The notes under the pieces: model-generated | Seen by the model: the letters and a program-made list of their open reading frames with translations, nothing else | The model's database searches: none | What the model was told of the DNA's origin: nothing | Source: Dokdonia sinensis | GTDB taxonomy: Bacteria > Bacteroidota > Bacteroidia > Flavobacteriales > Flavobacteriaceae | NCBI RefSeq assembly: GCF_003688895.1 | Contig: NZ_REFV01000002.1 | Location: forward strand, 248,001-312,000 | Direction of reading: 5' to 3' | DNA: 64,000 nucleotides | In this document: piece after piece, positions 1 to 64,000 of the stretch | How the letters are laid out: each line of letters starts with the position of its first letter | Numbering within the stretch: position 1 is the stretch's first letter | Program-made: the position numbers and the translations under genes

Positions 1-1
1 T

Positions 2-151
2 TGTTTCGGCATTTGCGAGTGGCAAGTATACGGTGCAGTAGCAACACTAAAAGTATATGGGCGTTTAAGCATTCTCTTTATAATGGCATTTTGTATAGTT
101 ACGCTTTCGCGAAAGCGTAAAAAAATCCCTACAAACTATAGACCACTCTAA
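2..151 (+). CDS. possible 3' end of a membrane protein gene (cut by window edge)
   Basis: The frame starting at base 2 is open to a TAA at 149-151. It reads as a short hydrophobic stretch (SILFIMAFCIVTL) followed by a basic tail (SRKRKK), which is how many inner-membrane proteins end. The repeated genomic palindrome at 99-120 lies inside it and encodes TLSRK. It would converge with and overlap the 3' end of the receptor gene on the other strand by 23 bases. Frame 1 is also open to base 120 but does not look protein-like. With only 49 codons visible no family can be named, and the segment may be non-coding. Confidence 0.3.
   Translation, partial: CFGICEWQVYGAVATLKVYGRLSILFIMAFCIVTLSRKRKKIPTNYRPL
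99..120. repeat. 22-bp genomic palindrome, perfect copy
   Basis: Perfect palindrome with half-site TTACGCTTTCG, followed by an A-run. It is the first of many copies in this window. It lies just beyond the stop of the minus-strand receptor gene and could also serve as a hairpin there. Confidence 0.9.
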
Positions 152-2843
152 AAGTCAAGAAACGTGGTTGTATAAACGTTTCGGCGTTAAAAACCGAAAT
201 GTTATTTGCACTATTGCGTACCTGAGAGTCGATATTTAATAAGTTCGTTGCTCTAATTTCATATTCAAATTTTGCATCGCGGTCCTTACGATATGAAAGA
301 TTTGCATCCCAATTCTGGAAGGATTGTGACTGGCCATTACCTATGTCTTGATTTGTGTAACTGTAATTTGTACGGAAAGTAAACTTTTTTAAGATATACG
401 CATCTACCTCTATAGATGGTGCATTTGTCACAAACGTTGTTTTGCGATTACCCTGATTATTATCTGTCACACTATAGCGGTATTGCAGGCTCACGTTAGG
501 TGCTATTTTAAAATTAGTGCGTACTCCTGGGGTGTATGTTTGCGTAAATCCTTCATTAAGAGATTGCGTGCCCTGAATAAACTGGTTTATCTTGCTGTAA
601 TTAAAACTTGCGTTAAGCGTTCCTCTTATCTTCCCAAAAGTGCGCTGCACACGACCAAAAACACTTACATTTTCGTCTGCAAAATTAGAATTAAAGAAAG
701 TACTTGTCCGTATCACATTGTCAAAACTGGTCAAGCTACGGATCTGGTCTACATTGCTGGAATAGGCAGCTCTCGCAAAGACATTTGTATAATTAAATAA
801 ATTAAAGCTACTGTAGAGTAAGCTTACGTTATGTGAGAGTGCGTTCTGTAGGTCTGGTTCTCCAAATTGTATGCTATTGATATCGTTAAGCACTAAACCC
901 TGAGCAAGCCTAGTCACATCTGTAAACTGGTTACGCAGTTCATAACGCGCCGTAAGAGATTCACTCTTTTTAAACTGGATACGCGTCTCAAAATCTGGAA
1001 GGATGCGCACAAAATTATCTTCAAAAGTTTCTCCAAACTGGATATTCTTATTGCCATAAGCGTGTACAGAAAAGCCAGGAGTAAAGGTGAAAATTCCAGT
1101 TTTTACTCTATAGTGTGCTCCAAGGTAAATATCCCGAAAATTATATTCGGTATCATTAGAGGCACGGCCGGCGTTAAAATTAGGCGTGGGATTTAAGATT
1201 TCACCCCCTGTAAGAAATTGGAAAATATTGGAGTTAAACTCCTGACGACTCAATATCGTTCCAAAAGTGAAATTTATATTACTACGCTTATTGAGAATAT
1301 GAAAATAATCAAGCTTTGCGTCTAGCTGATTTGATTTTATACGACGTTCTTGCCCTACGTTGTAATTATCAAGAGAAGTGTCCAGTCCTAACGCAATTGC
1401 CGTATTATCAAATGCATCTTCTCCCTCTGGATCATTGTCTAGAAAAGCATTATAAAAAGGATCCTCATTTTTAAATAAATGTTGTGCTTCAAAAGCAAAT
1501 ATATTATTCTCATCTAGTGTATAATAATAGTTGAGACTTTGATTAAGACTAAAAGGTGTTACTTCATCTAGTTGATTTGTATTACCTATTACAGAAGAAA
1601 AACGGTTCTGGTCTTGAGAGTCCTGTGATATACGACCTAGGATATCATAATCCATTTGATTATTCAAATTAGGTTGGTAAGAAGCGCTTAGCTTCATAAG
1701 TCCTTGATCAGATCGTTCTCTTGTACTTTGCTCTGTGACTTCGTCCGGAATTCCTAAATCCGTATTTGTGTATTGTATAAAGCTTGTTTCTCTGGAAATA
1801 ATACGACTGCTATTAAAAATAGCAAAACCGCTCAGGTCTAGGGTAGGGTTAGGTGCGTAACTAAAGTTTGCCGTAGCCAGCTGGTTTTCAATTTCTAAAG
1901 CATTGTTTTGATTTGTCAAAAAACTGAGACTGTTATCACCTAAGTTAATGTCTGTACCACTACTCCTGCTAGGAGACCTAAAACCTCCTCCAAAACCTCT
2001 AATATCTCTTCTAGAAAGTGCAACTTCTCCAGTATTATTAAGATCTCCTATAAAGTTAATACTGTATTTAGGACTGTAGTAAAAAAGCTTGGGTTGTAAT
2101 ACATATAACTCGTTATCTGGCGATGTACCTCCACCAGCAGTGATATCTCCAAACCAAAAATTTTCTTTCCCTTCTTTGAGCTTAATATTTATGGCAACAT
2201 TGTCTTGATTATTGCGTACCCCACTCAGTTGACCTACCTCTGCATAATTGCGTAAAACCTGAACTTTTGATACGGCATTAGACGGAATGTTTTTTGTAGC
2301 AAGTTTTGTGTCTCCGTCAAAAAAGTCTTTACCATTTACCATTAGTTTATTGACGACTTTTCCCTCTACTTCTATTTGCCCGTCCTCGTTTATTTCTACG
2401 CCGGGGAGGTTTTCTAGTACGTCTTCTAGCTTACGTTCAGAGCCAGTATTAAAAGATTCTGCATTGTAGATAAGCGTGTCTCCGCGCACCACGACAGGCA
2501 TCTCATATACAAGCTCTACCTCGTTAAGGGAGTTGTCTGGTTTTAAGGTGTAGTCTTTTATAATATTGGATTCCTTAGTCTCAAGGATTTCTTCATAGGT
2601 AGACATTCCTATATAACTCGCTTGAATTTTATATGTGCTATTAACAGCGAGTTTAAGTAAATACTTTCCCTTTTCATCTGTTATGCCGTAAGATTCTAAG
2701 GCATTTGTAGCTTGATTAAAGGCTACAACATTTGCAAGTTCTAATCCATTGTTTAAGCTATCTTTTACAACGCCCTCAAGTTTTATTTGTGCAGTTGAGG
2801 CTAGGGTTACAAATAATACTGTAATAGTAATTATGTTTCGCAT
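129..2843 (-). CDS. TonB-dependent outer-membrane receptor / beta-barrel protein
   Basis: 904-residue protein with a Sec signal peptide (about 1-19, ending STAQ). A carboxypeptidase-like regulatory (CNA-B type) domain follows at about 20-110. Next is a plug-like region at about 115-225 containing GDTLIYNAESF and LENLPGVEI, then a long beta-barrel ending in an aromatic strand (FRVVYSL). This is the usual build of Bacteroidota outer-membrane receptors that import substrates with TonB/ExbBD energy. It lies 48 bp behind a GLPGLI protein, a pairing common in Flavobacteria, and both may be co-transcribed with the upstream membrane regulator. The substrate cannot be read from the sequence. No SusD-type partner is present, so a classic polysaccharide locus is unlikely. 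Confidence 0.85.
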   Translation of the reverse strand: MRNIITITVLFVTLASTAQIKLEGVVKDSLNNGLELANVVAFNQATNALESYGITDEKGKYLLKLAVNSTYKIQASYIGMSTYEEILETKESNIIKDYTLKPDNSLNEVELVYEMPVVVRGDTLIYNAESFNTGSERKLEDVLENLPGVEINEDGQIEVEGKVVNKLMVNGKDFFDGDTKLATKNIPSNAVSKVQVLRNYAEVGQLSGVRNNQDNVAINIKLKEGKENFWFGDITAGGGTSPDNELYVLQPKLFYYSPKYSINFIGDLNNTGEVALSRRDIRGFGGGFRSPSRSSGTDINLGDNSLSFLTNQNNALEIENQLATANFSYAPNPTLDLSGFAIFNSSRIISRETSFIQYTNTDLGIPDEVTEQSTRERSDQGLMKLSASYQPNLNNQMDYDILGRISQDSQDQNRFSSVIGNTNQLDEVTPFSLNQSLNYYYTLDENNIFAFEAQHLFKNEDPFYNAFLDNDPEGEDAFDNTAIALGLDTSLDNYNVGQERRIKSNQLDAKLDYFHILNKRSNINFTFGTILSRQEFNSNIFQFLTGGEILNPTPNFNAGRASNDTEYNFRDIYLGAHYRVKTGIFTFTPGFSVHAYGNKNIQFGETFEDNFVRILPDFETRIQFKKSESLTARYELRNQFTDVTRLAQGLVLNDINSIQFGEPDLQNALSHNVSLLYSSFNLFNYTNVFARAAYSSNVDQIRSLTSFDNVIRTSTFFNSNFADENVSVFGRVQRTFGKIRGTLNASFNYSKINQFIQGTQSLNEGFTQTYTPGVRTNFKIAPNVSLQYRYSVTDNNQGNRKTTFVTNAPSIEVDAYILKKFTFRTNYSYTNQDIGNGQSQSFQNWDANLSYRKDRDAKFEYEIRATNLLNIDSQVRNSANNISVFNAETFIQPRFLTFRVVYSL

Positions 2844-2891
2844 TGAGAGGTGTCTTGAAGATTAGTGATTTCAGGAAAAATAGTGATCGTA

Positions 2892-3728
2892 TTACCCTCT
2901 TCTTCGTCCACGATTATCTCTCATTTCCTGCATTTTTGTGCGTACGGTACTTTGATAATCTGCTTTTGTGATTTCTTTTCCTTTATCAGGTGCTTCTATT
3001 ACGATGCTCTCTCCTGGATTAATTACCACTTTAGAACATAACATTGTCATATTACCTGCACTTACTTCCAAGATTAATCCAGGAAGGCCCCAGTACTCCC
3101 CTGGACCGTGACTCACGGGTATTTGTAACGTGTACCACGCCTCTACTTCTGTCATTGGTACTTCTGGTTCAGCGGTTTCTCCGTCTGCACTTGCAGTGTC
3201 AGATGCCTGAGCAGTTCTAAGGTCTCCCCAAGAAAAATCGTACCAAGTAAGATCTGCAGTAGGAACAGAAGCGGTTGCTTTAAAGGTAGTGTACTTCCCA
3301 ACTTGCTTGGTTTCGGAACCCATTTGCCAGTCTATTTCTTGTAATTTGTCTTTTACGAGGAATTTCTTTCCGTAAAACTCCTGACTCTGCACAAGTTGAT
3401 TTTCCTTTACATTTTTATATTGCTCACCTCTGGCGAAATTTGCTCCCCAAGTGTCTGTAGCTCCAGACATCGCATCCATTTTAACCTCTTCATTAAAAAC
3501 TGATTCCGTTTTATTGAAATCTAGAATATAAGTTTTTTCGAGGCGATTTTTGAGTCTTGCATAGGTCTCTTTTTTCTGAGCCTCGCTCATTCTCGCGCCC
3601 CAGCTTCCTAATTCCATTTTAGATTTAGAAGCATAATAGGCCTTGCCCTGAAACTCTTGAGCCTCTGGCTGAAGTGACATAGGCAACGTGACAAAGAATA
3701 ATGTTATGGTTAAGAGAATTGCTTTCAT
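2892..3728 (-). CDS. GLPGLI family protein
   Basis: Secreted protein of about 278 residues with a signal peptide starting MKAILLTITLFF. It carries the family's name motif as WGLPGLILEV in its C-terminal half, preceded by HGPGEYW. The GLPGLI family (TIGR01200) is restricted to Bacteroidetes and has no settled biochemical role. It is often encoded beside a TonB-dependent receptor, as here. An upstream in-frame ATG at 3776 would add MFNLCLLWLNILKIAM, which is unlike a signal peptide start, so I chose the ATG at 3728 (3731 is equally possible). The C-terminus is strongly basic (RDNRGRRRG). Confidence 0.85.
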   Translation of the reverse strand: MKAILLTITLFFVTLPMSLQPEAQEFQGKAYYASKSKMELGSWGARMSEAQKKETYARLKNRLEKTYILDFNKTESVFNEEVKMDAMSGATDTWGANFARGEQYKNVKENQLVQSQEFYGKKFLVKDKLQEIDWQMGSETKQVGKYTTFKATASVPTADLTWYDFSWGDLRTAQASDTASADGETAEPEVPMTEVEAWYTLQIPVSHGPGEYWGLPGLILEVSAGNMTMLCSKVVINPGESIVIEAPDKGKEITKADYQSTVRTKMQEMRDNRGRRRG

Positions 3729-3829
3729 CATAGCTATTTTTAAAATGTTTAACCAAAGTAGACAAAGATTAAACATTGTCAGTGGGTTTTGTTAAAACCT
3801 TAACATAGTCTAGCTATAAATATGATTAA

Positions 3830-4720
3830 TTAGTTGATTTCCAGTCGGTAGCCCACCCCATGCACATTTGCAATTTTGATAGAGTCATCCTCTTTCAGCT
3901 TTTTGCGGAGTTTTGAAATGTAGGTGTCCAGACTTCGGCCTACAATGACGCCGTTGTCTTCCCAAACGCTTTTTGTAAGCTCCTCTCGCTTGATAATCTC
4001 ATTAGGTCTGGCGACAAATATGGCTAGGAGCTCGCACTCTTTGCGCGATAGGGGCAACTCTTTTGCTTCTTTTACAAGTTTGTTCTGTTCAGGATAAAAG
4101 TGAAAGCTTCCTAGTTTCTCATAATTTTCATTTGGTAAAGGCGATAGAGGTGTCCCTTTTTTGCTTTCGCGAAAACTTGTTCCGAATTCATTTCGGGAGC
4201 GGAAAACCACAAGTCCCAAAATTCCAAATGCAAATAACGTAATAGCGATCTTAGTGGTAGAAAGCGGTGCAGCCTCTTCTATAAAAAGGATTTCGATGGT
4301 ATGGCAAGCGTCCGGCACCTGCCGTCCGGAACAAGGTACGATCGTTTGCTCAATATCAATATTCATCTCGTAACTGTAGGATACCTCGCGATCTTCACAC
4401 CTGAGAACTTCGACAATATAATTTTCTGGTAATCCCGCTTTTGCAAAATTTTTATCAAGAATCGCAACAAGGCTATCAGGAAAAAACGTGAGTTCCTTCT
4501 CAAATGAGAGCTGGTATTTAAGAGGCTCCAGCTGAATGACAGGTAATATAATCGAAGTGCTGTCCTGGTTAGATAATAAAAGTTCATTCCCAACCTGACG
4601 TAAAGCAATTTTTACACGTTCGGGTAGTTTATTGTCAGGCTCTTCATGAAAGGGAACCATCCACGATATGGTAAGCAAGCAAATGATTGCTGTAATGATC
4701 TGTAGTTTTTTTGTGCTCAT
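3830..4720 (-). CDS. membrane-anchored winged-helix transcriptional regulator (ToxR-like topology)
   Basis: 296 residues. An N-terminal hydrophobic segment (about 8-24) precedes an extracytoplasmic domain of about 130 residues with two cysteine pairs. A second membrane helix at about 155-172 (IAITLFAFGILGLVVF) leads to a cytoplasmic C-terminal OmpR/PhoB-type winged helix at about 200-296. Visible DNA-binding features are LSRKECELLAIF, IIKREELTKSVW and the recognition-helix stretch SLDTYISKLRKKL, ending HGVGYRLEI. No receiver domain is present, so sensing probably happens outside the cytoplasm, as in ToxR/CadC, but with the DNA-binding domain at the opposite end. It is divergent from the YceI gene and sits upstream of the GLPGLI and receptor genes, its likely targets. 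The repeat palindrome, degenerate here, encodes FRES at 4162-4175. Confidence 0.75.
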   Translation of the reverse strand: MSTKKLQIITAIICLLTISWMVPFHEEPDNKLPERVKIALRQVGNELLLSNQDSTSIILPVIQLEPLKYQLSFEKELTFFPDSLVAILDKNFAKAGLPENYIVEVLRCEDREVSYSYEMNIDIEQTIVPCSGRQVPDACHTIEILFIEEAAPLSTTKIAITLFAFGILGLVVFRSRNEFGTSFRESKKGTPLSPLPNENYEKLGSFHFYPEQNKLVKEAKELPLSRKECELLAIFVARPNEIIKREELTKSVWEDNGVIVGRSLDTYISKLRKKLKEDDSIKIANVHGVGYRLEIN

Positions 4721-4837
4721 TATGATGCAAATAACCGCTTTCTAACCGAGATTTTACAACTGTTGACACTTCTTTTACATTATTTTGACACTTGAAAGTC
4801 CCAGCCGCATCTAGTTTTACTCGAAAATAAAAACAAG

Positions 4838-5401
4838 ATGCAAAAACTCATTATCACCATCATCATTTTAAGTAGCGCTATATGTAACGCACAATTTTTA
4901 GATACTAATTACACGCTGGATACAGATAAAAGTATCATTAAGTGGAAGGGGAGTTACTCTTTTAACTTCGGCGAGCATCCGGGCATCGTACAATTTGAAA
5001 AGGGAACGCTCAAGACCCAGAACAATATGATCACAGGGGGCGAATTTACCATCGATATGACCACTATTGCAAATGATCCAGATATAGACCACGAGAGTCC
5101 CATAGAACATTTGCGCGACGAGGATTTCTTTCATGTTTCAAAATTTCCAAAAGCCGTGCTTAAAATTACAGATGTGATTTACATCAAAGAAAAAAACTTG
5201 CACGAGGTAACTGCAGATCTTACAATAAAGGGAATTACAAAGTCGCAAAAGTTTTATGCTACAGCAAGCGGAGAGAACAATACTTTTAAAACAAAATTTA
5301 AAATAGACCGAACCCGCTGGGGAATCATTTATAACCATAAACTCAAAGACCAAGCGATAAGTGATGCTATTGAATTTGATGTGCTATTGACTTTTAAATA
5401 A
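4838..5401 (+). CDS. YceI family protein
   Basis: 187 residues with a signal peptide (MQKLIITIIILSSAICNA). A YceI-like lipocalin-type beta-barrel follows, with YTLDTDKSIIKWKGSY near the start and the typical HLRDEDFFHVSKFP segment in the middle. YceI proteins bind polyisoprenoid or amphiphilic ligands in the periplasm and are often stress-linked. The gene is divergent from the membrane regulator at 4720. Its TAA stop shares an A with the ATG of the next gene (TAATG), so the two are probably translated from one message. Confidence 0.85.
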   Translation: MQKLIITIIILSSAICNAQFLDTNYTLDTDKSIIKWKGSYSFNFGEHPGIVQFEKGTLKTQNNMITGGEFTIDMTTIANDPDIDHESPIEHLRDEDFFHVSKFPKAVLKITDVIYIKEKNLHEVTADLTIKGITKSQKFYATASGENNTFKTKFKIDRTRWGIIYNHKLKDQAISDAIEFDVLLTFK

Positions 5402-5976
5402 TGAACTATCTATTTTTTACTATCCTAGTATCTCTGACCGTTTCCTCTCAAGTAGTTTGTCAGGAAGAAAGTCATCCTTCATTTCTAAAAGCAGATAATG
5501 ACTGGAGTTCAGAAATTATCGTACTTCCCGTAGATTGGGCTCCTGGGATGACCGTTACGGGTTATGAAGAACTACTTTTTGCCCCAGGCTGGTCAGACCC
5601 AAAAAGCGATTGTTTTTGGTCGTTAGTAATGGGGTGGAAATTAGAGGCTAGGGAGTCGCTAGACACACGATTAATTTCAGAAAACCTAAAATATTATTAT
5701 GATGGATTAATGAAACCTAACCATTGGGCCACCGAGTTTCCAGATCCTATAGTTTATCTTGATATGCTGAGCAAAGATGATTTTACTACAACTTATACGG
5801 GTAAATTAGTCGTTTTTGATGGGTTTCATACGGGAAAAATTATAGAGCTCAACATACGTGCGAGGCAGCAGTTTGATAAGGATTCAGAGCAGACCTTTAT
5901 AATTATTCAGTTTTCTACACAATCATTAGAGCATACTATTTGGAAAGAATTGGGAAGCGTCGTTTTAAAAACATAA
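5401..5976 (+). CDS. secreted protein of unknown function
   Basis: 191 residues with an N-terminal signal peptide (MNYLFFTILVSLTVSSQVVCQ). It contains several aromatic motifs (DWAPGMTVTGYEELLFAPGW, FWSLVMGWKL). I do not recognise the family. The start codon overlaps the stop of the YceI gene by one base, which implies translational coupling and perhaps a joint periplasmic role. It converges with the EEP-family hydrolase gene; the 20-bp gap between the two stops leaves no room for a separate terminator. Confidence 0.6.
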   Translation: MNYLFFTILVSLTVSSQVVCQEESHPSFLKADNDWSSEIIVLPVDWAPGMTVTGYEELLFAPGWSDPKSDCFWSLVMGWKLEARESLDTRLISENLKYYYDGLMKPNHWATEFPDPIVYLDMLSKDDFTTTYTGKLVVFDGFHTGKIIELNIRARQQFDKDSEQTFIIIQFSTQSLEHTIWKELGSVVLKT

Positions 5977-5996
5977 GCTCTAGTAATTTGAGTTTT

Positions 5997-6827
5997 TTAA
6001 AATATCTTAAAACTTGCAACAAAGGGTAAATGATCTGAAACTTGTTTCTTAAAAGCCTCACGGCCTAGGTTCATCGTCCAATGCATTGGGAAAAGACGTA
6101 AGCTCCCCTTTACATAATCTGTTGCGTAGGTACGCGATACCGCAAAGCCATCCAAAAGATTTGCCCGTCCTTTTTCTAAAATATGAGAAAACCGATCCTG
6201 TAAATCCCAGCAGGAAACAAAATCCATAAGATCATCGCCGCCCAGATGATGAAAATTGCTCACGTCCTGCCCAGGAATCATATTAAAATCTCCCATAAGT
6301 AATATCGTACGTCGTTTAAAACCAGATGTGTTTCTCAGCTTTGTGATATAGTTTCCAATAAATTTACATTGACTATCCCGCAGTTGTTGCTCTGGTCTGT
6401 CGCGACCAGATTTAAGATGAACGCCTATGAGAACTGCCTTAAACTTATTAATTTTTACGTCTACACGTACAGCGCGACGGCCACGCCCGTAATCACCCTG
6501 TGAACCTTCGATGAGTTGTGCATTAGAAACTTGTACACCTTCTTTATGTAAAAAACCAATATGGATATGCCCATCTGGTTGTTCTAAAATTGTATAGTTA
6601 TAAATGATGCCATACTCGCTAGCAATCATATCTGCGAGCGTTTTTATGTGACTTATAGGACTTACTTCGACGAGGGTAACAAGTTCTGCATCTAGAAGGG
6701 CAAGACCTTCTGCTTGATTTGCCGCTCTTTTGCTGGTCGGGTCTATACCTAAGCTTGTATTTTTTGGATTATACCCTGCTAGATTCCATACAGCGATACG
6801 GGCGAGACTGTGTTGAAAATGAACCAT
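5997..6827 (-). CDS. endonuclease/exonuclease/phosphatase (EEP) family hydrolase
   Basis: 276 residues matching the EEP fold. RIAVWNLAGYNP near the start supplies the metal-binding Asn. TLVEVSPI supplies the Glu, GVHLKSGRDR the catalytic-loop His, MGDFNMI the Asp/Asn pair and VSDHLPFVASF the terminal SDH triad. Family members are metal-dependent phosphodiesterases (nucleases, phospholipase-like enzymes). There is no signal peptide, so a cytoplasmic role is likely, but the substrate is unknown. The neighbouring katG is on the same strand but separated by a terminator, so this looks like a single-gene unit. Confidence 0.75.
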   Translation of the reverse strand: MVHFQHSLARIAVWNLAGYNPKNTSLGIDPTSKRAANQAEGLALLDAELVTLVEVSPISHIKTLADMIASEYGIIYNYTILEQPDGHIHIGFLHKEGVQVSNAQLIEGSQGDYGRGRRAVRVDVKINKFKAVLIGVHLKSGRDRPEQQLRDSQCKFIGNYITKLRNTSGFKRRTILLMGDFNMIPGQDVSNFHHLGGDDLMDFVSCWDLQDRFSHILEKGRANLLDGFAVSRTYATDYVKGSLRLFPMHWTMNLGREAFKKQVSDHLPFVASFKIF

Positions 6828-6913
6828 CTTAATATTTTAAATTTACATTCAATAAATGTAATTATTTAAAAACTAAGTGTTTATATCTATATTCGTTTTA
6901 AGTAATGGCATAA

Positions 6914-6943
6914 AAAAACTGGCTCAATGTTGAACCAGTTTTT
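6914..6943 (-). terminator. intrinsic terminator of katG
   Basis: On the minus strand the sequence forms a stem AAAAACTGG / CCAGTTTTT around a 12-base loop and runs into a T-tract. It lies 35 bp past the katG stop. The A/T flanks make it usable on both strands. Confidence 0.7.
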
Positions 6944-6950
6944 GAGGTTA

Positions 6951-6972
6951 TTACGCTTTCGCGAAAGCGTAA
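6951..6972. repeat. 22-bp genomic palindrome, perfect copy
   Basis: Perfect copy, half-site TTACGCTTTCG, located 5 bp after the katG stop codon and immediately before the katG terminator. Confidence 0.9.
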
Positions 6973-6977
6973 AAAAT

Positions 6978-9239
<2,262 letters not shown>

Positions 9240-9322
9240 TTATAAACGTAGCATTCATAGTTTTTCATTTAATTAATTAAACGAATGATTGATAAAACTT
9301 ATAGTAGTGCCAAGTTTCCTAG

Positions 9323-9344
9323 TTATGCTTTCGCGAAAGCGTAA
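9323..9344. repeat. 22-bp genomic palindrome, one-base variant
   Basis: TTATG instead of TTACG on the left half; the inner 14-mer at 9327-9340 is exact. It lies in the 242-bp gap between katG and the MarC-like gene, where I see nothing else apart from a possible weak TACCTTTG (-7 type) element at 9402-9409. Confidence 0.85.
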
Positions 9345-9436
9345 CCTATATTTTACAATTTATTCATACATAATGTACAAGACTGATCATCATATTAGAG
9401 GTACCTTTGCCGCCGTTTTCAAATACACATTAGACT

Positions 9437-10018
9437 ATGTTTAATTTAAAAGAAATTCTTACAGCTACAATGGTTCTTTTTGCTGTGATCGATATTATAG
9501 GTAGTATTCCTATAATCCTAAAACTGCGCAAGAAAGCAGGTCACATCCAAAGCGAGAAAGCCGCACTCGTGGCGCTTGTGGTAATGATTCTTTTTGTGTT
9601 TGTAGGAGAGAGTATACTAGGTCTTATTGGGATTAATGTTTATGAGTTTGCTGTGGCGGGGTCGTTTATCCTTTTCTTTATAGCACTAGAGATGATTCTC
9701 GGGGTGAGTATTTTTAAAGATGATGAGACGTTGAGCAAGAAAACAGTATCTGTGTTCCCACTTGCTTTCCCGCTGGTTGCTGGTCCAGGAACGCTAACGT
9801 CGTTGCTAGCCTTGCGTGCCGAATATGAACTGATGAATATTCTTGTAGCTGTAGCTCTCAATATCCTGCTTGTTTATGTGGTTCTTAAGACATCTAAACA
9901 TATAGAGCGCTTTCTAGGAAAGAACGGGATTGCTGTGATACACAAAGTTTTTGGTGTAATTTTGCTAGCGATTGCAGTAAAGTTGTTTACGGCAAATATT
10001 CAGGAACTTTTTAGATAG
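9437..10018 (+). CDS. MarC family integral membrane protein
   Basis: 193 residues with six hydrophobic segments, matching the MarC/UPF0056 family. Characteristic features are AVIDIIGSIPIIL in the first helix, FFIALEMILGVSIF in the middle and PLAFPLVAGPGTLTSLLAL in the fourth segment. MarC was once linked to multiple antibiotic resistance but its transport role is not established. The gene is followed after 7 bp by a small membrane protein gene, so the two are probably an operon. Confidence 0.85.
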   Translation: MFNLKEILTATMVLFAVIDIIGSIPIILKLRKKAGHIQSEKAALVALVVMILFVFVGESILGLIGINVYEFAVAGSFILFFIALEMILGVSIFKDDETLSKKTVSVFPLAFPLVAGPGTLTSLLALRAEYELMNILVAVALNILLVYVVLKTSKHIERFLGKNGIAVIHKVFGVILLAIAVKLFTANIQELFR

Positions 10019-10025
10019 AAAATAG

Positions 10026-10229
10026 ATGAAAAAGGCACTTATTGTATTGATAATTTTGGCGATAGTATTAGGGGTCTTTAATGCTACTCAAATTAATTTA
10101 GACCAGTCTTTTAAAGGTGATAATGCCGTTGCGGCAATAGGAGTAATAGGTTGTGCGTGCGTAGTGGTACTTTTGTTAATCTTAAGGAGCAGCAAAAAAA
10201 TAGCCGAAAGAGCTAAGGGGAATTCTTAG
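10026..10229 (+). CDS. small two-helix membrane protein, unknown function
   Basis: 67 residues with two hydrophobic stretches, at about 4-20 (LIVLIILAIVLGVFNAT) and 36-54 (AAIGVIGCACVVVLLLIL), and a basic C-terminus. The build resembles small LapA/DUF1049-like proteins but I cannot assign it firmly. It starts 7 bp after marC-like and its stop interlocks with the stop of the convergent gene (shared TTA/TAG bases at 10226-10229). Confidence 0.65.
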   Translation: MKKALIVLIILAIVLGVFNATQINLDQSFKGDNAVAAIGVIGCACVVVLLLILRSSKKIAERAKGNS

Positions 10230-10519
10230 AAAAGATAAATCAACTGTGGTTCGTAAATCTCAAAAGCGATACCTACTATAAGGGTGATTATTGCAGCTAC
10301 GGTAAAAATCTTATGTAATTTTTGGAACAGGAGTGTCCTGCGTAGTTTTCTCTTAAGGCGCTCGTCTTTAATTTTTTCCATCTCATCTTTTACAACTTCG
10401 GGAGCAAGATAAAATGGGCTTACGGAGATACCATTAGATATGAGTAATCCGGCACTATTATCCAAAAGTCGGAATATAACAGCGATTATAAATACAAATA
10501 CAGAAGCAATTATTAGCAT
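10226..10519 (-). CDS. small membrane protein, unknown function
   Basis: 97 residues. A membrane helix at about 1-16 and another at about 72-86 (FTVAAIITLIVGIAF) enclose a charged, coiled-coil-like middle (VVKDEMEKIKDERLKRKLRR). I do not recognise the family. It starts 12 bp downstream of the S41 protease stop on the same strand, so it probably forms the end of the dCMP deaminase-protease operon. Confidence 0.6.
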   Translation of the reverse strand: MLIIASVFVFIIAVIFRLLDNSAGLLISNGISVSPFYLAPEVVKDEMEKIKDERLKRKLRRTLLFQKLHKIFTVAAIITLIVGIAFEIYEPQLIYLF

Positions 10520-10531
10520 AGGACCCCCTTC

Positions 10532-12112
10532 CTAGTTTGTAATTTCTCTAATTTTATTGAGCATTGCATCGTCTTCGTTAACCATACGCTCAAAAGCAGT
10601 ATTGCCAAAAAGTTGCTGCGCCATAGTAGCTTTTAAGTATCTTTTATACTCAGCCATATATGCACGAGCACGCAAATTAATTTGTCTATACTGGGCGAAA
10701 GATATAAAATCTAGCACAATTTTGTCTGTTACAACAACCTCATTTTTAAATTGCTCCTCTGTCAGCTTATTGTAATAAGGTCTATCTTTCTCTAGTACGT
10801 CAAAAACAAAACGACTCATAAGCCCCTGTCGTAGGACATAATTGAGGTGTTCTATTTCATAGTCTGTGTTCTTCGGAACAAAAATATCTGGTATGATACC
10901 GCCGCCACCGTATACTATTTTGCCTAAAGGAGTTTTAAACATCAATGAGTCTGCTACTTTTATACTATCTATACTTCGCAGTTCGCCATTTTCATAGCGA
11001 TTTTTATAATCTTGAAAATAGGCATCATTCCCGTTCTCATAGGATTTCTGAATAGAACGCCCTGTAGGGGTATAATATCTAGCAATGGTAAGTCGTACTG
11101 CGCTACCATCTCCTAGTGCCATTTCTCTTTGTACAAGACCTTTTCCAAAGGATCTTCTACCTACAATAAGACCCTTATCATTATCTTGGAGAGCTCCAGC
11201 CACAATCTCACTAGCAGATGCAGAGTTTTCATTAATTAAAATAAATACTTCCCCGTCTTCAAAAATACCATCGTCCTCTGCATAGGTTTTATTTATCTTA
11301 CCTGTTTTATTTTTAGTAAATAGGATTAGTTTATCCTCTTCTAGAAACTCATCTGCAATTTTTTCTGCAGAAGAAATGTATCCTCCTGGATTATCACGTA
11401 GATCTAGTGTGAGTTGTGTTGCCCCTAGACGCTGTAATTTTTTTACTGCGATTATGAACTCGTCGTGTGTAGACTCTGCAAAACGGTTAATCTTAACATA
11501 GCCCATTTTATCAGTAAGCATATAAGCTGCAACCACACTAGAAAGAGGTACGCGGCCTCTTTTTACATCAAAAGTTATGAGATCATCTACTCCATCTCTC
11601 TTAACCTTAAGTGTTACTGGGGTATTTATTTTTCCTTTTAAGATACTGGAAAGGGAGTCATCAGAAATAGATCCGCCAAAAAGCGGGATGTTATCTGCAT
11701 ATACAATACGGTCACCTCCCTTTATGCCTGCGCGGTGACTAGGGCCTCCCTCTATGGCTTGAATAACGGCAATAGAATCTTTATAAGGATAAAAACTAAT
11801 TCCTATTCCCACAAAGTCGCCTTTCATACTCTCTTCAATATCTTGAAGTTCATCTTTAGGAATATATACCGAGTGAGGGTCTAAATTGTCTAAAATCCCG
11901 TTTACAGTAACATCTACAATACTGTCTGTGTCTACAGCATCTACGTATTCGTAGTCTATATAATCTATAAGGCGATTGAGTTTTTCTTTTTTTGCATTGC
12001 TAGAAAAAAGACCTCCATCTGCCTGGCCAAAATTGAGCTTACTGCCCAGCATTATCCCTAGGACAATCCCTATGGCAAATAGTAATGGAGTGTATTTTTT
12101 CTTTATTTTCAT
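10532..12112 (-). CDS. S41 family C-terminal processing peptidase (CtpA/Prc type)
   Basis: 526 residues with an N-terminal membrane anchor (about 7-25). A PDZ domain follows at about 85-170 (GIGISFYPYKDSIAVIQAIEGGPSHRAGIKGGD). The S41 protease core carries the Ser nucleophile in NENSASASEIVAGAL and the general-base Lys in GRRSFGKGLVQ. These proteases act in the periplasm, trimming or degrading proteins by recognition of the C-terminus. The start overlaps the stop of the dCMP deaminase gene by four bases, so the two are translationally coupled. Confidence 0.9.
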   Translation of the reverse strand: MKIKKKYTPLLFAIGIVLGIMLGSKLNFGQADGGLFSSNAKKEKLNRLIDYIDYEYVDAVDTDSIVDVTVNGILDNLDPHSVYIPKDELQDIEESMKGDFVGIGISFYPYKDSIAVIQAIEGGPSHRAGIKGGDRIVYADNIPLFGGSISDDSLSSILKGKINTPVTLKVKRDGVDDLITFDVKRGRVPLSSVVAAYMLTDKMGYVKINRFAESTHDEFIIAVKKLQRLGATQLTLDLRDNPGGYISSAEKIADEFLEEDKLILFTKNKTGKINKTYAEDDGIFEDGEVFILINENSASASEIVAGALQDNDKGLIVGRRSFGKGLVQREMALGDGSAVRLTIARYYTPTGRSIQKSYENGNDAYFQDYKNRYENGELRSIDSIKVADSLMFKTPLGKIVYGGGGIIPDIFVPKNTDYEIEHLNYVLRQGLMSRFVFDVLEKDRPYYNKLTEEQFKNEVVVTDKIVLDFISFAQYRQINLRARAYMAEYKRYLKATMAQQLFGNTAFERMVNEDDAMLNKIREITN

Positions 12113-12537
12113 ATGTGTATCTCAGGGAGATGTACTACTTCAACGCCGGCCTTTTGTAAAAATTCTATTCCGCTATTATCTTTATATGATTCTTTAAAAA
12201 CTACCCGCTTTATTCCTGCTTGATGTACTAGTTTGCTGCATTCCTTGCAAGGTGAGAGTGTAATATACAAAGTCGCTCCCTGACAGGACTGTGTAGATCC
12301 AGCTACTTTAAGTATTGCATTTGCCTCAGCGTGCAGGACATACCATTTTGTATACCCTTCACCATCCTCGCAAAAGTTTTCAAATCCAGTAGGTGTACCA
12401 TTGTAACCGTCAGAGATTATCATTTTGCCTTTTACAATAATAGCACCTACTTGCTTGCGTTTACAATAGGAGAGTTTACCCCACTCCTGTGCCATTCGGA
12501 GGTAAGCTTTGTCATATTTTGCTTGTTTATCTGGCAT
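12109..12537 (-). CDS. deoxycytidylate (dCMP) deaminase family protein
   Basis: 142 residues. The zinc-dependent cytidine/deoxycytidylate deaminase signature is complete: HAEANAIL gives the zinc His and proton-shuttle Glu, and LSPCKECSKLV gives the two zinc Cys. The protein resembles ComEB-type dCMP deaminases that make dUMP for thymidylate synthesis. It is the first gene of a tight operon with the S41 protease, a coupling with no obvious metabolic logic. A repeat palindrome lies upstream (12579-12598). Confidence 0.88.
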   Translation of the reverse strand: MPDKQAKYDKAYLRMAQEWGKLSYCKRKQVGAIIVKGKMIISDGYNGTPTGFENFCEDGEGYTKWYVLHAEANAILKVAGSTQSCQGATLYITLSPCKECSKLVHQAGIKRVVFKESYKDNSGIEFLQKAGVEVVHLPEIHI

Positions 12538-12578
12538 AAATTCTTTTAGAAAATAGAATAATGTGAATGGATTTTAGG

Positions 12579-12598
12579 TACGCTTTCGCGAAAGCATA
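12579..12598. repeat. genomic palindrome, one-base variant
   Basis: TACGCTTTCG then CGAAAGCATA; the inner 14-mer at 12582-12595 is exact. It lies in the gap between the dCMP deaminase start and the HupE-like gene stop, two same-strand genes. Confidence 0.85.
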
Positions 12599-12681
12599 AA
12601 AACAAGGGTCCACTCCTAAACGAATGTAAGGGGCTCATCTTTTAAAAACAATGTATTTGAATTTTTTTAACCAAAAAAGGT

Positions 12682-13269
12682 CTAAATGACACCAAAGGCA
12701 CCGAATAACATAGGAATTATCATACCCACAACAATTGCCGAAATTACCATCACCCAATCGCGTAGCGAAAATCGAAATAGAGATTGGCCTATAAAACTAA
12801 AAATGAGCACTACGATAACAATGACTAATTGAGCAACCTCAATACCCAATGTGTACTCAAGTAAGGGTAACAACTTATTTTCTGTGCTTGCGGTCATCAT
12901 TTTAAAATAAGTCGAGAAGCCTAGACCGTGTATAAGTCCAAAAAATAAGGTCGTAATAAGGTAAATGCCCACGCTTTCCTTACGCGCTTTCTTGCCGGCC
13001 GTAAAGATATTGTATAGCGCTGTGATGAGAATAGTAATAGGGATCAATAGTTCAATCCAGCTACTTTTTACAGAAACTACACCGTACGCGGAGAGTGCGA
13101 GTGCCAGCGTGTGACCTATCGTAAAAATGGTTACAAGTGTAACTAGCCGTTTCCAGTTAGAAAATAAGTACGGGACCGTGAGTACAATTAAAAAAAGAAT
13201 GTGATCGTAAGCCTTCCAGTCTAAAACGTGGTACAATCCTTCTTTAAAATAAAACCAAAAAGTGTCCAT
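12682..13269 (-). CDS. HupE/UreJ family membrane protein
   Basis: 195 residues with about six membrane helices. The family hallmark His residues within helices are visible as DHILFLIVL near residue 24, FTIGHTLAL and GLIHGLGFS. HupE/UreJ proteins are linked to nickel or cobalt uptake beside hydrogenase and urease genes, but no such genes occur here. Flavobacterial members are often stand-alone, so the transported substrate is uncertain. The gene has no close co-directional partner: 44 bp upstream is the stop of the hybrid kinase, which may read through into it. Confidence 0.8.
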   Translation of the reverse strand: MDTFWFYFKEGLYHVLDWKAYDHILFLIVLTVPYLFSNWKRLVTLVTIFTIGHTLALALSAYGVVSVKSSWIELLIPITILITALYNIFTAGKKARKESVGIYLITTLFFGLIHGLGFSTYFKMMTASTENKLLPLLEYTLGIEVAQLVIVIVVLIFSFIGQSLFRFSLRDWVMVISAIVVGMIIPMLFGAFGVI

Positions 13270-13312
13270 GATTATAATTTAGGGTAGGATCAAATGTAAA
13301 CAATATTGGGAA

Positions 13313-14866
13313 TTATGACACCCCTTGGCCCTTACGTTTATAGCGTTGAATTAATTTTTCCATCGTCTGAAAAAGCTCTCGCTCATCTATAGGTTTTATA
13401 AGATATCCATTCATTCCTACTTCTTTACTCTCTTCTATATCTTCATCAGAGCATCTAGCGCTCAAAGCAATGATGGGAATTTTACTTATGTGTTTATTTT
13501 TATGATTGCGTATACGTGCGGTTGCATCAAATCCGTCCATTATAGGCATCGTGAGGTCCATCAGGATTAAATCATATTTGTAGTGGTCCAGTAATTTTAA
13601 AACATGCTCTCCGTTTTTTGCAATATCAAGGCTATAGTCGGGGTGGTCTGCAAAAATGCGCATGAGTAATAACTGATTTACTTCTATGTCTTCGCCTAAA
13701 AGTACGCGATATTTAGAGTTTTTAGACTCCTTACTTTTAGATGTTCGTGACCTAAGTTTTTTCTCTGCTTTTTGATCGTGGGAGACACCTGCTTCTACCG
13801 TAAATCTAAAAATACTTCCTTTTCCTTTTACACTTTCAACCTCTATTTTACCTTCCATTAGCTCAGAAAGCTGTTTTACGATGCTGAGCCCGAGACCTGT
13901 CCCTCCAAAAAGACCTCTTTTTTCTAGTTGTGTAAAACTTTCAAATATAGTCGTAACATTCTCTGCGTCTATACCTATTCCAGTATCTTTAACTTCAAAA
14001 ACTATAGGAATTTTACGTCTATTTTTTGATGGGGTAGTTACACTAAATGTAATATTTCCTACTTGTGTATACTTTATGGCATTGTCCAGTAAATTAACTA
14101 AAACCTGATTGAGGCGTAGTCTGTCTAAAACGATAAATCGAGGAAGTGATTCTCCTCTTTCAAATTGAAATGTTATACGTTTTTCTTCAGCTTGAATTTG
14201 ATGTGCTTTTACAAGTTCGTCTAGAAGTAAGTGAAGATTAAAGCGTTTGTTTTTTATTTCTAACCTTCCCGCTTCTATTTTAGAAATATCTAAAAGATCA
14301 TTCACTATTGACTTGAGATTCTCTGATGAACTTTTTACAATATTCACAAGATCAAGTTGTTCTCTATTAAGCCCTGTATTTTGTAACACCTGAATAAAAC
14401 CTACAATGCTATTTAAAGGAGTTCTTATCTCGTGGCTTACATTTGCGAGAAATTTATTTTTGAAACCCCGCTGTACTTGAAGTTCGTTATTAAGCTCCTG
14501 GGCAATGTTAAAGTCTATTATAGATTCATTTCTTGCTTGCTTAATTTTATGTACACTCTTGTAGTGTTCAGTAAAATCAATTAAAAAAAGTGCAACCTGC
14601 CCTGATTTCCTATAAATCTTAGTTTTTATATCAAAAAAGTAATTTTTTCCTAAGTTTTCTATCTGAACACAGTAGAAATAGTTTTCATCTAAGGGTTCTT
14701 CCAAAAGGTTTGAAATGGTGTAGAAGAAAGGGTGTACGCTTGTCAAGTAATTTCCTGTGGGAATGCTCAGGATATTATTGTCAGATTGTAAAACTCTACT
14801 TTCCGTATCTGAAACAATAATCTGCGTGGTATTTTTAACAAAATCTTTTCTTAGTTCTTCAATCAT
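13313..14866 (-). CDS. hybrid sensor histidine kinase / response regulator of the GTPase cluster
   Basis: 517 residues, soluble. An N-terminal PAS-like sensing region spans about 1-105. A HisKA dimerisation helix follows with phospho-accepting His145 in LANVSHEIRTPLNS. The HATPase domain has the N box (LLDNAIKYT), G1 (DTGIGID) and G2 (GGTGLGLSIV). A receiver domain at about 390-505 has Asp in LILMDLTMPIMDGF, with the usual acidic pair (GEDIE) and Lys (LIKPIDE). There is no output domain, so signalling must pass to another protein. The start overlaps the GTPase stop by eight bases, which argues that the kinase works with it. Confidence 0.9.
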   Translation of the reverse strand: MIEELRKDFVKNTTQIIVSDTESRVLQSDNNILSIPTGNYLTSVHPFFYTISNLLEEPLDENYFYCVQIENLGKNYFFDIKTKIYRKSGQVALFLIDFTEHYKSVHKIKQARNESIIDFNIAQELNNELQVQRGFKNKFLANVSHEIRTPLNSIVGFIQVLQNTGLNREQLDLVNIVKSSSENLKSIVNDLLDISKIEAGRLEIKNKRFNLHLLLDELVKAHQIQAEEKRITFQFERGESLPRFIVLDRLRLNQVLVNLLDNAIKYTQVGNITFSVTTPSKNRRKIPIVFEVKDTGIGIDAENVTTIFESFTQLEKRGLFGGTGLGLSIVKQLSELMEGKIEVESVKGKGSIFRFTVEAGVSHDQKAEKKLRSRTSKSKESKNSKYRVLLGEDIEVNQLLLMRIFADHPDYSLDIAKNGEHVLKLLDHYKYDLILMDLTMPIMDGFDATARIRNHKNKHISKIPIIALSARCSDEDIEESKEVGMNGYLIKPIDERELFQTMEKLIQRYKRKGQGVS

Positions 14867-15353
14867 TCTTAAGCACTTGCGCTGCTACGTTTTCAAACAG
14901 CTGTTCGACATTCTCTCCAGTTTTTGCACTTGAAAGATAGTCAGGCTTGATATTTTGACTTAAAAGATTTTCCTGAAGTATATTGGCATCGACTAAATCC
15001 ACTTTATTGCCGATGATATGCACAGGAACGTGTGGATACTTCTCACTTAAGTGTTCTAAATTATACTTAAGGTCACTATAAGTAACCTCTCTCGAAGCAT
15101 CAAATACGTATATAAATGAAGCTGCTCCCATTAGATAAGAAGGTCTGTATTTTGTAAAGTCGTCTGTACCCTCTACATCCCAAATAATAAGTGTTACCTG
15201 CTCACCGGCAATACTTACTTCTTTTTTCATTATATGAACCCCTATGGTCACAATATAGTTTTCAGAAAACGTATCCTCTACGAATCTCCGAAGTAATGAA
15301 GATTTACCTACTCCAAAATGACCTAATAAGACAATTTTCTTAGATACGCTCAT
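14859..15353 (-). CDS. Ras-like small GTPase
   Basis: 164 residues, a single small G domain. G1 is GHFGVGKSSLLRRF, a G2 threonine region is SENYIVTIGVHI, G3 is WDVEGTDDF, G4 is GNKVDLVD and G5 is SSAKTG. It resembles the eukaryotic Rab/Ras layout more than Era/Obg-type bacterial GTPases. In the switch II segment the residue equivalent to the catalytic Gln of Ras is Thr (DVEGT), which suggests slow hydrolysis without a partner. No lipidation motif is visible. It overlaps the longin/roadblock-like gene by 14 bases upstream and the hybrid kinase by eight downstream. Confidence 0.9.
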   Translation of the reverse strand: MSVSKKIVLLGHFGVGKSSLLRRFVEDTFSENYIVTIGVHIMKKEVSIAGEQVTLIIWDVEGTDDFTKYRPSYLMGAASFIYVFDASREVTYSDLKYNLEHLSEKYPHVPVHIIGNKVDLVDANILQENLLSQNIKPDYLSSAKTGENVEQLFENVAAQVLKND

Positions 15354-16143
15354 CTGTAAAATATTCCTTTAGTTTTCTGTTAAATTGATTGGGTCGGATT
15401 AAATCATCCTCATTAATAACAAATTGAGCAAAGTCTAGAAGAACATCCTCCAGTTTGCTCTTATACTCATCATCATAAATACCCGTAAGTACAACCGCAA
15501 TATAATACTTTGAAAAGTTTTGGAGATGAATTGTGAATAATTCGTAATCTATACGCTCTAACATCATTTCCTTCTCTCCAGTAAAGGCATCCTCTACAAA
15601 ACTCTTTATGGCTGTGAGCATTCCTGCAACCATATCCTCGTCCATTCTCTGGGTTTTAGAATAGTTTGCCTTAAGCAATCCAGAGCCTTTCTCAATAACC
15701 ATTATCTGTTCTATACGAGCTCTATATAGCTCGGCCATGAGAGCTGCTGCATTTTTCTGATGGTCATTTTTGCTGTTAAACCAGTTTTTAAACGAGAATG
15801 TCTTATTTAATTTCTGGTTTATGTCATCGTTTAGTTTTTTAATTTCTGCTTGAACGTACTTCTTGATCATTTTTCCCATAACGGGATATAGTGCCTCTGC
15901 AACCGCATCTTGGGATTTTTTGATTTCCGTTTTAAGAGTTTCGGTAATGGTAGGTCCTAGTGTTTTTGGGATTTCCTGAACAAACGCATTCAGTCGAGCA
16001 TCCATAAGAGGATTTACTCTCTCTGAAAGATGTTCTTGTTTGTCTTCGAGAGCTTTAATTTTTTTGTAAACGTCTTTCTCTGGCTTTTGCTCATCTGTGA
16101 GTAAAAGTTCCTTTAAGATTTCTAGACGTTCGTCAGTAGTCAT
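15340..16143 (-). CDS. coiled-coil protein with a C-terminal longin/roadblock-like domain
   Basis: 267 residues. The N-terminal half (about 1-120) is helical and charged, with coiled-coil character. The C-terminal half begins VIEKGSGLLKANYSKTQ and continues DEDMVAGMLTAIKSFVEDAF, then strands ELFTIHLQNFSKYYIAVVLTG. That order (two strands, long helix, strands) is what roadblock/longin domains show, and such domains are the usual GAP or scaffold partners of small GTPases. The domain call is my inference from pattern and context, not a profile match. The overlap with the GTPase gene supports partnership. I see no signal peptide, so the protein is probably cytoplasmic. Confidence 0.6.
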   Translation of the reverse strand: MTTDERLEILKELLLTDEQKPEKDVYKKIKALEDKQEHLSERVNPLMDARLNAFVQEIPKTLGPTITETLKTEIKKSQDAVAEALYPVMGKMIKKYVQAEIKKLNDDINQKLNKTFSFKNWFNSKNDHQKNAAALMAELYRARIEQIMVIEKGSGLLKANYSKTQRMDEDMVAGMLTAIKSFVEDAFTGEKEMMLERIDYELFTIHLQNFSKYYIAVVLTGIYDDEYKSKLEDVLLDFAQFVINEDDLIRPNQFNRKLKEYFTDERI

Positions 16144-16163
16144 AGGCAGATTGCAAGAAGTAA

Positions 16164-16517
16164 TTATGCCTTGATATTCTCTCCTAGACGAATCAGCATA
16201 TCACCTAGACTGTCTCTGCTTACTTTACGATTATCAAGGTCTTGTGCCTTATCGTGCAGCGCTTGCTCAAGGTCAGAAATACGTATATTTACATCAGTAC
16301 TTAAATTATCTACTGCTGTCATTATTTCCTTGCGGGCATCATCTACATACTCCATAAGCTCTTCACGCTTATTTGCTATGTCCGTTTTTAGGGTATCAAA
16401 CTCGTGATTGTATTCTTGAATATTTTCTCCAAAGATGAGATTTTTAATCGCCTCTATCTTAGAATTTGCAGCAGCGTCTTGAACTGGTTCGCTTGCTCCT
16501 TTTGCCTTTTTAGCCAT
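16164..16517 (-). CDS. predicted coiled-coil protein, first gene of the GTPase cluster
   Basis: 117 residues, no membrane segment. After a low-complexity basic and Ala-rich N-terminus (about 1-20) almost the whole protein is predicted helix with heptad-like spacing (DTLKTDIANKREELMEYVDDA, then VRISDLEQALHDKAQ-like segments). It has no enzyme motif. It lies 20 bp ahead of the longin-like gene and after the terminator of the fructose-bisphosphatase gene, so it is probably the first gene of the four-gene unit. A scaffold or adaptor role is inferred only. Confidence 0.65.
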   Translation of the reverse strand: MAKKAKGASEPVQDAAANSKIEAIKNLIFGENIQEYNHEFDTLKTDIANKREELMEYVDDARKEIMTAVDNLSTDVNIRISDLEQALHDKAQDLDNRKVSRDSLGDMLIRLGENIKA

Positions 16518-16553
16518 AATTTGGTCGGTGCTTGATTGTCAACTCTCAAATAT

Positions 16554-16578
16554 AAAAAAAATACAGCCTTAAAGCTGT
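16554..16578 (-). terminator. weak intrinsic terminator after fructose-bisphosphatase gene
   Basis: On the minus strand a short ACAGC / GCTGT stem with a six-base loop runs into T-rich sequence. It would separate the bisphosphatase gene from the GTPase cluster. Confidence 0.5.
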
Positions 16579-16586
16579 TTCAAACA

Positions 16587-17591
16587 CTATGAATTACTCA
16601 TAAAGGACTCTGCCTTCTCCACCATAAGTCTACTGCCACAAAAGAATGGAACTCGCTCATGTAGCTCTGTAGGTTTTAAGTCTAGAATCGGAGTAAAACC
16701 ATCACTTGCTTTTCCTCCGGCTTGTTCTGCAATAAAGGCCATAGGATTACATTCATAAAGTAAACGCAATTTGCCGTTCATCGCTTTAGAACTTTTGGGA
16801 TAGATATAAATTCCACCTTTAATCATGTTACGGTGTATATCAGAAACTAAGGAACCTATATATCGCGAGGTGTATGGACGATTTTCTGCTTCCTCTTGAC
16901 AATACTTAATGTACTTTTTTACACCATTTGGAAAGTGATTATAGTTTCCTTCATTTACAGAATAAATATTTCCCATATCGGGAAACTGCATATTGGGATG
17001 TGATAAATAAAAGGTTCCTATTGCAGGATTGAGTGTAAAGCCATTTACTCCGTGCCCCGTGGTATATACAAGCATTGTGCTTGTACCATAAATAATATAT
17101 CCCGCGGCGACCTGATTGCGTCCAGGTTGCAAAAAATCTTCTAAAGTAACTGGAGAACCAGGAGGTGTCACACGTCTATAAATAGAAAATATAGTACCTA
17201 CAGAAACATTTACATCAATGTTTGAAGAACCGTCTAGTGGGTCCATCAGGACAACATATTTATTCTTGTGGTCCTCTCCTTGCCCTTCAATGGTAATAAA
17301 ATCATCATTCTCCTCACTAGCAATCCCACATACAATATTTCTATTTGTAAGGGTGGATATGAAGGTGTTGTTTGCCATCACATCTAGTTTTTGCTGGTCT
17401 TCACCCTGAATGTTTGTTTCTCCTGCGGCCCCTACAATGTCTACGAGTCCCGCTTTGTTTACTTCGTGGTTAACGACTTTTGCTGCAAGCCTTATAGAAT
17501 TGATAAGTCTTGAAAGTTCGCCAGAGGAATATTGAAATTCCGATTGATTTTCAATAATGAACTCCCCTAAAGTTTGATTTTTTCGTGACAC
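16587..17591 (-). CDS. fbp: class 1 fructose-1,6-bisphosphatase
   Basis: About 334 residues, the usual length. The protein hydrolyses fructose-1,6-bisphosphate to fructose-6-phosphate in gluconeogenesis. The metal-binding signature [20 protein letters not shown] is intact, and the N-terminal TLGEFIIEN and [14 protein letters not shown] segments are typical. The longest open frame begins at a TTG at 17618 that would lie inside the promoter-like element at 17616-17623. I therefore prefer the GTG at 17591, giving [11 protein letters not shown], close to the family N-terminus. Confidence 0.95.
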
Positions 17592-17615
17592 AAGGCTATT
17601 TTTTTGCTGTTTGCG

Positions 17616-17645
17616 CAAAAATAGATTAATTCCGCGTTACTACAA
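17616..17645 (-). promoter_or_regulatory. Bacteroidota-type promoter of fbp
   Basis: On the minus strand TTG (17645-17643), 19 bases, then TATTTTTG (17623-17616), matching TTTG-N19-TANNTTTG. The predicted transcript would start around 17609, some 18 bases ahead of the GTG start. Confidence 0.5.
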
Positions 17646-17707
17646 CGTTTTCGTAAACTAATACTCCGCATATTTCTATAATTTAGCACAGCGATAAAAT
17701 TTAAGTT

Positions 17708-18187
17708 ATGGGTTTTACAATTAGAAAAGCACAACCAGCAGATATGCCCGCAGTTTTGGAGCTTATTACAGAGCTCGCTGTTTTTGAGAAAGAACCCGAT
17801 GCCGTAAAGATTAATGCACAAACGCTTGTAGACTCAGGTTTTGGAGAAAATCGGCTTTTTACTTGTTTTGTGGCAACGCTAGGTGATAAAATTGTGGGAA
17901 TGGCATTGGTATATTTTAGATTTTCTACTTGGGCAGGTAAATCTTTGCACCTAGAAGACCTTATTGTAAAACAGGAACATCGCGGTAAGGGAATAGGCAA
18001 AGGACTTTACGATCAAGTGATGTTGTATGGAGCACAGGAAGATGTAAAACGTGTAGAGTGGGTTGTTCTAGACTGGAATAAAGAGGCCATAGATTTTTAT
18101 GATCGTAGCGGTGCTCAGTTTCTCAAGGATTGGTATCTCGTGCAGATGGATGATGATCGTTTAAAAAAGTATGTAAAACAATTATAA
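17708..18187 (+). CDS. GNAT family N-acetyltransferase
   Basis: 159 residues with a complete GNAT fold. It starts GFTIRKAQPADMPAVLELI. The acetyl-CoA loop is VKQEHRGKGIGKGLYDQV (R/Q-x-x-G-x-G/A), followed by VLDWNKEAIDFYDRSGAQ near the end. It resembles diamine/thialysine acetyltransferases (SSAT type) in the LEDLIV and FLKDWYLVQMDDD segments, but the substrate is not certain. It is divergent from fbp and followed by a repeat palindrome. Confidence 0.85.
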   Translation: MGFTIRKAQPADMPAVLELITELAVFEKEPDAVKINAQTLVDSGFGENRLFTCFVATLGDKIVGMALVYFRFSTWAGKSLHLEDLIVKQEHRGKGIGKGLYDQVMLYGAQEDVKRVEWVVLDWNKEAIDFYDRSGAQFLKDWYLVQMDDDRLKKYVKQL

Positions 18188-18196
18188 GGTTTTAGT

Positions 18197-18218
18197 TTAC
18201 GCTTTCGCGAAAGCGTAA
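18197..18218. repeat. 22-bp genomic palindrome, perfect copy
   Basis: Perfect copy 10 bp after the acetyltransferase stop and 86 bp before the aspartokinase start. Confidence 0.9.
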
Positions 18219-18304
18219 CAACTCAAATTAAAGTAGATAATAGTACATCCTAATTTATAAGTCATACTACAATAAATTTTGCAAAAGCAACTTAATCAAA
18301 TCAA

Positions 18305-19555
18305 ATGCAAATATTCAAATTTGGAGGAGCATCAGTAAAAGATGCCGAGGGAGTAAAAAATGTATTGCAGGTTCTATTAACCACTGGAACCACAGAAAAA
18401 CTTGTCGTTATCTCTGCAATGGGAAAAACGACAAATGCAATGGAAGACGTAATTCACGCTTATTTTGGTGATAAAACTACGGTGCCAGCTCAAATCCATA
18501 AATCTATAACCTATCATCAAGAAATTTTAGACGGCCTATTTCCTAAAGGTCACGCAGTATACGACCGCGTTAAAGAACTTTTTGGCGAACTTAAAGGGTT
18601 TCTTGCTTGGAATAAATCACCCAAATACGACTTTGTTTATGACCAAGTTGTAAGTTACGGGGAGCTCATTTCTACAACAATGGTAAGTACATACCTTAAT
18701 GAAAACGGTCTGCAAAATAATTGGATTGATGCTAGAGATCTAATACAAACGGACGATAGTTATCGTGATGCGCGTGTAGATTGGGATGCAACACAAAAAG
18801 CGATAAAAGAAAAGGTAAACCTTAAAGCACTATCCATCACACAAGGGTTTATAGGATCAGACAGTAATAATTTTACTACAACGTTAGGGCGGGAGGGATC
18901 AGATTATTCTGGAGGAATATTTGCTTATTGCCTTAATGCCGAGAGTCTGACCATTTGGAAGGACGTTCCTGGTGTTCTTAACGGAGACCCAAGAGTTTTT
19001 GAAAACACAGAACTCCTCCATCAGATTTCCTATGAGGAAGCTATTGAGCTTGCATTTTACGGAGCCTCTGTAATCCATCCCAAAACGCTACAACCCCTAC
19101 AACGTAAGGAAATTCCATTATTTGTAAAATCATTTATTAATCCTACAGAAAGAGGAACAGCAGTAAGTAAAGGTCAAACTCTTGTTCCGCACGTGCCATG
19201 TTATATCGTTAAGAAGGGTCAAGTTTTAATATCGCTGTCTTCACTAGATTTTTCATTTATGATGGAAGATAATATAGGCGAGGTTTTTAAATTACTGGCA
19301 AAATATAAAATGAAAGTAGATCTCATACAGAACTCTGCCATCAGCTTTTCAGTCTGTGTAGATAATAAGTTTAAACATTTAGATGAGTTAGTAAATCACC
19401 TCAAAGGGAAGTTTAAGGTACAGACAATAGAGGGAGTATCCCTTTATACCATAAGGCACTTTACGCCAAAGGTGCTCGATATTTTTCAAAAAAATAGAAC
19501 AGTCCTACTCAAACAAGTTGCTCAAAACACCGTGCAACTTGTGACACAAAACTAA
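18305..19555 (+). CDS. lysC: aspartate kinase
   Basis: 416 residues. The N-terminal amino-acid kinase domain starts IFKFGGASVKDAEGVKN, containing the KFGGxS motif. TLGREGSDYSGGIFAY and WKDVPGVLNGDPR supply substrate and ATP contacts. A C-terminal ACT-type regulatory region starts near residue 305 (VLISLSSLDFSFMMEDNIGEVF). The enzyme makes aspartyl phosphate for lysine, threonine and methionine synthesis, and the ACT region suggests feedback control. The monofunctional length shows it is not fused to homoserine dehydrogenase. No other biosynthetic partners lie next to it. Confidence 0.93.
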   Translation: MQIFKFGGASVKDAEGVKNVLQVLLTTGTTEKLVVISAMGKTTNAMEDVIHAYFGDKTTVPAQIHKSITYHQEILDGLFPKGHAVYDRVKELFGELKGFLAWNKSPKYDFVYDQVVSYGELISTTMVSTYLNENGLQNNWIDARDLIQTDDSYRDARVDWDATQKAIKEKVNLKALSITQGFIGSDSNNFTTTLGREGSDYSGGIFAYCLNAESLTIWKDVPGVLNGDPRVFENTELLHQISYEEAIELAFYGASVIHPKTLQPLQRKEIPLFVKSFINPTERGTAVSKGQTLVPHVPCYIVKKGQVLISLSSLDFSFMMEDNIGEVFKLLAKYKMKVDLIQNSAISFSVCVDNKFKHLDELVNHLKGKFKVQTIEGVSLYTIRHFTPKVLDIFQKNRTVLLKQVAQNTVQLVTQN

Positions 19556-19634
19556 TTATAGATGGTCTTTGTAAGGACACCACCGCAAAAAAATGCATAA
19601 TCGCTATATTTGCCTACTTAACTTATAAATCAAT

Positions 19635-21449
19635 ATGGGTCTTGTTACTGCTCGAGAAGTTGCCCGCGCCATAAAGGTCGATAAATTCGGCTTTTTGGGC
19701 ACTTTTATGGGGTGGTCTTTAATGAAAGTACTCAAGATTTCTAAGGCTAATGAAATCTACGACCGTAACAAGCACCTGAGTGACCTTGATTTTCTGAACG
19801 CACTCTTAGATGAGTTTCAAATTAAATTTGAAATTCCAGAAGAAGACCTTAAACGACTTCCTAAAGATGGGGCCTATATTACGATTTCAAATCATCCTCT
19901 CGGAGGTATAGACGGCATTTTATTGCTCAAACTTATGCTCGAGCAGCGTCCTGATTTTAAAATTATAGCAAATTTTCTCCTACACCGTATCGAGCCGCTT
20001 AAGCCGTACGTAATGCCTGTAAATCCTTTTGAAAATAACAAAGATGCAAAGTCTAGTATTGCAGGTTTTAAAAGTGCTATTTCCCATTTACGAGACGGTC
20101 ATCCATTAGGTGTTTTTCCTGCGGGAGAGGTGTCAACTTATAAAGACGATAAACTCATTATCGATAAGCCTTGGGAAGAGGCAGCGATGAAGCTTATCAA
20201 AAAAGCAGAAGTCCCTGTAGTTCCTATTTATTTTCACGCAAAAAACAGCAGATTATTTTACCAGTTATCACGCTTAAGCGATACGCTGCGTACCGCAAAA
20301 CTTCCTAGTGAGCTACTCACGCAAAAACATAGAGTAATTAAAGTACGTATAGGAAATCCGATTAAGGTGCAAGCTCAAAAGCAACACGAAAGCTTAGAAG
20401 ATTTTACAGAGTTTCTGCGCAAGAAAACCTATATGCTAGCAAAAACCTTTGAGAAAAAGAGACTGTTAAGCAACATCCCTCAAACCTTAAAAGTTCCAAA
20501 AGAGCCTAAAAAAATAGTAAGAGAAACTAGTCACGCGCTCATAGAGGGCGAAATAGACCGCTTGCGCAAAAATGACCGCCGCCTCCTACAATCTAAAAAT
20601 TACGAAGTCTTTCTCGCTCCAGCTGAAGAAATGCCCAGTACCCTACAGGAGATAGGGCGCTTGCGGGAGATCACCTTCCGCGCAATAGGGGAAGGGACGA
20701 ACGAGGCTACAGATATAGACAAGTTTGATCGCTATTACTACCATATGTTTCTGTGGGATGCAGATGCAAAAAAAATGGCAGGTGCCTATCGTATGGGATT
20801 AGGTGCAAAAATTTATAAGGAATACGGTATTGATGGTTTTTACTTGCAAGACCTCTTTCGATTTGAGCCGGAGCTGCATAAGATGATGAGTGAGAGCATT
20901 GAGATGGGGCGCGCATTTATTACTAAAGAATACCAGCAAAAACCGATGCCTCTTTTCTTGCTTTGGAAAGGAATCGTGCACACAACACTACGTTTTCCAG
21001 AACATAAATACCTTATAGGAGGTGTGAGTATTTCTAACCAATTCTCAAACTTTTCAAAGTCCCTGATGATTGAGTTTATGAAGTCGCATTATTACGACCC
21101 GTACATCGCGCAGTATATAAGACCTAAAAAAGAGTTTAAGGTAAAACTTACAGATGAGGATAAGGAATTTGTTTTTGACGAGAGTAAGGCAGATCTTAAT
21201 AAGTTTGATAAACTTATAGAAGAAGTGGAGCCAGGTTCCCTAAGACTGCCTGTTCTCATTAAAAAATACATTAAACAAAACGCAAAGGTAATTGCCTTTA
21301 ATGTGGACCCACTATTTAACAATGCCATAGACGGCCTGATGTACATTAAAATCGCCGACTTGCCCGAGAGTACCGTAAAACCCGTTATGGAAGAATTTCA
21401 GGCAGAGCTTGAGAAAAAATACGGGCGGTCTCAGGACGATGAGGAGTAA
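19635..21449 (+). CDS. two-domain lipid acyltransferase (PlsC-like plus GNAT/OlsB-like)
   Basis: 604 residues. The N-terminal half (about 40-270) is a lysophospholipid acyltransferase domain with the NHPLGGIDG motif (NHx4D) and FPAGEVST (the EGxR-like position). The C-terminal half from about 295 resembles the ornithine-acyl carrier protein N-acyltransferase (OlsB/hemolysin-like GNAT) domain, with RLREITFRAIGEGTN and MGRAFI. Fusing both steps in one chain would allow N-acylation of an amino acid and then O-acylation, as in ornithine or glycine lipids. That product is inferred. A TATATTTG element at 19605-19612 may be its promoter -7 box. Confidence 0.8.
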   Translation: MGLVTAREVARAIKVDKFGFLGTFMGWSLMKVLKISKANEIYDRNKHLSDLDFLNALLDEFQIKFEIPEEDLKRLPKDGAYITISNHPLGGIDGILLLKLMLEQRPDFKIIANFLLHRIEPLKPYVMPVNPFENNKDAKSSIAGFKSAISHLRDGHPLGVFPAGEVSTYKDDKLIIDKPWEEAAMKLIKKAEVPVVPIYFHAKNSRLFYQLSRLSDTLRTAKLPSELLTQKHRVIKVRIGNPIKVQAQKQHESLEDFTEFLRKKTYMLAKTFEKKRLLSNIPQTLKVPKEPKKIVRETSHALIEGEIDRLRKNDRRLLQSKNYEVFLAPAEEMPSTLQEIGRLREITFRAIGEGTNEATDIDKFDRYYYHMFLWDADAKKMAGAYRMGLGAKIYKEYGIDGFYLQDLFRFEPELHKMMSESIEMGRAFITKEYQQKPMPLFLLWKGIVHTTLRFPEHKYLIGGVSISNQFSNFSKSLMIEFMKSHYYDPYIAQYIRPKKEFKVKLTDEDKEFVFDESKADLNKFDKLIEEVEPGSLRLPVLIKKYIKQNAKVIAFNVDPLFNNAIDGLMYIKIADLPESTVKPVMEEFQAELEKKYGRSQDDEE

Positions 21450-21459
21450 TTAGAACTAG

Positions 21460-22584
21460 CTAAGTCTGACTTATGAAATCGAAGTAGTTTTCTTGGTTTA
21501 CTACCATTAGTTTATTATCAGGATACGCACTTGTAAATGATTTGCTAAATTTAACTGAGCGTTTATTATTCCACTTAAATTCATAGGCGTGTAATTTTCC
21601 TTGATAATCTTCTATAAAGTCAATTTCCTGTTGGGCGTGTGTACGCCAGAAATAATCGTTTGTAAAAATACTATTGTAGGCTTTAAACTTGAGGCGTTCA
21701 ACAATTAAGAAATTCTCCCACATCGCGCCTGTATCTTGTCGTAATGCCAGCGGTTTCCAATTATTTATAATTGCATTACGTATTCCTAAGTCATAAAAAT
21801 AGATTTTACGACTTTTTTTAAGTTCGTTGCGTAAATTCCTAGCCAGAGACGGTAGTCTAAAAACTACGAAAGCTTTTTCTAGTAAATTTATATATCGCTC
21901 TACTGTCTGATTATCCATTCCTGTAAGTCTTCCCAATTCTTGGTAGGAAACTTCTTGACCTATTTGATAGGCAAGAGCTTGCAATAATGCTTCTAGTTTC
22001 TGTGGTTTTTTTATATCTTGCCACGCTAGAATATCTTTGTATAGATAACTATCAGAAAGCTGTTTTATAATGCTTTGTTCTTCGCCACTATTTGTAATTA
22101 CATCTGGGTAAAAGCCATAGAGCAAACGTTGCTCTAAAAGTCTATTTTCTTCCAGAAAGCTAGTGTGTGAAACCATCTCGTTATGACTTAGTGGCCATAA
22201 GTGATACTCCCACTTACGACCCGTGAGGGGTTCATTAACTTGGTTTGATAATTCAAAAGATGAAGACCCTGTAGCAATTACTTTGACGTGTGGTATCTCA
22301 TCATATATTAATTTAAGGGACAAACCTATATTAGGAATACGCTGGGCTTCATCTATTATTAGTCTTTTTTTTGTGCCAACTATCCGTTTGAGCGCCGTAC
22401 TGGACGCATCTGTAAGTAAAGTGCGTACATCAGATTCATCGCCATTAAGCCAAAGAGTATCTGGGGTTGTAAAATAATTTTTAAGCAAGGTAGTTTTGCC
22501 CACCTGCCTCGGTCCCAGTAAAATAATAATCTTTCGGTCATTAATTTTACGCTCTAGCAACGAGGTAATACTTCTTAAAATCAT
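21460..22584 (-). CDS. AAA+ ATPase with DUF4143 domain
   Basis: 374 residues. Walker A is LGPRQVGKTTLLKNY, Walker B is RLIIDEAQRI, and a sensor stretch ATGSSSFEL follows. A winged-helix-like middle (YQELGRLTGMDNQTVERYI) and the C-terminal DUF4143 nuclease-like region (RTHAQQEIDFIEDYQGKLHAYEFKWN) complete it. Proteins of this family are widespread in prokaryotes and of unknown role; the terminal segment resembles PD-(D/E)XK motifs (E-x-K as YEFKW). It is an isolated gene, converging with the acyltransferase gene, and has a strong nested dyad directly upstream of its start codon. Confidence 0.85.
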   Translation of the reverse strand: MILRSITSLLERKINDRKIIILLGPRQVGKTTLLKNYFTTPDTLWLNGDESDVRTLLTDASSTALKRIVGTKKRLIIDEAQRIPNIGLSLKLIYDEIPHVKVIATGSSSFELSNQVNEPLTGRKWEYHLWPLSHNEMVSHTSFLEENRLLEQRLLYGFYPDVITNSGEEQSIIKQLSDSYLYKDILAWQDIKKPQKLEALLQALAYQIGQEVSYQELGRLTGMDNQTVERYINLLEKAFVVFRLPSLARNLRNELKKSRKIYFYDLGIRNAIINNWKPLALRQDTGAMWENFLIVERLKFKAYNSIFTNDYFWRTHAQQEIDFIEDYQGKLHAYEFKWNNKRSVKFSKSFTSAYPDNKLMVVNQENYFDFISQT

Positions 22585-22585
22585 A

Positions 22586-22643
22586 AATTCAGCGATTGTA
22601 ATCGCAAATTTAGTATTAATTATGCGATTACAATCGCTGAATT
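22586..22643. promoter_or_regulatory. 21-bp perfect inverted repeat, candidate operator of the AAA+ gene
   Basis: Arms at 22586-22606 and 22623-22643 are perfect complements around a 16-base spacer. Each arm itself contains a smaller dyad, GCGATT-2 bases-AATCGC, so four GCGATT half-sites are stacked. It starts two bases upstream of the ATG at 22584, where a repressor would block transcription or a hairpin would hide the start. Confidence 0.7.
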
Positions 22644-22686
22644 AATAGTTTTTTAGATTAGAAACAGATTTTTATGTATTTAGAAT

Positions 22687-22702
22687 TTTCGCGAAAGCGT
22701 AA
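22687..22702. repeat. genomic palindrome, left half degraded
   Basis: TTTCGCGAAAGCGTAA is kept; the left half has lost ACGC. It lies 15 bp after the stop of the flavodoxin-like gene. Confidence 0.7.
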
Positions 22703-22716
22703 AAAACATACTAAGC

Positions 22717-23430
22717 TTATCGATACTCAGGATTTTCAAAATTCCAGCGAGTTCCATCATCCCAATCTCCCCTAGAATTTCCATAGGCAGGATAACCTCC
22801 TTGAGCTTTTAGCATTGCGGCTAGATGTAATAAGTTGTATGTCATAAAGGTGGTGTTGCGATTTGTAAAGTCATTGTTTTTTGCGTCACTTTCTTCGTCA
22901 TTATAACTTGGCCCAGGGCCTGCCTCACCTATCCATCCACAATCTGCTTGTGGTGGGATGCTGTAGCCTATGTGTTGTAATGCATAAAGCGTTCCCATCG
23001 CAACGTGTTTTATCCCATCTTCATTTCCAGTAATGATGCAGCCACCCACTTTGCCGTAAAAATAGTATTGTCCTTTATCATTGCGCTTTCCACTTTCCGC
23101 ATACAGTCTTTCTATGAGTTGAGTGGCGACCGATGATTTCTCACCTAGCCAGATAGGCGTACCAATAAGCAGAATATCTGCTTCATCTACTTTTTCCCAT
23201 ATTGCTGGCCAGTCATCCTTTCCCGCTCCGTGTTCGGTCATATCATGATAGACGCCAAAGGCTACATCGTGATCAACAAAGCGGAGGTTCTCTACGGTAA
23301 CATCCTCCGACCTCATAATGTTTTGAGAAACATCCATAAGTGCCTGTGTATGGCTCATACGTGGAGACTGTTTAAGAGTACAGTTTATAAATAATGCTTT
23401 AAGGTTGGAAAAATCTGGTTTTTGTGACAT
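22717..23430 (-). CDS. flavodoxin-fold NAD(P)H-dependent FMN reductase family protein
   Basis: 237 residues with the flavodoxin-like fold. The phosphate-binding start is LKALFINCTLKQSPRMSHT, the FMN-ring loop is LIGTPIWLGEKSSV, and a second loop is GCIITGNEDGIKH. This is the NADPH-dependent FMN reductase / WrbA-like family. It probably reduces quinones or other small acceptors in the cytoplasm. It lies 17 bp after a DUF421 gene on the same strand, likely one operon. The partner substrate is not known. Confidence 0.8.
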   Translation of the reverse strand: MSQKPDFSNLKALFINCTLKQSPRMSHTQALMDVSQNIMRSEDVTVENLRFVDHDVAFGVYHDMTEHGAGKDDWPAIWEKVDEADILLIGTPIWLGEKSSVATQLIERLYAESGKRNDKGQYYFYGKVGGCIITGNEDGIKHVAMGTLYALQHIGYSIPPQADCGWIGEAGPGPSYNDEESDAKNNDFTNRNTTFMTYNLLHLAAMLKAQGGYPAYGNSRGDWDDGTRWNFENPEYR

Positions 23431-23447
23431 AGCTTACTAGTTTTAAA

Positions 23448-23978
23448 TTACGAGCGTACACCTTCTAAAATATAATCTTCTATTTCTAGATTTTCGCTAG
23501 TATGCATCACACTAACGTCTCCCGTAGTTTCCAGAATTACAGCGCGTACGTGACTTAGTCGGAAGGCGTTTGCTTCCCTTAATTTTCCACGCAGTTCATC
23601 TTCGGTGATTTTAGTTTGTTTGAGGTTATCGTGCAGGATTTCTCCGTCACGCATTAGGAGTATAGGTGAATTATCGATAGCCTGTTCGACAGTCTTGCTT
23701 TTAAATCGAGCAATCGTTATGAGATAATTAAATAGATAAAGAATTCCAATAATTAATGCGCCCAGCGCAGGACCAGGTTTTGCCGTGGCAATACTCATCG
23801 CAAGAAGATTACCAATGGCAATGGTATTAAGGAAGTCAAAGCCAGTCATCTTGCTGAAACTCTTAAGCCCAAAGATTTGAGTATACGTGAGTATGACAAT
23901 ATAAATTCCAATAGCCGCGAGAAAGATTTCCGGCAACATATCTATTCCTTGTACAAAGTATTTCCAATCTAAATTCAT
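23448..23978 (-). CDS. DUF421 (YetF-like) membrane protein
   Basis: 176 residues. Three membrane helices (about 12-30, 40-60 and 70-88) are followed by a soluble domain. Family hallmarks are TGFDFLNTIAIGNLLA in the helical part and the soluble-domain segment PILLMRDGEILHDNLKQTKITEDEL. DUF421/YcaP-YetF proteins are common, uncharacterised inner-membrane proteins. The flavodoxin-like gene follows closely. The arsenate reductase gene 90 bp downstream of the start reads the same way but looks like a separate unit. Confidence 0.85.
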   Translation of the reverse strand: MNLDWKYFVQGIDMLPEIFLAAIGIYIVILTYTQIFGLKSFSKMTGFDFLNTIAIGNLLAMSIATAKPGPALGALIIGILYLFNYLITIARFKSKTVEQAIDNSPILLMRDGEILHDNLKQTKITEDELRGKLREANAFRLSHVRAVILETTGDVSVMHTSENLEIEDYILEGVRS

Positions 23979-24067
23979 CTTCTTGGTTTTTGGTTGTTTA
24001 TCAATTTACAACCTAACGCACAAGAATATAGACGGTTTCACAAAGGTTTAGGAATTACGCGCAAGTC

Positions 24068-24490
24068 CTAACTTAGGTGCTCTGCAATAAAGTTTTTGCA
24101 ATATGCTTTTATTTCTTCTCTCGCTTTCGCGAAAGCGGCCTCCTTCTCATCTTCAGTTCCTTCTAGTTTTGAAGGGTCGTAAAAGTTGTGATGTAACCGT
24201 ACGGCATCTGGCGCAGCGATAAATGGACAGTTTTCATAAGCGTGGTCACATACGGTAATGATAAAATCCCAAGAAACGCCCTGATATTCATCTACGTGAT
24301 TTGAGGTATGACCTGTGATATCTATGCCATCCTTTTTCATCGTAGCAGCGGCTCCAGGATTAATACCATGCGTCTCAATTCCTGCAGAATAGACATTAAG
24401 CTTATCACCAGCAACTTTCTGTAAATACCCGTGTGCCATCTGGCTACGACAGCTGTTTCCTGTGCAAAGTACTAGTATGTTTCTTTTCAT
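24068..24490 (-). CDS. arsC: arsenate reductase, low-molecular-weight phosphatase type
   Basis: 140 residues. The phosphatase P-loop is LVLCTGNSCRSQMAHGYL (CxGNxCRS). Pairs of further Cys occur as VCDHAYENCP, matching the thioredoxin-linked ArsC family in which three Cys act in turn. The enzyme reduces arsenate to arsenite in the cytoplasm. It is the last of three co-directional arsenic-type genes. No arsenite exporter (ACR3/ArsB) or ArsR is adjacent. The genomic palindrome lies inside the gene (24122-24137) and encodes AFAKA. Confidence 0.9.
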   Translation of the reverse strand: MKRNILVLCTGNSCRSQMAHGYLQKVAGDKLNVYSAGIETHGINPGAAATMKKDGIDITGHTSNHVDEYQGVSWDFIITVCDHAYENCPFIAAPDAVRLHHNFYDPSKLEGTEDEKEAAFAKAREEIKAYCKNFIAEHLS

Positions 24491-24500
24491 CGATTTATAT

Positions 24501-24995
24501 TTAAGCAGTTTGAGTTCTTCGTTCTAGTAAGATATTATCGTACCAAGTACCGTTTCTCATTCCCAGTTTTTCACGCACGCCTACTTTTCTAAATCCACAC
24601 GTCTCAAATAAATGTAAGCTTCCCTTATTCTGAAGGAAAATTTTTGCTTGTAAGGTCCAGAAACCTTCTTTCTCGCTCTGTAGGATACAGGTTTTAAGTA
24701 ATGCGGTTCCTAAACCATTTCCTCTAGCGGTTTTAGAAATGTAAAGACTTACTTCTGCAACACCACTATAGACTTTACGATTGGAAAAAGGTGTCAATGC
24801 AATCCAGCCAAGGACTTCGTCCTTGCTCAAAATCACAAAGCGGCACTGTTCTAAATATTTAGTATTCCACTGCTGGTAGTCCGGCACTTTTGTTTCAAAA
24901 GTGGCTATTCCAGTGTCTAGTCCTTCTTGATAAATTATAGCACAAGTAGGGAAATCCCTTTTCTCAAATTCTCGTATCGTATAATCCATTTTCAT
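24501..24995 (-). CDS. GNAT acetyltransferase, ArsN/phosphinothricin type
   Basis: 164 residues. It starts YTIREFEKRDFPTCAIIYQEGLDTGIATFET, which is the hallmark N-terminus of phosphinothricin N-acetyltransferase-like enzymes. The CoA loop is ARGNGLGTALLKTC. Members in arsenic operons (ArsN) acetylate arsinothricin or related compounds. Position between arsC (10-bp gap) and the DUF6428 gene (3-bp gap) supports an arsenic-linked role. The substrate is inferred from family and context only. Confidence 0.85.
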   Translation of the reverse strand: MKMDYTIREFEKRDFPTCAIIYQEGLDTGIATFETKVPDYQQWNTKYLEQCRFVILSKDEVLGWIALTPFSNRKVYSGVAEVSLYISKTARGNGLGTALLKTCILQSEKEGFWTLQAKIFLQNKGSLHLFETCGFRKVGVREKLGMRNGTWYDNILLERRTQTA

Positions 24996-24998
24996 TCT

Positions 24999-25487
24999 CT
25001 AGCAACAACCGCTGCCTGGGGCGCAACTGCCTTGTGCTTTTATTACATTCTCTGGCTGGATACCGCAAGCTTCTTTTGCTTTACAATCTGTTGGGATACT
25101 GGCTAATTTAAACATCAAATTTGTGCCACGTATTTCGTAATCGTTAACAAAAAGTTGCGCCGTGTGAAAGTTTGCATTACTGTACTCAATCTTCACTTCT
25201 GCATCTATAACATACGGTTTCAATTTGCCTACTCTAGAGAGAATTGCCATTGCTTTATAAGCACTCATAAATTCCGTTTTTCCTAATTCATTAGGGTCTT
25301 CCCACAGTTGGATAATTGTTTCTTTCCAAGCATCTACTCCTGCACCACAGTCTACGGAATCTACTGTAATATGCTTAACTTCAGTAATATGATAATTTGC
25401 TCCTACAAGAAGGTTTGGCGCATATTGAAAGAGTAAGGATTTGCCTTGATATTCTTTTAGTAGGTTTAAGAATTCTTGTGTTTTCAT
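24999..25487 (-). CDS. DUF6428 family protein of arsenic operons
   Basis: 162 residues, soluble. The N-terminal part reads FLNLLKEYQGKSLLFQYAPNLLVGANYHITEVKHI. The C-terminus has a cysteine cluster (SCAPGSGCC) and more Cys in KAKEACGIQPEN. I recognise it as the family (DUF6428) often found just after arsR in Bacteroidetes arsenic operons. Its Cys-rich tail may bind arsenite or a metal, which is inferred. It is the first gene of the arsenic set here, with no ArsR upstream. Confidence 0.7.
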   Translation of the reverse strand: MKTQEFLNLLKEYQGKSLLFQYAPNLLVGANYHITEVKHITVDSVDCGAGVDAWKETIIQLWEDPNELGKTEFMSAYKAMAILSRVGKLKPYVIDAEVKIEYSNANFHTAQLFVNDYEIRGTNLMFKLASIPTDCKAKEACGIQPENVIKAQGSCAPGSGCC

Positions 25488-25564
25488 AATATGTATTTTT
25501 ATTTCTTCAGGGGGTGGGAATCTTGCCCGTCAGTCATTTTAGAATTTATTCTATAACTCAAGGA

Positions 25565-26347
25565 TTAAGCTCCTTTAAAATTTGCCTTCCTTTTTTCAAG
25601 AAAAGCTGTTGTTCCTTCGGTAAAATCATCTGTCCCAAAGCAGTTTCCAAAAGCCTCGATTTCGGCTTCATAACCGTTTACACCGTCTTTAAACCCTGCA
25701 TTTACTGCGCCTATTGCCACAGCAATGGCTACTGGCGAATTACGCATAATTTTACTGGCAAGCTTTTCTGCAAGAGTAATTAGTTCATCTTGTGGTACTA
25801 GATGATTTATAAGCCCATAATCTAATGCTACGGTTGCGTCTATCATTCCTGCGGTCATTATCATTTCCATTGCGCGGCCTTTTCCTACCAGTTGTGGTAG
25901 GCGTTGCGTTCCTCCATATCCTGGGATAACCCCAAGTGACACTTCTGGTAGTCCCATACGTGCATTGTCGCTGGCAATTCTAAAATGAGCTGCCATCGCT
26001 AGTTCTAAGCCACCTCCTAACGCAAAACCGTTTATAGCTGCAATTACCGGAGTTCCTAGATTTTCGACAAAATCAAAAAGTTGTTCTTGCCCTATTCTAG
26101 CAAGCGCGGCACCTTCGGCTACTTCAAAGTGGGCAAACTCAGAGATATCTGCGCCCGCCACAAAAGCTTTTTCGCCTGAACCTGTGATGATAATCACTCT
26201 AGTGTCTGTATCCGAGTCTGCTTTTGCAAAAGCGTTATGCAACTCATCAATCGTTTCTCTATTTAAGGCATTGAGTTTAGAGGGACGGTTTATGGTAATG
26301 GTCGTGATACCGTTTGCCGTTTCGGATAGGATGTTGTTGTATGACAT
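25565..26347 (-). CDS. enoyl-CoA hydratase/isomerase (crotonase) family protein
   Basis: 260 residues. The oxyanion hole residues lie in GEKAFVAGADISEF and INGFALGGGLELAMA. Both catalytic Glu positions are present (GGGLELAMAAHF and GLPEVSLGVIPGYGG), so hydratase activity is likely. The protein would act in fatty-acid beta-oxidation or a related degradative route, on enoyl-CoA thioesters. It follows the NtrY-like kinase gene on the same strand across a 123-bp gap that holds a split palindrome with a 24-bp insert. Confidence 0.9.
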   Translation of the reverse strand: MSYNNILSETANGITTITINRPSKLNALNRETIDELHNAFAKADSDTDTRVIIITGSGEKAFVAGADISEFAHFEVAEGAALARIGQEQLFDFVENLGTPVIAAINGFALGGGLELAMAAHFRIASDNARMGLPEVSLGVIPGYGGTQRLPQLVGKGRAMEMIMTAGMIDATVALDYGLINHLVPQDELITLAEKLASKIMRNSPVAIAVAIGAVNAGFKDGVNGYEAEIEAFGNCFGTDDFTEGTTAFLEKRKANFKGA

Positions 26348-26410
26348 ATTTATTTAATTTCTGCGTGGGCGGAAATCTCATCCCGCTCATCGCTTATTAT
26401 ACTATTGGTT

Positions 26411-26460
26411 CTTCCGCTTTCGGGATTTATTCTGAGTTTATCTCACAGAAAGCGTAAAAA
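26411..26460. repeat. palindrome split by one 24-bp unit
   Basis: Left half CCGCTTTCGG, then the unit at 26425-26448 (ATTTATTCTGAG then TTTATCTCACAG), then right half AAAGCGTAAAAA. One of five such composites. Confidence 0.75.
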
Positions 26461-26470
26461 GTCTCCTCAA

Positions 26471-27928
26471 CTACTTAGGGAATATCACCGTAAATGTGGT
26501 GCCGTCCTCGGGAGATGCTGTAAAAGTAATGTTTCCGCCATAGGTTTCTACAATATTTTTTACCATTGCAAGACCCAAGCCCATACCGCTGGATTTTGTT
26601 GTAAACTTAGGTTCAAAAATTTTTGACTTGTTTTCTTCTGTAATTCCCAGTCCGTTGTCATTTACGGAGATGATGACGCTATCACTATTTTGGGCTACTT
26701 CAACGAGTATTTTGGGTTGTTCTATGTCTTTTGTGGCTTGGACTGCATTTTTTACAAGATTTGTTACCACGCGTATTAATTGCGTCCGGTCAAAGGTTGC
26801 CATAATCTCTTCCTGCTCGCAGTAAAAGTCTATGTATCGCTCATTAAAAATATCAATAGAGAGCTTTACAATTTTAGGAACATTAAGTATTTCGGTTTGT
26901 TGGGCTGGCATATCTGCAAAGTTTGAAAATGCGCTGGCAATGCTGCTCATGGTATCAATTTGCTGGATGAGCGTGTTACTGTATTCCCTAATTTTAGAAT
27001 GTATTTCAGGATCTTCTGGGTCAAAACGGCGTTCAAAACTTTGTACCGTAAGTCGCATAGGCGTAAGCGGATTTTTGATCTCGTGTGCAACCTGCTTCGC
27101 CATCTCACGCCAGGCAGCTTCACGTTCATTTTGAGCAAGCTGGGCGGCACTATCCTCAAGCTCGTCTATCATCCTGTTGTATGCATTTACCAGGGTAAGT
27201 AATTCTAGCGGGAGTTCTTGGGTCTGGACTTTTGCGTTGCGCTTGTCCAGCTGCGTTTCTTTGATATTATTTTCTACTGCTTTAAGAGCTCTTGTAATGT
27301 ATCGAGCAAGGAAATACGCTAGGATAACGGCTATAATAACCATAATGATATTTACAGCCACGAGTCGCCACAAGATTTCCCGCATCTCTTTATTGATAAA
27401 AGCATCGCTATCTTCATACTGAATCTCGAGAATACCCAACGGTTTAAATCGAGGGTCGTCTATATATGAATAGGAAAATTGTTGAGAAATATTTTCGTTC
27501 TCTCTTTGGTCTACGTAGCGTTTCTCTTGGGATTTTTCAAGTTTATTTAAAATTTCTTGAGACATCGGTTCTACCTTTCCGCTAGATAGTGTTTCGGTAG
27601 AGGAGATTAATGGATTTCCATCTAAATCGTAAATGGATAGGTTTTCTCCCTGGACTTTTGCAATTTCAAAAATTTCCTGTCTAAAGATATACTCTAGCTT
27701 GTCTGTTTTAAGCTCGTAGCTTGTGCTACGCAAAACAAAGTTGATTGTTTTTTTTATAGAAGACTCTTTGCGCTCTAGCCTATCCTCATTGTAGTCTTTA
27801 ATTTGCTCCTTATACTGAAAGTAAGTAACGCCTGCAATAAGGGCAAATGCTATGACTACAAGCAGTAGCATCGAAGTAAAAATATTAGACCGTAAAGACT
27901 TACGACTGAACTTAAACATATCAGGCAT
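26471..27928 (-). CDS. NtrY-like membrane sensor histidine kinase
   Basis: 485 residues. Two membrane helices (about 16-36 and 186-208) enclose a periplasmic sensing region of about 150 residues. A HAMP-like linker follows, then a HisKA helix with His in MAKQVAHEIKNPLTPMRL. N, G1 and G2 boxes are LVKNAVQAT, DNGLGITEE and GMGLGLAMVKNI. The NPLTPMRL stretch is typical of NtrY-type kinases. No response regulator gene is adjacent, so its partner is elsewhere. The start overlaps the end of the HemJ/CopD-like gene by eight bases. Confidence 0.9.
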   Translation of the reverse strand: MPDMFKFSRKSLRSNIFTSMLLLVVIAFALIAGVTYFQYKEQIKDYNEDRLERKESSIKKTINFVLRSTSYELKTDKLEYIFRQEIFEIAKVQGENLSIYDLDGNPLISSTETLSSGKVEPMSQEILNKLEKSQEKRYVDQRENENISQQFSYSYIDDPRFKPLGILEIQYEDSDAFINKEMREILWRLVAVNIIMVIIAVILAYFLARYITRALKAVENNIKETQLDKRNAKVQTQELPLELLTLVNAYNRMIDELEDSAAQLAQNEREAAWREMAKQVAHEIKNPLTPMRLTVQSFERRFDPEDPEIHSKIREYSNTLIQQIDTMSSIASAFSNFADMPAQQTEILNVPKIVKLSIDIFNERYIDFYCEQEEIMATFDRTQLIRVVTNLVKNAVQATKDIEQPKILVEVAQNSDSVIISVNDNGLGITEENKSKIFEPKFTTKSSGMGLGLAMVKNIVETYGGNITFTASPEDGTTFTVIFPK

Positions 27929-28472
27929 CGGGATTATTCTTTTGGATTTTCCTATATAATCGTATCCCTAGCATCAATAATACTGCCAGACCGATAAGAC
28001 CTAAAAATCCATAAAGCCAGTTTGTAGCACTTTTTGTCACAGCGAGAAAAACTACAGCAAAGAGTATGAGCGTTGCACCCTCGTTCCAGAGGCGCATTTG
28101 TTGAGAAGTATATTTAAAATTACCAGCTTGTAATTGTGTGTGAATTTTCCAAGTCCGTGCGTGATAAAAGAATAAAAGAATGATAAAACCTAATTTAATT
28201 TGCATCCACGGTTGTTCTAATAATCCTGGGCTGACATAAAACATCAGTAATCCAAAAATTGTCGCTAGAACCATAGAGGGACCTGTAATGATTTTCCAAA
28301 GTCGTTTTGCCATTAATCCTAGTTGCTTCCCTAAGATTTCCTTATCTGGCGAAGGTTTTTCTGAAGCCTCTATTTGGTATACAAAAAGTCTTGGCATATA
28401 AAAAAGCCCCGCAAACCAAGTAACGATAAAGATGACGTGTAGTGATTTGAAGTATAGGTAGTATTCGGACAT
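27921..28472 (-). CDS. HemJ/CopD family membrane protein
   Basis: 183 residues with four membrane helices. The first helix LHVIFIVTWFAGLFYMPRLFVY is typical of HemJ-type protoporphyrinogen IX oxidases, including the conserved His and the PRLFVY motif. Further conserved segments are GLMAKRLWKIITGPSM and KLGFIILLFFYHARTW. HemJ oxidises protoporphyrinogen in haem synthesis. CopD domain membership makes copper-linked roles a formal alternative. It is the first gene of a coupled pair with the kinase at 27928; a link between haem state and sensing is possible but unproven. Confidence 0.75.
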   Translation of the reverse strand: MSEYYLYFKSLHVIFIVTWFAGLFYMPRLFVYQIEASEKPSPDKEILGKQLGLMAKRLWKIITGPSMVLATIFGLLMFYVSPGLLEQPWMQIKLGFIILLFFYHARTWKIHTQLQAGNFKYTSQQMRLWNEGATLILFAVVFLAVTKSATNWLYGFLGLIGLAVLLMLGIRLYRKIQKNNPDA

Positions 28473-28547
28473 AGTATCAAAGATACGAAGGAGTGTAAAA
28501 ATTTAAGTACGGCATAACACAGCACTTATTAAGTATCAGATTTCACT

Positions 28548-31500
28548 TTATTCCTCTCCCTCCACAAACAAATAATCCAGCTTCAAACTATTAAACTCAT
28601 CATTAAACTTTGCCACCTCGCCGTCCAGCATGTTATCAAAAGCTTCTAACTGTGTATTGATTTCGGCGGTTAACTGATTTTTTACAGCGACATCTTGGTC
28701 TGTAGGGCCAAAATCCCCCATCCCTACGAGACTGTTTAAATGTCCTAATTTGTTGGTAAGCCTGATTGGAAAATTGAGTGGATCTTGACCTGAGCGATTT
28801 TTGGTTTGGTAAAGTTCTTTTTCAATCTTGCCAAATTCTTCCTGCATCGTTTCTGCTTTTTTACGTAAATCTGTCGTACGACTATCGTCCTTATATTGGG
28901 TGGTAAAAGCTTTAAGTTGACTATTAATTTTTCTGATCTTTTTAATACTTTGGTGTGCGCGGTTTACAGATTTATTGACATCTGCAATAAAGTCAAATTG
29001 CTTTTGCATATCTGCAATGGTAGCTTCGGCATTAGGATTTGCGAGTATTTCAAAAGATTCGGTTTGTACTTCCCCATTAATATTTAAAGAGACATTGTAC
29101 TTGCCTGGTGTGGCTTTAGGACCATCAAGATCTGCCCACCATAAAATCATTTTTTTGAGTTCCTCTGCTCCTTTGATTCTAGTATCCCAAGCAAACATAT
29201 TTCCTCCTTTTTTTACTTCGAGAGAATCCTCTTTTTTCTTTGCAGCAGTACTAAAAGATCTTAATGTGTCTCCACTTTTGCGCGTGTAAGTCAAGCTTAT
29301 GGTGTCTTTTTTCTTGTCGTAGTTAGGGATGTTAAAATAAGTGATTACTCCTGCAGGATGATTTGTTCCTTCGGTCAGGCTTGCTTTTTTACTACTAGAG
29401 CCTCCCATTCGGTAGGTGGGTTTAGGCTTAAAGAGTTTGTTTGTTTTTGCTTTCGCGAAAGCGGACTGATGCAACATCCCTAAGTCATCTATAATCCAAA
29501 GACTACGTCCCTGAGTAGCTACAATTAAATTATCATCCTTTATGGTAAGGTCTGTAATGGGAACGATAGGTAAATTAAGTTGAAATGAACGCCAATTTTT
29601 GCCGTCGTCAAAGCTTATGTACATACCCGTTTCTGTTCCAGCATAGAGTAGCCCCTTTTGTTTAGGGTCTTCACGTAAAACACGCGTAAAATGTTCTGCA
29701 GGAATACCGGTTGTAATCTTTTTCCAAGATTTTCCGTAATCGGTCGTTTTATATAAATAGGGCGTAAAATCACCTAATTTATATCGTGTTCCTGCTACAT
29801 AGGCCGTTCCTTCATCAAAGGCACTCGGCTCCACGCTGTTTATCATCATATTTGCAGGCATACCCTTAGGTGTTACGTTTTCCCAGCTCGTTCCACCATT
29901 TTGAGTAATATGTACGAGACCGTCATCACTTCCTACCCAAAGTAATCCTTCTTTAAGAGGTGACTCTGCTGCTGCAAAAATGGTACAGTAATACTCTACC
30001 GAGGTATTGTCTTGTGTAATGGGTCCACCCGAAGATTTCATTTTTTCGGGGTCATTTGTTGTTAGGTCGCCACTTATGACCTTCCAACTCTGTCCCTCAT
30101 TCTCACTCACGTGTACGCTCTGAGAAAAAGTGTACAGACGGTCAGGGTTATGCTTTGAAAAAATAATAGGAAAATTCCATTGGAATCGGTATTTCATATC
30201 CTCTACACCGTGCCCCATAGGGTTGTCTGGCCAGACAGAAACCGAGCGTACCGTGTTTTTATCGTGATTTACCCGGGTTAAAAAACCGTCGTAGCTCCCT
30301 CCGTAAACGATCTCATTATTTTCTGGATCTACAGCAATATGTGCAGATTCTCCTCCTGCGGTACTTTCCCAATCATCTTCGCTTATACTTCTGTTCTCCG
30401 TGCGGTGGGGAATCCTGATCGTGCTATTATCCTGCTGCGCGACATAAATTCTATAAGGAAATGCATTATCTGTGGTCACTCGATAAAATTGTGCTGTGGG
30501 CTGGTTCATATAAGTACTCCAAGAACGACCACCATCATAAGAAACCTGTGCTCCACCATCATCACCTATAATCATACGCTTAGGATCTTCTGGAGCAATC
30601 CATAGATCGTGATGGTCACCGTGAGGAGCATTGTAGGTGCTAAAGGTTTTTCCGCCATCTGTAGATTTGTGATAGCGCACATTGAGCACGTAGACTGTAC
30701 TTTCATCCTTAGTATCTGCATATAGCCTTGTGTAGTACCAAGCACGCTGGCGTAATTTACGCTCATCGTTTATTTTTTTCCAAGTATTTCCTGCATCTGT
30801 AGAGGTGTAAAGACCACCTTCTTTTTGATTCTCAACCATAGCGTACAAACGATTACTGTTTGCTGGGGATACGGTAATGCCCATAATACCTAGAGTGCCT
30901 TCTGCAAAGCCTTCTTTTTTAGAAATCTCTTTCCACGTTTCTCCGCTATCTGTACTCTTCCATAGTGCAGAGCCTTCTCCTCCAGAACTTAAACTATAAG
31001 GTGTACGTCGTGCGTTCCAAGTGGTTGCATATAAAACTCTGTGATTATTTGGGTCTATAATTAAATCTACGACTCCACTATTTTCGTTAGAAAATAGAGT
31101 TCTTCTCCAAGTTTTACCTCCATCTGTACTCTTGTAAACTCCACGCTCCTGTGTAGGTTTATATATATTTCCTAAAACACCTGCATATACGATGTCAGAA
31201 TTTGTAGGATGTACTCGTATTCTAGGGATGTGACGGCTTTCTTTTAAGCCTGATTCAAACCACGTTTTTCCAGCATCTTCAGATTTCCAAATACCATATC
31301 CTGATGAAACATTACCGCGTAGGGTTTTTTCTCCGCCTCCTACGTAAATGACATTTGGGTCACTTTTTGAGACCTCGACCGCGCCTATACTTCCACCAAA
31401 AAATCCGTCAGAGATATTTTCCCATTCCTTACCTCCATTTATCGTACGCCACACGCCACCGCCCGTACTTCCCATATAAAACAAGTCTGGTTGTCCAGGT

Positions 31501-31655
31501 ACCCCAGTCACGGCTGCACTACGTCCACCTCTAAAAGGACCGATGAGACGGTATTGGAGTGCTTCATAATTAGACTCATCTGGGGTTTGTGCAATACTTT
31601 CTAAAGAGATTCCTGACCATATAGCGAGGAATAAAAGGAGGAAATTGATTTTCAT
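28548..31655 (-). CDS. secreted VPS10/BNR-type beta-propeller protein
   Basis: About 1035 residues with a signal peptide (MKINFLLLFLAIWSGISL). Many BNR/sortilin-type repeats of the form SxDGGKTW occur (STDGGKTW, SEDAGKTW, SYDGGRSW, TTDYGKSW), forming one or two propellers over about residues 30-730. The C-terminal third is unrelated to the repeats and includes a coiled, charged region (about 900-1000). Proteins of this build are common in Bacteroidetes and annotated as glycosyl hydrolases or sortilin-like, without firm enzymatic evidence. I chose the ATG at 31655 since the earlier one (31694) gives a poor signal start. A palindrome copy in the gene (29449-29462) encodes AFAKA. Confidence 0.8.
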   Translation of the reverse strand: MKINFLLLFLAIWSGISLESIAQTPDESNYEALQYRLIGPFRGGRSAAVTGVPGQPDLFYMGSTGGGVWRTINGGKEWENISDGFFGGSIGAVEVSKSDPNVIYVGGGEKTLRGNVSSGYGIWKSEDAGKTWFESGLKESRHIPRIRVHPTNSDIVYAGVLGNIYKPTQERGVYKSTDGGKTWRRTLFSNENSGVVDLIIDPNNHRVLYATTWNARRTPYSLSSGGEGSALWKSTDSGETWKEISKKEGFAEGTLGIMGITVSPANSNRLYAMVENQKEGGLYTSTDAGNTWKKINDERKLRQRAWYYTRLYADTKDESTVYVLNVRYHKSTDGGKTFSTYNAPHGDHHDLWIAPEDPKRMIIGDDGGAQVSYDGGRSWSTYMNQPTAQFYRVTTDNAFPYRIYVAQQDNSTIRIPHRTENRSISEDDWESTAGGESAHIAVDPENNEIVYGGSYDGFLTRVNHDKNTVRSVSVWPDNPMGHGVEDMKYRFQWNFPIIFSKHNPDRLYTFSQSVHVSENEGQSWKVISGDLTTNDPEKMKSSGGPITQDNTSVEYYCTIFAAAESPLKEGLLWVGSDDGLVHITQNGGTSWENVTPKGMPANMMINSVEPSAFDEGTAYVAGTRYKLGDFTPYLYKTTDYGKSWKKITTGIPAEHFTRVLREDPKQKGLLYAGTETGMYISFDDGKNWRSFQLNLPIVPITDLTIKDDNLIVATQGRSLWIIDDLGMLHQSAFAKAKTNKLFKPKPTYRMGGSSSKKASLTEGTNHPAGVITYFNIPNYDKKKDTISLTYTRKSGDTLRSFSTAAKKKEDSLEVKKGGNMFAWDTRIKGAEELKKMILWWADLDGPKATPGKYNVSLNINGEVQTESFEILANPNAEATIADMQKQFDFIADVNKSVNRAHQSIKKIRKINSQLKAFTTQYKDDSRTTDLRKKAETMQEEFGKIEKELYQTKNRSGQDPLNFPIRLTNKLGHLNSLVGMGDFGPTDQDVAVKNQLTAEINTQLEAFDNMLDGEVAKFNDEFNSLKLDYLFVEGEE

Positions 31656-31727
31656 TTTTTTGTTGGTTTTTATCTTGAGAAGAAAATTAAGCAATTCTCT
31701 ACTAGGACGGAAGTGGGTTCAGGGTTT

Positions 31728-31772
31728 TAACGCTTTTCGTTTGATAAACTCAGGGTATTTTGCAAAAGCGTC
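31728..31772. repeat. palindrome split by one 24-bp unit (inverted orientation)
   Basis: ACGCTTTTCG, then the complement of the unit (31738-31760, TTGATAAACTCAGGGTATTT), then GCAAAAGCGT. The copy is diverged. It lies between the propeller gene and the ketopantoate reductase gene. Confidence 0.6.
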
Positions 31773-31805
31773 TAGGACTAGGGAACATAATATCATTGTA
31801 CTCTA

Positions 31806-32741
31806 TTAGACTACTTGTTGCTGCCTAGTCTTACGCTCTTGTGGGAGTAAGAGCTCATAAATCATTTTATTTACAGGTGTTGCTATGCCAAGTTGTTTCC
31901 CTTCCTTTACTATGTAACCATTAAAATTCTCAAGCTCGCTGGGTTTCCCCTGCATAATATCACGTTGGGTGGAAGCTGTGGTTTCGTACGATTGTCTGTT
32001 AATTGCTTTAAACGTATTTTCTATTGTATTTATAGGGAGTTTTATCCCTTTGGCAAGAGCAACCTCACAAACTTCTTGAGCTGTTTTGAGCATGAGCTCA
32101 TTTATATAATCACTCTCTCTCATTGTGCCTATGCCTACTCTAGTTAGGCCTCCTATGGCGCTAACAGTAGTGATAAACAAGAATTTCTCCCATATAGCAA
32201 GCTGAATATCATCAGGAATAGCCGCATCAATTTTGGCCGATTTGAAGATTTTAAGAATATTTTGAACACGTTCTGTCTCTGCATTGTCTTGTTCTCCAAA
32301 GAGCAGTGTAGGGGGAATATCTGGATTTGATATAACGCCAGGACTTTCTATAAAACTTATCATCCTACATAGCCCAGCGAGGACTTGTTCTTTTGGAACG
32401 GCGGTGTTAAGATGTTCTAAATTATTAGCTCCATTTTGTAGTGGTAGATATATTGTGTTATCATTACAATATTGCAATATATCTTTTATCGCATTTTCTA
32501 ACTGCCAAGATTTTACTCCGAAGATGACTAGGCCTGGAGTCTCGATTTCTGATAAGTCGTCTGTCGCTAGCTCAGGATATGCTGTAAAGTTTCCGGTGAT
32601 GCTTTTTACTCGAAGCCCCTTTTTCTGTATGGCTTCTAGATGTGCCCCACGAGCAATCATAGTGACTTTATGTTTACTGAGTGCAAGTTTACCGCCAAAA
32701 AATCCGCCTACACCGCCAGTGCCATAAATTAAAATATTCAT
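31806..32741 (-). CDS. panE: 2-dehydropantoate 2-reductase family protein
   Basis: 311 residues. The NADP-binding start is ILIYGTGGVGGFFGGKLA (GxGxxG). The ketopantoate reductase core contains PLQNGANNLEHL, and the C-terminal all-helical domain includes IWEKFLFITTVSAIGGLTR with the conserved Lys. The protein probably reduces ketopantoate to pantoate for coenzyme A synthesis. Family members with other 2-keto acid substrates exist, so the panE name is likely rather than certain. It is divergent from ftsX with a split palindrome between them. Confidence 0.8.
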   Translation of the reverse strand: MNILIYGTGGVGGFFGGKLALSKHKVTMIARGAHLEAIQKKGLRVKSITGNFTAYPELATDDLSEIETPGLVIFGVKSWQLENAIKDILQYCNDNTIYLPLQNGANNLEHLNTAVPKEQVLAGLCRMISFIESPGVISNPDIPPTLLFGEQDNAETERVQNILKIFKSAKIDAAIPDDIQLAIWEKFLFITTVSAIGGLTRVGIGTMRESDYINELMLKTAQEVCEVALAKGIKLPINTIENTFKAINRQSYETTASTQRDIMQGKPSELENFNGYIVKEGKQLGIATPVNKMIYELLLPQERKTRQQQVV

Positions 32742-32820
32742 ATATGTAGCTTATATTAATTATTAAATAAGGACTGAAGCGTGCCGTGTTAGTGTCAAGT
32801 TTTAATGCTCATACCAGGAT

Positions 32821-32880
32821 TACGCGACTTTGTCCTATTTTTTAATTTATCCTGAGTTTATCTCACATAAAGCGTAAAAA
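32821..32880. repeat. palindrome split by one 24-bp unit, left half decayed
   Basis: Unit at 32845-32868 (ATTTATCCTGAG then TTTATCTCACAT) followed by AAAGCGTAAAAA. Upstream TTACGCGACTTTG may be the decayed left half. Confidence 0.6.
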
Positions 32881-32965
32881 ATCTTGTTCATAAAAATACA
32901 ATTCATAATCGACCGTTCATAAGCGGAGAACAGACTATTTATTATTTTTACGCAAAACCTGACGA

Positions 32966-33844
32966 ATGAGTTCTTCTTTTGAAAAGTATCAAAAACGTAG
33001 ATTGATTACTTCCTACTTCTCTGTGGTGGTAAGCATTGCTTTGGTATTGTTTTTATTAGGGCTATTAGGGCTACTCGTTCTTAATACTAAGAAAGTAGCA
33101 GATTACTTTAAAGAAACCGTCGCTGTTGGTATTTACTTTAAGGATACGGCTAAAGAGGTGGAGATGAAACAACTCGAAAAATCTCTTGCGCTTGCCGATT
33201 ATACAAAATCGATAAAATTTGTGTCCAAAGAAGAAGCTGCCGAGGCACATAGCGCAGAGTTAGGCGAAAACTTTGTAGAATACCTAGGGGAGAACCCGCT
33301 CCAAAATAGTATTGATTTATATTTAAACGCTGACTTCGTTTCGGCAGAAAAAGTAGATGAGATCGCTACTCAAATTAGCGCAAAAGAATTTGTAGAGGAG
33401 GTAACTTATGACAAACCATTAATATCATTACTTAATGATAATATTAAAAAAATAAGCTTATGGGTTTTGATCATTTCTGGGATATTCACATTTATTGCCG
33501 TATTGCTTATAAATAGTAGCATCCGTCTTTCAGTTTATGCAAAACGATTTACAATTAAAACGATGCAGATGGTGGGTGCAACAAAACGTTTTATTAGGAG
33601 ACCATTTGTCTGGAAAAGTGTACGATTGGGGATGATAGGGGCTGTAATTGCTCTTGCTGGAATGGCAGGCGTTTTATATTATGCAAATAAGACCTTCCCA
33701 CAGCTCGCTTTGTTAGATGATCCACTAATTATCGGAGGATTATTTTTAGGGGTTTTCTTACTAGGAATCGTAATTACATGGTTCAGCACCTTTCTTGCGA
33801 CACAACGTTTCTTAAACTTAAGAACAGACGAGTTATATTATTAG
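32966..33844 (+). CDS. ftsX: cell division protein FtsX
   Basis: 292 residues. An N-terminal membrane helix (about 19-41) is followed by an extracytoplasmic domain of about 120 residues, then three helices (about 165-186, 220-240 and 260-282). This is the FtsX topology. KRFTIKTMQMVGATKRFIRRPF is the typical cytoplasmic loop that contacts FtsE. FtsEX couples ATP hydrolysis to activation of peptidoglycan hydrolases at the division site. ftsE is not next to it, which is common in Bacteroidetes. It opens a plus-strand run with DUF3098, uppP and truB. Confidence 0.9.
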   Translation: MSSSFEKYQKRRLITSYFSVVVSIALVLFLLGLLGLLVLNTKKVADYFKETVAVGIYFKDTAKEVEMKQLEKSLALADYTKSIKFVSKEEAAEAHSAELGENFVEYLGENPLQNSIDLYLNADFVSAEKVDEIATQISAKEFVEEVTYDKPLISLLNDNIKKISLWVLIISGIFTFIAVLLINSSIRLSVYAKRFTIKTMQMVGATKRFIRRPFVWKSVRLGMIGAVIALAGMAGVLYYANKTFPQLALLDDPLIIGGLFLGVFLLGIVITWFSTFLATQRFLNLRTDELYY

Positions 33845-33900
33845 ACCTGCGCTTTCCATACTAAAAACCTTATATTTTACGTTGAAAGAGCATTAATCCT

Positions 33901-34266
33901 ATGGGTATGAGAAAAGTATACACTCTTGTTGGAATTTGTTTTGGGGTTGCCTGTCTATTTTTAATGACTTTTCTGGCTGCACATAATATCAACGCTTCGG
34001 GAGCAACAACAGCTGCCATCTCTCAGGACATTATTATTTCAAAAATATATGAAGGTGGAGTGAAGGATATAGTTTTTGAAACACCTAATGGTGATTATTA
34101 CTATATAAATCGCGGTCTTGAACAAGGATTCACGCTATCTGGTCTTGAAGAGAAACTTCTAAATAAATCGGTAACTTTGCGACTTACAAAAAAACTTGCG
34201 GGAGTGTCTAAACACATTCATCAAATGCAAGTAGGAGACAATATAATTTACAGTGAATTGAATTAA
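33901..34266 (+). CDS. small exported or membrane-anchored protein, unknown function
   Basis: 121 residues. One hydrophobic segment (about 7-27, LVGICFGVACLFLMTFLAA) precedes a soluble part rich in beta-prone motifs (DIVFETPNGDYYYINRGLEQGF). The soluble part looks like a small beta fold, not a known enzyme. It interrupts the otherwise usual ftsX-DUF3098 order. I do not recognise a family. It could be an inserted accessory gene. Confidence 0.55.
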   Translation: MGMRKVYTLVGICFGVACLFLMTFLAAHNINASGATTAAISQDIIISKIYEGGVKDIVFETPNGDYYYINRGLEQGFTLSGLEEKLLNKSVTLRLTKKLAGVSKHIHQMQVGDNIIYSELN

Positions 34267-34323
34267 TTAGATATTCACTTTTCAAGATATTTATTGAAAA
34301 TTACCGCATTTGCGGGTACTACA

Positions 34324-34584
34324 ATGGGAGAACAAAAACGTAAAGAAGCCGCACGAGAAACCGAATTTATCTTTGGCAAGAAAAACTACAAGTGGATGCT
34401 TATAGGTCTTGGAGTTATTGCACTCGGGTTCATATTAATGTCTGGTGGCGGTAGTGATGATCCTAATGTGTTTAATCCAGATATATATTCTTGGAGACGT
34501 ATACGTCTTGCCCCAGCAGTCATTCTTATAGGTTTTGGTATTGAGGTCTATGCTATCTTACTCAATCCAAATGCTAAGAAGTAA
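34324..34584 (+). CDS. DUF3098 small membrane protein
   Basis: About 86 residues with two membrane helices (WMLIGLGVIALGFILMSGG and LAPAVILIGFGIEVYAIL). The GGSDDPNVFNPDIYSWRRIRLAP loop between them is the signature of DUF3098, a Bacteroidetes family with no known function that sits between ftsX and uppP. The ATG at 34324 (MGEQKRKE) is preferred to the upstream one at 34294. It presumably works with division or envelope synthesis, judged only from neighbours. Confidence 0.85.
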   Translation: MGEQKRKEAARETEFIFGKKNYKWMLIGLGVIALGFILMSGGGSDDPNVFNPDIYSWRRIRLAPAVILIGFGIEVYAILLNPNAKK

Positions 34585-34623
34585 CTTTCACTTCCTCGTT
34601 AATGTTATAACGCTCTTGCGGTA

Positions 34624-35418
34624 ATGAATAATCTCGACGCACTTCTCCTAGGAATCATCCAAGGACTTACAGAGTTTTTGCCTGTTTCCTCCAGTGGACA
34701 TCTAGAATTAGGTAAAGCGATATTGGGTGATACTTCTGTCCCCGAAGAAAGTTTAATGTTTACGGTGGTTGTTCACTTTGCAACCGCACTCTCTACCATC
34801 TTTGTATTTAGAAAAGATATAGTCGCGATTTTCAAAGGACTACTTTCTTTTAAATGGAATGAAGAAACACAGTTTTCTGCAAAGATTTTACTGTCTATGC
34901 TTCCTGCAGTGATTGTGGGATTACTTTTTGAAGAGCAACTTGAGGCGCTTTTTGGCGGGAATATACTGCTCGTAGGTTGTATGCTTATTGTCACCGCGGT
35001 ACTATTATGGCTTGCAGATAAGGCTAAGGACACTCAGAAGAAAGTTTCCTTTCCTAATGCCTTCGTTATTGGGATTGCTCAAGCGGTGGCAATGATACCG
35101 GGTATCTCGCGAAGTGGCGCCACTATTTCAACCTCTGTTTTATTAGGTAATGATAAGAGTAAGGCAGCGCGCTTTTCATTCTTAATGGTTATCCCACTTA
35201 TTTTGGGAAAAATTGCTAAGGATCTAGTGGGTGGTGATCTCACGACGCAATCTGGCAATGTATCTGTGCTGGTGATAGGTTTTTTTGCTGCATTTATTGC
35301 TGGTCTTTTTGCCTGTACGTGGATGATTAAGCTGGTTAAGAATAGCAAATTGTCTTGGTTTGCCGTGTATTGTTTGGTGGTTGGGATTATTGCTATAGGA
35401 GTTTGTCTTTATGGTTAA
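34624..35418 (+). CDS. uppP: undecaprenyl-diphosphate phosphatase UppP/BacA
   Basis: 264 residues, about eight membrane helices. Signature motifs are present: GLTEFLPVSSSGHLELG near the start and PGISRSGATIS in the second half. It dephosphorylates undecaprenyl diphosphate to recycle the lipid carrier for peptidoglycan and other glycans. The 3' end overlaps the following lipoprotein gene by eight bases. It stands in the conserved flavobacterial order DUF3098-uppP-truB, with one extra gene before truB here. Confidence 0.95.
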   Translation: MNNLDALLLGIIQGLTEFLPVSSSGHLELGKAILGDTSVPEESLMFTVVVHFATALSTIFVFRKDIVAIFKGLLSFKWNEETQFSAKILLSMLPAVIVGLLFEEQLEALFGGNILLVGCMLIVTAVLLWLADKAKDTQKKVSFPNAFVIGIAQAVAMIPGISRSGATISTSVLLGNDKSKAARFSFLMVIPLILGKIAKDLVGGDLTTQSGNVSVLVIGFFAAFIAGLFACTWMIKLVKNSKLSWFAVYCLVVGIIAIGVCLYG

Positions 35419-35854
35419 ACTAAAGAAACATTTGTCTGGAGTACTTGTTTTATTATTAGTAAGTTGTTCTACTCTCAATAATTCAGACAAGAAGCAAGAA
35501 TACTGGTCAACTCCAATGGAGTATTCATTTATGACGGTTGATTTTGAGGTAAAGTTTATATTATTAGAATATTATCCTACGGAGATATATTGTTTTACAG
35601 AAGGAGGAACGCCATATGGTGTTCTTATTGGAAAACCTTTAAAGTCGCATCTACCTGAGAGAGTAACCTTTTTAGCAAGATGTGAAGATGGTGATTTTAA
35701 AAAAGGAGATATTTTGACTGCACAAGCCATAGAACAGAGCAAATCTTTACCACCATTAAAAACCTTTACAGCTAATATTAATGGGAATACTCGTGTCAAT
35801 CAATTATTGGGAGCTCAACATCCAGCACTTTGGTGTAAAATTGTCGAAAAATAG
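35411..35854 (+). CDS. predicted lipoprotein, unknown function
   Basis: 147 residues. The signal peptide has a lipobox (LLLVSCST) with Cys near residue 20, so the protein is probably anchored to a membrane. The rest is a small soluble domain with no recognised motif. It overlaps the end of uppP by eight bases and is six bases from truB, so it is translationally coupled to both. It is an extra gene between uppP and truB. Confidence 0.65.
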   Translation: MVKLKKHLSGVLVLLLVSCSTLNNSDKKQEYWSTPMEYSFMTVDFEVKFILLEYYPTEIYCFTEGGTPYGVLIGKPLKSHLPERVTFLARCEDGDFKKGDILTAQAIEQSKSLPPLKTFTANINGNTRVNQLLGAQHPALWCKIVEK

Positions 35855-35860
35855 CGCTAT

Positions 35861-36562
35861 ATGATTAAGCTCACAGACCAAGATTACAAAGATGGACAAG
35901 TGCTTCTCTTTGACAAACCACTGGAATGGACCTCGTTCCAGCTCGTGAATAAAGTACGCTGGCTCATCCGTAAAAATCTGAATATCAAAAAGATAAAAGT
36001 AGGTCACGCGGGAACGCTGGATCCACTAGCGACTGGATTGATGATTATTTGCACAGGAAAGTTTACTAAGCGCATCAGTGAATTTATGGGTCAGGAAAAG
36101 GAATATACTGGGACTATAGTTTTGGGCGCAACGACGCCCAGTTACGATCTGGAGTCTGAAGTAGACAAAACATTTCCTACGGAGCATATTACTGAGGAGG
36201 CTATTTACGCTTTCGCGAAAGCGTACCAAGGAAAAATACAACAACGTCCACCCATATTTTCTGCCCTTAAGAAAGATGGAAAACGCCTATACGAATTTGC
36301 AAGAGCAGGTGAGGAAGTAGAAATTCCAAAACGGGAAATCCACATTTCGTCTTTTGAAATTACTCGCATCTCAATGCCAGAGGTAGACTTTAAGGTGCGC
36401 TGTAGTAAAGGCACCTACATCCGTTCTCTAGCTTATGATTTTGGTCTAGGACTAGAGAGTGGGGCACACCTTACTGAACTACGCAGAACCAAAATAGGTG
36501 ACTTTTCCGTAGATACAGCACAGACTATCGAAGGCTTTGAGGCAAGTTTTGGCTATAGTTAG
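35861..36562 (+). CDS. truB: tRNA pseudouridine(55) synthase TruB
   Basis: 233 residues. The catalytic Asp lies in VGHAGTLDPLATGLMIICTG. KPLEWTSFQLVNKVR near the start and CSKGTYIRSLAYDFG in the C-terminal part are typical TruB features. It makes pseudouridine at position 55 of the T-arm of elongator tRNAs. A perfect 20-base core of the genomic palindrome (36206-36225) lies inside the gene and encodes YAFAKAY in the middle of a helix. It follows the lipoprotein gene by six bases. Confidence 0.93.
   Translation: MIKLTDQDYKDGQVLLFDKPLEWTSFQLVNKVRWLIRKNLNIKKIKVGHAGTLDPLATGLMIICTGKFTKRISEFMGQEKEYTGTIVLGATTPSYDLESEVDKTFPTEHITEEAIYAFAKAYQGKIQQRPPIFSALKKDGKRLYEFARAGEEVEIPKREIHISSFEITRISMPEVDFKVRCSKGTYIRSLAYDFGLGLESGAHLTELRRTKIGDFSVDTAQTIEGFEASFGYS
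36206..36225. repeat. genomic palindrome inside truB
   Basis: Perfect 20-bp copy (TACGCTTTCG plus complement) read as YAFAKAY. Shows that the repeat is tolerated inside an essential-type RNA-modification gene. Confidence 0.9.
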
Positions 36563-36614
36563 AGACCACTAACCACATCATATAGACTGTAGTTTTTTAT
36601 TATTTTAGTTACAG

Positions 36615-37340
36615 ATGAAGATTTCACATTCAGATAAAGCATTGTTGATCACCGTTACTGGTGCTTGTTTTCTGGTGCTCGTTTTCTTCTTTTTAGGCGT
36701 AAAACCTTATCAAGGCGAAATCGTCGAAGAATTTATAGAAATACCTCTTGCAGCCGAAAGCCCAGAGCTAGAAAAAGAAGAGAAAACCCAAGAAGTTGCT
36801 CTTACCAAGAAAACTTCACGTTCTAATCAAGCTTATAATGCAAACACATTACGCAACGAGAGCAGGCAACTGTTTAAAGAAGAAGACGATGTGCGCAAGG
36901 CTATAGAAGAGCAGCAACGTGGTAGTATAAGTGAACTTAATGCAGAAAATGACACCTATCTTTCTGAAAAGCAAAAGGAACGCGCAATAGAACTTGCCTC
37001 GAAAAGAGAGCAGTTAAAGGCGCAAATTGAAGCACGGGAAGCCGCTCGTAATACTAAAAAGGGAAATAGTAGTAGTACGGTAACTTACAATCTTCCGGGG
37101 CGCGAGGCTATCCGGATTCCGAATCCAGTGTATACTTGTGATGCGATTGGTATAATTGTAATTAATATCACGGTTAATGATAAAGGGACGATTGTAAAAA
37201 AGGAATACAATAAAAAAGCCTCTTCCTCATCTAACGGTTGTCTTATAGATCAAGCTCTAGATTACCTCAATAGGGCTTATTTTGATAATGGATCCCTCGC
37301 TGAACAAGAGGGAACTGTAATCTATAGTTTTCAGGGGTAA
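36615..37340 (+). CDS. TonB-like energy transducer
   Basis: 241 residues. An N-terminal membrane helix (about 10-28) is followed by an acidic then charged, helix-rich linker (about 40-150, including KQKERAIELASKREQLKAQIE). The C-terminal domain at about 165-241 has GIIVINITVNDKGTIVKKEYN, then a helix containing CLIDQALDYLNRAYF. That resembles the TonB C-terminal fold. It could link inner-membrane energy to outer-membrane receptors. The Pro-rich spacer usual for TonB is missing, so the assignment is cautious. Confidence 0.6.
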   Translation: MKISHSDKALLITVTGACFLVLVFFFLGVKPYQGEIVEEFIEIPLAAESPELEKEEKTQEVALTKKTSRSNQAYNANTLRNESRQLFKEEDDVRKAIEEQQRGSISELNAENDTYLSEKQKERAIELASKREQLKAQIEAREAARNTKKGNSSSTVTYNLPGREAIRIPNPVYTCDAIGIIVINITVNDKGTIVKKEYNKKASSSSNGCLIDQALDYLNRAYFDNGSLAEQEGTVIYSFQG

Positions 37341-37382
37341 AAAGACCCCAAACTTCTCCTGAGAATAAAGTGATTTTCTAAG

Positions 37383-37991
37383 TTATTTCAAGAGTTTAAT
37401 TAAATCTCTAGCTGTGTTTTGTCCTTTGTCCTTATTATACCAGACTTGTAAATCTTCTTTAAACTCAGGCGTAAGACTTCCGTGAGTTCTTTTATAATCA
37501 TCTACCAGCTGCGTTGCTTGTGATGGTCTAGGGCCCCAATTTCCTATGACCTCCCTAGTCGTAGTATCAATAGCAATTAATTTAGGAATGGAGCGACCGC
37601 CGTTGTAAAGGAATTCATCCATAAGCTCCAGATGCTCATCCCTTAAAATCACTTTAAAATCGATACTTTTATTAAGGTCTGCAAACTTTTGCATCATAGG
37701 CATTGTTTGAGCAGCATCGCCACACCAGCTTTCGGTTAAAACGAGCCAAGTAACTTTTCTATCATAGTTTTCTACCTGCTGCCTCATCTCTGGAGAAATC
37801 TTGAGCGTCTTGTCTAGCCGTTTCATACGTTTATGGTTAAGCAGGGTGTAGTTTGCAAGCGCATCGGTAATTTCCTGGCCCGTATTAGTGCCTTCTAAAG
37901 CGTGCTTTTCGGTAAGTGCTCTGTAGTCCTGGTATGAGATAGCATCAGATAGTGCTTCTTCTATTAATTGTGTTTTTGTCATAACTTCCAT
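37383..37991 (-). CDS. thioredoxin-family protein
   Basis: 202 residues, no signal peptide. A thioredoxin-like domain occupies about 60-170, starting around VTWLVLTESWCGDAAQTMPMM. The active-site pair is reduced to a single Cys (WCGDA), so it is not a normal disulfide oxidoreductase. NGGRSIPKLIAID contains the cis-Pro. It is divergent from the 3-methyladenine glycosylase gene with eight bases between the annotated ends. The function is unknown. Confidence 0.75.
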   Translation of the reverse strand: MEVMTKTQLIEEALSDAISYQDYRALTEKHALEGTNTGQEITDALANYTLLNHKRMKRLDKTLKISPEMRQQVENYDRKVTWLVLTESWCGDAAQTMPMMQKFADLNKSIDFKVILRDEHLELMDEFLYNGGRSIPKLIAIDTTTREVIGNWGPRPSQATQLVDDYKRTHGSLTPEFKEDLQVWYNKDKGQNTARDLIKLLK

Positions 37992-38052
37992 AACTCGTAT
38001 GTCGCTGAGTTTTGTGCAAACTTACTATCTTTCCTTAAACAAACTTTGGATT

Positions 38053-38622
38053 ATGTCAAAACACAAATGCGGCTGGTGTGTAGGAGATACCCTCTATGAA
38101 AGGTACCACGATAATGAGTGGGGGACACCATTACGTGATGACGGGTTACTATTTGAATTTCTGGTACTTGAGACTTTTCAAGCGGGTTTGAGCTGGATCA
38201 CAATCCTAAGGAAGCGAGAAAATTTTCGAGTGGCATTTGACCATTTTGATTATAAATGCATTGCGCAATACGATGAGAATAAAATTCAGGAGTTACTCCA
38301 AGATGCCGGAATCATCCGGAATAAATTAAAAGTGCGTAGTACAGTAATAAATGCCCAGTTATTTATGGATATTCAGCGGGAATTTGGCTCTTTTTCTAAG
38401 TTTCTTTGGGCCTATGTAGATAACACACCAATTCAGAATTCGTGGTCGCACTATAAGAATTGTCCTGCAAATACGCCTTTAAGTGATAAAATATCAAAAG
38501 ATTTAAAAAAGCGGGGTTTTAAGTTTGTGGGTAGTACCGTCATCTATGCTTTTATGCAAGCCATTGGGATGGTAAATGATCACGAGGTGGGGTGTTTTAG
38601 ATACGAGCAGGTTAAAAGCTAA
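38053..38622 (+). CDS. tag: DNA-3-methyladenine glycosylase I (Tag)
   Basis: About 189 residues. The start KHKCGWCVGDTLYERYHDNEWG is the Tag signature, containing the zinc-binding Cys and His and the YHDxEWG motif. LFEFLVLETFQAGLSWITIL and KFVGSTVIYAFMQAIGMVNDH are also conserved. The enzyme excises 3-methyladenine from alkylated DNA. The longer reading frame from 37999 would add an unrelated tail, so I start at the ATG 38053. Confidence 0.93.
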   Translation: MSKHKCGWCVGDTLYERYHDNEWGTPLRDDGLLFEFLVLETFQAGLSWITILRKRENFRVAFDHFDYKCIAQYDENKIQELLQDAGIIRNKLKVRSTVINAQLFMDIQREFGSFSKFLWAYVDNTPIQNSWSHYKNCPANTPLSDKISKDLKKRGFKFVGSTVIYAFMQAIGMVNDHEVGCFRYEQVKS

Positions 38623-38710
38623 TTTTCGATGCTACCTGAGAAATGACTTTACATTTTTTTCGGCAGACCTATAAGGTAGTCTTTAACAACCCCTTGTAGG
38701 TCGAATCTAG

Positions 38711-39379
38711 CTACATTGAAGGGTATTCTAAATATTTTAAAAATTCTTCTCTAGGAATTTCGGCAGCGCCTAGGCTGGAGAGATGGTCCGTGTACATCTG
38801 GCAATCTATGAGATGGTAATTTTGTTTTGTAAGCTTTCGCGAAAGCGTAATAAACCCCACTTTACTTGCATTGCTCACAGTAGTAAACATACTTTCCCCA
38901 CAGAAAACTCCTTTGTCTTTTAAGTCTACACCATATAATCCTCCTACTAATTCATCTTCATACCAGACTTCTACAGAAATGGCGTGTCCTAACTCGTGCA
39001 GATTGAGATAGGCCTTAACTATCGAATTTGTAATCCAAGTACCGTTCTGACCATCTCGTTTTATACGTTTACAGGCAAGAATGACTTCAAGAAAATTCTG
39101 GTTATAAGTTACCTTAAAGGTGTTGTCTTTCAAGATCTTGCGCATAGATTTTGAAACATAGACATCCTGAGGTTTTACGACCATCCTAGGGTCTGGTGTC
39201 CACCACAGTATGGGTTGCCCTTCATTGTACCACGGGAAGATGCCAGAGTTATACGCAAGTAGTAGCCAGTCCTTATCAAGACTGCCACCTACCATAAGTA
39301 ACCCTTCCTCATCTGCTAGATGATGGTCTGGGAACCAAGGGCCATTATCCCACGGATGATTTTCTGGAAGTTCTAACAC
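38711..39379 (-). CDS. aat: leucyl/phenylalanyl-tRNA-protein transferase
   Basis: 222 residues, standard for Aat. It contains the conserved start of the catalytic domain (DEEGLLMVGGSL, YNSGIFPWYNEGQPILWWTPDPR) and EVWYEDELVGGLYGVDLKDKGVFCGESMFT. The enzyme adds Leu or Phe to proteins with N-terminal Arg or Lys, marking them for ClpAP/ClpS degradation (N-end rule). A palindrome copy (38833-38846) lies in the coding region and encodes LSRK, a different frame from the truB copy. Confidence 0.94.
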   Translation of the reverse strand: MLELPENHPWDNGPWFPDHHLADEEGLLMVGGSLDKDWLLLAYNSGIFPWYNEGQPILWWTPDPRMVVKPQDVYVSKSMRKILKDNTFKVTYNQNFLEVILACKRIKRDGQNGTWITNSIVKAYLNLHELGHAISVEVWYEDELVGGLYGVDLKDKGVFCGESMFTTVSNASKVGFITLSRKLTKQNYHLIDCQMYTDHLSSLGAAEIPREEFLKYLEYPSM

Positions 39380-39417
39380 TCCTCAAAGGTAAATAGCATT
39401 ACAATTGCCAGCAAGCA

Positions 39418-39774
39418 TCAACCGTTGAACTTGGAAATCCTGTTGAGTTCTAATTTTTTAAGGATGATAAAAAGGAAGCCTATAGCGGTTAAGAATATAG
39501 AAAGTCCTACAAGTGCAAGGTCGTAAGGTAAAAAGAAAAAGGAAGCGAGAATTAATGGTGTGAGCGAGAGGAGTGCTGTTCTCGCAATCTTAAATGGAGT
39601 GCGAGAGTACTTTGCTCTTAATTTTTGGACTTCAAAGTGATTAGAAACTCCACAGCGTTGACATTTTATAAAAATCGGTGTGTTTACACTACTTGAAAGA
39701 CGCTCTTTAGTTTTAAAGGAGGTCTCTAAGTAGAGATAGTTTTTACAACTTTTACAAATACCAAATATTCTCAT
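39418..39774 (-). CDS. small membrane protein with an N-terminal zinc-ribbon-like motif
   Basis: About 118 residues. The start MRIFGICKSCKN gives one CxxC, and FIKCQRCGVSN gives a second, together a zinc-ribbon-like pair. Two membrane helices follow (LLSLTPLILASFFFLP and LVGLSIFLTAIGFLFII). The ATG at 39774 is preferred to 39837, since the longer version overlaps the terminator of the upstream gene. The role is unknown. Confidence 0.65.
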   Translation of the reverse strand: MRIFGICKSCKNYLYLETSFKTKERLSSSVNTPIFIKCQRCGVSNHFEVQKLRAKYSRTPFKIARTALLSLTPLILASFFFLPYDLALVGLSIFLTAIGFLFIILKKLELNRISKFNG

Positions 39775-39805
39775 AAACGCCAAAAAAGTATGGACGCACC
39801 GAAAA

Positions 39806-39841
39806 TAAAAAACCTTGAACAAATAATATCTGTTCAAGGTT
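39806..39841 (-). terminator. intrinsic terminator of the DUF3127 gene
   Basis: Stem AACCTTGAAC / GTTCAAGGTT with an 11-base loop, followed on the minus strand by a T-rich run. It lies 30 bp past the DUF3127 stop. Confidence 0.75.
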
Positions 39842-39870
39842 AAATAAATTAATTAGTTCACTTTATCGTT

Positions 39871-40254
39871 TTAAAACGGTAAATCGTCGTGATCTTCTGT
39901 ATTTAAGTTGCTCGCAGGTTCAAAGGAATCTGCGGGAGGCATAGGCGGAAGGTCTGGAGAACCTCCAGCATTTGCCGCTTGTACATTTTCTATTCTCCAT
40001 CCTTGGATCGAGTTAAAGTATTTTGTCTCTCCCTGAGGATTTACCCATTCTCTCCCTCTAAGGTTGATGCTTATTTTTACGTTTTGACCTACTTGATAAT
40101 TATTTAAAAGGTCTGTTTTATCCTGAACAAACTCCACCATAATGTGCTGAGGATATTGCTCTTCTGTTGTCACGACTATCTCTCTCTTTCTAAAACCGTT
40201 GCTCCCAAAAGTTTGAGTCTCGCCTATCATTTTTACTTTTCCTTGTACTTCCAT
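39871..40254 (-). CDS. DUF3127 domain protein (OB-fold-like)
   Basis: 127 residues. The fold segment is KVKMIGETQTFGSNGFRKREIVVTTEEQ, then GQNVKISINLRGREWVNPQGETKYFNSIQGWRIENVQ. A Pro-rich, acidic C-terminal tail ends DLPF, like the tails of single-stranded DNA-binding proteins. DUF3127 occurs in Bacteroidetes and phages and is likely an OB-fold nucleic-acid binding protein. The DLPF ending could recruit DNA-repair partners, as in SSB (DDDIPF). That parallel is inference. Confidence 0.75.
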   Translation of the reverse strand: MEVQGKVKMIGETQTFGSNGFRKREIVVTTEEQYPQHIMVEFVQDKTDLLNNYQVGQNVKISINLRGREWVNPQGETKYFNSIQGWRIENVQAANAGGSPDLPPMPPADSFEPASNLNTEDHDDLPF

Positions 40255-40290
40255 CGTATCGTAATTTAAAGGTGTAAATCTAAGGAATAT

Positions 40291-41193
40291 CTATCGTTTT
40301 GCGAGTAGAACTTTCCACGCGTTATCCACATTTTTTTTGGCCAGATACTGTTGCGCAAGTTTGTGTCGATTTCCTGTTGCATCTTGAATTAGCATTTGCC
40401 TTAAGGCTTCGTGATCGTTTATAAATGCTCTAATGCTTTCCTGACTAGGTAAGGCTTCTACATTCCCTAACATCCCGAGGTCGTTTCCTGTGAGTACGGA
40501 ACTTAATCTTATGTGTTCTGGGATTTGATCTACGCCGATACCTGTTTGTGCTATGGGTTTAGGTACTTCAAATAATCCCTCTTTTGCACGACTATACCAG
40601 TTTCCTCCCATACGAGCTACCTGGTCTATTTTGAGTGGGTCTATTTGCCCGTTGTCATCAATTATAGATTTATCTATGTGTATTTTGAGTATTTCACAGA
40701 TTACAAGATTTCCTGCGCCACCCTGATCTCCTAGCGCTTTTACCTCAATGACTTTACATTCAAATTGTACTGGAGACTCTCCCACGCGTGGTGGTTTTAC
40801 TGTTTCTGAAGCCACTTCGGTGAGGCCGGATTTTATAAATTCGTTTATACCCTTCTCATAAGCTGTACTTGCAAGAGACATTTGTTGCACCATTGCGTAG
40901 TTTACGATATTAACTGTACATTCTGGAACCTCAAGAACGTTATCTAGCGTGTCTTTTGTAGCGTTGTCCCGACCACTTCGTGACGGAGAGTAAACAAGGA
41001 TAGGAGGATTTGCCCCAAAAACATTAAAAAAGCTAAAGGGAGCAAGATTCACCTCGCCTTTTGCATTTATGGTACTTGCAAAAGCAATAGGTCTTGGTCC
41101 TACAGCTCCAGTGAGATGTCCGAATAATTGAGGGATGGGGAGTTCTTTTGGGTTTATGGTAAACACTATTTTGAAATTTAAAATGTTAGACAA
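40291..41193 (-). CDS. flavin reductase-like domain protein
   Basis: 300 residues, of which about 25-220 are the flavin reductase/FMN-binding split barrel (GPRPIAFASTINAKGEVNLAPFSFFNVF, VYSPSRSGRDNATKDTL). A C-terminal extension of about 80 residues is not part of that domain. Related proteins bind FMN and reduce flavins or take part in oxygenase systems. The start may be the GTG nine codons downstream (around 41166); the first residues are not conserved. Partner enzyme unknown. Confidence 0.75.
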   Translation of the reverse strand: MSNILNFKIVFTINPKELPIPQLFGHLTGAVGPRPIAFASTINAKGEVNLAPFSFFNVFGANPPILVYSPSRSGRDNATKDTLDNVLEVPECTVNIVNYAMVQQMSLASTAYEKGINEFIKSGLTEVASETVKPPRVGESPVQFECKVIEVKALGDQGGAGNLVICEILKIHIDKSIIDDNGQIDPLKIDQVARMGGNWYSRAKEGLFEVPKPIAQTGIGVDQIPEHIRLSSVLTGNDLGMLGNVEALPSQESIRAFINDHEALRQMLIQDATGNRHKLAQQYLAKKNVDNAWKVLLAKR

Positions 41194-41272
41194 AAGTAAG
41201 GAGAATGTTGAGGTGTACGCCTTTCCTTTTGTCCTAAAGTTTAGTAAGATGTTATTCTGATATTGAAGTGTT

Positions 41273-41294
41273 TTACGCTTTTGCGAAAGCGGAA
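41273..41294. repeat. genomic palindrome, variant copy
   Basis: TTACGCTTTTG then CGAAAGCGGAA. It lies between the flavin reductase gene and the divergent kinase gene. Confidence 0.7.
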
Positions 41295-41333
41295 TAAAAA
41301 TAAAACAAAGTCCTATCTTTAAATTTTAAATGA

Positions 41334-42533
41334 TTGTTTATGAATTTTAATACCTCTCCGCAGTTTGCGCGGTGGTTTATCATTATCTCCTCCCTGATCA
41401 TAACCACGCTTATTTTGTGGAATGTATCGCTGTTTTTTGATCAACTCAAGGACGCAGAGCGCTCTCGTATGGAGCTTTACGGAGCTGCCCAGAGAGCATT
41501 TCAAGAGACTATAGATGTCATTCCAGAAAGAGAAAATACCGATGCAAGAATATTAGAACGGGCGCTCTCAGGGCTTCACTTTAAAATAGTTACAGATAAC
41601 AAGACCATTCCTATAATAAAATACAATCTTGAGTCAGAGACTTATGCACCAACTAACATCAAAAATGGGGATAAGCTTTCTCAAGAACAGCTCGCTGCCA
41701 TGGCAAAAGAGTTTGAACTCATAAACGAGCCTATACCTATTGCTCCTGGGGGTAAAGTAGATGATATTTTGTACTACACGAACTCTCCAGTAATAAGCCA
41801 GCTTAAATATTTTCCTGTGGCTTTGATGGTTATTGTTATTCTATTTGTAGCGGTTATCTACTTTTATTATTTGACATCAAAGTCATCTGCTCAGAACTTG
41901 CTTTGGGCAGGAATGGCAAAGGAAACTGCTCATCAGATCGGGACACCACTTTCATCACTTGTAGGCTGGACGGAAATCCTAAAAACAGAAAATGTTGATC
42001 CAAGTTATATAGAAGAAATGACTAAGGACATAGACCGTCTAGAAATGATAACGGAACGTTTTAGTAAAATAGGATCAGTACCAGATCTTGAAGAGCGGGA
42101 CCTTATCGTAGAGACAAGAAAAGCCTATGATTATCTAAGCAAGCGTAGTTCTAAGCTTGTAGAATTTCATATTGACATACCTCAAGGTACTTTACCTGTA
42201 ATGCTTAATGAGCAATTATTTGGCTGGACGGTAGAGAATCTGGTAAAAAATGCCATAGACGCCATGAAGGGAAGAGGTGTACTTTCTGTAATCATAAAAA
42301 GAGATACCCGATACGCTAAGGTCGAAATATCAGATACTGGAAAAGGAATCCCCAAAAGTAAGTTTAGAACCGTTTTTGAGCCTGGCTTTACTACAAAGAG
42401 AAGAGGATGGGGATTAGGACTCTCACTAGCCAAAAGAATTATAGAAGAATATCACAACGGTAAAATCATAGTCCTTAAAAGTGAGCCTGACCAAGGGACC
42501 ACGATGCAAATTTCCTTAAAATTAAAGGAGTGA
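41334..42533 (+). CDS. membrane sensor histidine kinase
   Basis: 399 residues. Membrane helices at about 13-32 and 155-178 enclose a periplasmic region. The HisKA helix is MAKETAHQIGTPLSSLVGW, with the phospho-accepting His followed by Q-I-G-T in place of the common E-I-R-T. HATPase boxes are LVKNAIDAMKG, DTGKGIPKS and GWGLGLSLAKRI. The stop TGA overlaps the GTG start of the Nudix gene (GTGA), so the two are coupled. No response regulator is adjacent. Confidence 0.9.
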   Translation: MFMNFNTSPQFARWFIIISSLIITTLILWNVSLFFDQLKDAERSRMELYGAAQRAFQETIDVIPERENTDARILERALSGLHFKIVTDNKTIPIIKYNLESETYAPTNIKNGDKLSQEQLAAMAKEFELINEPIPIAPGGKVDDILYYTNSPVISQLKYFPVALMVIVILFVAVIYFYYLTSKSSAQNLLWAGMAKETAHQIGTPLSSLVGWTEILKTENVDPSYIEEMTKDIDRLEMITERFSKIGSVPDLEERDLIVETRKAYDYLSKRSSKLVEFHIDIPQGTLPVMLNEQLFGWTVENLVKNAIDAMKGRGVLSVIIKRDTRYAKVEISDTGKGIPKSKFRTVFEPGFTTKRRGWGLGLSLAKRIIEEYHNGKIIVLKSEPDQGTTMQISLKLKE

Positions 42534-43108
42534 CTAGAGTCAAAAACATACAGGAAGAGATACACTACGAGGGATTTGCGTCCATCCGAGAGGTGACCTT
42601 TGATTATCAAGATACTCAGGGAGATTGGCACCATATAAAGCGGGAAGTGTACGATCGCGGTAATGGAGCAAGTGCGTTGCTTTATAATCGTGAGCGCAAC
42701 ACGGTATTGCTTACAGAACAATTCAGAATGCCCTCTTTTCTTAACGGAAATCCCTCTGGAATGCTCATAGAGGCCTGTGCTGGAAAACAGGACGAGACCG
42801 ACCCTAAAAAAACAATACTTCGTGAGATAGAAGAGGAGTTAGGTTACAAACTGCCCGCTGTGGAGAAGGTAATGGAGGTTTATATGACCCCTGGAGGAAG
42901 CACGGAGATCATCCATTTATATCTGGGTGAATATTCAGATGAGTGCAAGGTAAATGATGGAGGTGGGTTAGATTGTGAGCAAGAAGATATAAGGGTTGTT
43001 GAGTATGCTTTTGCAAAAGCGTTATCACTCATAAAAACTGGAGAAATTAAAGACGCCAAAACAGTCATTCTATTACAGCATCTGCAACTCTCAGGTATTA
43101 TGGATTAG
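42530..43108 (+). CDS. Nudix hydrolase (NudK/ADP-ribose pyrophosphatase-like)
   Basis: 192 residues. The Nudix box is spread over CAGKQDETDPKKTILREIEEELGYKL (GxnREIxEELGY), with the upstream MLIEACAGK stretch that in NudK-type enzymes reads ELPAG. It hydrolyses nucleoside diphosphates linked to a sugar or other group. The start is the GTG at 42530, overlapping the kinase stop. A degenerate palindrome copy at about 43013-43032 encodes YAFAKAL. Confidence 0.88.
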   Translation: MTRVKNIQEEIHYEGFASIREVTFDYQDTQGDWHHIKREVYDRGNGASALLYNRERNTVLLTEQFRMPSFLNGNPSGMLIEACAGKQDETDPKKTILREIEEELGYKLPAVEKVMEVYMTPGGSTEIIHLYLGEYSDECKVNDGGGLDCEQEDIRVVEYAFAKALSLIKTGEIKDAKTVILLQHLQLSGIMD

Positions 43109-43141
43109 GCAATTTTTTAAAGGGAATGCCGTTTTTCTTTT

Positions 43142-43483
43142 ATGTCAAAATCGCTAACCACGTTTTACCGTGCCTCTATTAAAAACAACTGTCCAGAATG
43201 TTTTAGTACATCGGGTATGGAGTTATTATTTCAGCAAGAGTGGGACGATACTAAACTTTATAAAAAAGCAACAAATACAGTTCGAGAAGTTTTAAAATGT
43301 CATCATTGCGAGGCGCAGATTTATCCTGTAAATTGGACAGAGGATATTGAACGTGTGTATGCTTACCACCTCAAACTCGCCGAAAAAGATCGTTATTTTA
43401 AACTAAAACCACTTGCGCTTGGGTTGATTGGGTTAGGATTGCTTACGGTTGCGTGTGGGGTTTATATCATCTTGCAGTTATAG
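43142..43483 (+). CDS. small membrane protein with zinc-ribbon motifs
   Basis: 113 residues. Two Cys pairs, NNCPECF and KCHHCEA, suggest a zinc ribbon. A single membrane helix lies at the C-terminus (LALGLIGLGLLTVACGVYIIL). It follows the Nudix gene by 33 bp and ends in the 3' end of the convergent HIT gene (six bases overlap). I do not recognise the family. Confidence 0.6.
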   Translation: MSKSLTTFYRASIKNNCPECFSTSGMELLFQQEWDDTKLYKKATNTVREVLKCHHCEAQIYPVNWTEDIERVYAYHLKLAEKDRYFKLKPLALGLIGLGLLTVACGVYIILQL

Positions 43484-43867
43484 ATATTGTTTGATTTCCT
43501 CTGTCAAGCCCTCAAACTCCTCCTTTTCCATTTTTACCTTCTCCACAAATCGCATATCCTCCATAGATTGTAATGGCAATAAATGCACGTGTACGTGAGG
43601 TACTTCCAGCCCTATGACAGACATCCCAATACGCTTGCAAGAAACCGCTTTTTCCAGCGCAACGGCTATTTTTTTTGCGTATGCCATTAATGCGAGATAA
43701 TCTTCGTCTGAAAGGTCAAAGATTTTGTTAACCTCCTTTTTAGGAATACAAAGGGTATGACCTTTTGTATTAGGATTTATATCAAGAATCGCAATATGAT
43801 GGTCATCCTCGTGAACAATGTGGCCAGGGATTTCTCTGTTGATGATTTTTGTGAAGATGCTGGGCAT
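43478..43867 (-). CDS. HIT family nucleotide hydrolase
   Basis: 129 residues. The catalytic triad motif is HVHVHLLPL, with upstream IFTKIINREIPGHIVHEDDHHIAILDINP and HTLCIPKKEVN typical of HINT-type proteins. The enzyme cleaves AMP from lysine or adenosine phosphoramidates. In Bacteroidetes it is commonly just downstream of greA; here a four-helix-bundle element is inserted between the two. Its start codon lies three bases from the inverted repeat arm of that element. Confidence 0.92.
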   Translation of the reverse strand: MPSIFTKIINREIPGHIVHEDDHHIAILDINPNTKGHTLCIPKKEVNKIFDLSDEDYLALMAYAKKIAVALEKAVSCKRIGMSVIGLEVPHVHVHLLPLQSMEDMRFVEKVKMEKEEFEGLTEEIKQYL

Positions 43868-43870
43868 AAG

Positions 43871-44318
43871 GAACTTGAATTTGAGTTTGAACTTGAAATC
43901 GAATTTTTTTAACTAAGATTTTTTATGCGCGTGACTACTATTCTAATTAACTGATCGTTTTCATCCTTTAGCGGATTTAATACCTCATTAGCAAATAGAC
44001 GAGCCTTAGATTGTATATTAAGATTGCGCAAGGATTCCCGCAATTCTTTTAGACAAATTCTAAGTTTATTAATTTTATCCTTGTCTGTTCCGTCTCCTAA
44101 AGCTTCCCCATAGTTTAAGGCAGAGACGCAAGAAGAACGAATAAGTTGTTTGGCTAGATAATCACCAGTGTATGATAAGGGTTGTTTGTCATGTAGAATA
44201 ATGATAGCGGCCGCATAATCTTCTAATCGTTCAGTCAAATTATATTTAGGTTCGTTCATTTAATATTATCAAATTCAAATTCAAATTCAAATTCAAATTC
44301 AAACTCAAATTCAAGTTC
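43871..44318. mobile_element. candidate IVS-like element 1: inverted repeats enclosing a four-helix-bundle gene
   Basis: The outer inverted repeats are a perfect 21-bp pair at 43871-43891 and 44298-44318. The left arm is six hexamers of the GARNTT type; the right arm belongs to a longer inverted hexamer array. Between them is one four-helix-bundle gene. Co-directional greA and HIT flank it. 23S rRNA intervening sequences have the same plan: a base-paired stem closing on a four-helix-bundle ORF. The identification as a mobile unit is inferred. Confidence 0.6.
43909..44259 (-). CDS. four-helix-bundle protein (23S rRNA IVP / bAvd-like)
   Basis: 116 residues, all helix. Four helices match the family: YNLTERLEDYAAAIIILHD, then the conserved GDYLAKQLIRSSCVSALNYGEA, KINKLRICLKELRESLRNL and ENDQLIRIVVTRIKNL. 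The IRSSxSxxxNYxEA motif is the family hallmark. Members are encoded in 23S rRNA intervening sequences, in retroelement loci as Avd, or free in genomes. The biochemical role of free copies is unknown. It is flanked by inverted repeats (element 1). Confidence 0.88.
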   Translation of the reverse strand: MNEPKYNLTERLEDYAAAIIILHDKQPLSYTGDYLAKQLIRSSCVSALNYGEALGDGTDKDKINKLRICLKELRESLRNLNIQSKARLFANEVLNPLKDENDQLIRIVVTRIKNLS

Positions 44319-44336
44319 GAGTTCAAATTCAAACTT
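44271..44336. repeat. hexamer array, 11 units
   Basis: Five exact AAATTC units (44271-44300), then six variants (AAACTC, AAATTC, AAGTTC, GAGTTC, AAATTC, AAACTT) up to the greA stop. A 21-bp stretch is complementary to the left arm of element 1. Confidence 0.9.
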
Positions 44337-44811
44337 AGTCTCTGGTAATTTCAACAACATCAAACTTCATTATACCATTTGGTACTTGTATTTCTGCAAT
44401 GTCTCCTACTTTTTTACCTAGAAGGCCTTTCCCAATAGGAGAATCTACAGAAATTTTTCCTGTCTTAAAGTCTGCCTCGTTTTGTGCGACCAGTTTATAC
44501 TTCATCGTCGCACCGTTTGTTTGATTCTTTATGGTTACGGTAGAGTGCACCAGCACTTTTGAGGTGTCCAGCTGCGACTCATCAATAATGCGTGCATTAG
44601 AGAGGAGTTCTTCCATTTTTGAAATACGCATTTCTAACATTCCTTGCGCTTCTTTTGCAGCATCATACTCGGCATTTTCACTTAAATCTCCTTTATCTCT
44701 AGCCTCAGCGATATCTTGTGAGGCTTTAGGGCGTTCTACATCCCGTAATTGGTTTAACTCTGCTTTTAACTTTGCAAGTCCTTCTGCGGTGTAATAATTT
44801 ACCTTGCTCAT
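44335..44811 (-). CDS. greA: transcription elongation factor GreA
   Basis: 158 residues, the standard length. The N-terminal coiled coil carries YTAEGLAKLKAELNQL and the acidic tip segment (KGDLSENAEYDAAKE, with the conserved D and E). The C-terminal FKBP-like domain ends SPIGKGLLGKKVGDIAEIQVPNG. GreA stimulates RNA cleavage in stalled RNA polymerase. The start at 44811 (MSKVNYYTAEG) is preferred to the longer frame at 44859. Its stop overlaps the hexamer array of element 1. A terminator-like hairpin lies in its leader. Confidence 0.95.
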   Translation of the reverse strand: MSKVNYYTAEGLAKLKAELNQLRDVERPKASQDIAEARDKGDLSENAEYDAAKEAQGMLEMRISKMEELLSNARIIDESQLDTSKVLVHSTVTIKNQTNGATMKYKLVAQNEADFKTGKISVDSPIGKGLLGKKVGDIAEIQVPNGIMKFDVVEITRD

Positions 44812-44859
44812 AATCCGTATTTTAAATCCGCTTAATGCGGTCATTATTTTATACAACAA

Positions 44860-44877
44860 TTCCCACTAGAGTGGGAA
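44860..44877 (-). promoter_or_regulatory. leader hairpin of greA
   Basis: Perfect TTCCCACT / AGTGGGAA stem with almost no loop (two bases, or four when the inner pair opens). It is 49 bp upstream of the greA start. Confidence 0.5.
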
Positions 44878-44878
44878 C

Positions 44879-44905
44879 AAAAAAATCCCTTTTACTATCG
44901 GGATT
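44879..44905 (-). terminator. terminator-like hairpin in the greA leader
   Basis: AATCCC / GGGATT stem with a 10-base loop, followed on the minus strand by seven T. A candidate promoter -7 element (TATATTTG) is at 44913-44920, so an RNA would start almost at the hairpin. It may be an attenuator or give a short leader RNA. Confidence 0.45.
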
Positions 44906-44912
44906 ACTATCT

Positions 44913-44920
44913 CAAATATA
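44913..44920 (-). promoter_or_regulatory. candidate -7 promoter element of greA
   Basis: TATATTTG on the minus strand matches TANNTTTG. No good TTTG is found 19 bases upstream, so support is partial. Confidence 0.35.
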
Positions 44921-44982
44921 CAAAATATTTCGTAGGCTAATTCGTTTTGTGGTAAATTGCATTTCCTTAAAACACGATAGCT

Positions 44983-45408
44983 ATGCGTAATCTATTATCC
45001 CTTTTGTTTATGAGTGTCCTTATCTTTTCTGGGTGCAAAGATGATGATGAGGTGCGCAATAGGAATCCCTTTTTGCTAGACGTAGGTTTTAGTCAGCGGT
45101 TAAGTCCTATACAATCGCAAGATCTTCAGTTTCCCAGTAATTCTGTATTTGTGGGTAATGTAGGCGTGAGAGGAGTTTATGTTATTAATACAGGTAGTGG
45201 TCTAAGAGCATGGGAGGCGTCAGATCCTAATCACGTAGCAAATGACTGCTCTACAATGGTACGCGATGGTATAGAGGTAACTTGTAGATGTGGTGATGAG
45301 AATACCTATAATTTATTTACTGGTCAATCTTCAGGAGAAGTACTGCAATATACACTATTACAATATCGAGTAGTAGAGAGCGGTGGAACGGTTACGATTT
45401 CTAATTAA
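44983..45408 (+). CDS. lipoprotein with degenerate Rieske-like fold
   Basis: 141 residues. The signal peptide has a lipobox (LIFSGCKD). The remainder resembles a Rieske-type domain by its order of segments: NHVANDCSTM, then CRCGDENTYNLFTGQ, then GEVLQYTLLQYRV and a final strand. The His ligands of the [2Fe-2S] cluster are missing (CSTM and CRCG in place of CxH and CxxH), so cluster binding is unlikely in the standard way. It is probably anchored to the outer or inner membrane. Fold call is by pattern only. Confidence 0.55.
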   Translation: MRNLLSLLFMSVLIFSGCKDDDEVRNRNPFLLDVGFSQRLSPIQSQDLQFPSNSVFVGNVGVRGVYVINTGSGLRAWEASDPNHVANDCSTMVRDGIEVTCRCGDENTYNLFTGQSSGEVLQYTLLQYRVVESGGTVTISN

Positions 45409-45437
45409 AAGGGGCTAATATCGCATACTGCAAAAAA

Positions 45438-45459
45438 AAGCCACTCCGAAGAGTGGCTT
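45438..45459 (-). terminator. intrinsic terminator of the thiamine-type receptor gene
   Basis: Stem AAGCCACTC / GAGTGGCTT with a CGAA tetraloop; on the minus strand it runs into a T tract. It is 74 bp past the receptor stop. Confidence 0.85.
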
Positions 45460-45532
45460 AAAGAGCAGTCTGAGAATGTCCCCCAACTTGTATCAAACTG
45501 TCTTTCTATATGGGCTTACTTTATAGAGTTTC

Positions 45533-47947
45533 TTAAAACGTTAAGGTTGCGCCTGCAAGAAAATTAATCCCCGCTTGTGGATAGTATCCTGCACCCTCAA
45601 CAGTTGTAATTTCTCCAGGCACAGTAAAATCATCGTCAAATGTAAAGAAGTACCCATTAGAAACATATTTCTCATCAAAAATATTGTTTACCAGCACATT
45701 AAACACCACGGATTTGAATACTGAGAGATTTTTAAGCTCGTACGAAACGTTTAAGTCGTTAATAAAAAACGAATCTAACAAAGAGTTCTCACAATCAATA
45801 TTACCCAGATATTGTTCTCCCACATATTTTGACAAGAAGCTTACGCGAAAATTCTCGAAAGGTCTATACTCGATCGTATTTCCTATAACAATCTCTGGAG
45901 AGTAGGCAATGTTAGTATTCCCTAGATTAAGAAGCACCCCATCACGACGAAAGAGGAAATCCCTGTTTTTATTTGTGCTTAAAGCCACATTAGGCATCAC
46001 CGAGAGTTTGTTTGTCACCGCAACGGCCGCGTCTATTTCTATTCCTGCGCGATAACTATCACTATTTACTCGTATTGGGGCACCCACATTATCTAGCTCT
46101 CCTGTCGGGATAAGCTGGTCTGAGTATGCCATATAATAGCCATTTACATTAAGCTTTACTTTTGCTGTGTTAAATCTCCATCCTAGCTCAAAATCATTCA
46201 GTTTTTCTGCTTGCGGGTCGCCGTTTTCAAAATCCGTACGGCTAGGCTCACGGTTTGCCCTAGCGTATGAGGCATAAAACTGGTTACTCTCGTTCAGTTT
46301 GTAACTCAGTCCGGCCTTTGGGTTAAAGAAGTTGTAGTTTTCATCTACGATAAATTCTTCGATGTCCGAGTTTATTCCATCTGTTTTGTAGGTGATAAAT
46401 CTCCCTTGCAAGTCTAGATATGCGCTCCATTGTGGGGAGATGCGGAAGTCCGCTTTCGCGAAAGCGGAAAATTCATCTTTCTCCCCCGTCCCAAAGTAAT
46501 AGTTGTCACCCGTCTCGCTATCGCTGGCAAAACGTGCCCAAATCACTTCGCCAAAATGATCTCCGTCATACTTACTCGCATATAATCCGGAAGTGACATC
46601 CCAAGAACTGTCCTTGTAATTTACACTAGCACTAGCTACGTAAAAATCGTTATCCAGCCAGCGACGTCTTATAATATCTGTGGTTGTAATCGTCTCGCCT
46701 CCAATGGTCACATCATCCAGCCCGTAAAAAGCCAGCGAACTTTCATTGCCAAAATTCACATTCTGCTCGAACCAATCGTCCACATATTCTTCAAAGAAGC
46801 CACGACCATAAGTGTAGTTTAAACTCACCTGTGAGCTCCAGTTATTGTCATAGCGCTCATTCCAATGCAGTTGATAGTGATCTTGCTTATAATCATCTAC
46901 TTGATTGTTGTGAAAACCAGTAAGATTGCCCTCATTGTCATATTGTGCTCCCGCAGGGTTGAAGGTAGGATTGTTATCTACCGTTGCTTGGTCTACCCCA
47001 AACCAAGATTGATATGTCACCTCAGACCCGGCAAAGTTGATTGCCTTTATGAGAGTGTTGTCATCTTTATATGCCGCTTGAAGAAAATAAGACTTTAAAT
47101 CTGAGCTTGCACGGTCTATGTAGCCGTCAGATTTTATTTGGGAGATCCTTCCCGAAATTTCTACGTGCTCATTGAGCAGTCCAGTGCTGAATTTTACATT
47201 GTGACGTCGCGTGTTAAAGGAACCGAAGGAGTTGTTTATTTCGCCGTAAGGCTCCTCAGAAACAGCATCCGTAAGAATATTCAAACTTGCCCCAAAAGCT
47301 GCCGAACCATTTGTACTCGACCCCACACCTCGCTGTAATTGTAAACTCTCCACAGAGGAGGTAAAATCCTGAAGGTTTACAAAAAAGGATGTGAGACTTT
47401 CTGAGTCATTATAAGGTATACCGTTTATTGTCACATTAATCCCTTGATTCCCCGTGCCGCGCACTCTAAAACCGGTGTAGCCTATCCCTGCTCCCGCGTC
47501 AGACGTGGTGACGACTCCTGGCAGGAAGTTGAGCTGGGTAGCGATGTCCTGACCTAGATTGCGCTTTTCTAAATCTTCAGCATCTAGGTTAGAGTGTGTG
47601 ATGGGCGAGTCTGCATCTACACGGATGGCGCTTACTAGGACTTCGTCTAGACTTTCGGTTTTCTGAAACAACTGAATGTTTAGAATTTGGTCATTTTCGA
47701 CGTTTATCTCGTGTTGCTCACTCGTATAGCTCATATAGTTGAACTCAATGATATGAGTCCCTTTTTCGAGACTTAAAGTGTATTTTCCCTCTAAATCTGT
47801 CGTGGTGCCGTTTGTAGTGCCTTTTTGAGTTACGTTAGCTCCTGGTAGCGGCCCCTCTGCATCTGTCACTGTTCCAGATACCGTAAATGTCTGTCCAAAA
47901 CTGATTGCTGTAAAAAGCAAAACTGCAAAAAATAGGATTTTTTTCAT
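45533..47947 (-). CDS. TonB-dependent receptor, TPP-riboswitch controlled (likely thiamine or precursor uptake)
   Basis: About 804 residues. The signal peptide is KKILFFAVLLFTAISFGQ. A carboxypeptidase-like domain follows at about 20-95, then the plug (LDEVLVSAIRVDADSPIT, IGYTGFRVRGTGNQGINVTING) and a large barrel ending AGATLTF. The leader carries a TPP aptamer, so the substrate is probably thiamine or a thiamine precursor; this matches the TPP-regulated omr1-type receptors of Bacteroidetes. The ATG at 47947 is preferred to 47983. A palindrome copy (46449-46468) inside the gene encodes AFAKA. Confidence 0.88.
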   Translation of the reverse strand: MKKILFFAVLLFTAISFGQTFTVSGTVTDAEGPLPGANVTQKGTTNGTTTDLEGKYTLSLEKGTHIIEFNYMSYTSEQHEINVENDQILNIQLFQKTESLDEVLVSAIRVDADSPITHSNLDAEDLEKRNLGQDIATQLNFLPGVVTTSDAGAGIGYTGFRVRGTGNQGINVTINGIPYNDSESLTSFFVNLQDFTSSVESLQLQRGVGSSTNGSAAFGASLNILTDAVSEEPYGEINNSFGSFNTRRHNVKFSTGLLNEHVEISGRISQIKSDGYIDRASSDLKSYFLQAAYKDDNTLIKAINFAGSEVTYQSWFGVDQATVDNNPTFNPAGAQYDNEGNLTGFHNNQVDDYKQDHYQLHWNERYDNNWSSQVSLNYTYGRGFFEEYVDDWFEQNVNFGNESSLAFYGLDDVTIGGETITTTDIIRRRWLDNDFYVASASVNYKDSSWDVTSGLYASKYDGDHFGEVIWARFASDSETGDNYYFGTGEKDEFSAFAKADFRISPQWSAYLDLQGRFITYKTDGINSDIEEFIVDENYNFFNPKAGLSYKLNESNQFYASYARANREPSRTDFENGDPQAEKLNDFELGWRFNTAKVKLNVNGYYMAYSDQLIPTGELDNVGAPIRVNSDSYRAGIEIDAAVAVTNKLSVMPNVALSTNKNRDFLFRRDGVLLNLGNTNIAYSPEIVIGNTIEYRPFENFRVSFLSKYVGEQYLGNIDCENSLLDSFFINDLNVSYELKNLSVFKSVVFNVLVNNIFDEKYVSNGYFFTFDDDFTVPGEITTVEGAGYYPQAGINFLAGATLTF

Positions 47948-48120
47948 CCGTAAAAATTTTTTAGTTACGAATACAAAGGGCAAATATTCTACGAGTGTTA
48001 TTAGTAATACCTGTCTGCCGGTGGCAAACGCATTGAAGAGGTTTCAACTTGTCTAGGCAAGTCGCTTCTCAAGAGAAAGGACGTCATTAGTTCTCGACTA
48101 CGCTCGAACGGACCTTCATT

Positions 48121-48200
48121 CTCATTCCTAAACAGCATTACCTGTTCCAGGTTCAACGGGTATAATCTCAGCTTGTTAAAAAGCACCCCTTTGAGATGAG
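48121..48200 (-). promoter_or_regulatory. TPP riboswitch (THI element)
   Basis: Read on the minus strand, the aptamer has the full set of TPP landmarks in order: GGGGTGC, GCTGAGAT, ACCCGTTGAACCTG, then AACAGGTAATGCTG. A P1 stem CTCAT / ATGAG closes it. It lies about 175 bases upstream of the receptor start. The distance to the gene holds further hairpins (e.g. ACTTG / CAAGT) but no obvious terminator, so control may act at translation start. Confidence 0.9.
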
Positions 48201-48201
48201 G

Positions 48202-48230
48202 CAAAGATAGGGTGTAAAAGAGGATTCAAA
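48202..48230 (-). promoter_or_regulatory. Bacteroidota-type promoter of the TPP riboswitch
   Basis: On the minus strand TTTG (48230-48227), 17 bases, then TATCTTTG (48209-48202). Transcription would start near 48195, at the very 5' side of the aptamer. Confidence 0.6.
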
Positions 48231-48251
48231 AGAAAGAATTTCCATATTTTT

Positions 48252-48427
48252 TTACCTCGCATACACACAGGTAAACCCTTCAAATTCTAAAAAGTCGACA
48301 TTGTAATGAGACTGCACGCTATTATATTCGACTTGAGCTGTAGTTTTTGAGTCGTCAAAGGAAAAGTCTTCCACATAAATATGTTTAAGGAAGCTCAATC
48401 CTTCTTGTGCGTAGAGTTTGTAAATTT
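48252..48427 (-). pseudogene. 3' fragment of a 4'-phosphopantetheinyl transferase gene
   Basis: The last 57 or so codons and stop of a gene almost identical to the intact one at 48509-49156. In the shared part the reading frame is kept from IYKLYAQEGLSF to FEGFTCVYA. Sixteen codons differ but only synonymously; the single amino-acid change is the last residue (Arg for Lys). Upstream of the fragment the similarity stops abruptly near 48427. It has no start and no 5' part, so it is not translatable as an enzyme. It is explained best as a leftover of allele replacement. Confidence 0.85.
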
Positions 48428-48448
48428 GAAAATGAGGTGAAACGGAAA

Positions 48449-48493
48449 GTTTTGAAAAATTTAAACTGAAAAAGTTTTAAATTTTTTCAAAAC
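48449..48493 (-). terminator. AT-rich hairpin behind the phosphopantetheinyl transferase gene
   Basis: Near-perfect inverted repeat (about 17 bp per arm, GTTTTGAAAA... / ...TTCAAAAC) between the fragment and the intact gene. It may terminate transcription of the intact gene. Confidence 0.5.
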
Positions 48494-48508
48494 AACCACC
48501 CCGAAAAT

Positions 48509-49156
48509 TTATTTGGCATACACACAGGTAAACCCTTCAAATTCTAAAAAGTCGACATTGTAATGAGACTGCACGCTATTATATTCTACCTGAGCAGTGG
48601 TTTTTGAATCGTCAAAGGAGAAATCCTCCACATAAATGTGTTTTAAGAAGCTCAGTCCTTCTTGAGCGTAGAGCTTATATATGGATTCTTTGGCACCCCA
48701 TACGATGGTGAGTTTTCGTACTCTGGCTTCAGAGCTGGTTAGCGTGTAGTATTCTTCTATTGGGGTAAACTTCTGGGCAATACGTAAAATCTTATCACGT
48801 TGCTTTTCAATATCAATCCCTACGGGATGATCACTTACTATAATTGCAGAAAAATTATAGCTGTGGGTGATTGATATGTGCTTTCCATCTTTTAGGTGGG
48901 GTTTTCCTTGATCATTATAGTACAGGTCAAAATCTGTGTAGCCCGCTTCGGCGAGGAGGTGACGTATGCTCATAAAACCCCGTTGGTGCAGTTCGGACTT
49001 CATTGAGTCTAGTCTATTCTGGCAATGGTCTGTGAGAATCTTAGTTTGCCCTTGGGCTAGGCTCAGGGTTGACTTAAGCGTATTTATATCCTCTTCTATT
49101 TTCCAAATATAGACTTTAGTGGTGGGGGAGACTGTTATGGTTTTGTGAAGAGGCAT
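48509..49156 (-). CDS. 4'-phosphopantetheinyl transferase superfamily protein
   Basis: 215 residues, Sfp-type length. The magnesium-binding motif VGIDIEKQRD and the helix motif WGAKESIYKLYAQEGLSF (W-x-x-KE-x-x-x-K) are present. HISITHSYNFSAIIVSD is the substrate-pocket segment. It attaches the phosphopantetheine arm of coenzyme A to carrier proteins. It is divergent from ahcY with a 60-bp gap. Directly downstream lies a second, truncated version of its own 3' end. Confidence 0.9.
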   Translation of the reverse strand: MPLHKTITVSPTTKVYIWKIEEDINTLKSTLSLAQGQTKILTDHCQNRLDSMKSELHQRGFMSIRHLLAEAGYTDFDLYYNDQGKPHLKDGKHISITHSYNFSAIIVSDHPVGIDIEKQRDKILRIAQKFTPIEEYYTLTSSEARVRKLTIVWGAKESIYKLYAQEGLSFLKHIYVEDFSFDDSKTTAQVEYNSVQSHYNVDFLEFEGFTCVYAK

Positions 49157-49186
49157 AATCTGGATGGTTTTCTGTAAGTTATTGCT

Positions 49187-49194
49187 TAATTTTG
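49187..49194 (+). promoter_or_regulatory. candidate -7 promoter element of ahcY
   Basis: TAATTTTG (TANNTTTG) 22 bp before the first ATG of ahcY; no convincing upstream TTTG partner. Confidence 0.4.
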
Positions 49195-49216
49195 CGCCCG
49201 ACTCTTAGGAGTTACT

Positions 49217-50554
49217 ATGAATACTAAAGATAACAAAATGAGCACAAAGACAGTACCGTACGTACCGTACAAAGTAAAAGATATTTCCCTAGCCGCGTGG
49301 GGACGTAAAGAGATTGAACTTGCAGAGGCAGAGATGCCAGGCTTGATGTCTTTGCGTGAAGAATATGGAGATGAGCAACCACTTAAAGGAGCGCGTATTG
49401 CAGGATGTTTGCATATGACTATCCAGACGGCGGTGTTAATTGAAACATTAAAAGCACTTGGGGCTGAGGTAACTTGGTCTTCTTGTAATATATTTTCTAC
49501 TCAAGATCAAGCCGCTGCAGCAATTGCAGATGCTGGAATTCCAGTATATGCTTGGAAGGGTATGAATGAAGAAGAATTTGACTGGTGTATCGAGCAAACG
49601 CTCTTCTTTGGAGAAGATCGCAAGCCACTTAATATGATTCTTGATGATGGTGGAGATCTTACAAATATGGTACTTGACCGTTACCCAGAACTTGCAGGAG
49701 ACATCAAAGGACTTTCTGAAGAAACGACCACTGGAGTTCACCGTTTATACGAGCGTGTGAAGAATGGAACATTGCCTATGCCAGCCATAAACGTAAATGA
49801 TTCTGTGACTAAGTCTAAGTTTGATAACAAGTACGGATGCCGTGAGAGTGCGGTAGACGCCATACGTCGTGCAACAGATACAATGCTTGCTGGAAAGCGT
49901 GTGGTAGTTTGTGGATACGGTGACGTAGGTAAAGGAACAGCAGCTTCTTTTAAAGGTGCAGGTTCTATCGTAACTGTTACAGAGATCGATCCTATTTGTG
50001 CGTTACAAGCTGCAATGGATGGTTTTGAAGTAAAAAAATTGAACACGGTCGTAGGTAATGCAGATATCGTGATTACAACCACAGGAAATAAAGATATCAT
50101 ACGTGCAGAGCACTTTGAGGCGATGAAGGATAAGGTGATTGTTTGTAATATAGGTCACTTTGACAACGAGATTGATATGGCTTGGTTAAACGGAACGCAC
50201 GGAGCGACTAAAGATGAGATTAAGCCTCAGGTAGATAAATACACGATTAATGGAAAAGACATTATCGTTCTTGCCGAAGGTCGTCTAGTAAACTTAGGTT
50301 GTGCTACAGGTCACCCTAGTTTTGTAATGAGTAACTCATTTACAAACCAAACACTCGCGCAAATTGAACTTTGGAAAAATAGTGCTAACTATAACAATGA
50401 AGTATATATGCTTCCTAAGCATCTGGATGAGAAAGTAGCAGCATTGCACTTGTCTAGATTAGGTGTAGAGTTAGAAACACTTTCTAAAGATCAAGCAGAC
50501 TATATTGGTGTGACTGTAGAAGGGCCGTTTAAGCCTGAGTATTATAGGTATTAG
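49217..50554 (+). CDS. ahcY: adenosylhomocysteinase
   Basis: 445 residues. The NAD-binding Rossmann motif is [21 protein letters not shown]; the substrate domain has [15 protein letters not shown] and [11 protein letters not shown], and the C-terminus ends [10 protein letters not shown] with the Lys and Tyr of the conserved tail. It cleaves S-adenosylhomocysteine to adenosine and homocysteine, removing the inhibitor of methyltransferases. The start is either the first ATG or the ATG seven codons later (49238, [12 protein letters not shown]), which fits homologues better. Confidence 0.97.
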
Positions 50555-50621
50555 ATTTGAGATAGCAGAGGTGAGACTTTAGACTTCTCGCGTTTTTGCT
50601 TTCGCAAAAATTTTTTATGAC

Positions 50622-50651
50622 AAAACCCACGTTTATGGCGTGGGTTTTTTT
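50622..50651 (+). terminator. intrinsic terminator of ahcY
   Basis: Stem AAAACCCACG / CGTGGGTTTT with a seven-base loop and a T-run. A degraded palindrome (GCTTTCGCAAAAA) lies just upstream at about 50598-50610. Confidence 0.85.
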
Positions 50652-50675
50652 ATTGTGTAAGTATGATTGGTTTAG

Positions 50676-50719
50676 CCTTTTCGTGAGATATACTCAGGAT
50701 AAATCGCAAAAGCGTAAAA
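50676..50719. repeat. palindrome split by one 24-bp unit (inverted orientation)
   Basis: The complement of the unit at 50681-50704 (CGTGAGATATACTCAGGATA) followed by CGCAAAAGCGTAAAA. Left half decayed to CTTTT. Confidence 0.7.
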
Positions 50720-51592
50720 CTATTGTTTTACCAGCGTAAGCGCAGCACTTTCACCTTCTTTAAGGCTGGTGCGTGTTGTAATTAAATCCATCCCGTCTAA
50801 TATTTCGACCTTAACTGTATTAGGGGCTGAGGTTCCCTCGTTGAGGGCAACAACCTTAATTACAGTAAAGTCTTTTGTGATTTCAACTGCGATTTCTCTT
50901 TTCTCTTTTTCTATAGCGTAGTCTTCTATGATGAGTTCGCCATCTAAATAAAGGTTTATACGGTCATTATCTACTTTTCCTGCATCGTATATAGAGATGA
51001 CTACTCTTTTTGTTCTGGCAAAAATATTGAGATTTTCATCTTTTTTTACAACGCTCATTGTAAGTGTGTCCACCGTACGTTTCATACTTACTTTCTCTTT
51101 TACCTCCTCAGAGATTTTTTTAGATTTTTGAATTTTCTTATCAATAGAAGCGACCCTATCTTGTACTTGAGATGCGCTAGACATTATGATCTCGCCTTTT
51201 AGGCAAGGCGCTCCGTCTTGGTAAGCACTCGTAAAGTCACCACTAAAACCCTTGTCTACATCAAGCTTGCGCATTTTCCCCTCAAAATGTACTAGGCAGA
51301 AATCAAGTTCTGTAATAGGAGACTTTGTATAGACAATGTTATATTCTTTAAAAGCAAACTGGTTTGCCTTGTCGTCATAAGTACCTCGTACGTTAGACTT
51401 AGTTTCGTGTTTTCCACCAGCATCTGCAATAGAATATCCTTGTATAATTCCATCGCGTTCCTCAAGCGCAAGCTTATATTGTATAAAAGAGGAGTCGTTG
51501 AGTTTAAGAACACCTAAGTATTCATAGGCATCTCCCTGTGCTAAGGTTGTTGTATATGTTATAAATAGAATAAATAAAGAAAGATATTTCAC
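50720..51592 (-). CDS. secreted protein of unknown function
   Basis: 290 residues with a signal peptide (MKYLSLFILFITYTTTLAQ). A beta-rich N-terminal part (YEYLGVLKLNDSSFIQYKLALEERDG) is followed by a charged helical linker at about 140-170 and a second beta-rich domain (NLNIFARTKRVVISIYDAGKVDNDRINLYLDG). The second domain resembles a small C-terminal beta-sandwich. I do not recognise the family. The stop is one base from the split palindrome. Confidence 0.6.
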   Translation of the reverse strand: MKYLSLFILFITYTTTLAQGDAYEYLGVLKLNDSSFIQYKLALEERDGIIQGYSIADAGGKHETKSNVRGTYDDKANQFAFKEYNIVYTKSPITELDFCLVHFEGKMRKLDVDKGFSGDFTSAYQDGAPCLKGEIIMSSASQVQDRVASIDKKIQKSKKISEEVKEKVSMKRTVDTLTMSVVKKDENLNIFARTKRVVISIYDAGKVDNDRINLYLDGELIIEDYAIEKEKREIAVEITKDFTVIKVVALNEGTSAPNTVKVEILDGMDLITTRTSLKEGESAALTLVKQ

Positions 51593-51647
51593 AGACGTAA
51601 TTATTTTTTAGGTACTTTTAAGTATCTAATTTAAAACCAAAGTAATT

Positions 51648-51983
51648 ATGAAACTTAAAATTACACTTTTATTTGCGCTTTTATTACTTGTTTCATCTAA
51701 TATGTATGCTGGATTTCCAGTAACAAGAGTTGTAGCAACAACTGTAGAAACTGTATCTGAAACGGCTACTGTAGATATTACTTCTCCAGCGGCAACAGAG
51801 CTAGACAGACAAACGACTGCTATTATATTGTGGGCACTACTAGGAGGTCTTGCAATACACCGTTTTTACCTAGGAAGTCCGATTTTGTGGAACATCTTAT
51901 TTATCTTAACCTTTGGGTTCTTCTTCGTAGGTTGGGTGATTGATGGTGTCGAGATTATTACTGGAACTTATCCGGGACTTTAA
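51648..51983 (+). CDS. TM2-domain protein
   Basis: 111 residues. A signal-like N-terminal helix (about 3-22) is followed by a Thr/Ala/Glu-rich stretch. The TM2 domain at about 55-105 has the pattern of two helices joined by a polar turn: AIILWALLGGLAIHRFYLG, then LWNILFILTFGFFFVGWVIDGVEI. HRFYLG matches the family's G-x-HRFYLG core. The role is unknown in bacteria. Confidence 0.85.
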   Translation: MKLKITLLFALLLLVSSNMYAGFPVTRVVATTVETVSETATVDITSPAATELDRQTTAIILWALLGGLAIHRFYLGSPILWNILFILTFGFFFVGWVIDGVEIITGTYPGL

Positions 51984-52002
51984 CACAACATATATGTAAT
52001 TG

Positions 52003-52030
52003 AAAAACCCTCCAGCGATGGAGGGTTTTT
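52003..52030 (+). terminator. intrinsic terminator of the TM2 gene
   Basis: Stem AAAAACCCTCCA / TGGAGGGTTTTT with a GCGA tetraloop and T-run. A palindrome copy follows directly (52036-52051). Confidence 0.9.
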
Positions 52031-52035
52031 TTGTG

Positions 52036-52051
52036 CGCTTTCGCGAAAGCG
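52036..52051. repeat. genomic palindrome copy
   Basis: CGCTTTCG plus complement, exact 14-mer at 52037-52050, between the TM2 terminator and the Lrp gene stop. Confidence 0.85.
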
Positions 52052-52059
52052 TAATTATA

Positions 52060-52530
52060 TTAAATCTTTATCTGCCTATCGATTTGTTGATCCAGCGAAA
52101 TGAAAGTTTCTGTGCGAGACACGCCGTCTATAGCCTGGATCTTGTGATTGAGAAGATGCATCAAATCTTCATTGTTCTTACATAGGATTTTGATAAGAAT
52201 AGACCAGTTTCCTGTTGTATAATGACACTCAATAACCTCTGGAATATCCTTGAGTTGTCTTACTGCTCGAGGGTTGTTTGCCGCACGTTCTAGATAAACC
52301 CCTATAAATGCCATCGTGCGGTAGCCCAAAACTTTTGGGTCTATCGTAAACTTAGATCCAGAAATTAGTCCAGATTTCTCCAGCTTACGAAGTCGCTGAT
52401 GAATCGCAGCTCCAGATATACCCACTTTTCTAGCAATCTCAAGAATGGGCGTGCGAGCATCTTCCATAAGTTGGCGAAGGATAATTTTATCTATTCCGTC
52501 TATAATGAGTTCGTCTTTTACAATTTTCAT
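52060..52530 (-). CDS. Lrp/AsnC family transcriptional regulator
   Basis: 156 residues. An N-terminal helix-turn-helix (IILRQLMEDARTPILEIARKVGISGAAIHQRLRKLEKSGLI) is followed by a RAM/ligand-binding domain (VIECHYTTGNWSILIKILCKNNEDLMHLL). Lrp-type proteins sense amino acids and form octamers. The gene is divergent from the homogentisate dioxygenase gene with a 277-bp gap holding a palindrome. Control of the aromatic amino acid genes is a fair guess from this arrangement. Confidence 0.9.
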   Translation of the reverse strand: MKIVKDELIIDGIDKIILRQLMEDARTPILEIARKVGISGAAIHQRLRKLEKSGLISGSKFTIDPKVLGYRTMAFIGVYLERAANNPRAVRQLKDIPEVIECHYTTGNWSILIKILCKNNEDLMHLLNHKIQAIDGVSRTETFISLDQQIDRQIKI

Positions 52531-52643
52531 AGGTCTTGGTTCTGTATTGAAAGTCTAAAGTACACAAATTGTAGATTTTTGTAACACCTTGCGACGCTTA
52601 TGAGATTAATTGCAAAGAGAATTATGTTATAGGGGTTTGATTT

Positions 52644-52665
52644 TTACGCTTTCGCGAAAGCGTAA
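52644..52665. repeat. 22-bp genomic palindrome, perfect copy
   Basis: Perfect copy in the intergenic region between the Lrp gene and the homogentisate dioxygenase gene, where promoters of both are expected. Confidence 0.9.
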
Positions 52666-52807
52666 TTATTCCCTATATTTACGGTGATGTCAGACACTTC
52701 TTGGACACATCTTCCTTTAAAACTCAAGTTTCTTATAAAGAGAAACCCAGAGTGAGACTGCTTTACTTCATTTTGAGTAACTTTAAAGCAATCTAAATTC
52801 TAATACA

Positions 52808-53968
52808 ATGCCATTTTATCATAAGTTAGGGGAGATTCCTCCTAAGCGTCACACGCAATTCCGTAAGCCGGACGGCGAATTATACTCAGAACAACTCTTC
52901 GGGACCATAGGTTTTGATGGGATGAGTACAAATAGTTACCACGTTCATCGCCCGACGCAGGTAAAGGAAATACGGAAGCAATACTCTGTAAAGCCTGAGA
53001 TTGCTAGGGAAAATAATATGCAATCATATCGTTTCAGAGGTTTTGAAATCAAACCCGAGAAGGACTTTTTAGACAGCAGAAAACCTGTGTTGACAAATAG
53101 TGATTGCACGATTATTCTAGCAGCGCCTCAAAAACGCACTCAAGACTACTTTTATAAAAACACAGACTCAGATGAACTGATTTTTGTGCACAAGGGTTCT
53201 GGAAAACTCAGGACGCACCTGGGGAATCTAGATTTTAAGTACGGTGATTATCTATTGATCCCGCGAGGAATTATTTACAAGATGGATTTTAATACTGAAG
53301 ATAATAGACTTTTTATTGTAGAGTCTCGCCGTCCTATTTATACGCCTAAGCGCTACCGTAACTGGTTTGGGCAATTGCTGGAGCATTCGCCATTTTGTGA
53401 GCGCGATTTAAGGCAGCCGTATGAACTAGAAACAAACGATGAGAAAGGAGAATTCCTAATCAAGGTAAAGAAACAAGATGATATTTTTGAAATGGTTTAC
53501 GCCACGCATCCTTTTGATGTGGTAGGCTATGACGGGTATAATTATCCGTATGCATTTTCCATACACGATTTTGAGCCTATTACGGGACGTATACATCAGC
53601 CACCACCGGTGCATCAGACTTTTGAGACAGATGCTTTTGTAGTCTGCAGTTTTGTGCCTAGAAAATATGATTATCATCCGCTCAGTATTCCTGCTCCCTA
53701 CAATCATAGTAATATAGACAGCGATGAGGTATTATACTACGTAGATGGCGATTTTATGAGCCGTGCAGATGTAGAGGCTGGACATATCTCATTGCATCCT
53801 GCAGGAATCCCTCACGGACCACATCCAGGAACCGCCGAAAAAAGCATAGGAAAAGAAGGTACAGAAGAACTTGCAGTTATGGTCGATACCTTTAAACCCT
53901 TGAAGCTTTGTAAAGAGGCAATGGGTATAGCAGATGAGGGATATTATAAAAGCTGGTTGGATCATTAA
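52808..53968 (+). CDS. hmgA: homogentisate 1,2-dioxygenase
   Basis: 386 residues, cupin fold. The N-terminal YHKLGEIPPKRHTQFRKPDG is typical. The iron-site region includes HDFEPITGRIHQPPPVHQTF, FVPRKYDYHPLSIPAPYNHSN and HPAGIPHGPHPGTAEKS, which carry the His and Glu ligands. It opens the ring of homogentisate to maleylacetoacetate in tyrosine catabolism. Element 2, with a four-helix-bundle gene, follows directly and separates it from the 4-hydroxyphenylpyruvate dioxygenase gene. Confidence 0.94.
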   Translation: MPFYHKLGEIPPKRHTQFRKPDGELYSEQLFGTIGFDGMSTNSYHVHRPTQVKEIRKQYSVKPEIARENNMQSYRFRGFEIKPEKDFLDSRKPVLTNSDCTIILAAPQKRTQDYFYKNTDSDELIFVHKGSGKLRTHLGNLDFKYGDYLLIPRGIIYKMDFNTEDNRLFIVESRRPIYTPKRYRNWFGQLLEHSPFCERDLRQPYELETNDEKGEFLIKVKKQDDIFEMVYATHPFDVVGYDGYNYPYAFSIHDFEPITGRIHQPPPVHQTFETDAFVVCSFVPRKYDYHPLSIPAPYNHSNIDSDEVLYYVDGDFMSRADVEAGHISLHPAGIPHGPHPGTAEKSIGKEGTEELAVMVDTFKPLKLCKEAMGIADEGYYKSWLDH

Positions 53969-54028
53969 TTCAATTAGCGAATTAGAGTAATTCGAGAATT
54001 AGCAAATGAGAAATGAAACAATTTTTTC

Positions 54029-54043
54029 CCGCTTTCGCGAAAA
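54029..54043. repeat. genomic palindrome, half-degraded
   Basis: CCGCTTTCGCGAAAA inside the left part of element 2. Confidence 0.6.
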
Positions 54044-54060
54044 ACTAACCGTTTACAACT

Positions 54061-54432
54061 TTGAATATGGAATATACTTTTAGTGAGAAATACAAAAACA
54101 ACGTAATTCTCGAGAAGACTTTTAAGTTTTCCATTGGAATTGTCCTTTATGCTGAACAATTAGAAGAAAAAAGAAAATATGTCCTTTCCAGACAAATATT
54201 AAAAGCAGGAACCTCTATCGGGGCAAACGCTAAAGAAGCTCAAAACGCAGAAAGTACCGCAGATTTCATTCATAAAATGAAAATTGCGCTTAAGGAGGCA
54301 GATGAAACTGAGTATTGGTTATTTTTATGCGAAGCTATATCTCATTACCCAGATTGTAAACATTTGCTCGAAGAGCTTAAAGGGATATTAAAAATTTTAA
54401 ATAAAATTATAAGTTCGAGCAAACGCAGGTAA
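54061..54432 (+). CDS. four-helix-bundle protein (23S rRNA IVP / bAvd-like)
   Basis: 123 residues, four helices. The family motif is YVLSRQILKAGTSIGANAKEAQNAES, with DFIHKMKIALKEADETEYWLFL in helix three. It is a distinct copy of the family also seen at 43909-44259 (low identity, same fold). It is enclosed by imperfect inverted repeats. A role in ribosomal RNA, DNA or protein binding is unknown for free copies. Confidence 0.88.
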   Translation: MNMEYTFSEKYKNNVILEKTFKFSIGIVLYAEQLEEKRKYVLSRQILKAGTSIGANAKEAQNAESTADFIHKMKIALKEADETEYWLFLCEAISHYPDCKHLLEELKGILKILNKIISSSKRR

Positions 54433-54485
54433 CGAGCGCTTAATTCGCTCATTTGCAAATTACCCCAATTCGCTAATTGTTTAAT

Positions 54486-54992
54486 ATGGAAGACAGAAAA
54501 CTACCCGCAGACCCGCTGGCCACCATAGGAGGAATACTTGCCATTGTTATAGGAGTAGTGGGATGTTGTTGCTACGGGATTACGGCTTTGATTCCTTTAA
54601 TAATTGGAATTATAGGGCTTGTTGCTTGTAATCGAAGTTTACGAGAGTATCGTAATAATCCAGAAGGGTACTCTTCCGTAAGTAAGAGTAATATAAATAT
54701 GGCAAAGGTGTTGAACATCATCGCGATCGTTTTTAATGGATTGATTGTTCTCATATTTTTAATTATGTTTCTTGTGTTTGGGGTGGCTAGTGCAGCTTCT
54801 ATTTACAAAGTTATGGAAGAAGGTGGCTTTGAAGGTTTGGAACACATAGATGATCAATCTTTTGAGGCCGAGGATTATGAAGATGATTATAATTATGAGG
54901 AGAATGATGAGTATTCTGATGAAGTAGATTCTTTGAAGTTCGACACAATGATTATAGAAGATGTTTCTATAAAAAAGGATACTTTATATTAG
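54486..54992 (+). CDS. DUF4190-like membrane protein with acidic tail
   Basis: About 168 residues. Two membrane segments (about 10-45, with ILAIVIGVVGCCCYGITALIPLIIGIIGLVAC, and about 75-97) fit small CCC-motif membrane proteins. The C-terminal 55 residues are very acidic and aromatic (EDYEDDYNYEENDEYSDE). The start is the ATG at 54486, not the TTG at 54477 inside the repeat arm. The function is unknown. It stands between the four-helix element and the dioxygenase gene. Confidence 0.65.
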   Translation: MEDRKLPADPLATIGGILAIVIGVVGCCCYGITALIPLIIGIIGLVACNRSLREYRNNPEGYSSVSKSNINMAKVLNIIAIVFNGLIVLIFLIMFLVFGVASAASIYKVMEEGGFEGLEHIDDQSFEAEDYEDDYNYEENDEYSDEVDSLKFDTMIIEDVSIKKDTLY

Positions 54993-55064
54993 TACGCTTT
55001 TGCAATTTATCCTGAGTTTATCTCACGGATTTATCCTGAGTTTATCTCACGGAAAGCGTAAAAA
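54993..55064. repeat. palindrome split by two tandem 24-bp units
   Basis: TACGCTTTTGCA, then unit one at 55005-55028 and unit two at 55029-55052, both ATTTATCCTGAG then TTTATCTCACGG without a mismatch, then AAAGCGTAAAAA. This is the clearest composite. It lies between the acidic-tail protein gene and the dioxygenase gene. Confidence 0.85.
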
Positions 55065-55127
55065 TTATTTTAACAACAATAGCGAATATGCGGATGAGAT
55101 TCCCGCCTTCGCGGAAACTTAGACAAT

Positions 55128-56288
55128 ATGAGCAAAGACTTAAAATCCGTAAACTACGGGCTGGAAAAAATTTTTGAAGATGCGCAGGATTTCCTTCCGC
55201 TTCTGGGGACCGATTATGTAGAGTTTTATGTGGGTAATGCAAAGCAAGCAGCTCATTTTTATAAAACAGCATTTGGTTTTCAATCGTATGCTTACAAGGG
55301 ACTGGAAACTGGGTCTAGAGATGCTGTAAGTTACGTGTTGAAGCAGGATAAAATCCGAATTGTTCTTACTACACCGCTCAATAGTAAGTCAGAAATTAAT
55401 GACCACATTGTAAAGCATGGCGATGGTGTCAAAGTTGTTGCACTATGGGTAGACGATGCGAGAAGTGCGTATGAAGAAACTACAAAACGGGGAGCAAAGT
55501 CCTACTGCGAGCCGTTTGTAGAGTCAGATGAGCACGGGGAAACCGTACGTGCAGGAATTTATACCTACGGAGAAACCATACATATGTTTGTAGAGCGCAA
55601 AAATTATAAAGGAGCTTTCCTTCCTGGTTTTAGAAAGTGGGAATCAGATTATAATCCAGAACCTACAGGGCTTAAATATATAGACCATATGGTAGGAAAT
55701 GTAGGTTGGGGACAGATGAATACCTGGGTAAAATGGTATGAGGATGTGATGGGATTTGTAAATTTCTTGTCCTTTGACGATAAGCAAATTCACACGGAGT
55801 ACTCGGCACTTATGAGTAAAGTGATGAGTAACGGTAATGGACGTATTAAATTCCCGATAAACGAACCGGCAAAAGCAGCCAAAAAATCACAAATTGAAGA
55901 ATATCTAGATTTTTATGAAGGAGCAGGAGTGCAGCACCTCGCGATGGCGACAGATGATATCATAAAAACGGTTGCACAGCTCAAGGCACGTGGTATCGAG
56001 TTTCTACCACCACCACCACAAACCTATTATGATGATATCCCACAACGTCTGGGTGAACATATGAAGGTGATGAAAGAAGATATAGAGCGGCTACAAGAAC
56101 TATCTATTCTCGTAGATGCAGATGAGGACGGATATCTGTTGCAAATCTTCACAAAACCTCTTGAAGATAGGCCCACACTCTTTTTTGAAATCATACAGCG
56201 CATGGGAGCCAAAGGCTTCGGGGCAGGAAACTTCAAAGCCCTTTTTGAATCTATAGAGCGAGAGCAGGAGCAACGAGGGACGTTGTAG
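55128..56288 (+). CDS. hppD: 4-hydroxyphenylpyruvate dioxygenase
   Basis: 386 residues, two VOC modules. The first module starts GTDYVEFYVGNAKQAAHFY. Iron ligands in the second module are the His in YIDHMVGN, the His in GVQHLAMATDDI and the Glu in the C-terminal helix (TLFFEIIQRMGAKGFGAGNF). It turns 4-hydroxyphenylpyruvate into homogentisate, the step before the homogentisate dioxygenase encoded upstream. A degenerate palindrome (CCGCCTTCGCGGAAAC) lies just upstream at about 55102-55117. Confidence 0.95.
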   Translation: MSKDLKSVNYGLEKIFEDAQDFLPLLGTDYVEFYVGNAKQAAHFYKTAFGFQSYAYKGLETGSRDAVSYVLKQDKIRIVLTTPLNSKSEINDHIVKHGDGVKVVALWVDDARSAYEETTKRGAKSYCEPFVESDEHGETVRAGIYTYGETIHMFVERKNYKGAFLPGFRKWESDYNPEPTGLKYIDHMVGNVGWGQMNTWVKWYEDVMGFVNFLSFDDKQIHTEYSALMSKVMSNGNGRIKFPINEPAKAAKKSQIEEYLDFYEGAGVQHLAMATDDIIKTVAQLKARGIEFLPPPPQTYYDDIPQRLGEHMKVMKEDIERLQELSILVDADEDGYLLQIFTKPLEDRPTLFFEIIQRMGAKGFGAGNFKALFESIEREQEQRGTL

Positions 56289-56307
56289 AGATTATATATT
56301 ATAACTG

Positions 56308-56339
56308 AGAAAGGGCTATTCGTTATGAATAGCCCTTTT
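56308..56339. terminator. bidirectional terminator between dioxygenase and convergent gene
   Basis: Stem AAAGGGCTATTC / GAATAGCCCTTT with a five-base loop and short T-runs on both sides. Confidence 0.8.
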
Positions 56340-56387
56340 CACTTTCTAAAAGTCCCCCAACTTTTAGATTCCTAACAAACAAAATAA

Positions 56388-57416
56388 TTAATTAATATTT
56401 ACCGTTCTCCCGCAACCAGAGTTTGCGCTGTAAACTCTGTTAGAAGTACTTTTGTACGATGATGTTGTACCTACAATGGTTTCTTGCTGTAAGTATGCGT
56501 CGCGACCACAAGACCAACTTGCCGTGCTGCCGGGGGCAATCTTTGTACCTCTATTATTACTCCCTGAACTACCAACGTAAACGGTACTGTTAGAGTTGTT
56601 TCTAAGCGTGACCGATCCTCCTCCGGAAGAGCCATTTTCTCTACGTCTTGCTGCGAGTACAGCTTGACCTTCTGGGCTAGCCCAGTACGCGTCATTTATT
56701 TTTTTTGCTTTGGCATCATCTGCTTTTGCTGCATCATACAATTTTTTGAGATTTGACTTATCTTGAGCAGTCATTGTATAGGCATCTTCCTTTGCCTTCA
56801 TAGATTTAAGGTAGTCACGTACTAATTGCTCTGGATTTTTTGCCATTAATTGTTTGTACTCTGGACTGCTACCTTCTCCAGAAGGACGTTCGTTTAAAGC
56901 GGCTTCCTTGAGCTTCTTCCAGAATTTACCTTTTTTCTTTTCTTTCTTCTCCGCTTTTGCACTACCATCTAAGATCATAATGCTGCTTATTTTAGAAAAA
57001 TCTGTCAGATCATCAGATAAGCCCTTTAAAAAGAAGATGTAATTGTCAAAAGCTACATAACCTCTGTTATAACCCGTATGGTGAAGCACCCTCGTATTTG
57101 GAAAGCCTACATATTTTATAGCACTTATTGCAATGCCGTTGTAGTTATTGCCTAGGGAAGTCCTTCCGTCATCTAATACTTTTGTCACTGTTATTCCAGC
57201 AGAAAGTGGTCCTAAACTATGACGCTCTATGACCTGATGATAGGTTGTTGAAGCTTGTGCTGCAGGCTCACCATTATCATTTTTATACAAATCTCCATAA
57301 ACTTGATATTTTGCATCTGGACCGTGAGCATCCAATGTTTGAAAAAAAGATTTTTGTGCGCTTAAACTAGAAATTGTAAGTGCTAGGAATGCACTTAAAA
57401 AGAATTTAGTGTTCAT
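56388..57416 (-). CDS. secreted protein of unknown function with Gly/Ser-rich C-terminal part
   Basis: 342 residues with a signal peptide (MNTKFFLSAFLALTISSLSAQ). The middle part (about 150-250) is charged and helical (KKGKFWKKLKEAA, KAKKINDAYWAS). The C-terminal 90 residues are rich in Gly, Ser and Asn (ENGSSGGGSVTLRNNSNSTVYVGSSGSNNRG) and look like a small beta-sandwich resembling secreted adhesive or metal-binding domains. I do not recognise a family. It is convergent with the dioxygenase gene. Confidence 0.6.
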   Translation of the reverse strand: MNTKFFLSAFLALTISSLSAQKSFFQTLDAHGPDAKYQVYGDLYKNDNGEPAAQASTTYHQVIERHSLGPLSAGITVTKVLDDGRTSLGNNYNGIAISAIKYVGFPNTRVLHHTGYNRGYVAFDNYIFFLKGLSDDLTDFSKISSIMILDGSAKAEKKEKKKGKFWKKLKEAALNERPSGEGSSPEYKQLMAKNPEQLVRDYLKSMKAKEDAYTMTAQDKSNLKKLYDAAKADDAKAKKINDAYWASPEGQAVLAARRRENGSSGGGSVTLRNNSNSTVYVGSSGSNNRGTKIAPGSTASWSCGRDAYLQQETIVGTTSSYKSTSNRVYSANSGCGRTVNIN

Positions 57417-57550
57417 AGTAAATTAATAATTATGTTCAACGATGAGTCAAAACTAATTTTAAAAATCATTGGGATTTTAAAAATCTGCTGAATAACCGAT
57501 ATCCTTTCTGAACTACAAATTCTGTAGTGATGATTTTTAAATGTTTGCAA

Positions 57551-57570
57551 TACGCTTTCGCGAAAGCGTA
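57551..57570. repeat. genomic palindrome, 20-bp copy
   Basis: Perfect TACGCTTTCG plus complement, in the 220-bp gap before the LytS-type kinase gene. Confidence 0.9.
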
Positions 57571-57636
57571 AACCTTTAGCAACAATTACGGTTATTGAGC
57601 AAGTAATGAGAATGCTGTGTTGATTTTTGACGATAT

Positions 57637-60618
57637 TTGACTGTGCTGAGTCGTCTTCAAATAAGTATTGCGTTTCTGGGTCTTGTGATTGGTCTCAATA
57701 GTGTCGCGCAGGAACCTGTGCAGATTCATTTTACGGAGAAAGAAGGTCTGCCTGACAAAGAATTTTACAACGTAGCCGAGGATAGTAAAGGCTTTATGTG
57801 GTTTGCAGGTAATAAGGGACTCACTCGTTATGACGGCACCTCCTTTATAACATTGGAACATCCAGAAAAAAGAGGTCTCTCAGTTTTTGAACTTGAGGTA
57901 GATCATAAAGATCGTGTTTGGTGCGTAAATATTTCTGGACAACTCTTTTATACAGATGGTAAAAAACTAGAACTCTATGCAGATTTAAAAGATGAACTTA
58001 AAGGAAGTCTTGCTGAATTAACAGTGTCGACCAAATTCATAACGTTGCACGCAAATTCGGTGCTCATCATTTTCAACAGGAAAACTGGAAAAAAGCAGAC
58101 TATAAATACGTTAGACCACTCCATTTCTTTACCCGAAATAATAGGCGACGATCTATATCTTCTATATGACTTAGATGTTGTTAAGATTACAGACTACGGA
58201 CTTGAAAAAGCCTTTGATGTGGGTTTAAATTTAGAAACTACACCCACTTATCGTCCAGGTACCCTACGACTAACTAGAATGGAGGATGATTCTGTGCTAC
58301 TTTATGCTGTAAATGAGCAATTGGATATCACGTTATATAGTATTTCTAAGAAGGGTTTTCAGAAAACTTATGTGCCCGAACAACTTAAGAATAAACAGAT
58401 TGTTGCCATAAAACGTGTGGGCAACTCCTACTGGTGGCTTACAAACAAAGGAGCTTTCTTTGTAGATATAGATGGGACATCAGTTATCCTAAAAAGCCAT
58501 ATCCTTTCTGAGAACTACATAACTGATGTAGCAAGCGATAAAGAAAATAATTTATGGTTTACAACCCTCCGTGATGGTGTTTATGTACTGCCAAATCTCG
58601 CTATAGAGAAAATAGGAATTTCTGAAGACCGAGGCCTAATTACCCGTATGGCCGCTGGTGCTGGTAACGATCTGATACTAGGTTTTAGTAGTGGGGATGT
58701 CGTAATATATGATACATCAACAAGCGAACAAACTATTGTGAATCTTCCAGGGGATCGTCGGATTTCCAGTTTATTGTATAACGAAGAGGAGGATGCTTAT
58801 TGGTACTTTCAAGATATTCTATCTTATACTGCTCCGAGTAATGAACCTAACAATTTTAAATCTTTGCCTTTCCAGCAAGTGTCAGTAAAAAGCATCATAA
58901 CATTAGGCGATAATTATTATGCTTATGTAAATTCTGGAAATGTCGTTGTCACAAAAGATCAATTTTTCAATAATAAAAATAACAAGGAGTATTCAGATCT
59001 TTTTATCGGAAAGCGAGGTTATAAAGTAATTCAGACACGCGATAAAGACAATATTTATATCGCAACTGTAGACGAACTTCTTATACTAGATAAAGCTTTT
59101 GACCCCAGTGTTATCAAAAATGAAGAAGGGCAAGACATCCTTGGTCAATCTTTTGCACAAACAGATGATGGTCATATCTGGGTGGTTACGTTTACTAATG
59201 GCTTATATGAAATAGAAGGAGCAGAAGTTATCTCCCATTATAATGAAGATAACGGATTGCTTTCTAACAGGACAACTGTTGTGGCAACCCAGGGTAATGA
59301 TGTCTGGATCGGTACAGATAAGGGGTTGCAAGTTCTGGAAAGATCCTCAGCTCAAGAAGTATTCAAGTCCCTTACCAAGCAGGATGGGATTTTAAGTTAT
59401 GATATAAAGGATATTGTCATTAAAGGAACGTCTGCTCATATTGCAACAGGTAACGGACTTTTTAAAATGGATACAGAGAAAGCCTTTAAAACTTTTGAAC
59501 CCTCAGAACTATATCTCACTGATGTCATAATAAATACCGTTGAGCAACCGCTTAAAGATTTCTACGAGATGCACCAGGGGGCAAGTGACTTTACAATACG
59601 TTTTAATGCAAATGGATTTAGAGGGTTATCTAATGGATTCTTTAAGTATCGATTATCTGGATACAGCAAGTCTTGGACGACTTTGAGGCAAGGAGACAAT
59701 GAAGTACAGTTTGCGAGCTTACCTAAGGGTGACTATACCTTTCAGATAGCTCCCGTAAATGATTCAAGAAACCCTGACAATTTAATTTCTGTATCACTCG
59801 TGGTGTCCGTGCCTTTTTATAAAGAAATTTGGTTTTATGGTGTCCTTGGGTCAGCGTTTATGATAGGAACAATTCTTTATTACAGAAGGCTTTTAGGTCG
59901 CAAAGAAGCTCAGCGTACAAAGGAAAACGAAAGGCTACAATTAGCAAATCAGCTCACGGCACTGAAGCTCGAGAACCTTCAGTCTCAAATGAATCCGCAT
60001 TTTATATTTAATGCCCTTAATAGTATTCAGGATTATATTGTGCATAATGAAAAAGATCTTGCAAGCAGCTATCTTGTAAAATTCTCACGTCTTATCCGTA
60101 TGTATCTTGAGCAGTCTAGGAAGAACAGCATAACGCTGGATGATGAGTTACAGGCAATGAGATTGTACTTACAGTTAGAGAAAGTGCGATTTGAAGATAA
60201 ACTAGATTATGATATAATAGTAGGTGATGACGTAGTTCTTTCACAATGTTTAGTGCCACCGTTATTTATACAGCCATATATAGAAAACGCCATAAAACAT
60301 GGCTTGTTACATCGCAAAGACAATCGAAAATTAAAAGTTCACTTTAAATACGATGTTATCCATAAATTTCTAGAAGTAGTGATAGAAGACAACGGAATAG
60401 GGAGAGTTGCCACACAAGCCATCAAAGATGCGCACCCAGGGTTTCATAAATCCTTTGCAACACAAGCAAATGACAGCCGAGTAACACTACTTAATAAAAA
60501 CCGATTATCTAAAATAGAAGTTTTAATTATAGATCTTTATGACGATAATAAAATTGCCTCAGGGACAAAGGTGACGCTCAAAATCCCGAATAGAACTGAC
60601 GTAAAAGATCAAGCTTAA
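57637..60618 (+). CDS. LytS-type sensor histidine kinase with periplasmic beta-propeller
   Basis: 993 residues. A signal-like N-terminus is followed by Reg_prop-type propeller repeats over about 25-660 (for example FYNVAEDSKGFMWFAGNKGLTRYDG and WIGTDKGLQVLE). A Y_Y_Y domain at about 660-735 and one membrane helix at about 737-755 lead to the kinase. The phospho-accepting His lies in LQSQMNPHFIFNALNSI; ATPase motifs include PPLFIQPYIENAIKHG and DNGIGR. The frame opens with a TTG at 57637 (or the GTG at 57643), both weak. It is followed by a LytTR regulator ten bases on. Confidence 0.9.
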   Translation: MTVLSRLQISIAFLGLVIGLNSVAQEPVQIHFTEKEGLPDKEFYNVAEDSKGFMWFAGNKGLTRYDGTSFITLEHPEKRGLSVFELEVDHKDRVWCVNISGQLFYTDGKKLELYADLKDELKGSLAELTVSTKFITLHANSVLIIFNRKTGKKQTINTLDHSISLPEIIGDDLYLLYDLDVVKITDYGLEKAFDVGLNLETTPTYRPGTLRLTRMEDDSVLLYAVNEQLDITLYSISKKGFQKTYVPEQLKNKQIVAIKRVGNSYWWLTNKGAFFVDIDGTSVILKSHILSENYITDVASDKENNLWFTTLRDGVYVLPNLAIEKIGISEDRGLITRMAAGAGNDLILGFSSGDVVIYDTSTSEQTIVNLPGDRRISSLLYNEEEDAYWYFQDILSYTAPSNEPNNFKSLPFQQVSVKSIITLGDNYYAYVNSGNVVVTKDQFFNNKNNKEYSDLFIGKRGYKVIQTRDKDNIYIATVDELLILDKAFDPSVIKNEEGQDILGQSFAQTDDGHIWVVTFTNGLYEIEGAEVISHYNEDNGLLSNRTTVVATQGNDVWIGTDKGLQVLERSSAQEVFKSLTKQDGILSYDIKDIVIKGTSAHIATGNGLFKMDTEKAFKTFEPSELYLTDVIINTVEQPLKDFYEMHQGASDFTIRFNANGFRGLSNGFFKYRLSGYSKSWTTLRQGDNEVQFASLPKGDYTFQIAPVNDSRNPDNLISVSLVVSVPFYKEIWFYGVLGSAFMIGTILYYRRLLGRKEAQRTKENERLQLANQLTALKLENLQSQMNPHFIFNALNSIQDYIVHNEKDLASSYLVKFSRLIRMYLEQSRKNSITLDDELQAMRLYLQLEKVRFEDKLDYDIIVGDDVVLSQCLVPPLFIQPYIENAIKHGLLHRKDNRKLKVHFKYDVIHKFLEVVIEDNGIGRVATQAIKDAHPGFHKSFATQANDSRVTLLNKNRLSKIEVLIIDLYDDNKIASGTKVTLKIPNRTDVKDQA

Positions 60619-60628
60619 TCTAAATCCA

Positions 60629-61384
60629 ATGAATATATTACTTATAGATGATGAGAATAAAGCGCTGGCGCTATTAAAAACCCTCTTGACCGAGCATTGC
60701 CCACAGGTTGTTCAAATCTGGACGGCAGATACTCTAGAGAATGGCGTGGCTATAATTCGAGAGCATAAACCTGATCTGGTTTTTTTAGACATTGAGATGC
60801 CAGAACATTCAGGCTTAGAGATTCTTGATTTTTTTAAAGATGAGCGTATTGATTTTAATATTGTTTTTTGCACCGCATACAATGAGTATGCGATAGAAGC
60901 ATTTAAGATAAACGCTGTAGATTATCTCCTTAAGCCCGTTGATATACAAGAACTTCAGGGGGCAATCCAAAAAACAGCATCACTAATTAGTCAAAAAGAC
61001 ATCGGGAATAATATTCTCCAGTTACAAGCCTCATTACAGATGCTCTCTAAAAGGAAACTGGCATTAGAAGTCCCTCGTGGTGTCCTTTTTGTAGAATATA
61101 CGGACATATTATATTTTGAGGCAGACGGGATGTACACCAATGTTTTTTTAAAGAATAAGAGAAAAGAATGTATTGCAAAACCACTTAAATATTTTGTCGA
61201 CCAACTTTCAGGAAACGAGGCATTTTATAGACCTCATAGATCGTACTTGGTTAATGTAGGATCCATATGTGAGTTTGTAAAGAAGGATGGAGGATTTCTT
61301 ATTATGGATGACAAGAAGAAAATTGCCATTTCTAGAGACAAAAAAGATAGCTTTTTTGAGTTGATTTCAAATTTAACTAAATAA
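60629..61384 (+). CDS. LytTR-family response regulator
   Basis: 251 residues. The receiver domain at about 1-120 has ILLIDDENKA, the phospho-acceptor Asp in LVFLDIEMPEHSG, and VDYLLKPVD with the Lys. The LytTR DNA-binding domain at about 145-250 starts ALEVPRGVLFVEYTDILYFEADGMYTNVFL. It is the partner of the upstream LytS-type kinase. Target genes are unknown. A terminator follows. Confidence 0.95.
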   Translation: MNILLIDDENKALALLKTLLTEHCPQVVQIWTADTLENGVAIIREHKPDLVFLDIEMPEHSGLEILDFFKDERIDFNIVFCTAYNEYAIEAFKINAVDYLLKPVDIQELQGAIQKTASLISQKDIGNNILQLQASLQMLSKRKLALEVPRGVLFVEYTDILYFEADGMYTNVFLKNKRKECIAKPLKYFVDQLSGNEAFYRPHRSYLVNVGSICEFVKKDGGFLIMDDKKKIAISRDKKDSFFELISNLTK

Positions 61385-61413
61385 GAAGATAGCTTTACGC
61401 AACAAATTAGAAG

Positions 61414-61446
61414 AAACTTCGTCTTACAAATAGGGCGAAGTTTTTT
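61414..61446 (+). terminator. intrinsic terminator of the LytS-LytTR pair
   Basis: Stem AAACTTCG / CGAAGTTT with a 14-base loop and six T. Confidence 0.8.
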
Positions 61447-61509
61447 AGTATCCCTATTTTTGGAATGACAATTGTAAATGGTTGAGGTATAACCCCAAAA
61501 ACAACCAAA

Positions 61510-62310
61510 ATGAGCACAATATATAAACGGAACACATATCTATATGCTATAGTGATGATGGTATTCTTTTCTGCTTTTGCAACAGCGCAACAACGCACAG
61601 AAACCTATCAGTCTGGAGAGTGGCTTAAATTCCGTGTGCACTATGGGTTCATTACAGGTGGCTACGCGACGATCGCCGTAAAGGATGAAATGTACGAGGG
61701 TAAAGCTGTACATCATATAAAAGGTTTTGGGGAGACTACGGGGATTGTAGGTTTCACCTTTGGAGTAGAAGATTATTATGAGTCGTGGGTGGATAAAGAA
61801 ACAGATCTACCCTACAAATTCTTACGTAAGATAGATGAAGGCGGGCACACAAAACACAGAGTCATAAAATTTGACCAAACTGCTCAAAAAGCCCACATAG
61901 ACGACAAGAAACATAATAAACAAAAGACAATCACTACGGAGCCTGGTGTTCAGGATATGGTGTCTGCGATGTTCTACATGCGCAACAGGATGGACACTAA
62001 AAACCTTAAAAAAGGAGAGGAGTTTAAACTCTCAATGTTTTTTGATGGTGAGAACTATCCGTTTAAAATGAAATTTTTAGAAAGAGAGACCATAAGAACT
62101 AAATTCGGTAAGGTAGAAACCTTAAAATTCAGGCCGCTCGTTCAATCTGGGCGCGTTTTTAAAGAAGAAGAAAGCCTTACAATATGGGTAAGCGATGACG
62201 ACAATAAGATTCCATTACGCATAAAGGCAGACCTTGCTGTAGGATCTCTTAAAGCAGATCTCGATGCCTTTAAAGGTCTCAAACATTCGTTTAAGATTGT
62301 AGTGGACTAA
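61510..62310 (+). CDS. DUF3108 secreted protein
   Basis: 266 residues with a signal peptide that ends near ATAQQ. DUF3108 character is seen in ETYQSGEWLKFRVHYGFITGGYATIAVKD and the later FKLSMFFDGENYPFKMKFLERE and IWVSDDDNKIPLRIKADLAVGSLKADL. Family members are secreted beta-rich proteins of unknown role, often near envelope genes. A new unit begins after the LytTR terminator. It precedes the tryptophan dioxygenase gene by 95 bp. Confidence 0.8.
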   Translation: MSTIYKRNTYLYAIVMMVFFSAFATAQQRTETYQSGEWLKFRVHYGFITGGYATIAVKDEMYEGKAVHHIKGFGETTGIVGFTFGVEDYYESWVDKETDLPYKFLRKIDEGGHTKHRVIKFDQTAQKAHIDDKKHNKQKTITTEPGVQDMVSAMFYMRNRMDTKNLKKGEEFKLSMFFDGENYPFKMKFLERETIRTKFGKVETLKFRPLVQSGRVFKEEESLTIWVSDDDNKIPLRIKADLAVGSLKADLDAFKGLKHSFKIVVD

Positions 62311-62405
62311 GGAAATCCTTACATTGCAACAACTTTTAATCATAACAGATTTTTATTCCGATTGCAGTATAAATTGGAAGCAGATTTCTGCCTACGCGGA
62401 GACAC

Positions 62406-63338
62406 ATGAAGATAGAGCCTGATATAGAAAGACTCATCGACGCGCTCGATGATAAATACGAGAAAATAGACCAAGATCTAGATGATCATCTTGAGGGTCT
62501 ATTACAAAGCAAGCCCATTACCTATTGGGATTACATCCATACAGATGCTTTGCTCAATTTACAATTACCCCGCACAAGCTTTCCAGATGAGAACGTATTC
62601 ATAATGTACCATCAGGTTACAGAGCTTTACTTTAAAATGGTGCTTTGGGAAATTGAGCAAGTATGTCACCATCCTAATCTTACAGCAACCTTTTTCAGCT
62701 CTCGATTGGGTAGGATAAGTCGTTATTTTGATATGCTTACATCTTCCTTTACCATCATGAAAGATGGAATGGATCTCGAGCAGTACATGAAGTTTAGAAA
62801 AACGCTCACTCCTGCTAGCGGTTTTCAGAGTGCGCAATATCGTAAGATAGAATTTGCAAGCACCGACTTGATAAATTTAATAGATGCACGCTTTCGCGAA
62901 AGCATAGATCGCAATACTCCCTACGAACACGCGTTAGAACATCTGTACTGGCAAGCGGCGGGAAAGGACTATAATACAGGTAAAAAGTCTTATTTGCTTA
63001 CTGCTTTTGAAGAGAAATATAAAAACGACTTCATTGCCTTTACAAAAGAATATAATACCATAAATTTGTACGCCAAATTTAAGAGCCTACCCAAAAGTGT
63101 TCAACAAGACCAAAAGTTGCGTGATGCAATGCGTCACTACGATTACACGGTAAATGTCACTTGGGTAATGTCACATTATAATACGGCAAATCACTATCTT
63201 AATAACGGAAAGACACCTGTAGAGGCAACAGGAGGTAGTGAGTGGACAAAGTATATGCACCCTAAATACCAGCGTAGGATTTTCTTTCCCGACGTATGGA
63301 CGGCTCAAGAGCTGGAAAACTGGGGACAAAATGTTTAA
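62406..63338 (+). CDS. kynA: tryptophan 2,3-dioxygenase family protein
   Basis: 310 residues. The family segments LLNLQLPRTSFPDENVFIMYHQVTELYFKMVLWEIEQ, FQSAQYRKIEF and YHxY-type HYDYTVNVTWVMSHYNTANHYL are present. The enzyme would open the indole ring of tryptophan with a haem. A palindrome copy (62890-62903) lies in the gene and encodes FRES. Its stop overlaps the ATG of the metallopeptidase-like gene (TAATG), as in other Flavobacteria. Confidence 0.85.
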   Translation: MKIEPDIERLIDALDDKYEKIDQDLDDHLEGLLQSKPITYWDYIHTDALLNLQLPRTSFPDENVFIMYHQVTELYFKMVLWEIEQVCHHPNLTATFFSSRLGRISRYFDMLTSSFTIMKDGMDLEQYMKFRKTLTPASGFQSAQYRKIEFASTDLINLIDARFRESIDRNTPYEHALEHLYWQAAGKDYNTGKKSYLLTAFEEKYKNDFIAFTKEYNTINLYAKFKSLPKSVQQDQKLRDAMRHYDYTVNVTWVMSHYNTANHYLNNGKTPVEATGGSEWTKYMHPKYQRRIFFPDVWTAQELENWGQNV

Positions 63339-64000
63339 TGACTAGAATTTTAATTTTTGTGAAGATAAAACCCCTACTCCTTTTATTATTGAGCGGATTA
63401 TTAACTATTTCTTGTGGCAATAATCCTGAAGATACTTTAACTCCAGAAGAAATATACAGCGCACCACCCGAGGTGGTAAAAGAATACGGCTTTGTGCTAG
63501 ACGATTTTACAGTAGAGCGTGACACAGTTCAGAAAGGCGATAGCTTTGGTAAAATCCTTTTTGATGCAAATGTAGATTATGCAACTATTCAAGAAATCTC
63601 TGACTCCGTACAGCCTGTATTTGACACAAAACGCATCAGAGTAGGAAAACCTTATGTATTACTAAAAGCAAAGGATACTACAAATGCTGCTCAAGTTTTT
63701 ATTTACGAACAAAATAAGGAAGATTATGTTGTAGTTGATTTTCAAAATCAAATTAAAGCAGCTGCAAGAAAGCATCCCACCACAGTTTACGAACGTGAGA
63801 TCTCTGGAGTCATAAATAGTAATCTCTCCTCAACCTTTGACGATTTAGGGGTGAGTGTAAATGTTGCCTATAAAATGGCAGATGTTTATGCTTGGACTAT
63901 TGATTTTTTTAAACTTCAGAAGGGAGATCGTTTTAAAGTAATTTATGACGAGCGTTTTGTAAATGATTCTATTCCTGCTGGAATTGGAAATATAAAGGCC
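63338..64000 (+). CDS. lipoprotein of the M23 peptidase type, cut by window end
   Basis: An open frame runs from the ATG at 63338 to the window end, 221 codons. The start encodes a signal peptide with a lipobox (LLTISCGN). The following part, with QKGDSFGKILFDANVDYATIQEISDSV and DVYAWTIDFFKLQKGDRFKVIYDERFV, matches the N-terminal (OapA/LysM-like) region of M23-family peptidoglycan DD-metallopeptidases. The zinc-binding catalytic domain would lie beyond 64000. The start overlaps the tryptophan dioxygenase stop by one base. Confidence 0.75.
   Translation, partial: MTRILIFVKIKPLLLLLLSGLLTISCGNNPEDTLTPEEIYSAPPEVVKEYGFVLDDFTVERDTVQKGDSFGKILFDANVDYATIQEISDSVQPVFDTKRIRVGKPYVLLKAKDTTNAAQVFIYEQNKEDYVVVDFQNQIKAAARKHPTTVYEREISGVINSNLSSTFDDLGVSVNVAYKMADVYAWTIDFFKLQKGDRFKVIYDERFVNDSIPAGIGNIKA

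Follow-up and report, generated by a model that had tools for sequence, protein, structure and literature searches.

A dispersed palindrome of Dokdonia and allied genera as a putative self-DNA tag resembling DNA-uptake sequences

The palindrome and its sites in the 64-kb window

The window analysed here, a 64-kb stretch of the genome of the marine bacterium Dokdonia sinensis, carries 14 exact copies of the palindromic 14-mer GCTTTCGCGAAAGC, each at the position claimed in a preliminary description of this DNA, and the four complete 22-bp palindromes which it had placed at positions 99, 6951, 18197 and 52644 proved to be real. Eight of the 14 exact copies are intergenic; that description had put eight in or next to intergenic DNA. 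The first complete palindrome, TTACGCTTTCGCGAAAGCGTAA (99..120, with its core 14-mer at 103-116), lies 9 bp past the stop of the minus-strand gene 129-2843, the second (6951..6972) just past the stop of katG (6978-9194, minus strand), the third (18197..18218) in intergenic DNA 10 bp past a stop at 18187, and the fourth (52644..52665) in the divergent gap between the genes of an Lrp-type regulator and a homogentisate dioxygenase. The other intergenic copies are found in the divergent gap between katG and gene 9437-10018 (9327..9340), at 12582..12595, between convergent genes (52037..52050), where the orthologous gap of genomes G003, G004 and G006 also holds a site, and in a further divergent gap (57554..57567). 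Within genes, the site is translated as AFAKA at 24123..24136 (gene 24068-24490), as SAFAKA at 29449..29462 (gene 28548-31694), as YAFAKAY at 36209..36222 in a truB-like gene (35861-36562), as LSRKL at 38833..38846 in an aat-like gene (38711-39379) and as RFRES at 62890..62903 (gene 62406-63338). The remaining genic copy (46452..46465), in a TonB-receptor gene (45533-47983), recurs without mismatch in five other Dokdonia species, whose homologues are 69-74% identical.

The four variants previously reported are likewise genuine, two of them with one mismatch (GCTTTCGCGAAAAC at 4163..4176 and GCTTTTGCGAAAGC at 41277..41290) and two with two mismatches (ATTTTCGCGAAAGC at 22685..22698, a form recurring across the genus, and GCTTTCGCGAAAAA at 54031..54044). 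Two more were recovered, both of the symmetrical form GCTTTTGCAAAAGC and both in coding DNA (26220..26233 and 43007..43020). Within two mismatches, the window holds 20 matches, against 0.15 expected per window from dinucleotide shuffles. No Rfam match was obtained in the window. A different repeat of ~30 bp, ATTTATCCTGAGTTTATCTCAC..AAAGCGT, occurs there in four plus-strand copies (26432, 32852, 55012 and 55036), and its core does not recur in the remaining 400 kb sampled of the same genome.

Beyond whole-genome counts, our analyses rely on genome samples of about 11%. In 400 kb of the D. sinensis genome we found 90 exact sites, together with 19, 26 and 35 sites bearing one, two and three mismatches, respectively. 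The core is usually lengthened to (T)TAC...GTA(A), and each flank, read 5' to 3' toward the core, is C-poor and T/G-rich over ~20 nt, with a T-run in the outer 5' flank and an A-run in the outer 3' flank. This flank composition is alike for genic and intergenic sites, and in Dokdonia and the site-rich genus g10. Outside the full site, the nested cores CGCG, TCGCGA and TTCGCGAA occur at or below expectation (observed/expected 0.3-0.9); recognition is all-or-none and bears on the long site. A mobile element was also considered and rejected: there is no unit beyond the motif, and the copies share only the short core and the flank composition, where insertion of REP- or MITE-like units would bring conserved flanks or target duplications. 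The way in which a site was gained within a gene and the distribution of copies in recipient genomes, both described below, speak against it as well.

Abundance, spacing and taxonomic range

The preliminary description had called for counts in the full genome and in related genomes. The whole D. sinensis genome (3.65 Mb, 43 contigs) contains 857 copies of GCTTTCGCGAAAGC and none of the reversed control, and 369-905 copies were counted in each of the 18 Dokdonia genomes searched (18/18); the two outcomes that would have spoken against that description, a chance-level count and a repeat confined to this stretch, are thereby ruled out. The whole-genome counts and their control also eliminate a local artefact. 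Among 399 genomes of the family, covering 203 genera, only three genera are site-rich, namely Dokdonia itself (g1), g10 (578-664 copies), which is probably Nonlabens, and g164 (408 copies). The remaining 200 genera sampled hold 0-19 copies, and genomes from other families of the order hold 0 or 1. The closest named loci, at 95% protein identity, are from Dokdonia, and of the 80 named loci compared across Flavobacteriia, only those of Dokdonia and Nonlabens are dense in the 14-mer. A search of the same 80 loci for tags of another sequence (11-mers with at least 4 copies per 21 kb) revealed none, the 21 kb available per genus giving this comparison weak power. In a 12-protein tree of uncertain rooting, Dokdonia and g164 group together, the site-poor genera g69 and g71 neighbour them and g10 stands apart, so that either loss or two origins are needed. 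Stretches of g164 (L273, L277, L352 and L371) display few exact copies and many with one to three mismatches, a weaker site population, which would suit a system in decay or of recent origin in that genus.

Intergenic calls cover 16-20% of bases and hold about 45% of the sites. Site density there is proportional to the number of bases in tandem and divergent gaps and lowest in convergent gaps, and there is no gene-orientation bias. Genic sites read mostly AFAKA, otherwise LSRK or RFRES. Spacing and strand bias relative to origin and terminus had also been proposed as checks. Sites lie about 4.3 kb apart, and spacing is even, with coefficients of variation of 0.65 and 0.60 versus 1.02 in placement-matched simulations that kept the coding/intergenic share. 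Gaps under 600 bp are absent (0 vs 13-15 expected), gaps under 1200 bp are rare (3 vs 23-26) and gaps over 10 kb number 3-4 versus 9-10 expected. On a closed chromosome, the slightly asymmetric 20-mer form is uniformly distributed (KS p 0.77) and free of strand bias, with 76 vs 75 copies on the two strands. Among the longest site-free stretches of the D. sinensis genome is a 13-kb segment (C1:262008-275079) with a predicted curli-type (CsgA/CsgG-like) gene cluster.

Conservation, turnover and transfer of sites

Comparison of related genomes revealed that the sites are under extreme constraint. For G003 and G004, whose aligned sample is 88.5% identical, the sites agree fully in 91 of 93 aligned cases versus 31% of random 14-mers, and between G003 and G006, 83 of 93 are exact versus 45%. 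Substitutions within sites amount to 0.4% (G003-G004) and 0.8% (G003-G006), against 11.4% and 8.2% overall, and four-fold-site divergence is 1.3% inside sites versus 28.7% overall. Four-fold sites located 8-50 bp off the core are also slowed (17% vs 29%). In G003-G004 the protein divergence over the same 8-50 bp is above average, indicating that the sites occupy permissive segments. When the three genomes are taken together, 81 of 98 aligned sites are exact in all three, 13 have been lost in one lineage, mostly by a single substitution, and 4 are exact in one species only; redundancy of the lost sites with a near neighbour was not significant in this set. Site gain within a gene occurred by in-frame substitution with no indel, and the gained site differs from its homologues at too many bases for point mutation. 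Divergence and unaligned sequence increase with distance from sites. We considered a valley of synonymous divergence around the sites as proof of recombination and rejected it: a trend is present at the kilobase scale, and the within-gene slope does not differ from zero.

In accessory blocks, 2 sites were counted against an expectation of 6.4 (P 0.047), and none is present within two mismatches in P12024S and P12024L, lytic phages whose host is a Nonlabens (Persicivirga). Several phage-like contigs do carry sites. Two phage contigs (L172:6842 and L176:2313) share 95% identity up to a palindrome and are unrelated beyond it, the junction lying at the site. Among intergenic ends of homology blocks in the G003, G004 and G006 samples (L278-L337), 9 lie within 15 bp of a site vs 1.8 expected. 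This excess and the phage-pair junction bear on recombination in a suggestive manner only; the excess may be no more than an effect of short homologies shared at these points, and it draws on genome pairs that are not independent of one another.

Outside the site-rich genera, genomes with intermediate counts are rare and their copies can be clustered in a few blocks. In G085, all 16 copies lie within one 78-kb stretch, and several genera share a pair of sites separated by 933 bp. The two island stretches that we read encode predicted copper-efflux, phage-like and Wadjet-like genes. In G085, one such region (L274-L275, G085:C3:50000-89999) carries a Wadjet-like set alongside genes for copper efflux, and also a phage-like module that includes a packaging ATPase of the A32 type; its genic sites read AFAKA, and the genus is otherwise palindrome-free. 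In these recipient genomes the copies have not spread beyond the islands, which suggests that the system moves with the DNA and does not spread from it. The tag also marks DNA transferred from this clade to other genera.

Candidate functions and comparison with known systems

The preliminary description had left four readings side by side without choosing among them. The uptake tag emerges as the best fit, the palindrome may instead bind a structural protein, and a HIP1-like element and a transcription terminator are disfavoured. We thus propose, with about an even chance of being right, that the palindrome is a putative tag of self DNA in Dokdonia and allied genera, comparable to a DNA-uptake sequence. 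It shares with such sequences the over-representation of the exact motif with a graded surplus of single-mismatch forms, conservation far above the surroundings, permissive core positions, even spacing and the presence of transformation genes, together with a weak depletion in new DNA (P 0.047). The surplus drops steeply as mismatches accumulate, a pattern that has been described for uptake sequences (PMC1939737). We liken the palindrome to this class and do not place it within it, since the functional test that defines the class is missing and since uptake tags of palindromic form would be a novelty. A narrower proposal, which we consider plausible at somewhat short of an even chance, is that of a ~44-bp perfectly palindromic tag by which Bacteroidota would recognise self DNA and import it independently of pili, via an outer-membrane barrel; this would be a second, independently evolved kind of sequence-specific uptake, symmetric so that the orientation of the fragment would be irrelevant.

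Under the uptake-tag reading, a component of the transformation machinery, located at the surface or in the periplasm, would recognise the full symmetric site in double-stranded DNA, the recognised unit being the core plus ~20 nt of C-poor flank to either side. Tagged fragments from relatives would be taken up preferentially and then recombined into the chromosome. This recombination would repair damaged sites and seed new ones at permissive places, and it would favour about one site per incoming fragment, leading to an even spacing of ~4 kb. What we observed are the abundance, exactness, extended form, even spacing, constraint and permissive placement of the sites, their scarcity in accessory DNA and in two lytic phages, and homologues of Flavobacteriia uptake genes; DNA uptake by these cells, its dependence on the site and the identity of the binding protein are inferred. 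ComEC was found in all 16 site-rich genomes tested (16/16), and also in site-poor genera. The same applies to the adjacent beta-barrel and DUF5689 genes of Dokdonia, homologues of the Riemerella uptake pair. Natural transformation is established in Riemerella, where ComEC, the beta-barrel and the DUF5689 protein are essential in one species (PMC8459023), and in Riemerella columbina a preference for own DNA has been measured (PMC7965970), with no motif established. No report of transformation in Dokdonia or Nonlabens was found in the open-access literature searched. The DUF5689 protein (L360:4676-6124, equivalent to C12:328676-330124 of the D. sinensis genome) is only 38-46% identical between Dokdonia species, the adjacent uptake-type barrel (C12:325847-328645) 65-71% and a neighbouring gene product 79-86%; judging from these identities, the DUF5689 protein appears to be a fast-evolving surface protein. 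As a putative receptor it shows essentially no signature, with a single alignment column specific to site-rich genomes, and the comEC neighbourhood contains no clade-specific gene. Counting against the uptake-tag reading are the lack of palindromes among the uptake sequences known to us, the literature searched without a case of transformation in Dokdonia or Nonlabens, the within-gene slope of synonymous divergence, the rapid divergence and missing signature of the putative receptor, the occurrence of these genes in site-poor genera, and the sites on some phage-like contigs and on an island in another genus.

If true, the uptake-tag reading would make this the first such tag found in Bacteroidota, bring an independent example to the unsettled debate on molecular drive versus selection for kin exchange, and offer a handle on DNA recognition in Flavobacteriia. 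The 14-mer appears in none of the open-access papers searched, subscription papers and preprints being outside this scope, so that an earlier description is possible; searches of the open-access literature for parts of the 14-mer, or for palindromes and repeats in these genera, gave nothing relevant.

The main rival has the sites anchor a dimeric protein that organises the chromosome, a hitherto unknown nucleoid or domain factor of this lineage that needs a site every few kilobases. We regard it as unlikely, though deserving serious consideration. The perfect symmetry suits a dimeric binder, and the long extended motif, the regularity of spacing at both ends of the distribution, the uniform placement round the chromosome without gene-orientation bias and the long persistence of individual sites in place are all in its favour. 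Against it, there are no relaxed or graded sites, and one site per 4 kb requires ~12 bits where the core alone holds 28, a surplus seldom seen in binding sites under selection. Moreover, such a factor does not specifically predict the scarcity in accessory DNA and lytic phages, and no candidate protein was found. If true, it would reveal a chromosome-wide organiser with unusually strict sites.

A site directing recombination or repair, either Chi-like, stopping or redirecting a nuclease, or an exchange signal of mobile elements providing a shared recombination joint, appears distinctly improbable. It would account for the excess of homology ends near sites and for the phage contigs in which homology starts at the site, and the density resembles that of Chi in E. 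coli, but the breakpoint excess is open to the explanation by short homology given above, and the 14-bp symmetric core without strand preference departs from Chi. We assign very little probability to a HIP1-like element produced by a DNA methyltransferase and methyl-directed mismatch repair. Its appeal lies in the abundance and even distribution of a palindrome, as for HIP1 in cyanobacteria (PMC4390886), but the inner cores show no enrichment away from the full site, which is much longer than a methyltransferase target and includes the flanks. A self mark that shields DNA from a host defence nuclease is comparably improbable: host genomes are tagged throughout, and temperate-type phage contigs and an acquired island bear sites, but the two site-free lytic phages still grow on their Nonlabens host and no defence gene was found linked to the site. 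Finally, a transcription terminator or RNA hairpin can practically be dismissed, for although a 9-bp stem with a 4-nt loop can form and one of the five sites in the first 20 kb was called terminator-like, density is lowest between convergent genes, about half of the sites lie within genes, the C-poor flanks are T-rich 5' and A-rich 3' on both strands and hence supply no T-run after the stem, and the flank halves do not covary beyond composition (1296 matches vs 1339 +/- 30), leaving no sign of a selected hairpin.

To our knowledge, uptake sequences are established in two bacterial families only, both with type IV pili; we know of no palindromic one among them (USS, DUS), and of no type IV pilus uptake system in Bacteroidota. 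Among other dispersed motifs, Chi has a similar density and is over-represented in backbone DNA; it is short, asymmetric and strand-biased, whereas the Dokdonia core is symmetric. Noc, SlmA, parS and MatP offer palindromic sites of chromosome-bound dimers, but these sites number in the tens, occupy limited regions and are unrelated in sequence to the ~860 uniformly placed Dokdonia sites. HIP1 and the alternate HIPs of cyanobacteria are also abundant dispersed palindromes, both genic and intergenic (PMC4390886). HIP1, however, is an 8-bp motif found once per kilobase and containing methyltransferase targets, while the Dokdonia site spans at least 14 bp with no enrichment of its inner cores. The Pasteurellaceae USS resembles the Dokdonia site in its core with extended AT-rich flanks, its fairly even spacing and its graded mismatch surplus (PMC7811141, PMC1939737). 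It differs in being asymmetric, with a 9-bp core and sites ~1 kb apart, against a symmetric site every ~4.3 kb. The DUS is a non-palindromic 10-12-mer, recognised in Neisseria by a pilin, and in this it differs from the perfect 14-22-bp palindrome of Dokdonia. In Neisseria, the DUS is 97% identical against a background of 85%, with 71% of sites exact in all genomes; losses occur by single mismatches and some new sites are too divergent for point mutation; sites occupy permissive core positions and are absent from new genes, and their spacing is tied to conversion length (PMC2397512). Both systems comprise hundreds of exact copies, and the Dokdonia palindrome shares every point of this profile except the tie between spacing and conversion length, the depletion in new DNA being shared weakly.

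Follow-up and report, generated by a model that had tools for sequence, protein, structure and literature searches.

Throughout the Dokdonia genome, the 14-letter palindrome GCTTTCGCGAAAGC and the longer symmetric context around it form a signal that is kept at the level of the DNA. The window, that is, the whole 64-kb stretch analysed, corresponds to contig C12:248001-312000 of a 3.65-Mb Dokdonia genome (G000, hereafter the source genome), whose truB has its nearest named relatives in Dokdonia. It contains 14 exact matches to CTTTCGCGAAAG, which was never found in 100 dinucleotide shuffles. All 14 matches extend to GCTTTCGCGAAAGC, for which the number expected in the window is about zero. The source genome as a whole holds 857 copies of the 14-mer, again against an expectation of about zero, and the reversed control sequence is absent.

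Within the window, intergenic copies are located at 103..116, 6955..6968, 9327..9340 (between divergent genes), 12582..12595, 18201..18214, 52037..52050 (between convergent genes), 52648..52661 (between divergent genes) and 57554..57567. The initial annotation assigned six of the 14 exact copies to genes, and the analysis confirmed the assignment together with the encoded peptides and frames; Pfam matches back the gene names. AFAKA is encoded four times, in an LMW-phosphatase/arsC-like gene (copy at 24123..24136; gene 24068-24490, minus strand), a BNR/sortilin-type gene (29449..29462; 28548-31694, minus strand), truB (36209..36222; 35861-36562, plus strand) and a TonB-dependent receptor gene (46452..46465; 45533-47983, minus strand). 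LSRK is encoded in the Leu/Phe-tRNA transferase gene aat (38833..38846; 38711-39379, minus strand), and FRES in the tryptophan 2,3-dioxygenase gene (62890..62903; 62406-63338, plus strand). The truB copy forms the core of a 20-bp palindrome, TACGCTTTCGCGAAAGCGTA (36206-36225), and the copy in the BNR/sortilin-type gene occurs at the same place in a congeneric genome, G298. Two diverged genic copies had also been described correctly: GCTTTCGCGAAAAC at 4163..4176, with one mismatch, encodes FRES in a regulator gene, and GCTTTTGCAAAAGC at 43007..43020, with two, encodes AFAKA in a NUDIX gene. Another one-mismatch copy, GCTTTTGCGAAAGC, is intergenic (41277..41290). The double C>T variant GCTTTTGCAAAAGC, itself a palindrome, also encodes AFAKA in an enoyl-CoA hydratase gene (26220..26233); with 5 copies in 845 kb of the source genome, it is possibly a decayed or alternative form. 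One-mismatch copies are scarce, numbering 37 versus 202 exact copies in a sample of the source genome and at least 27 versus 346 in G298. Where copies on source contigs C1 and C12 have two mismatches, these often remove the two outer bases of a single side (e.g., ATTTTCGCGAAAGC and GCTTTCGCGAAAAA), as though half an outer site were enough.

The signal is restricted to few lineages. All 18 Dokdonia genomes carry the 14-mer, at 369-905 copies each. Among 298 Flavobacteriaceae genomes from 236 genera, only those of g11 (578 and 664 copies) and genome G190 (408 copies) were also rich, the carrier genera besides Dokdonia being g11 and g191; the other genera surveyed had mostly no copy and in a few cases up to 19. 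Every genome of a phylum-wide sample except the source had 0-4 copies, and flavobacterial loci around truB outside Dokdonia had at most one each. No other dispersed 10-12-mer was comparable in about 65 flavobacterial loci (up to 20 kb each) outside Dokdonia. We found no paper containing the 12-mer and none on a Dokdonia palindrome. Across 13 near-complete Dokdonia genomes of 2.9-5.5 Mb, copy number was roughly constant, with no significant increase in larger genomes (r=0.34, p=0.25), and density dropped (rho=-0.69, p=0.009), as if added DNA lacked the palindrome. Low-GC chunks were likewise poorer in the palindrome, in a comparison made at genome scale and not gene by gene.

The initial annotation proposed that the DNA rather than the peptide is what is kept, a proposal supported by truB, by retention between two species and by the composition of fourfold-degenerate flanking positions. 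All 17 Dokdonia genomes in which truB was matched carry the 14-mer intact, free of synonymous changes, while the adjacent codons vary. None of 70 aligned outgroup truB genes has the palindrome; most read (A/T)T.QF at this place, with length unchanged. Since carrier and outgroup truB genes align at the site with no gap, the peptide is a block substitution and not an insertion, the distinction that alignment with orthologues had been proposed to make. Nine of the 11 other Dokdonia aat loci have the palindrome and none of 59 outgroups does; of the broken copies, one reads LSGK and one LSQK. Outgroup TonB-dependent receptors often have FAKA in other codons, indicating that the receptor peptide is older than the palindrome, which here sits on a pre-existing FAKA; for aat, pre-existence of the peptide is partial (LxRKL). 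Conservation of the peptide without the repeat, which would have refuted the proposal, is thus met locally, at the receptor and in part at aat, but not at truB or genome-wide.

Comparison of the source genome with G298 (median protein identity 78%; G298 sampled at 36%) extended this result beyond single genes. Among 35 alignable coding sites, 20 are retained, one of them in another frame (AFAKA versus LSRK), and only 3 of the 35 keep the peptide without the exact 14-mer. As a background for the same pair, the 14 nucleotides underlying an identical five-residue peptide are unchanged in 8.6% of 27,120 windows. Nine of 11 intergenic sites are kept at syntenic places, against about 1.8 by chance. 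The two-species comparison rests on no more than 35 sites in genes and 21 informative ones between genes.

The constraint reaches beyond the core. The commonest bases outside it give TACGCTTTCGCGAAAGCGTA, with CG/TA adjoining the core. G and T predominate and C is scarce in the roughly 20 bp 5' of the core; in the roughly 20 bp 3' of it, A and C predominate and G mostly stands at 2-12%. At fourfold-degenerate positions 10-22 nt from the core, C amounts to 5% on the 5' side and G to 4% on the 3' side, compared with 18% and 16% genome-wide. Simple deamination is excluded because both G and T are increased on the 5' side. Within single copies the flanks pair no more than expected from composition, and thus form no longer hairpin. 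The same flank skew and the same extended motif occur in the distant genus represented by G190, which suggests, as an inference from sequence, that the carriers' reader is homologous between Dokdonia and G190.

In 845 kb of the source genome (contigs C1 and C12), where genes were called with a simple ORF model made for this analysis, 117 of 202 copies are coding. The use of all three frames noted in the window holds in this larger sample but is uneven (AFAKA 68, LSRK 31, FRES 18); G190 has 32 AFAKA copies, with 9 and 8 in the other two frames. Copies are 4-6 times denser between genes than within them, and the density differs little among tandem, divergent and convergent gaps. Coding copies lie in permissive protein segments, with a local identity of 63% versus 77% for the gene (p=1e-4). 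The first 40 residues contain 26 coding copies on C1 and C12 versus 12.8 expected. These near-N-terminal copies often set AFAKA at the end of a signal peptide, from which we infer that AFAKA can double as the AXA site of signal peptidase.

The copies are also anti-clustered, at a mean spacing of about 4.2 kb. On the two source contigs, the coefficients of variation were 0.64 and 0.59, compared with 1.01-1.02 in simulations that retained the coding/intergenic split, and gaps shorter than 1 kb numbered 2 versus 24.5 expected and 6 versus 21.3 expected. Spacing is also even in G298 (variance 2.6 versus 5.7 per 20 kb, p=0.0001) and G190 (p=0.009), and no ori-ter gradient is visible over G298. The longest palindrome-free stretch, 17.7 kb at C1:139866-157520 of the source genome, may be recently acquired DNA.

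By analogy with DNA-uptake sequences, we read the palindrome as a signal that marks DNA as self during exchange and that spreads through biased uptake and recombination; our confidence in this reading is slightly short of even, and both the uptake step and the reader are inferred. A reader in the competence or recombination machinery would prefer fragments with one copy. Homologous replacement by such fragments would repair damaged copies and spread new ones, until there was about one copy per exchanged-fragment length. Palindromic symmetry would allow uptake to start in either orientation, and the skewed arms may aid strand opening or RecA loading. Abundance, coding share, permissive sites, spacing, orthologous retention and substitution together match the published DNA-uptake sequences (DUS) and uptake signal sequences (USS). 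The Haemophilus influenzae uptake sequence has 65% of its copies in ORFs, and uptake sequences are evenly spaced, scarce in newly acquired DNA and spread via point mutation (PMC1939737, PMC7811141). They occupy permissive parts of core genes with a spacing that matches conversion fragments (PMC2397512), and they are conserved at orthologous sites (PMC1939737, PMC2397512, PMC7811141). Among the properties expected of such sequences, over-representation, DNA-level constraint in coding regions, even spacing without terminus bias and the presence of competence genes are all met; orientation bias is not applicable to a palindrome, which has no orientation. An association with the core genome and scarcity in acquired DNA are no more than hinted at, by the fall in density with genome size and the poorer low-GC chunks. 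Counting against the uptake reading, known uptake sequences are non-palindromic (PMC1939737). A signal of 14 bp or more is also long, its spacing is wide, USS have more one-mismatch copies per perfect copy than seen here, and the competence genes (ComEC and the DUF5689 pair) are present in palindrome-free genomes too.

Within the same phylum, Riemerella columbina has been shown to prefer its own DNA, but no clear signal emerged when one was sought (PMC7965970). Counterparts of Riemerella competence genes in the source genome are ComEC and a DUF5689 protein adjoining an outer-membrane receptor (C12:325847-330124). Neither the DUF5689 protein nor its partner receptor tracks the palindrome across genomes, and a search for the reader found no unusual similarity among carriers for AddB, DUF5689 or the partner receptor. 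The DUF5689 protein (C12:328676-330124, locus L237; also L233) occurs with two different C-terminal domains: that of the source genome resembles those of G190 and g11, and that of the congeneric G298 resembles those of G076 and G144, a pattern that suggests domain swapping. To our knowledge, Bacteroidota lack type IV pilus competence, and well-established uptake sequences are limited to Neisseriaceae and Pasteurellaceae. Our literature search found neither competence or biased uptake in Dokdonia nor a description of such a self tag for DNA exchange in this phylum. The palindrome might be the first DNA-uptake or self-recognition sequence in Bacteroidota, palindromic, with long strand-skewed arms and shared by three separate Flavobacteriaceae genera, a distribution from which we infer that the reader was probably horizontally acquired; we advance this broader claim with greater reserve, as one that could well prove wrong.

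The same observations bear on other explanations. A dedicated chromosome-organising (accessory nucleoid) protein that binds one site per few kb in three Flavobacteriaceae genera would suit the even spacing, the dimer-type palindromic core, the strong maintenance of each copy, the absence of an ori/ter gradient over G298 and the sharing of the extended motif with a distant genus. We consider it unlikely, though a serious contender: longer chromosomes do not have significantly more copies, about 20 bp of G/T versus A/C strand skew per side is unusual for protein binding, and no candidate protein was identified. Each genome has a single chromosomal-type ParB in the ParB_N search, with no Noc-like, palindrome-specific second copy; only G299 and the palindrome-poor G144 gave a second match, of 616 aa. 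With none found, a Noc-like ParB paralogue was rejected as the reader. If the palindrome is instead the site of a chromosome-organising or recombination protein, that site would be new and unusually dense. The skewed arms themselves underlie the idea of a bidirectional Chi-like hotspot, at which AddAB or RecA loading would respond from either side. The G/T-rich 5' side of each strand is where RecA would be loaded after a Chi-type switch, in either direction; G/T-rich 5' DNA would favour the RecA filament, RecA having a preference for TGG-type DNA (PMC3763553). This function, too, is inferred, and we regard it as rather improbable. AddAB-type genes are present, but AddB is not specially alike in the palindrome genera (43% between the source and G190, 38% between the source and G241), and the source AddB is 46% identical to that of G144, a Leeuwenhoekiella genome with only 9 copies. 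One copy per ~4.2 kb is close to the density of Chi in E. coli, but the Chi sites known so far are short and lack symmetry, so the expectation of a short oriented site is not met by a 14-bp palindrome, and Chi would not need to be anti-clustered at the 1-kb scale.

Two further explanations find little support. HIP1, a highly iterated palindrome of cyanobacteria, is linked to methyltransferases (PMC4390886), and the Dokdonia palindrome could likewise be a product of a DNA methyltransferase or of methylation-dependent repair bias; a variant in which TpG/CpA replaces each CpG does exist. This is very improbable, since the inner hexamer TCGCGA is not enriched outside the full core (155 versus 118 and 115 versus 153 expected), the C5-methyltransferase family PF00145 is missing in three of five Dokdonia genomes, G190 and G241, and the flank skew and even spacing would remain unexplained. 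We rejected a C5-methyltransferase origin because the hexamer is unenriched and PF00145 is absent from most carriers; adenine and N4 classes were outside the search. A hairpin-forming palindrome enriched between genes would suit a REP/RAYT-type mobile palindromic element or a transcription terminator, yet we find either scarcely credible. The Y1 transposase PF01797 is absent from four of five Dokdonia genomes and from G190, and truB shows replacement at constant length without insertion; convergent gaps are not preferred, and of 77 palindromes at gene ends only 3 are followed by a T-run. These results refute both as a general explanation.

The palindrome can also serve as a donor mark for tracing gene transfer. 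Several otherwise palindrome-poor genera have a few copies clustered inside metal-efflux genes, namely those for an RND pump, an outer-membrane efflux protein, a heavy-metal P-type ATPase and a Fur-like regulator (L206 3640-8606 and 14038-16605; L207; L209; L212; L218; L219), some with an identical spacing of 933 bp. These Dokdonia-type clusters look like resistance islands from a palindrome-rich donor whose mark may have been retained. Viral contigs have mostly single copies among the matches listed. One of 39.8 kb (IMGVR_UViG_2617271332_000001, L297) has three copies within 11 kb and may stem from a host rich in the palindrome, either as its prophage or as contamination. Since this marine genus can be cultured and its signal is clear, genus-wide and evenly spaced, the question of whether Bacteroidota exchange DNA in a species-specific way can be put directly to the test.

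Compared with known systems, the Dokdonia palindrome resembles HIP1 in being a lineage-restricted palindrome with very many copies per genome, but differs in its longer core, long skewed flanks and even spacing, and in lacking an enriched inner methylation motif or a common C5 methyltransferase. Sites of the Noc/ParB/MatP/SlmA type are likewise a dispersed class of palindromic sites, typically with far fewer copies; the Dokdonia palindrome, unlike them, is not confined to a chromosome domain and has no associated ParB paralogue. With Chi it shares a similar density and G/T-rich DNA 5' of the site, whereas Chi is oriented and 5-8 bp long and AddB is not specially similar among the palindrome carriers. 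From the DUS of Neisseriaceae and the USS of Pasteurellaceae it differs in being palindromic, in its long core of 14 bp and its strand-skewed G/T and A/C arms, and in a spacing (4.2 kb) wider than in Neisseria and Haemophilus. It shares with them a very high copy number in both coding and intergenic DNA, permissive sites, even spacing, a preference in flank composition, conservation at orthologous sites and spread driven by substitution; scarcity in added DNA may be a further common trait, as the fall in density with genome size, though not a gene-by-gene comparison, suggests.

Follow-up and report, generated by a model that had tools for sequence, protein, structure and literature searches.

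Short hairpin repeats nested in an evenly spaced palindrome of the genus Dokdonia

The 16-base palindrome CGCTTTCGCGAAAGCG is an iterated element found throughout the genus Dokdonia and is old there. In Dokdonia sinensis, copies of this palindrome are split by short hairpin repeats of several types. Because the inserts recur at one exact point, the palindrome appears to be a docking site for several tiny repeats. Insertion into palindromes that were already present is well supported, and we consider it rather probable that small, gene-less, REP-like hairpin elements use the palindrome as their landing site. The 64-kb stretch of D. sinensis DNA in which the first loci were recognised is referred to as the window.

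Results

Split palindromes in the window

Two exact 24-mers had been described at 55005-55052 between the palindrome parts TACGCTTTTGCA and AAAGCGTA in a sequence-only reading of the window, and a pattern search bore this out. The same reading listed five such loci. All lie where it placed them, but 32845 has only its right arm, and that of 50681 is imperfect. The features are as follows.

54993-55004, + strand: left palindrome part TACGCTTTTGCA, immediately 3' of the stop codon that ends the 54477-54992 ORF
55005-55028, + strand: first copy of the 24-bp hairpin unit ATTTATCCTGAGTTTATCTCACGG, 0 mismatches
55029-55052, + strand: second copy of the unit, identical to the first, a tandem duplication, 0 mismatches
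55053-55060, + strand: right palindrome part AAAGCGTA
26414-26456, + strand: composite of CCGCTTTCGGG, the unit at 26425-26448 and AAAGCGTA
31730-31771, - strand: inverted composite, arms ACGCTTT and TGCAAAAGCGT flanking a diverged unit at 31737-31760
32845-32876, + strand: unit at 32845-32868 with the right arm AAAGCGTA only, the left arm being unrecognisable
50670-50716, - strand: inverted composite, unit at 50681-50704, with one intact arm, CGCAAAAGCGTA, and the other imperfect

The left flank of the 32845 unit reads TCCTATTTTTTA, and the imperfect arm at 50681 reads AAAAGGC. With up to three mismatches allowed, the unit pattern has 5 matches in the window compared with 0.00 expected from shuffled windows; the unit at 31738-31760, which has diverged further, was judged by eye. 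When the five loci are aligned with the matching empty site in a relative, the unit falls between ..CGCTTTYGCR and AAAGCGT... The palindrome is not split at its centre, as had been proposed, but 2 nt away from it, between CGCG and AAAG. The tandem copies at 55005 are identical whereas the other unit copies in the window differ. The gene beside this site resembles 4-hydroxyphenylpyruvate dioxygenase (glyoxalase-domain matches), adjoins a homogentisate dioxygenase gene and has its closest relatives in Dokdonia, which places the window in this genus.

The unit and other hairpins across the genome

A whole-genome search that used the unit and took no account of the palindrome returned 24 matches at 23 loci. 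Both palindrome arms flank the unit at 19/23 loci, one arm at 2/23 (L060, L061) and none at 2/23 (L059, L069). Frequent units away from palindromes would have spoken against the sequence-only reading, and such units are confined to those last two loci. The orientation of the unit relative to the palindrome is constant and no palindrome letters are lost. The main cut is CGCG^AAAG, with a rarer one at CGCGAA^AG (CGCGAA^AGCG at L064 and L066). The same end of units of this family, the A family, always adjoins CGCG, so that unit and junctions read CGCG/ATTTATCC...GG/AAAG. At a second double site (L057, C42:81378) a different hairpin, ATTTATCTCAAATTTATTTCGCG, which ends in CGCG, is followed by an A-type unit. 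A relative of the ATTTATCTCAAATTTATTTCGCG hairpin splits a palindrome at C42:83550, 2.2 kb from C42:81378.

Neighbouring units resemble one another. Copies less than 35 kb apart differ on average at 2.86/22 positions, all others at 4.45 (permutation p 0.0014). Two copies on contig C2, 2.1 kb apart, are identical and inverted, and the window's own subfamily, TTTATCTCAC, exemplifies this local clustering.

At two mismatches the A family is found in this genome only among 18 Dokdonia genomes; G002 and G010 each carry one diverged hairpin resembling it, outside palindromes. The exact composite pattern had no match in 84,980 species genomes, a collection that may omit near relatives, and just two loosely similar hairpins turned up in 0.98 Mb of loci that come almost entirely from other genera. 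A literature search on the palindrome core and the CCTGAGCTTGTC hairpin returned nothing relevant.

Broken palindromes were also collected regardless of what breaks them. This search yielded at least four further hairpin types at the same palindrome spot, CCTGCCTGCCGGCAGGCAGG, AAACGCTGAAGACGTCTT, CTTGTCCTGAGCGCAGTCGAAGTA and AGCTTGTCTCGAACTTGTTTCGGG, the first of which also occurs in four congeners (G009, G010, G013, G015). In the 764 kb sampled, about 21% of the genome, 18 palindromes close again after a gap of 20-24 bp, and every other 5-bp gap bin up to 200 bp holds 0-2. This peak, together with the shuffled windows, rules out chance. At the cut, CGCG shows 16 changes in 76 letters among filled sites and is retained in 127/137 empty ones.

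Abundance and spacing of the palindrome

The palindrome occurs about once per 3.4 kb. Its core, GCTTTCGCGAAAGC, has 857 exact copies in this genome and 369-905 in each of 17 congeners. In the 764 kb sample 185 cores were observed compared with 0.01 (order-4 Markov) or 1.0 (order-5) expected, an excess over composition of the HIP kind which extends within and between genes. On contig C12, 64/106 copies (about 60%) lie within ORFs, as called by a simple longest-ORF rule, and these ORFs cover 89% of the contig, which amounts to an intergenic enrichment of about 3.6-fold. On C12 the roughly 20 bp to the left of the palindrome are rich in T and G, and those to the right in A and C. Outside Dokdonia the core is almost absent from 0.98 Mb of corresponding loci, with one locus carrying it (L137) and another a shorter core (L143). 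Copies in the window are as follows.

103-116, no strand assigned: intact lattice palindrome GCTTTCGCGAAAGC, an example
4163, 6955, 9327, 12582, 18201, 24123, 29449, 36209 (starts): other palindromes with at most 1 mismatch
38833, 41277, 46452, 52037, 52648, 57554, 62890 (starts): further palindromes with at most 1 mismatch

The copies are evenly spaced in the window and on C12, C41 and C2, as DNA uptake sequences are. In the 764 kb to which the spacing and lattice tests apply, the coefficient of variation (CV) of spacing is 0.56 compared with 1.0 expected, and samples of seven congeners (G001, G003, G009, G013, G014, G015, G017) gave 0.41-0.62. The interval is about 3-4 kb (6.5 kb in G017), pairs closer than 1 kb are few, and spacings below 500 bp number 4 compared with 30.5 expected.

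Split sites were then compared with this lattice. For 40 split sites, compiled by hand and including some weaker members, the median distance to the nearest intact palindrome is 2122 bp, and it is 2140 bp for palindromes themselves; random points, drawn uniformly rather than matched to intergenic DNA, gave 913 bp (p 1.7e-9 for the difference from split sites). The CV stays at 0.559 when the split sites are added and rises to 0.642 with random points (0/1000 as low). These distances and the unchanged CV show that split sites behave as members of the lattice, occupying its vacancies.

Empty and filled sites in congeners

Since intergenic DNA is too diverged for base-by-base alignment, correspondence of sites relies on the flanking genes. 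The ORF before the 55005 site is DUF4190-like; its counterpart in an uncultured Dokdonia (L075), with 42% protein identity, is followed directly after the stop codon by the empty palindrome TACCGCTTTCGCGAAAGCGTAA. An empty palindrome follows the same gene as the C2:102935 composite in four congeners (G001, G008, G014, G016). Intact palindromes lie in the corresponding intergenic region in G003, G004, G013 and G017 for C12:132676 and in G013 and G014 for C12:131000. Empty palindromes at four composite sites indicate insertion into a palindrome that was already there, which fits the earlier proposal of insertion followed by unit gain. At two other sites no palindrome was found at the corresponding place, in 15 congeners for 26425 and in congeners for C2:100825, so that an empty-first history is seen at some sites but not at all.

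Search for a cognate transposase

The genome has a single IS200-like (Y1_Tnp) gene. Its flanks (L048:1163-1289 and 1871-2005) carry the repeats CATTCAGACCTACAAGGAG...ACCTTGTAGGTCTGAAT, which are unrelated to the palindrome. Y1_Tnp genes were found in 4/18 Dokdonia genomes, and the palindrome is in all 18. No unit lies near a Y1_Tnp gene at any of the 9 such loci in the genus, and neither this genome nor those loci contain a RAYT gene flanked by the unit. With other repeats flanking Y1_Tnp, a RAYT is not supported as the cognate enzyme. The unit and its junctions have no GTAG tetranucleotide at the hairpin foot, and the unit has no CGTC tag (TGTC and CCTC variants included). Its stem is about 6 bp and begins with CC, whereas CGTC REPs are defined by a stem of 8-9 bp that begins with AT.

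Discussion

How the units may reach the palindrome

The landing-site reading draws on the arms and constant orientation at 19/23 unit loci, the 20-24 bp gap peak and the other hairpins at the same spot. It also draws on the empty sites of congeners, the filling of lattice vacancies, the similarity of near copies, the predicted folds of families A and B, the CGCG that is variable when filled and nearly fixed when empty, and the identical tandem copies at 55005. Insertion of a single strand into the folded palindrome is the favoured route. The palindrome would fold as a single-stranded hairpin with the stem GCTTT/AAAGC and the loop CGCG, and the unit would attach at the loop's 3' edge, which would stack the unit's hairpin onto the stem of the palindrome. 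The joining would fall to a single-strand transposase of IS200/IS605 or RAYT type that works in trans, and the exact tandem copy at 55005 may have arisen later by slippage. In predicted folds of A and B composites the unit hairpin abuts the palindrome stem and CGCG lies in the bulge; those of families D and E and of the 50681 site are less tidy and count against this reading. So do the lack of an enzyme linked to the unit and the two sites, 26425 and C2:100825, where congeners lack a palindrome. It is not easy to see how one transposase could handle several hairpins that are unrelated and cut at two positions. C12 carries units in either orientation, so the strand bias to which lagging-strand insertion tends is not seen.

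The main rival needs no transposase, and we regard it as possible though doubtful. Short-tract, non-allelic gene conversion or template switching would use a filled palindrome as the template for a nearby empty one. Identical arms would supply the homology, so that the copied unit ends up at precisely the same position and no bases are dropped or repeated. Conversion thereby accounts for several hairpin families at one spot, for exact retention of palindrome letters, for either chromosomal orientation and for local clustering, including the identical inverted pair, and the failure to find a cognate transposase is in its favour. TTTTGC arm variants are frequent at filled sites and rare at empty ones, as if arms travel with units, although decay after insertion explains them equally well. 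Against conversion, homologous recombination would have to work with very short arms of 6-10 bp, and the first origin of each hairpin family is left unexplained.

Mobility of the whole composite, with palindrome and unit landing as a single piece, is improbable. It would account for congeners without any palindrome at 26425 and C2:100825, but it is disfavoured by the insert-free palindromes of congeners at four composites and by split sites that fill lattice vacancies rather than random places. Least probable is that the composites are 3'-end or terminator hairpins under selection, which would make the association with the palindrome functional rather than insertional: several lie just 3' of stop codons (directly so at 55005), but others lie between divergent genes and possibly within ORFs, congeners manage with an empty palindrome, and the stem is followed by a run rich in A rather than T, which disfavours an intrinsic terminator.

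Relation to known repeats

The units are likely REP-like hairpins nested in palindromes, of a kind without GTAG or CGTC tags or a cognate RAYT. As in known nested REPs, a hairpin repeat lies within a palindrome that has empty copies elsewhere. Such REPs are GTAG-15 of A. variabilis, GTAG-23 of T. roseum and CGTC-1 of H. neapolitanus (PMC3733652). These too are short hairpins inside palindromes, and the T. roseum target also has hundreds of copies, but the Dokdonia units are untagged, several families share one target, and that target is evenly spaced and genus-wide. ISPsy8, ISPa11, ISPpu9/10 and others insert into REP palindromes (PMC1525189); there also an iterated palindrome is the target, whereas the Dokdonia insert is 20-24 bp and gene-less. 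REPINs and their RAYTs resemble the units as small non-autonomous hairpin repeats scattered through one genome (PMC3116915, PMC2817692) and differ in that no RAYT gene was found with the Dokdonia unit as its flanking repeat. A longer repeat of about 210 bp was also seen in this genome at C12:137984-138198 (L034), with copies 76-80% identical at C12:340787, C12:36227, C12:38289, C23:132077, C1:139050 and C1:439427, and it too occurs in congeners.

The palindrome itself resembles HIP1 of cyanobacteria in being short and strongly over-represented (PMC4390886), but its sequence is unlike (TTTCGCGAAA core), with about 860 exact cores per genome. Significant even spacing was reported for uptake sequences of Pasteurellaceae and Neisseriaceae by Karlin et al., as cited in PMC1939737. 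These sequences number roughly a thousand or more, with many lying in ORFs, and in this and their even spacing they are like the palindrome; they are non-palindromic, unlike the Dokdonia element (PMC1939737).

REP-like repeats are common, but few have a known insertion target or route. In Dokdonia the target is identifiable, hundreds of empty copies exist per genome, and empty and filled sites can be paired between species, which makes targeting directly testable. We know of no DNA uptake sequences in Bacteroidota. Tentatively, the palindrome may be an evenly spaced, chromosome-wide Dokdonia signal for uptake of self-DNA or for chromosome organisation, which would be the first in Bacteroidota, with several families of hairpin parasites docking in its loop. 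That the target forms an even lattice throughout the genus suggests a chromosome-scale function not yet described in Bacteroidota.
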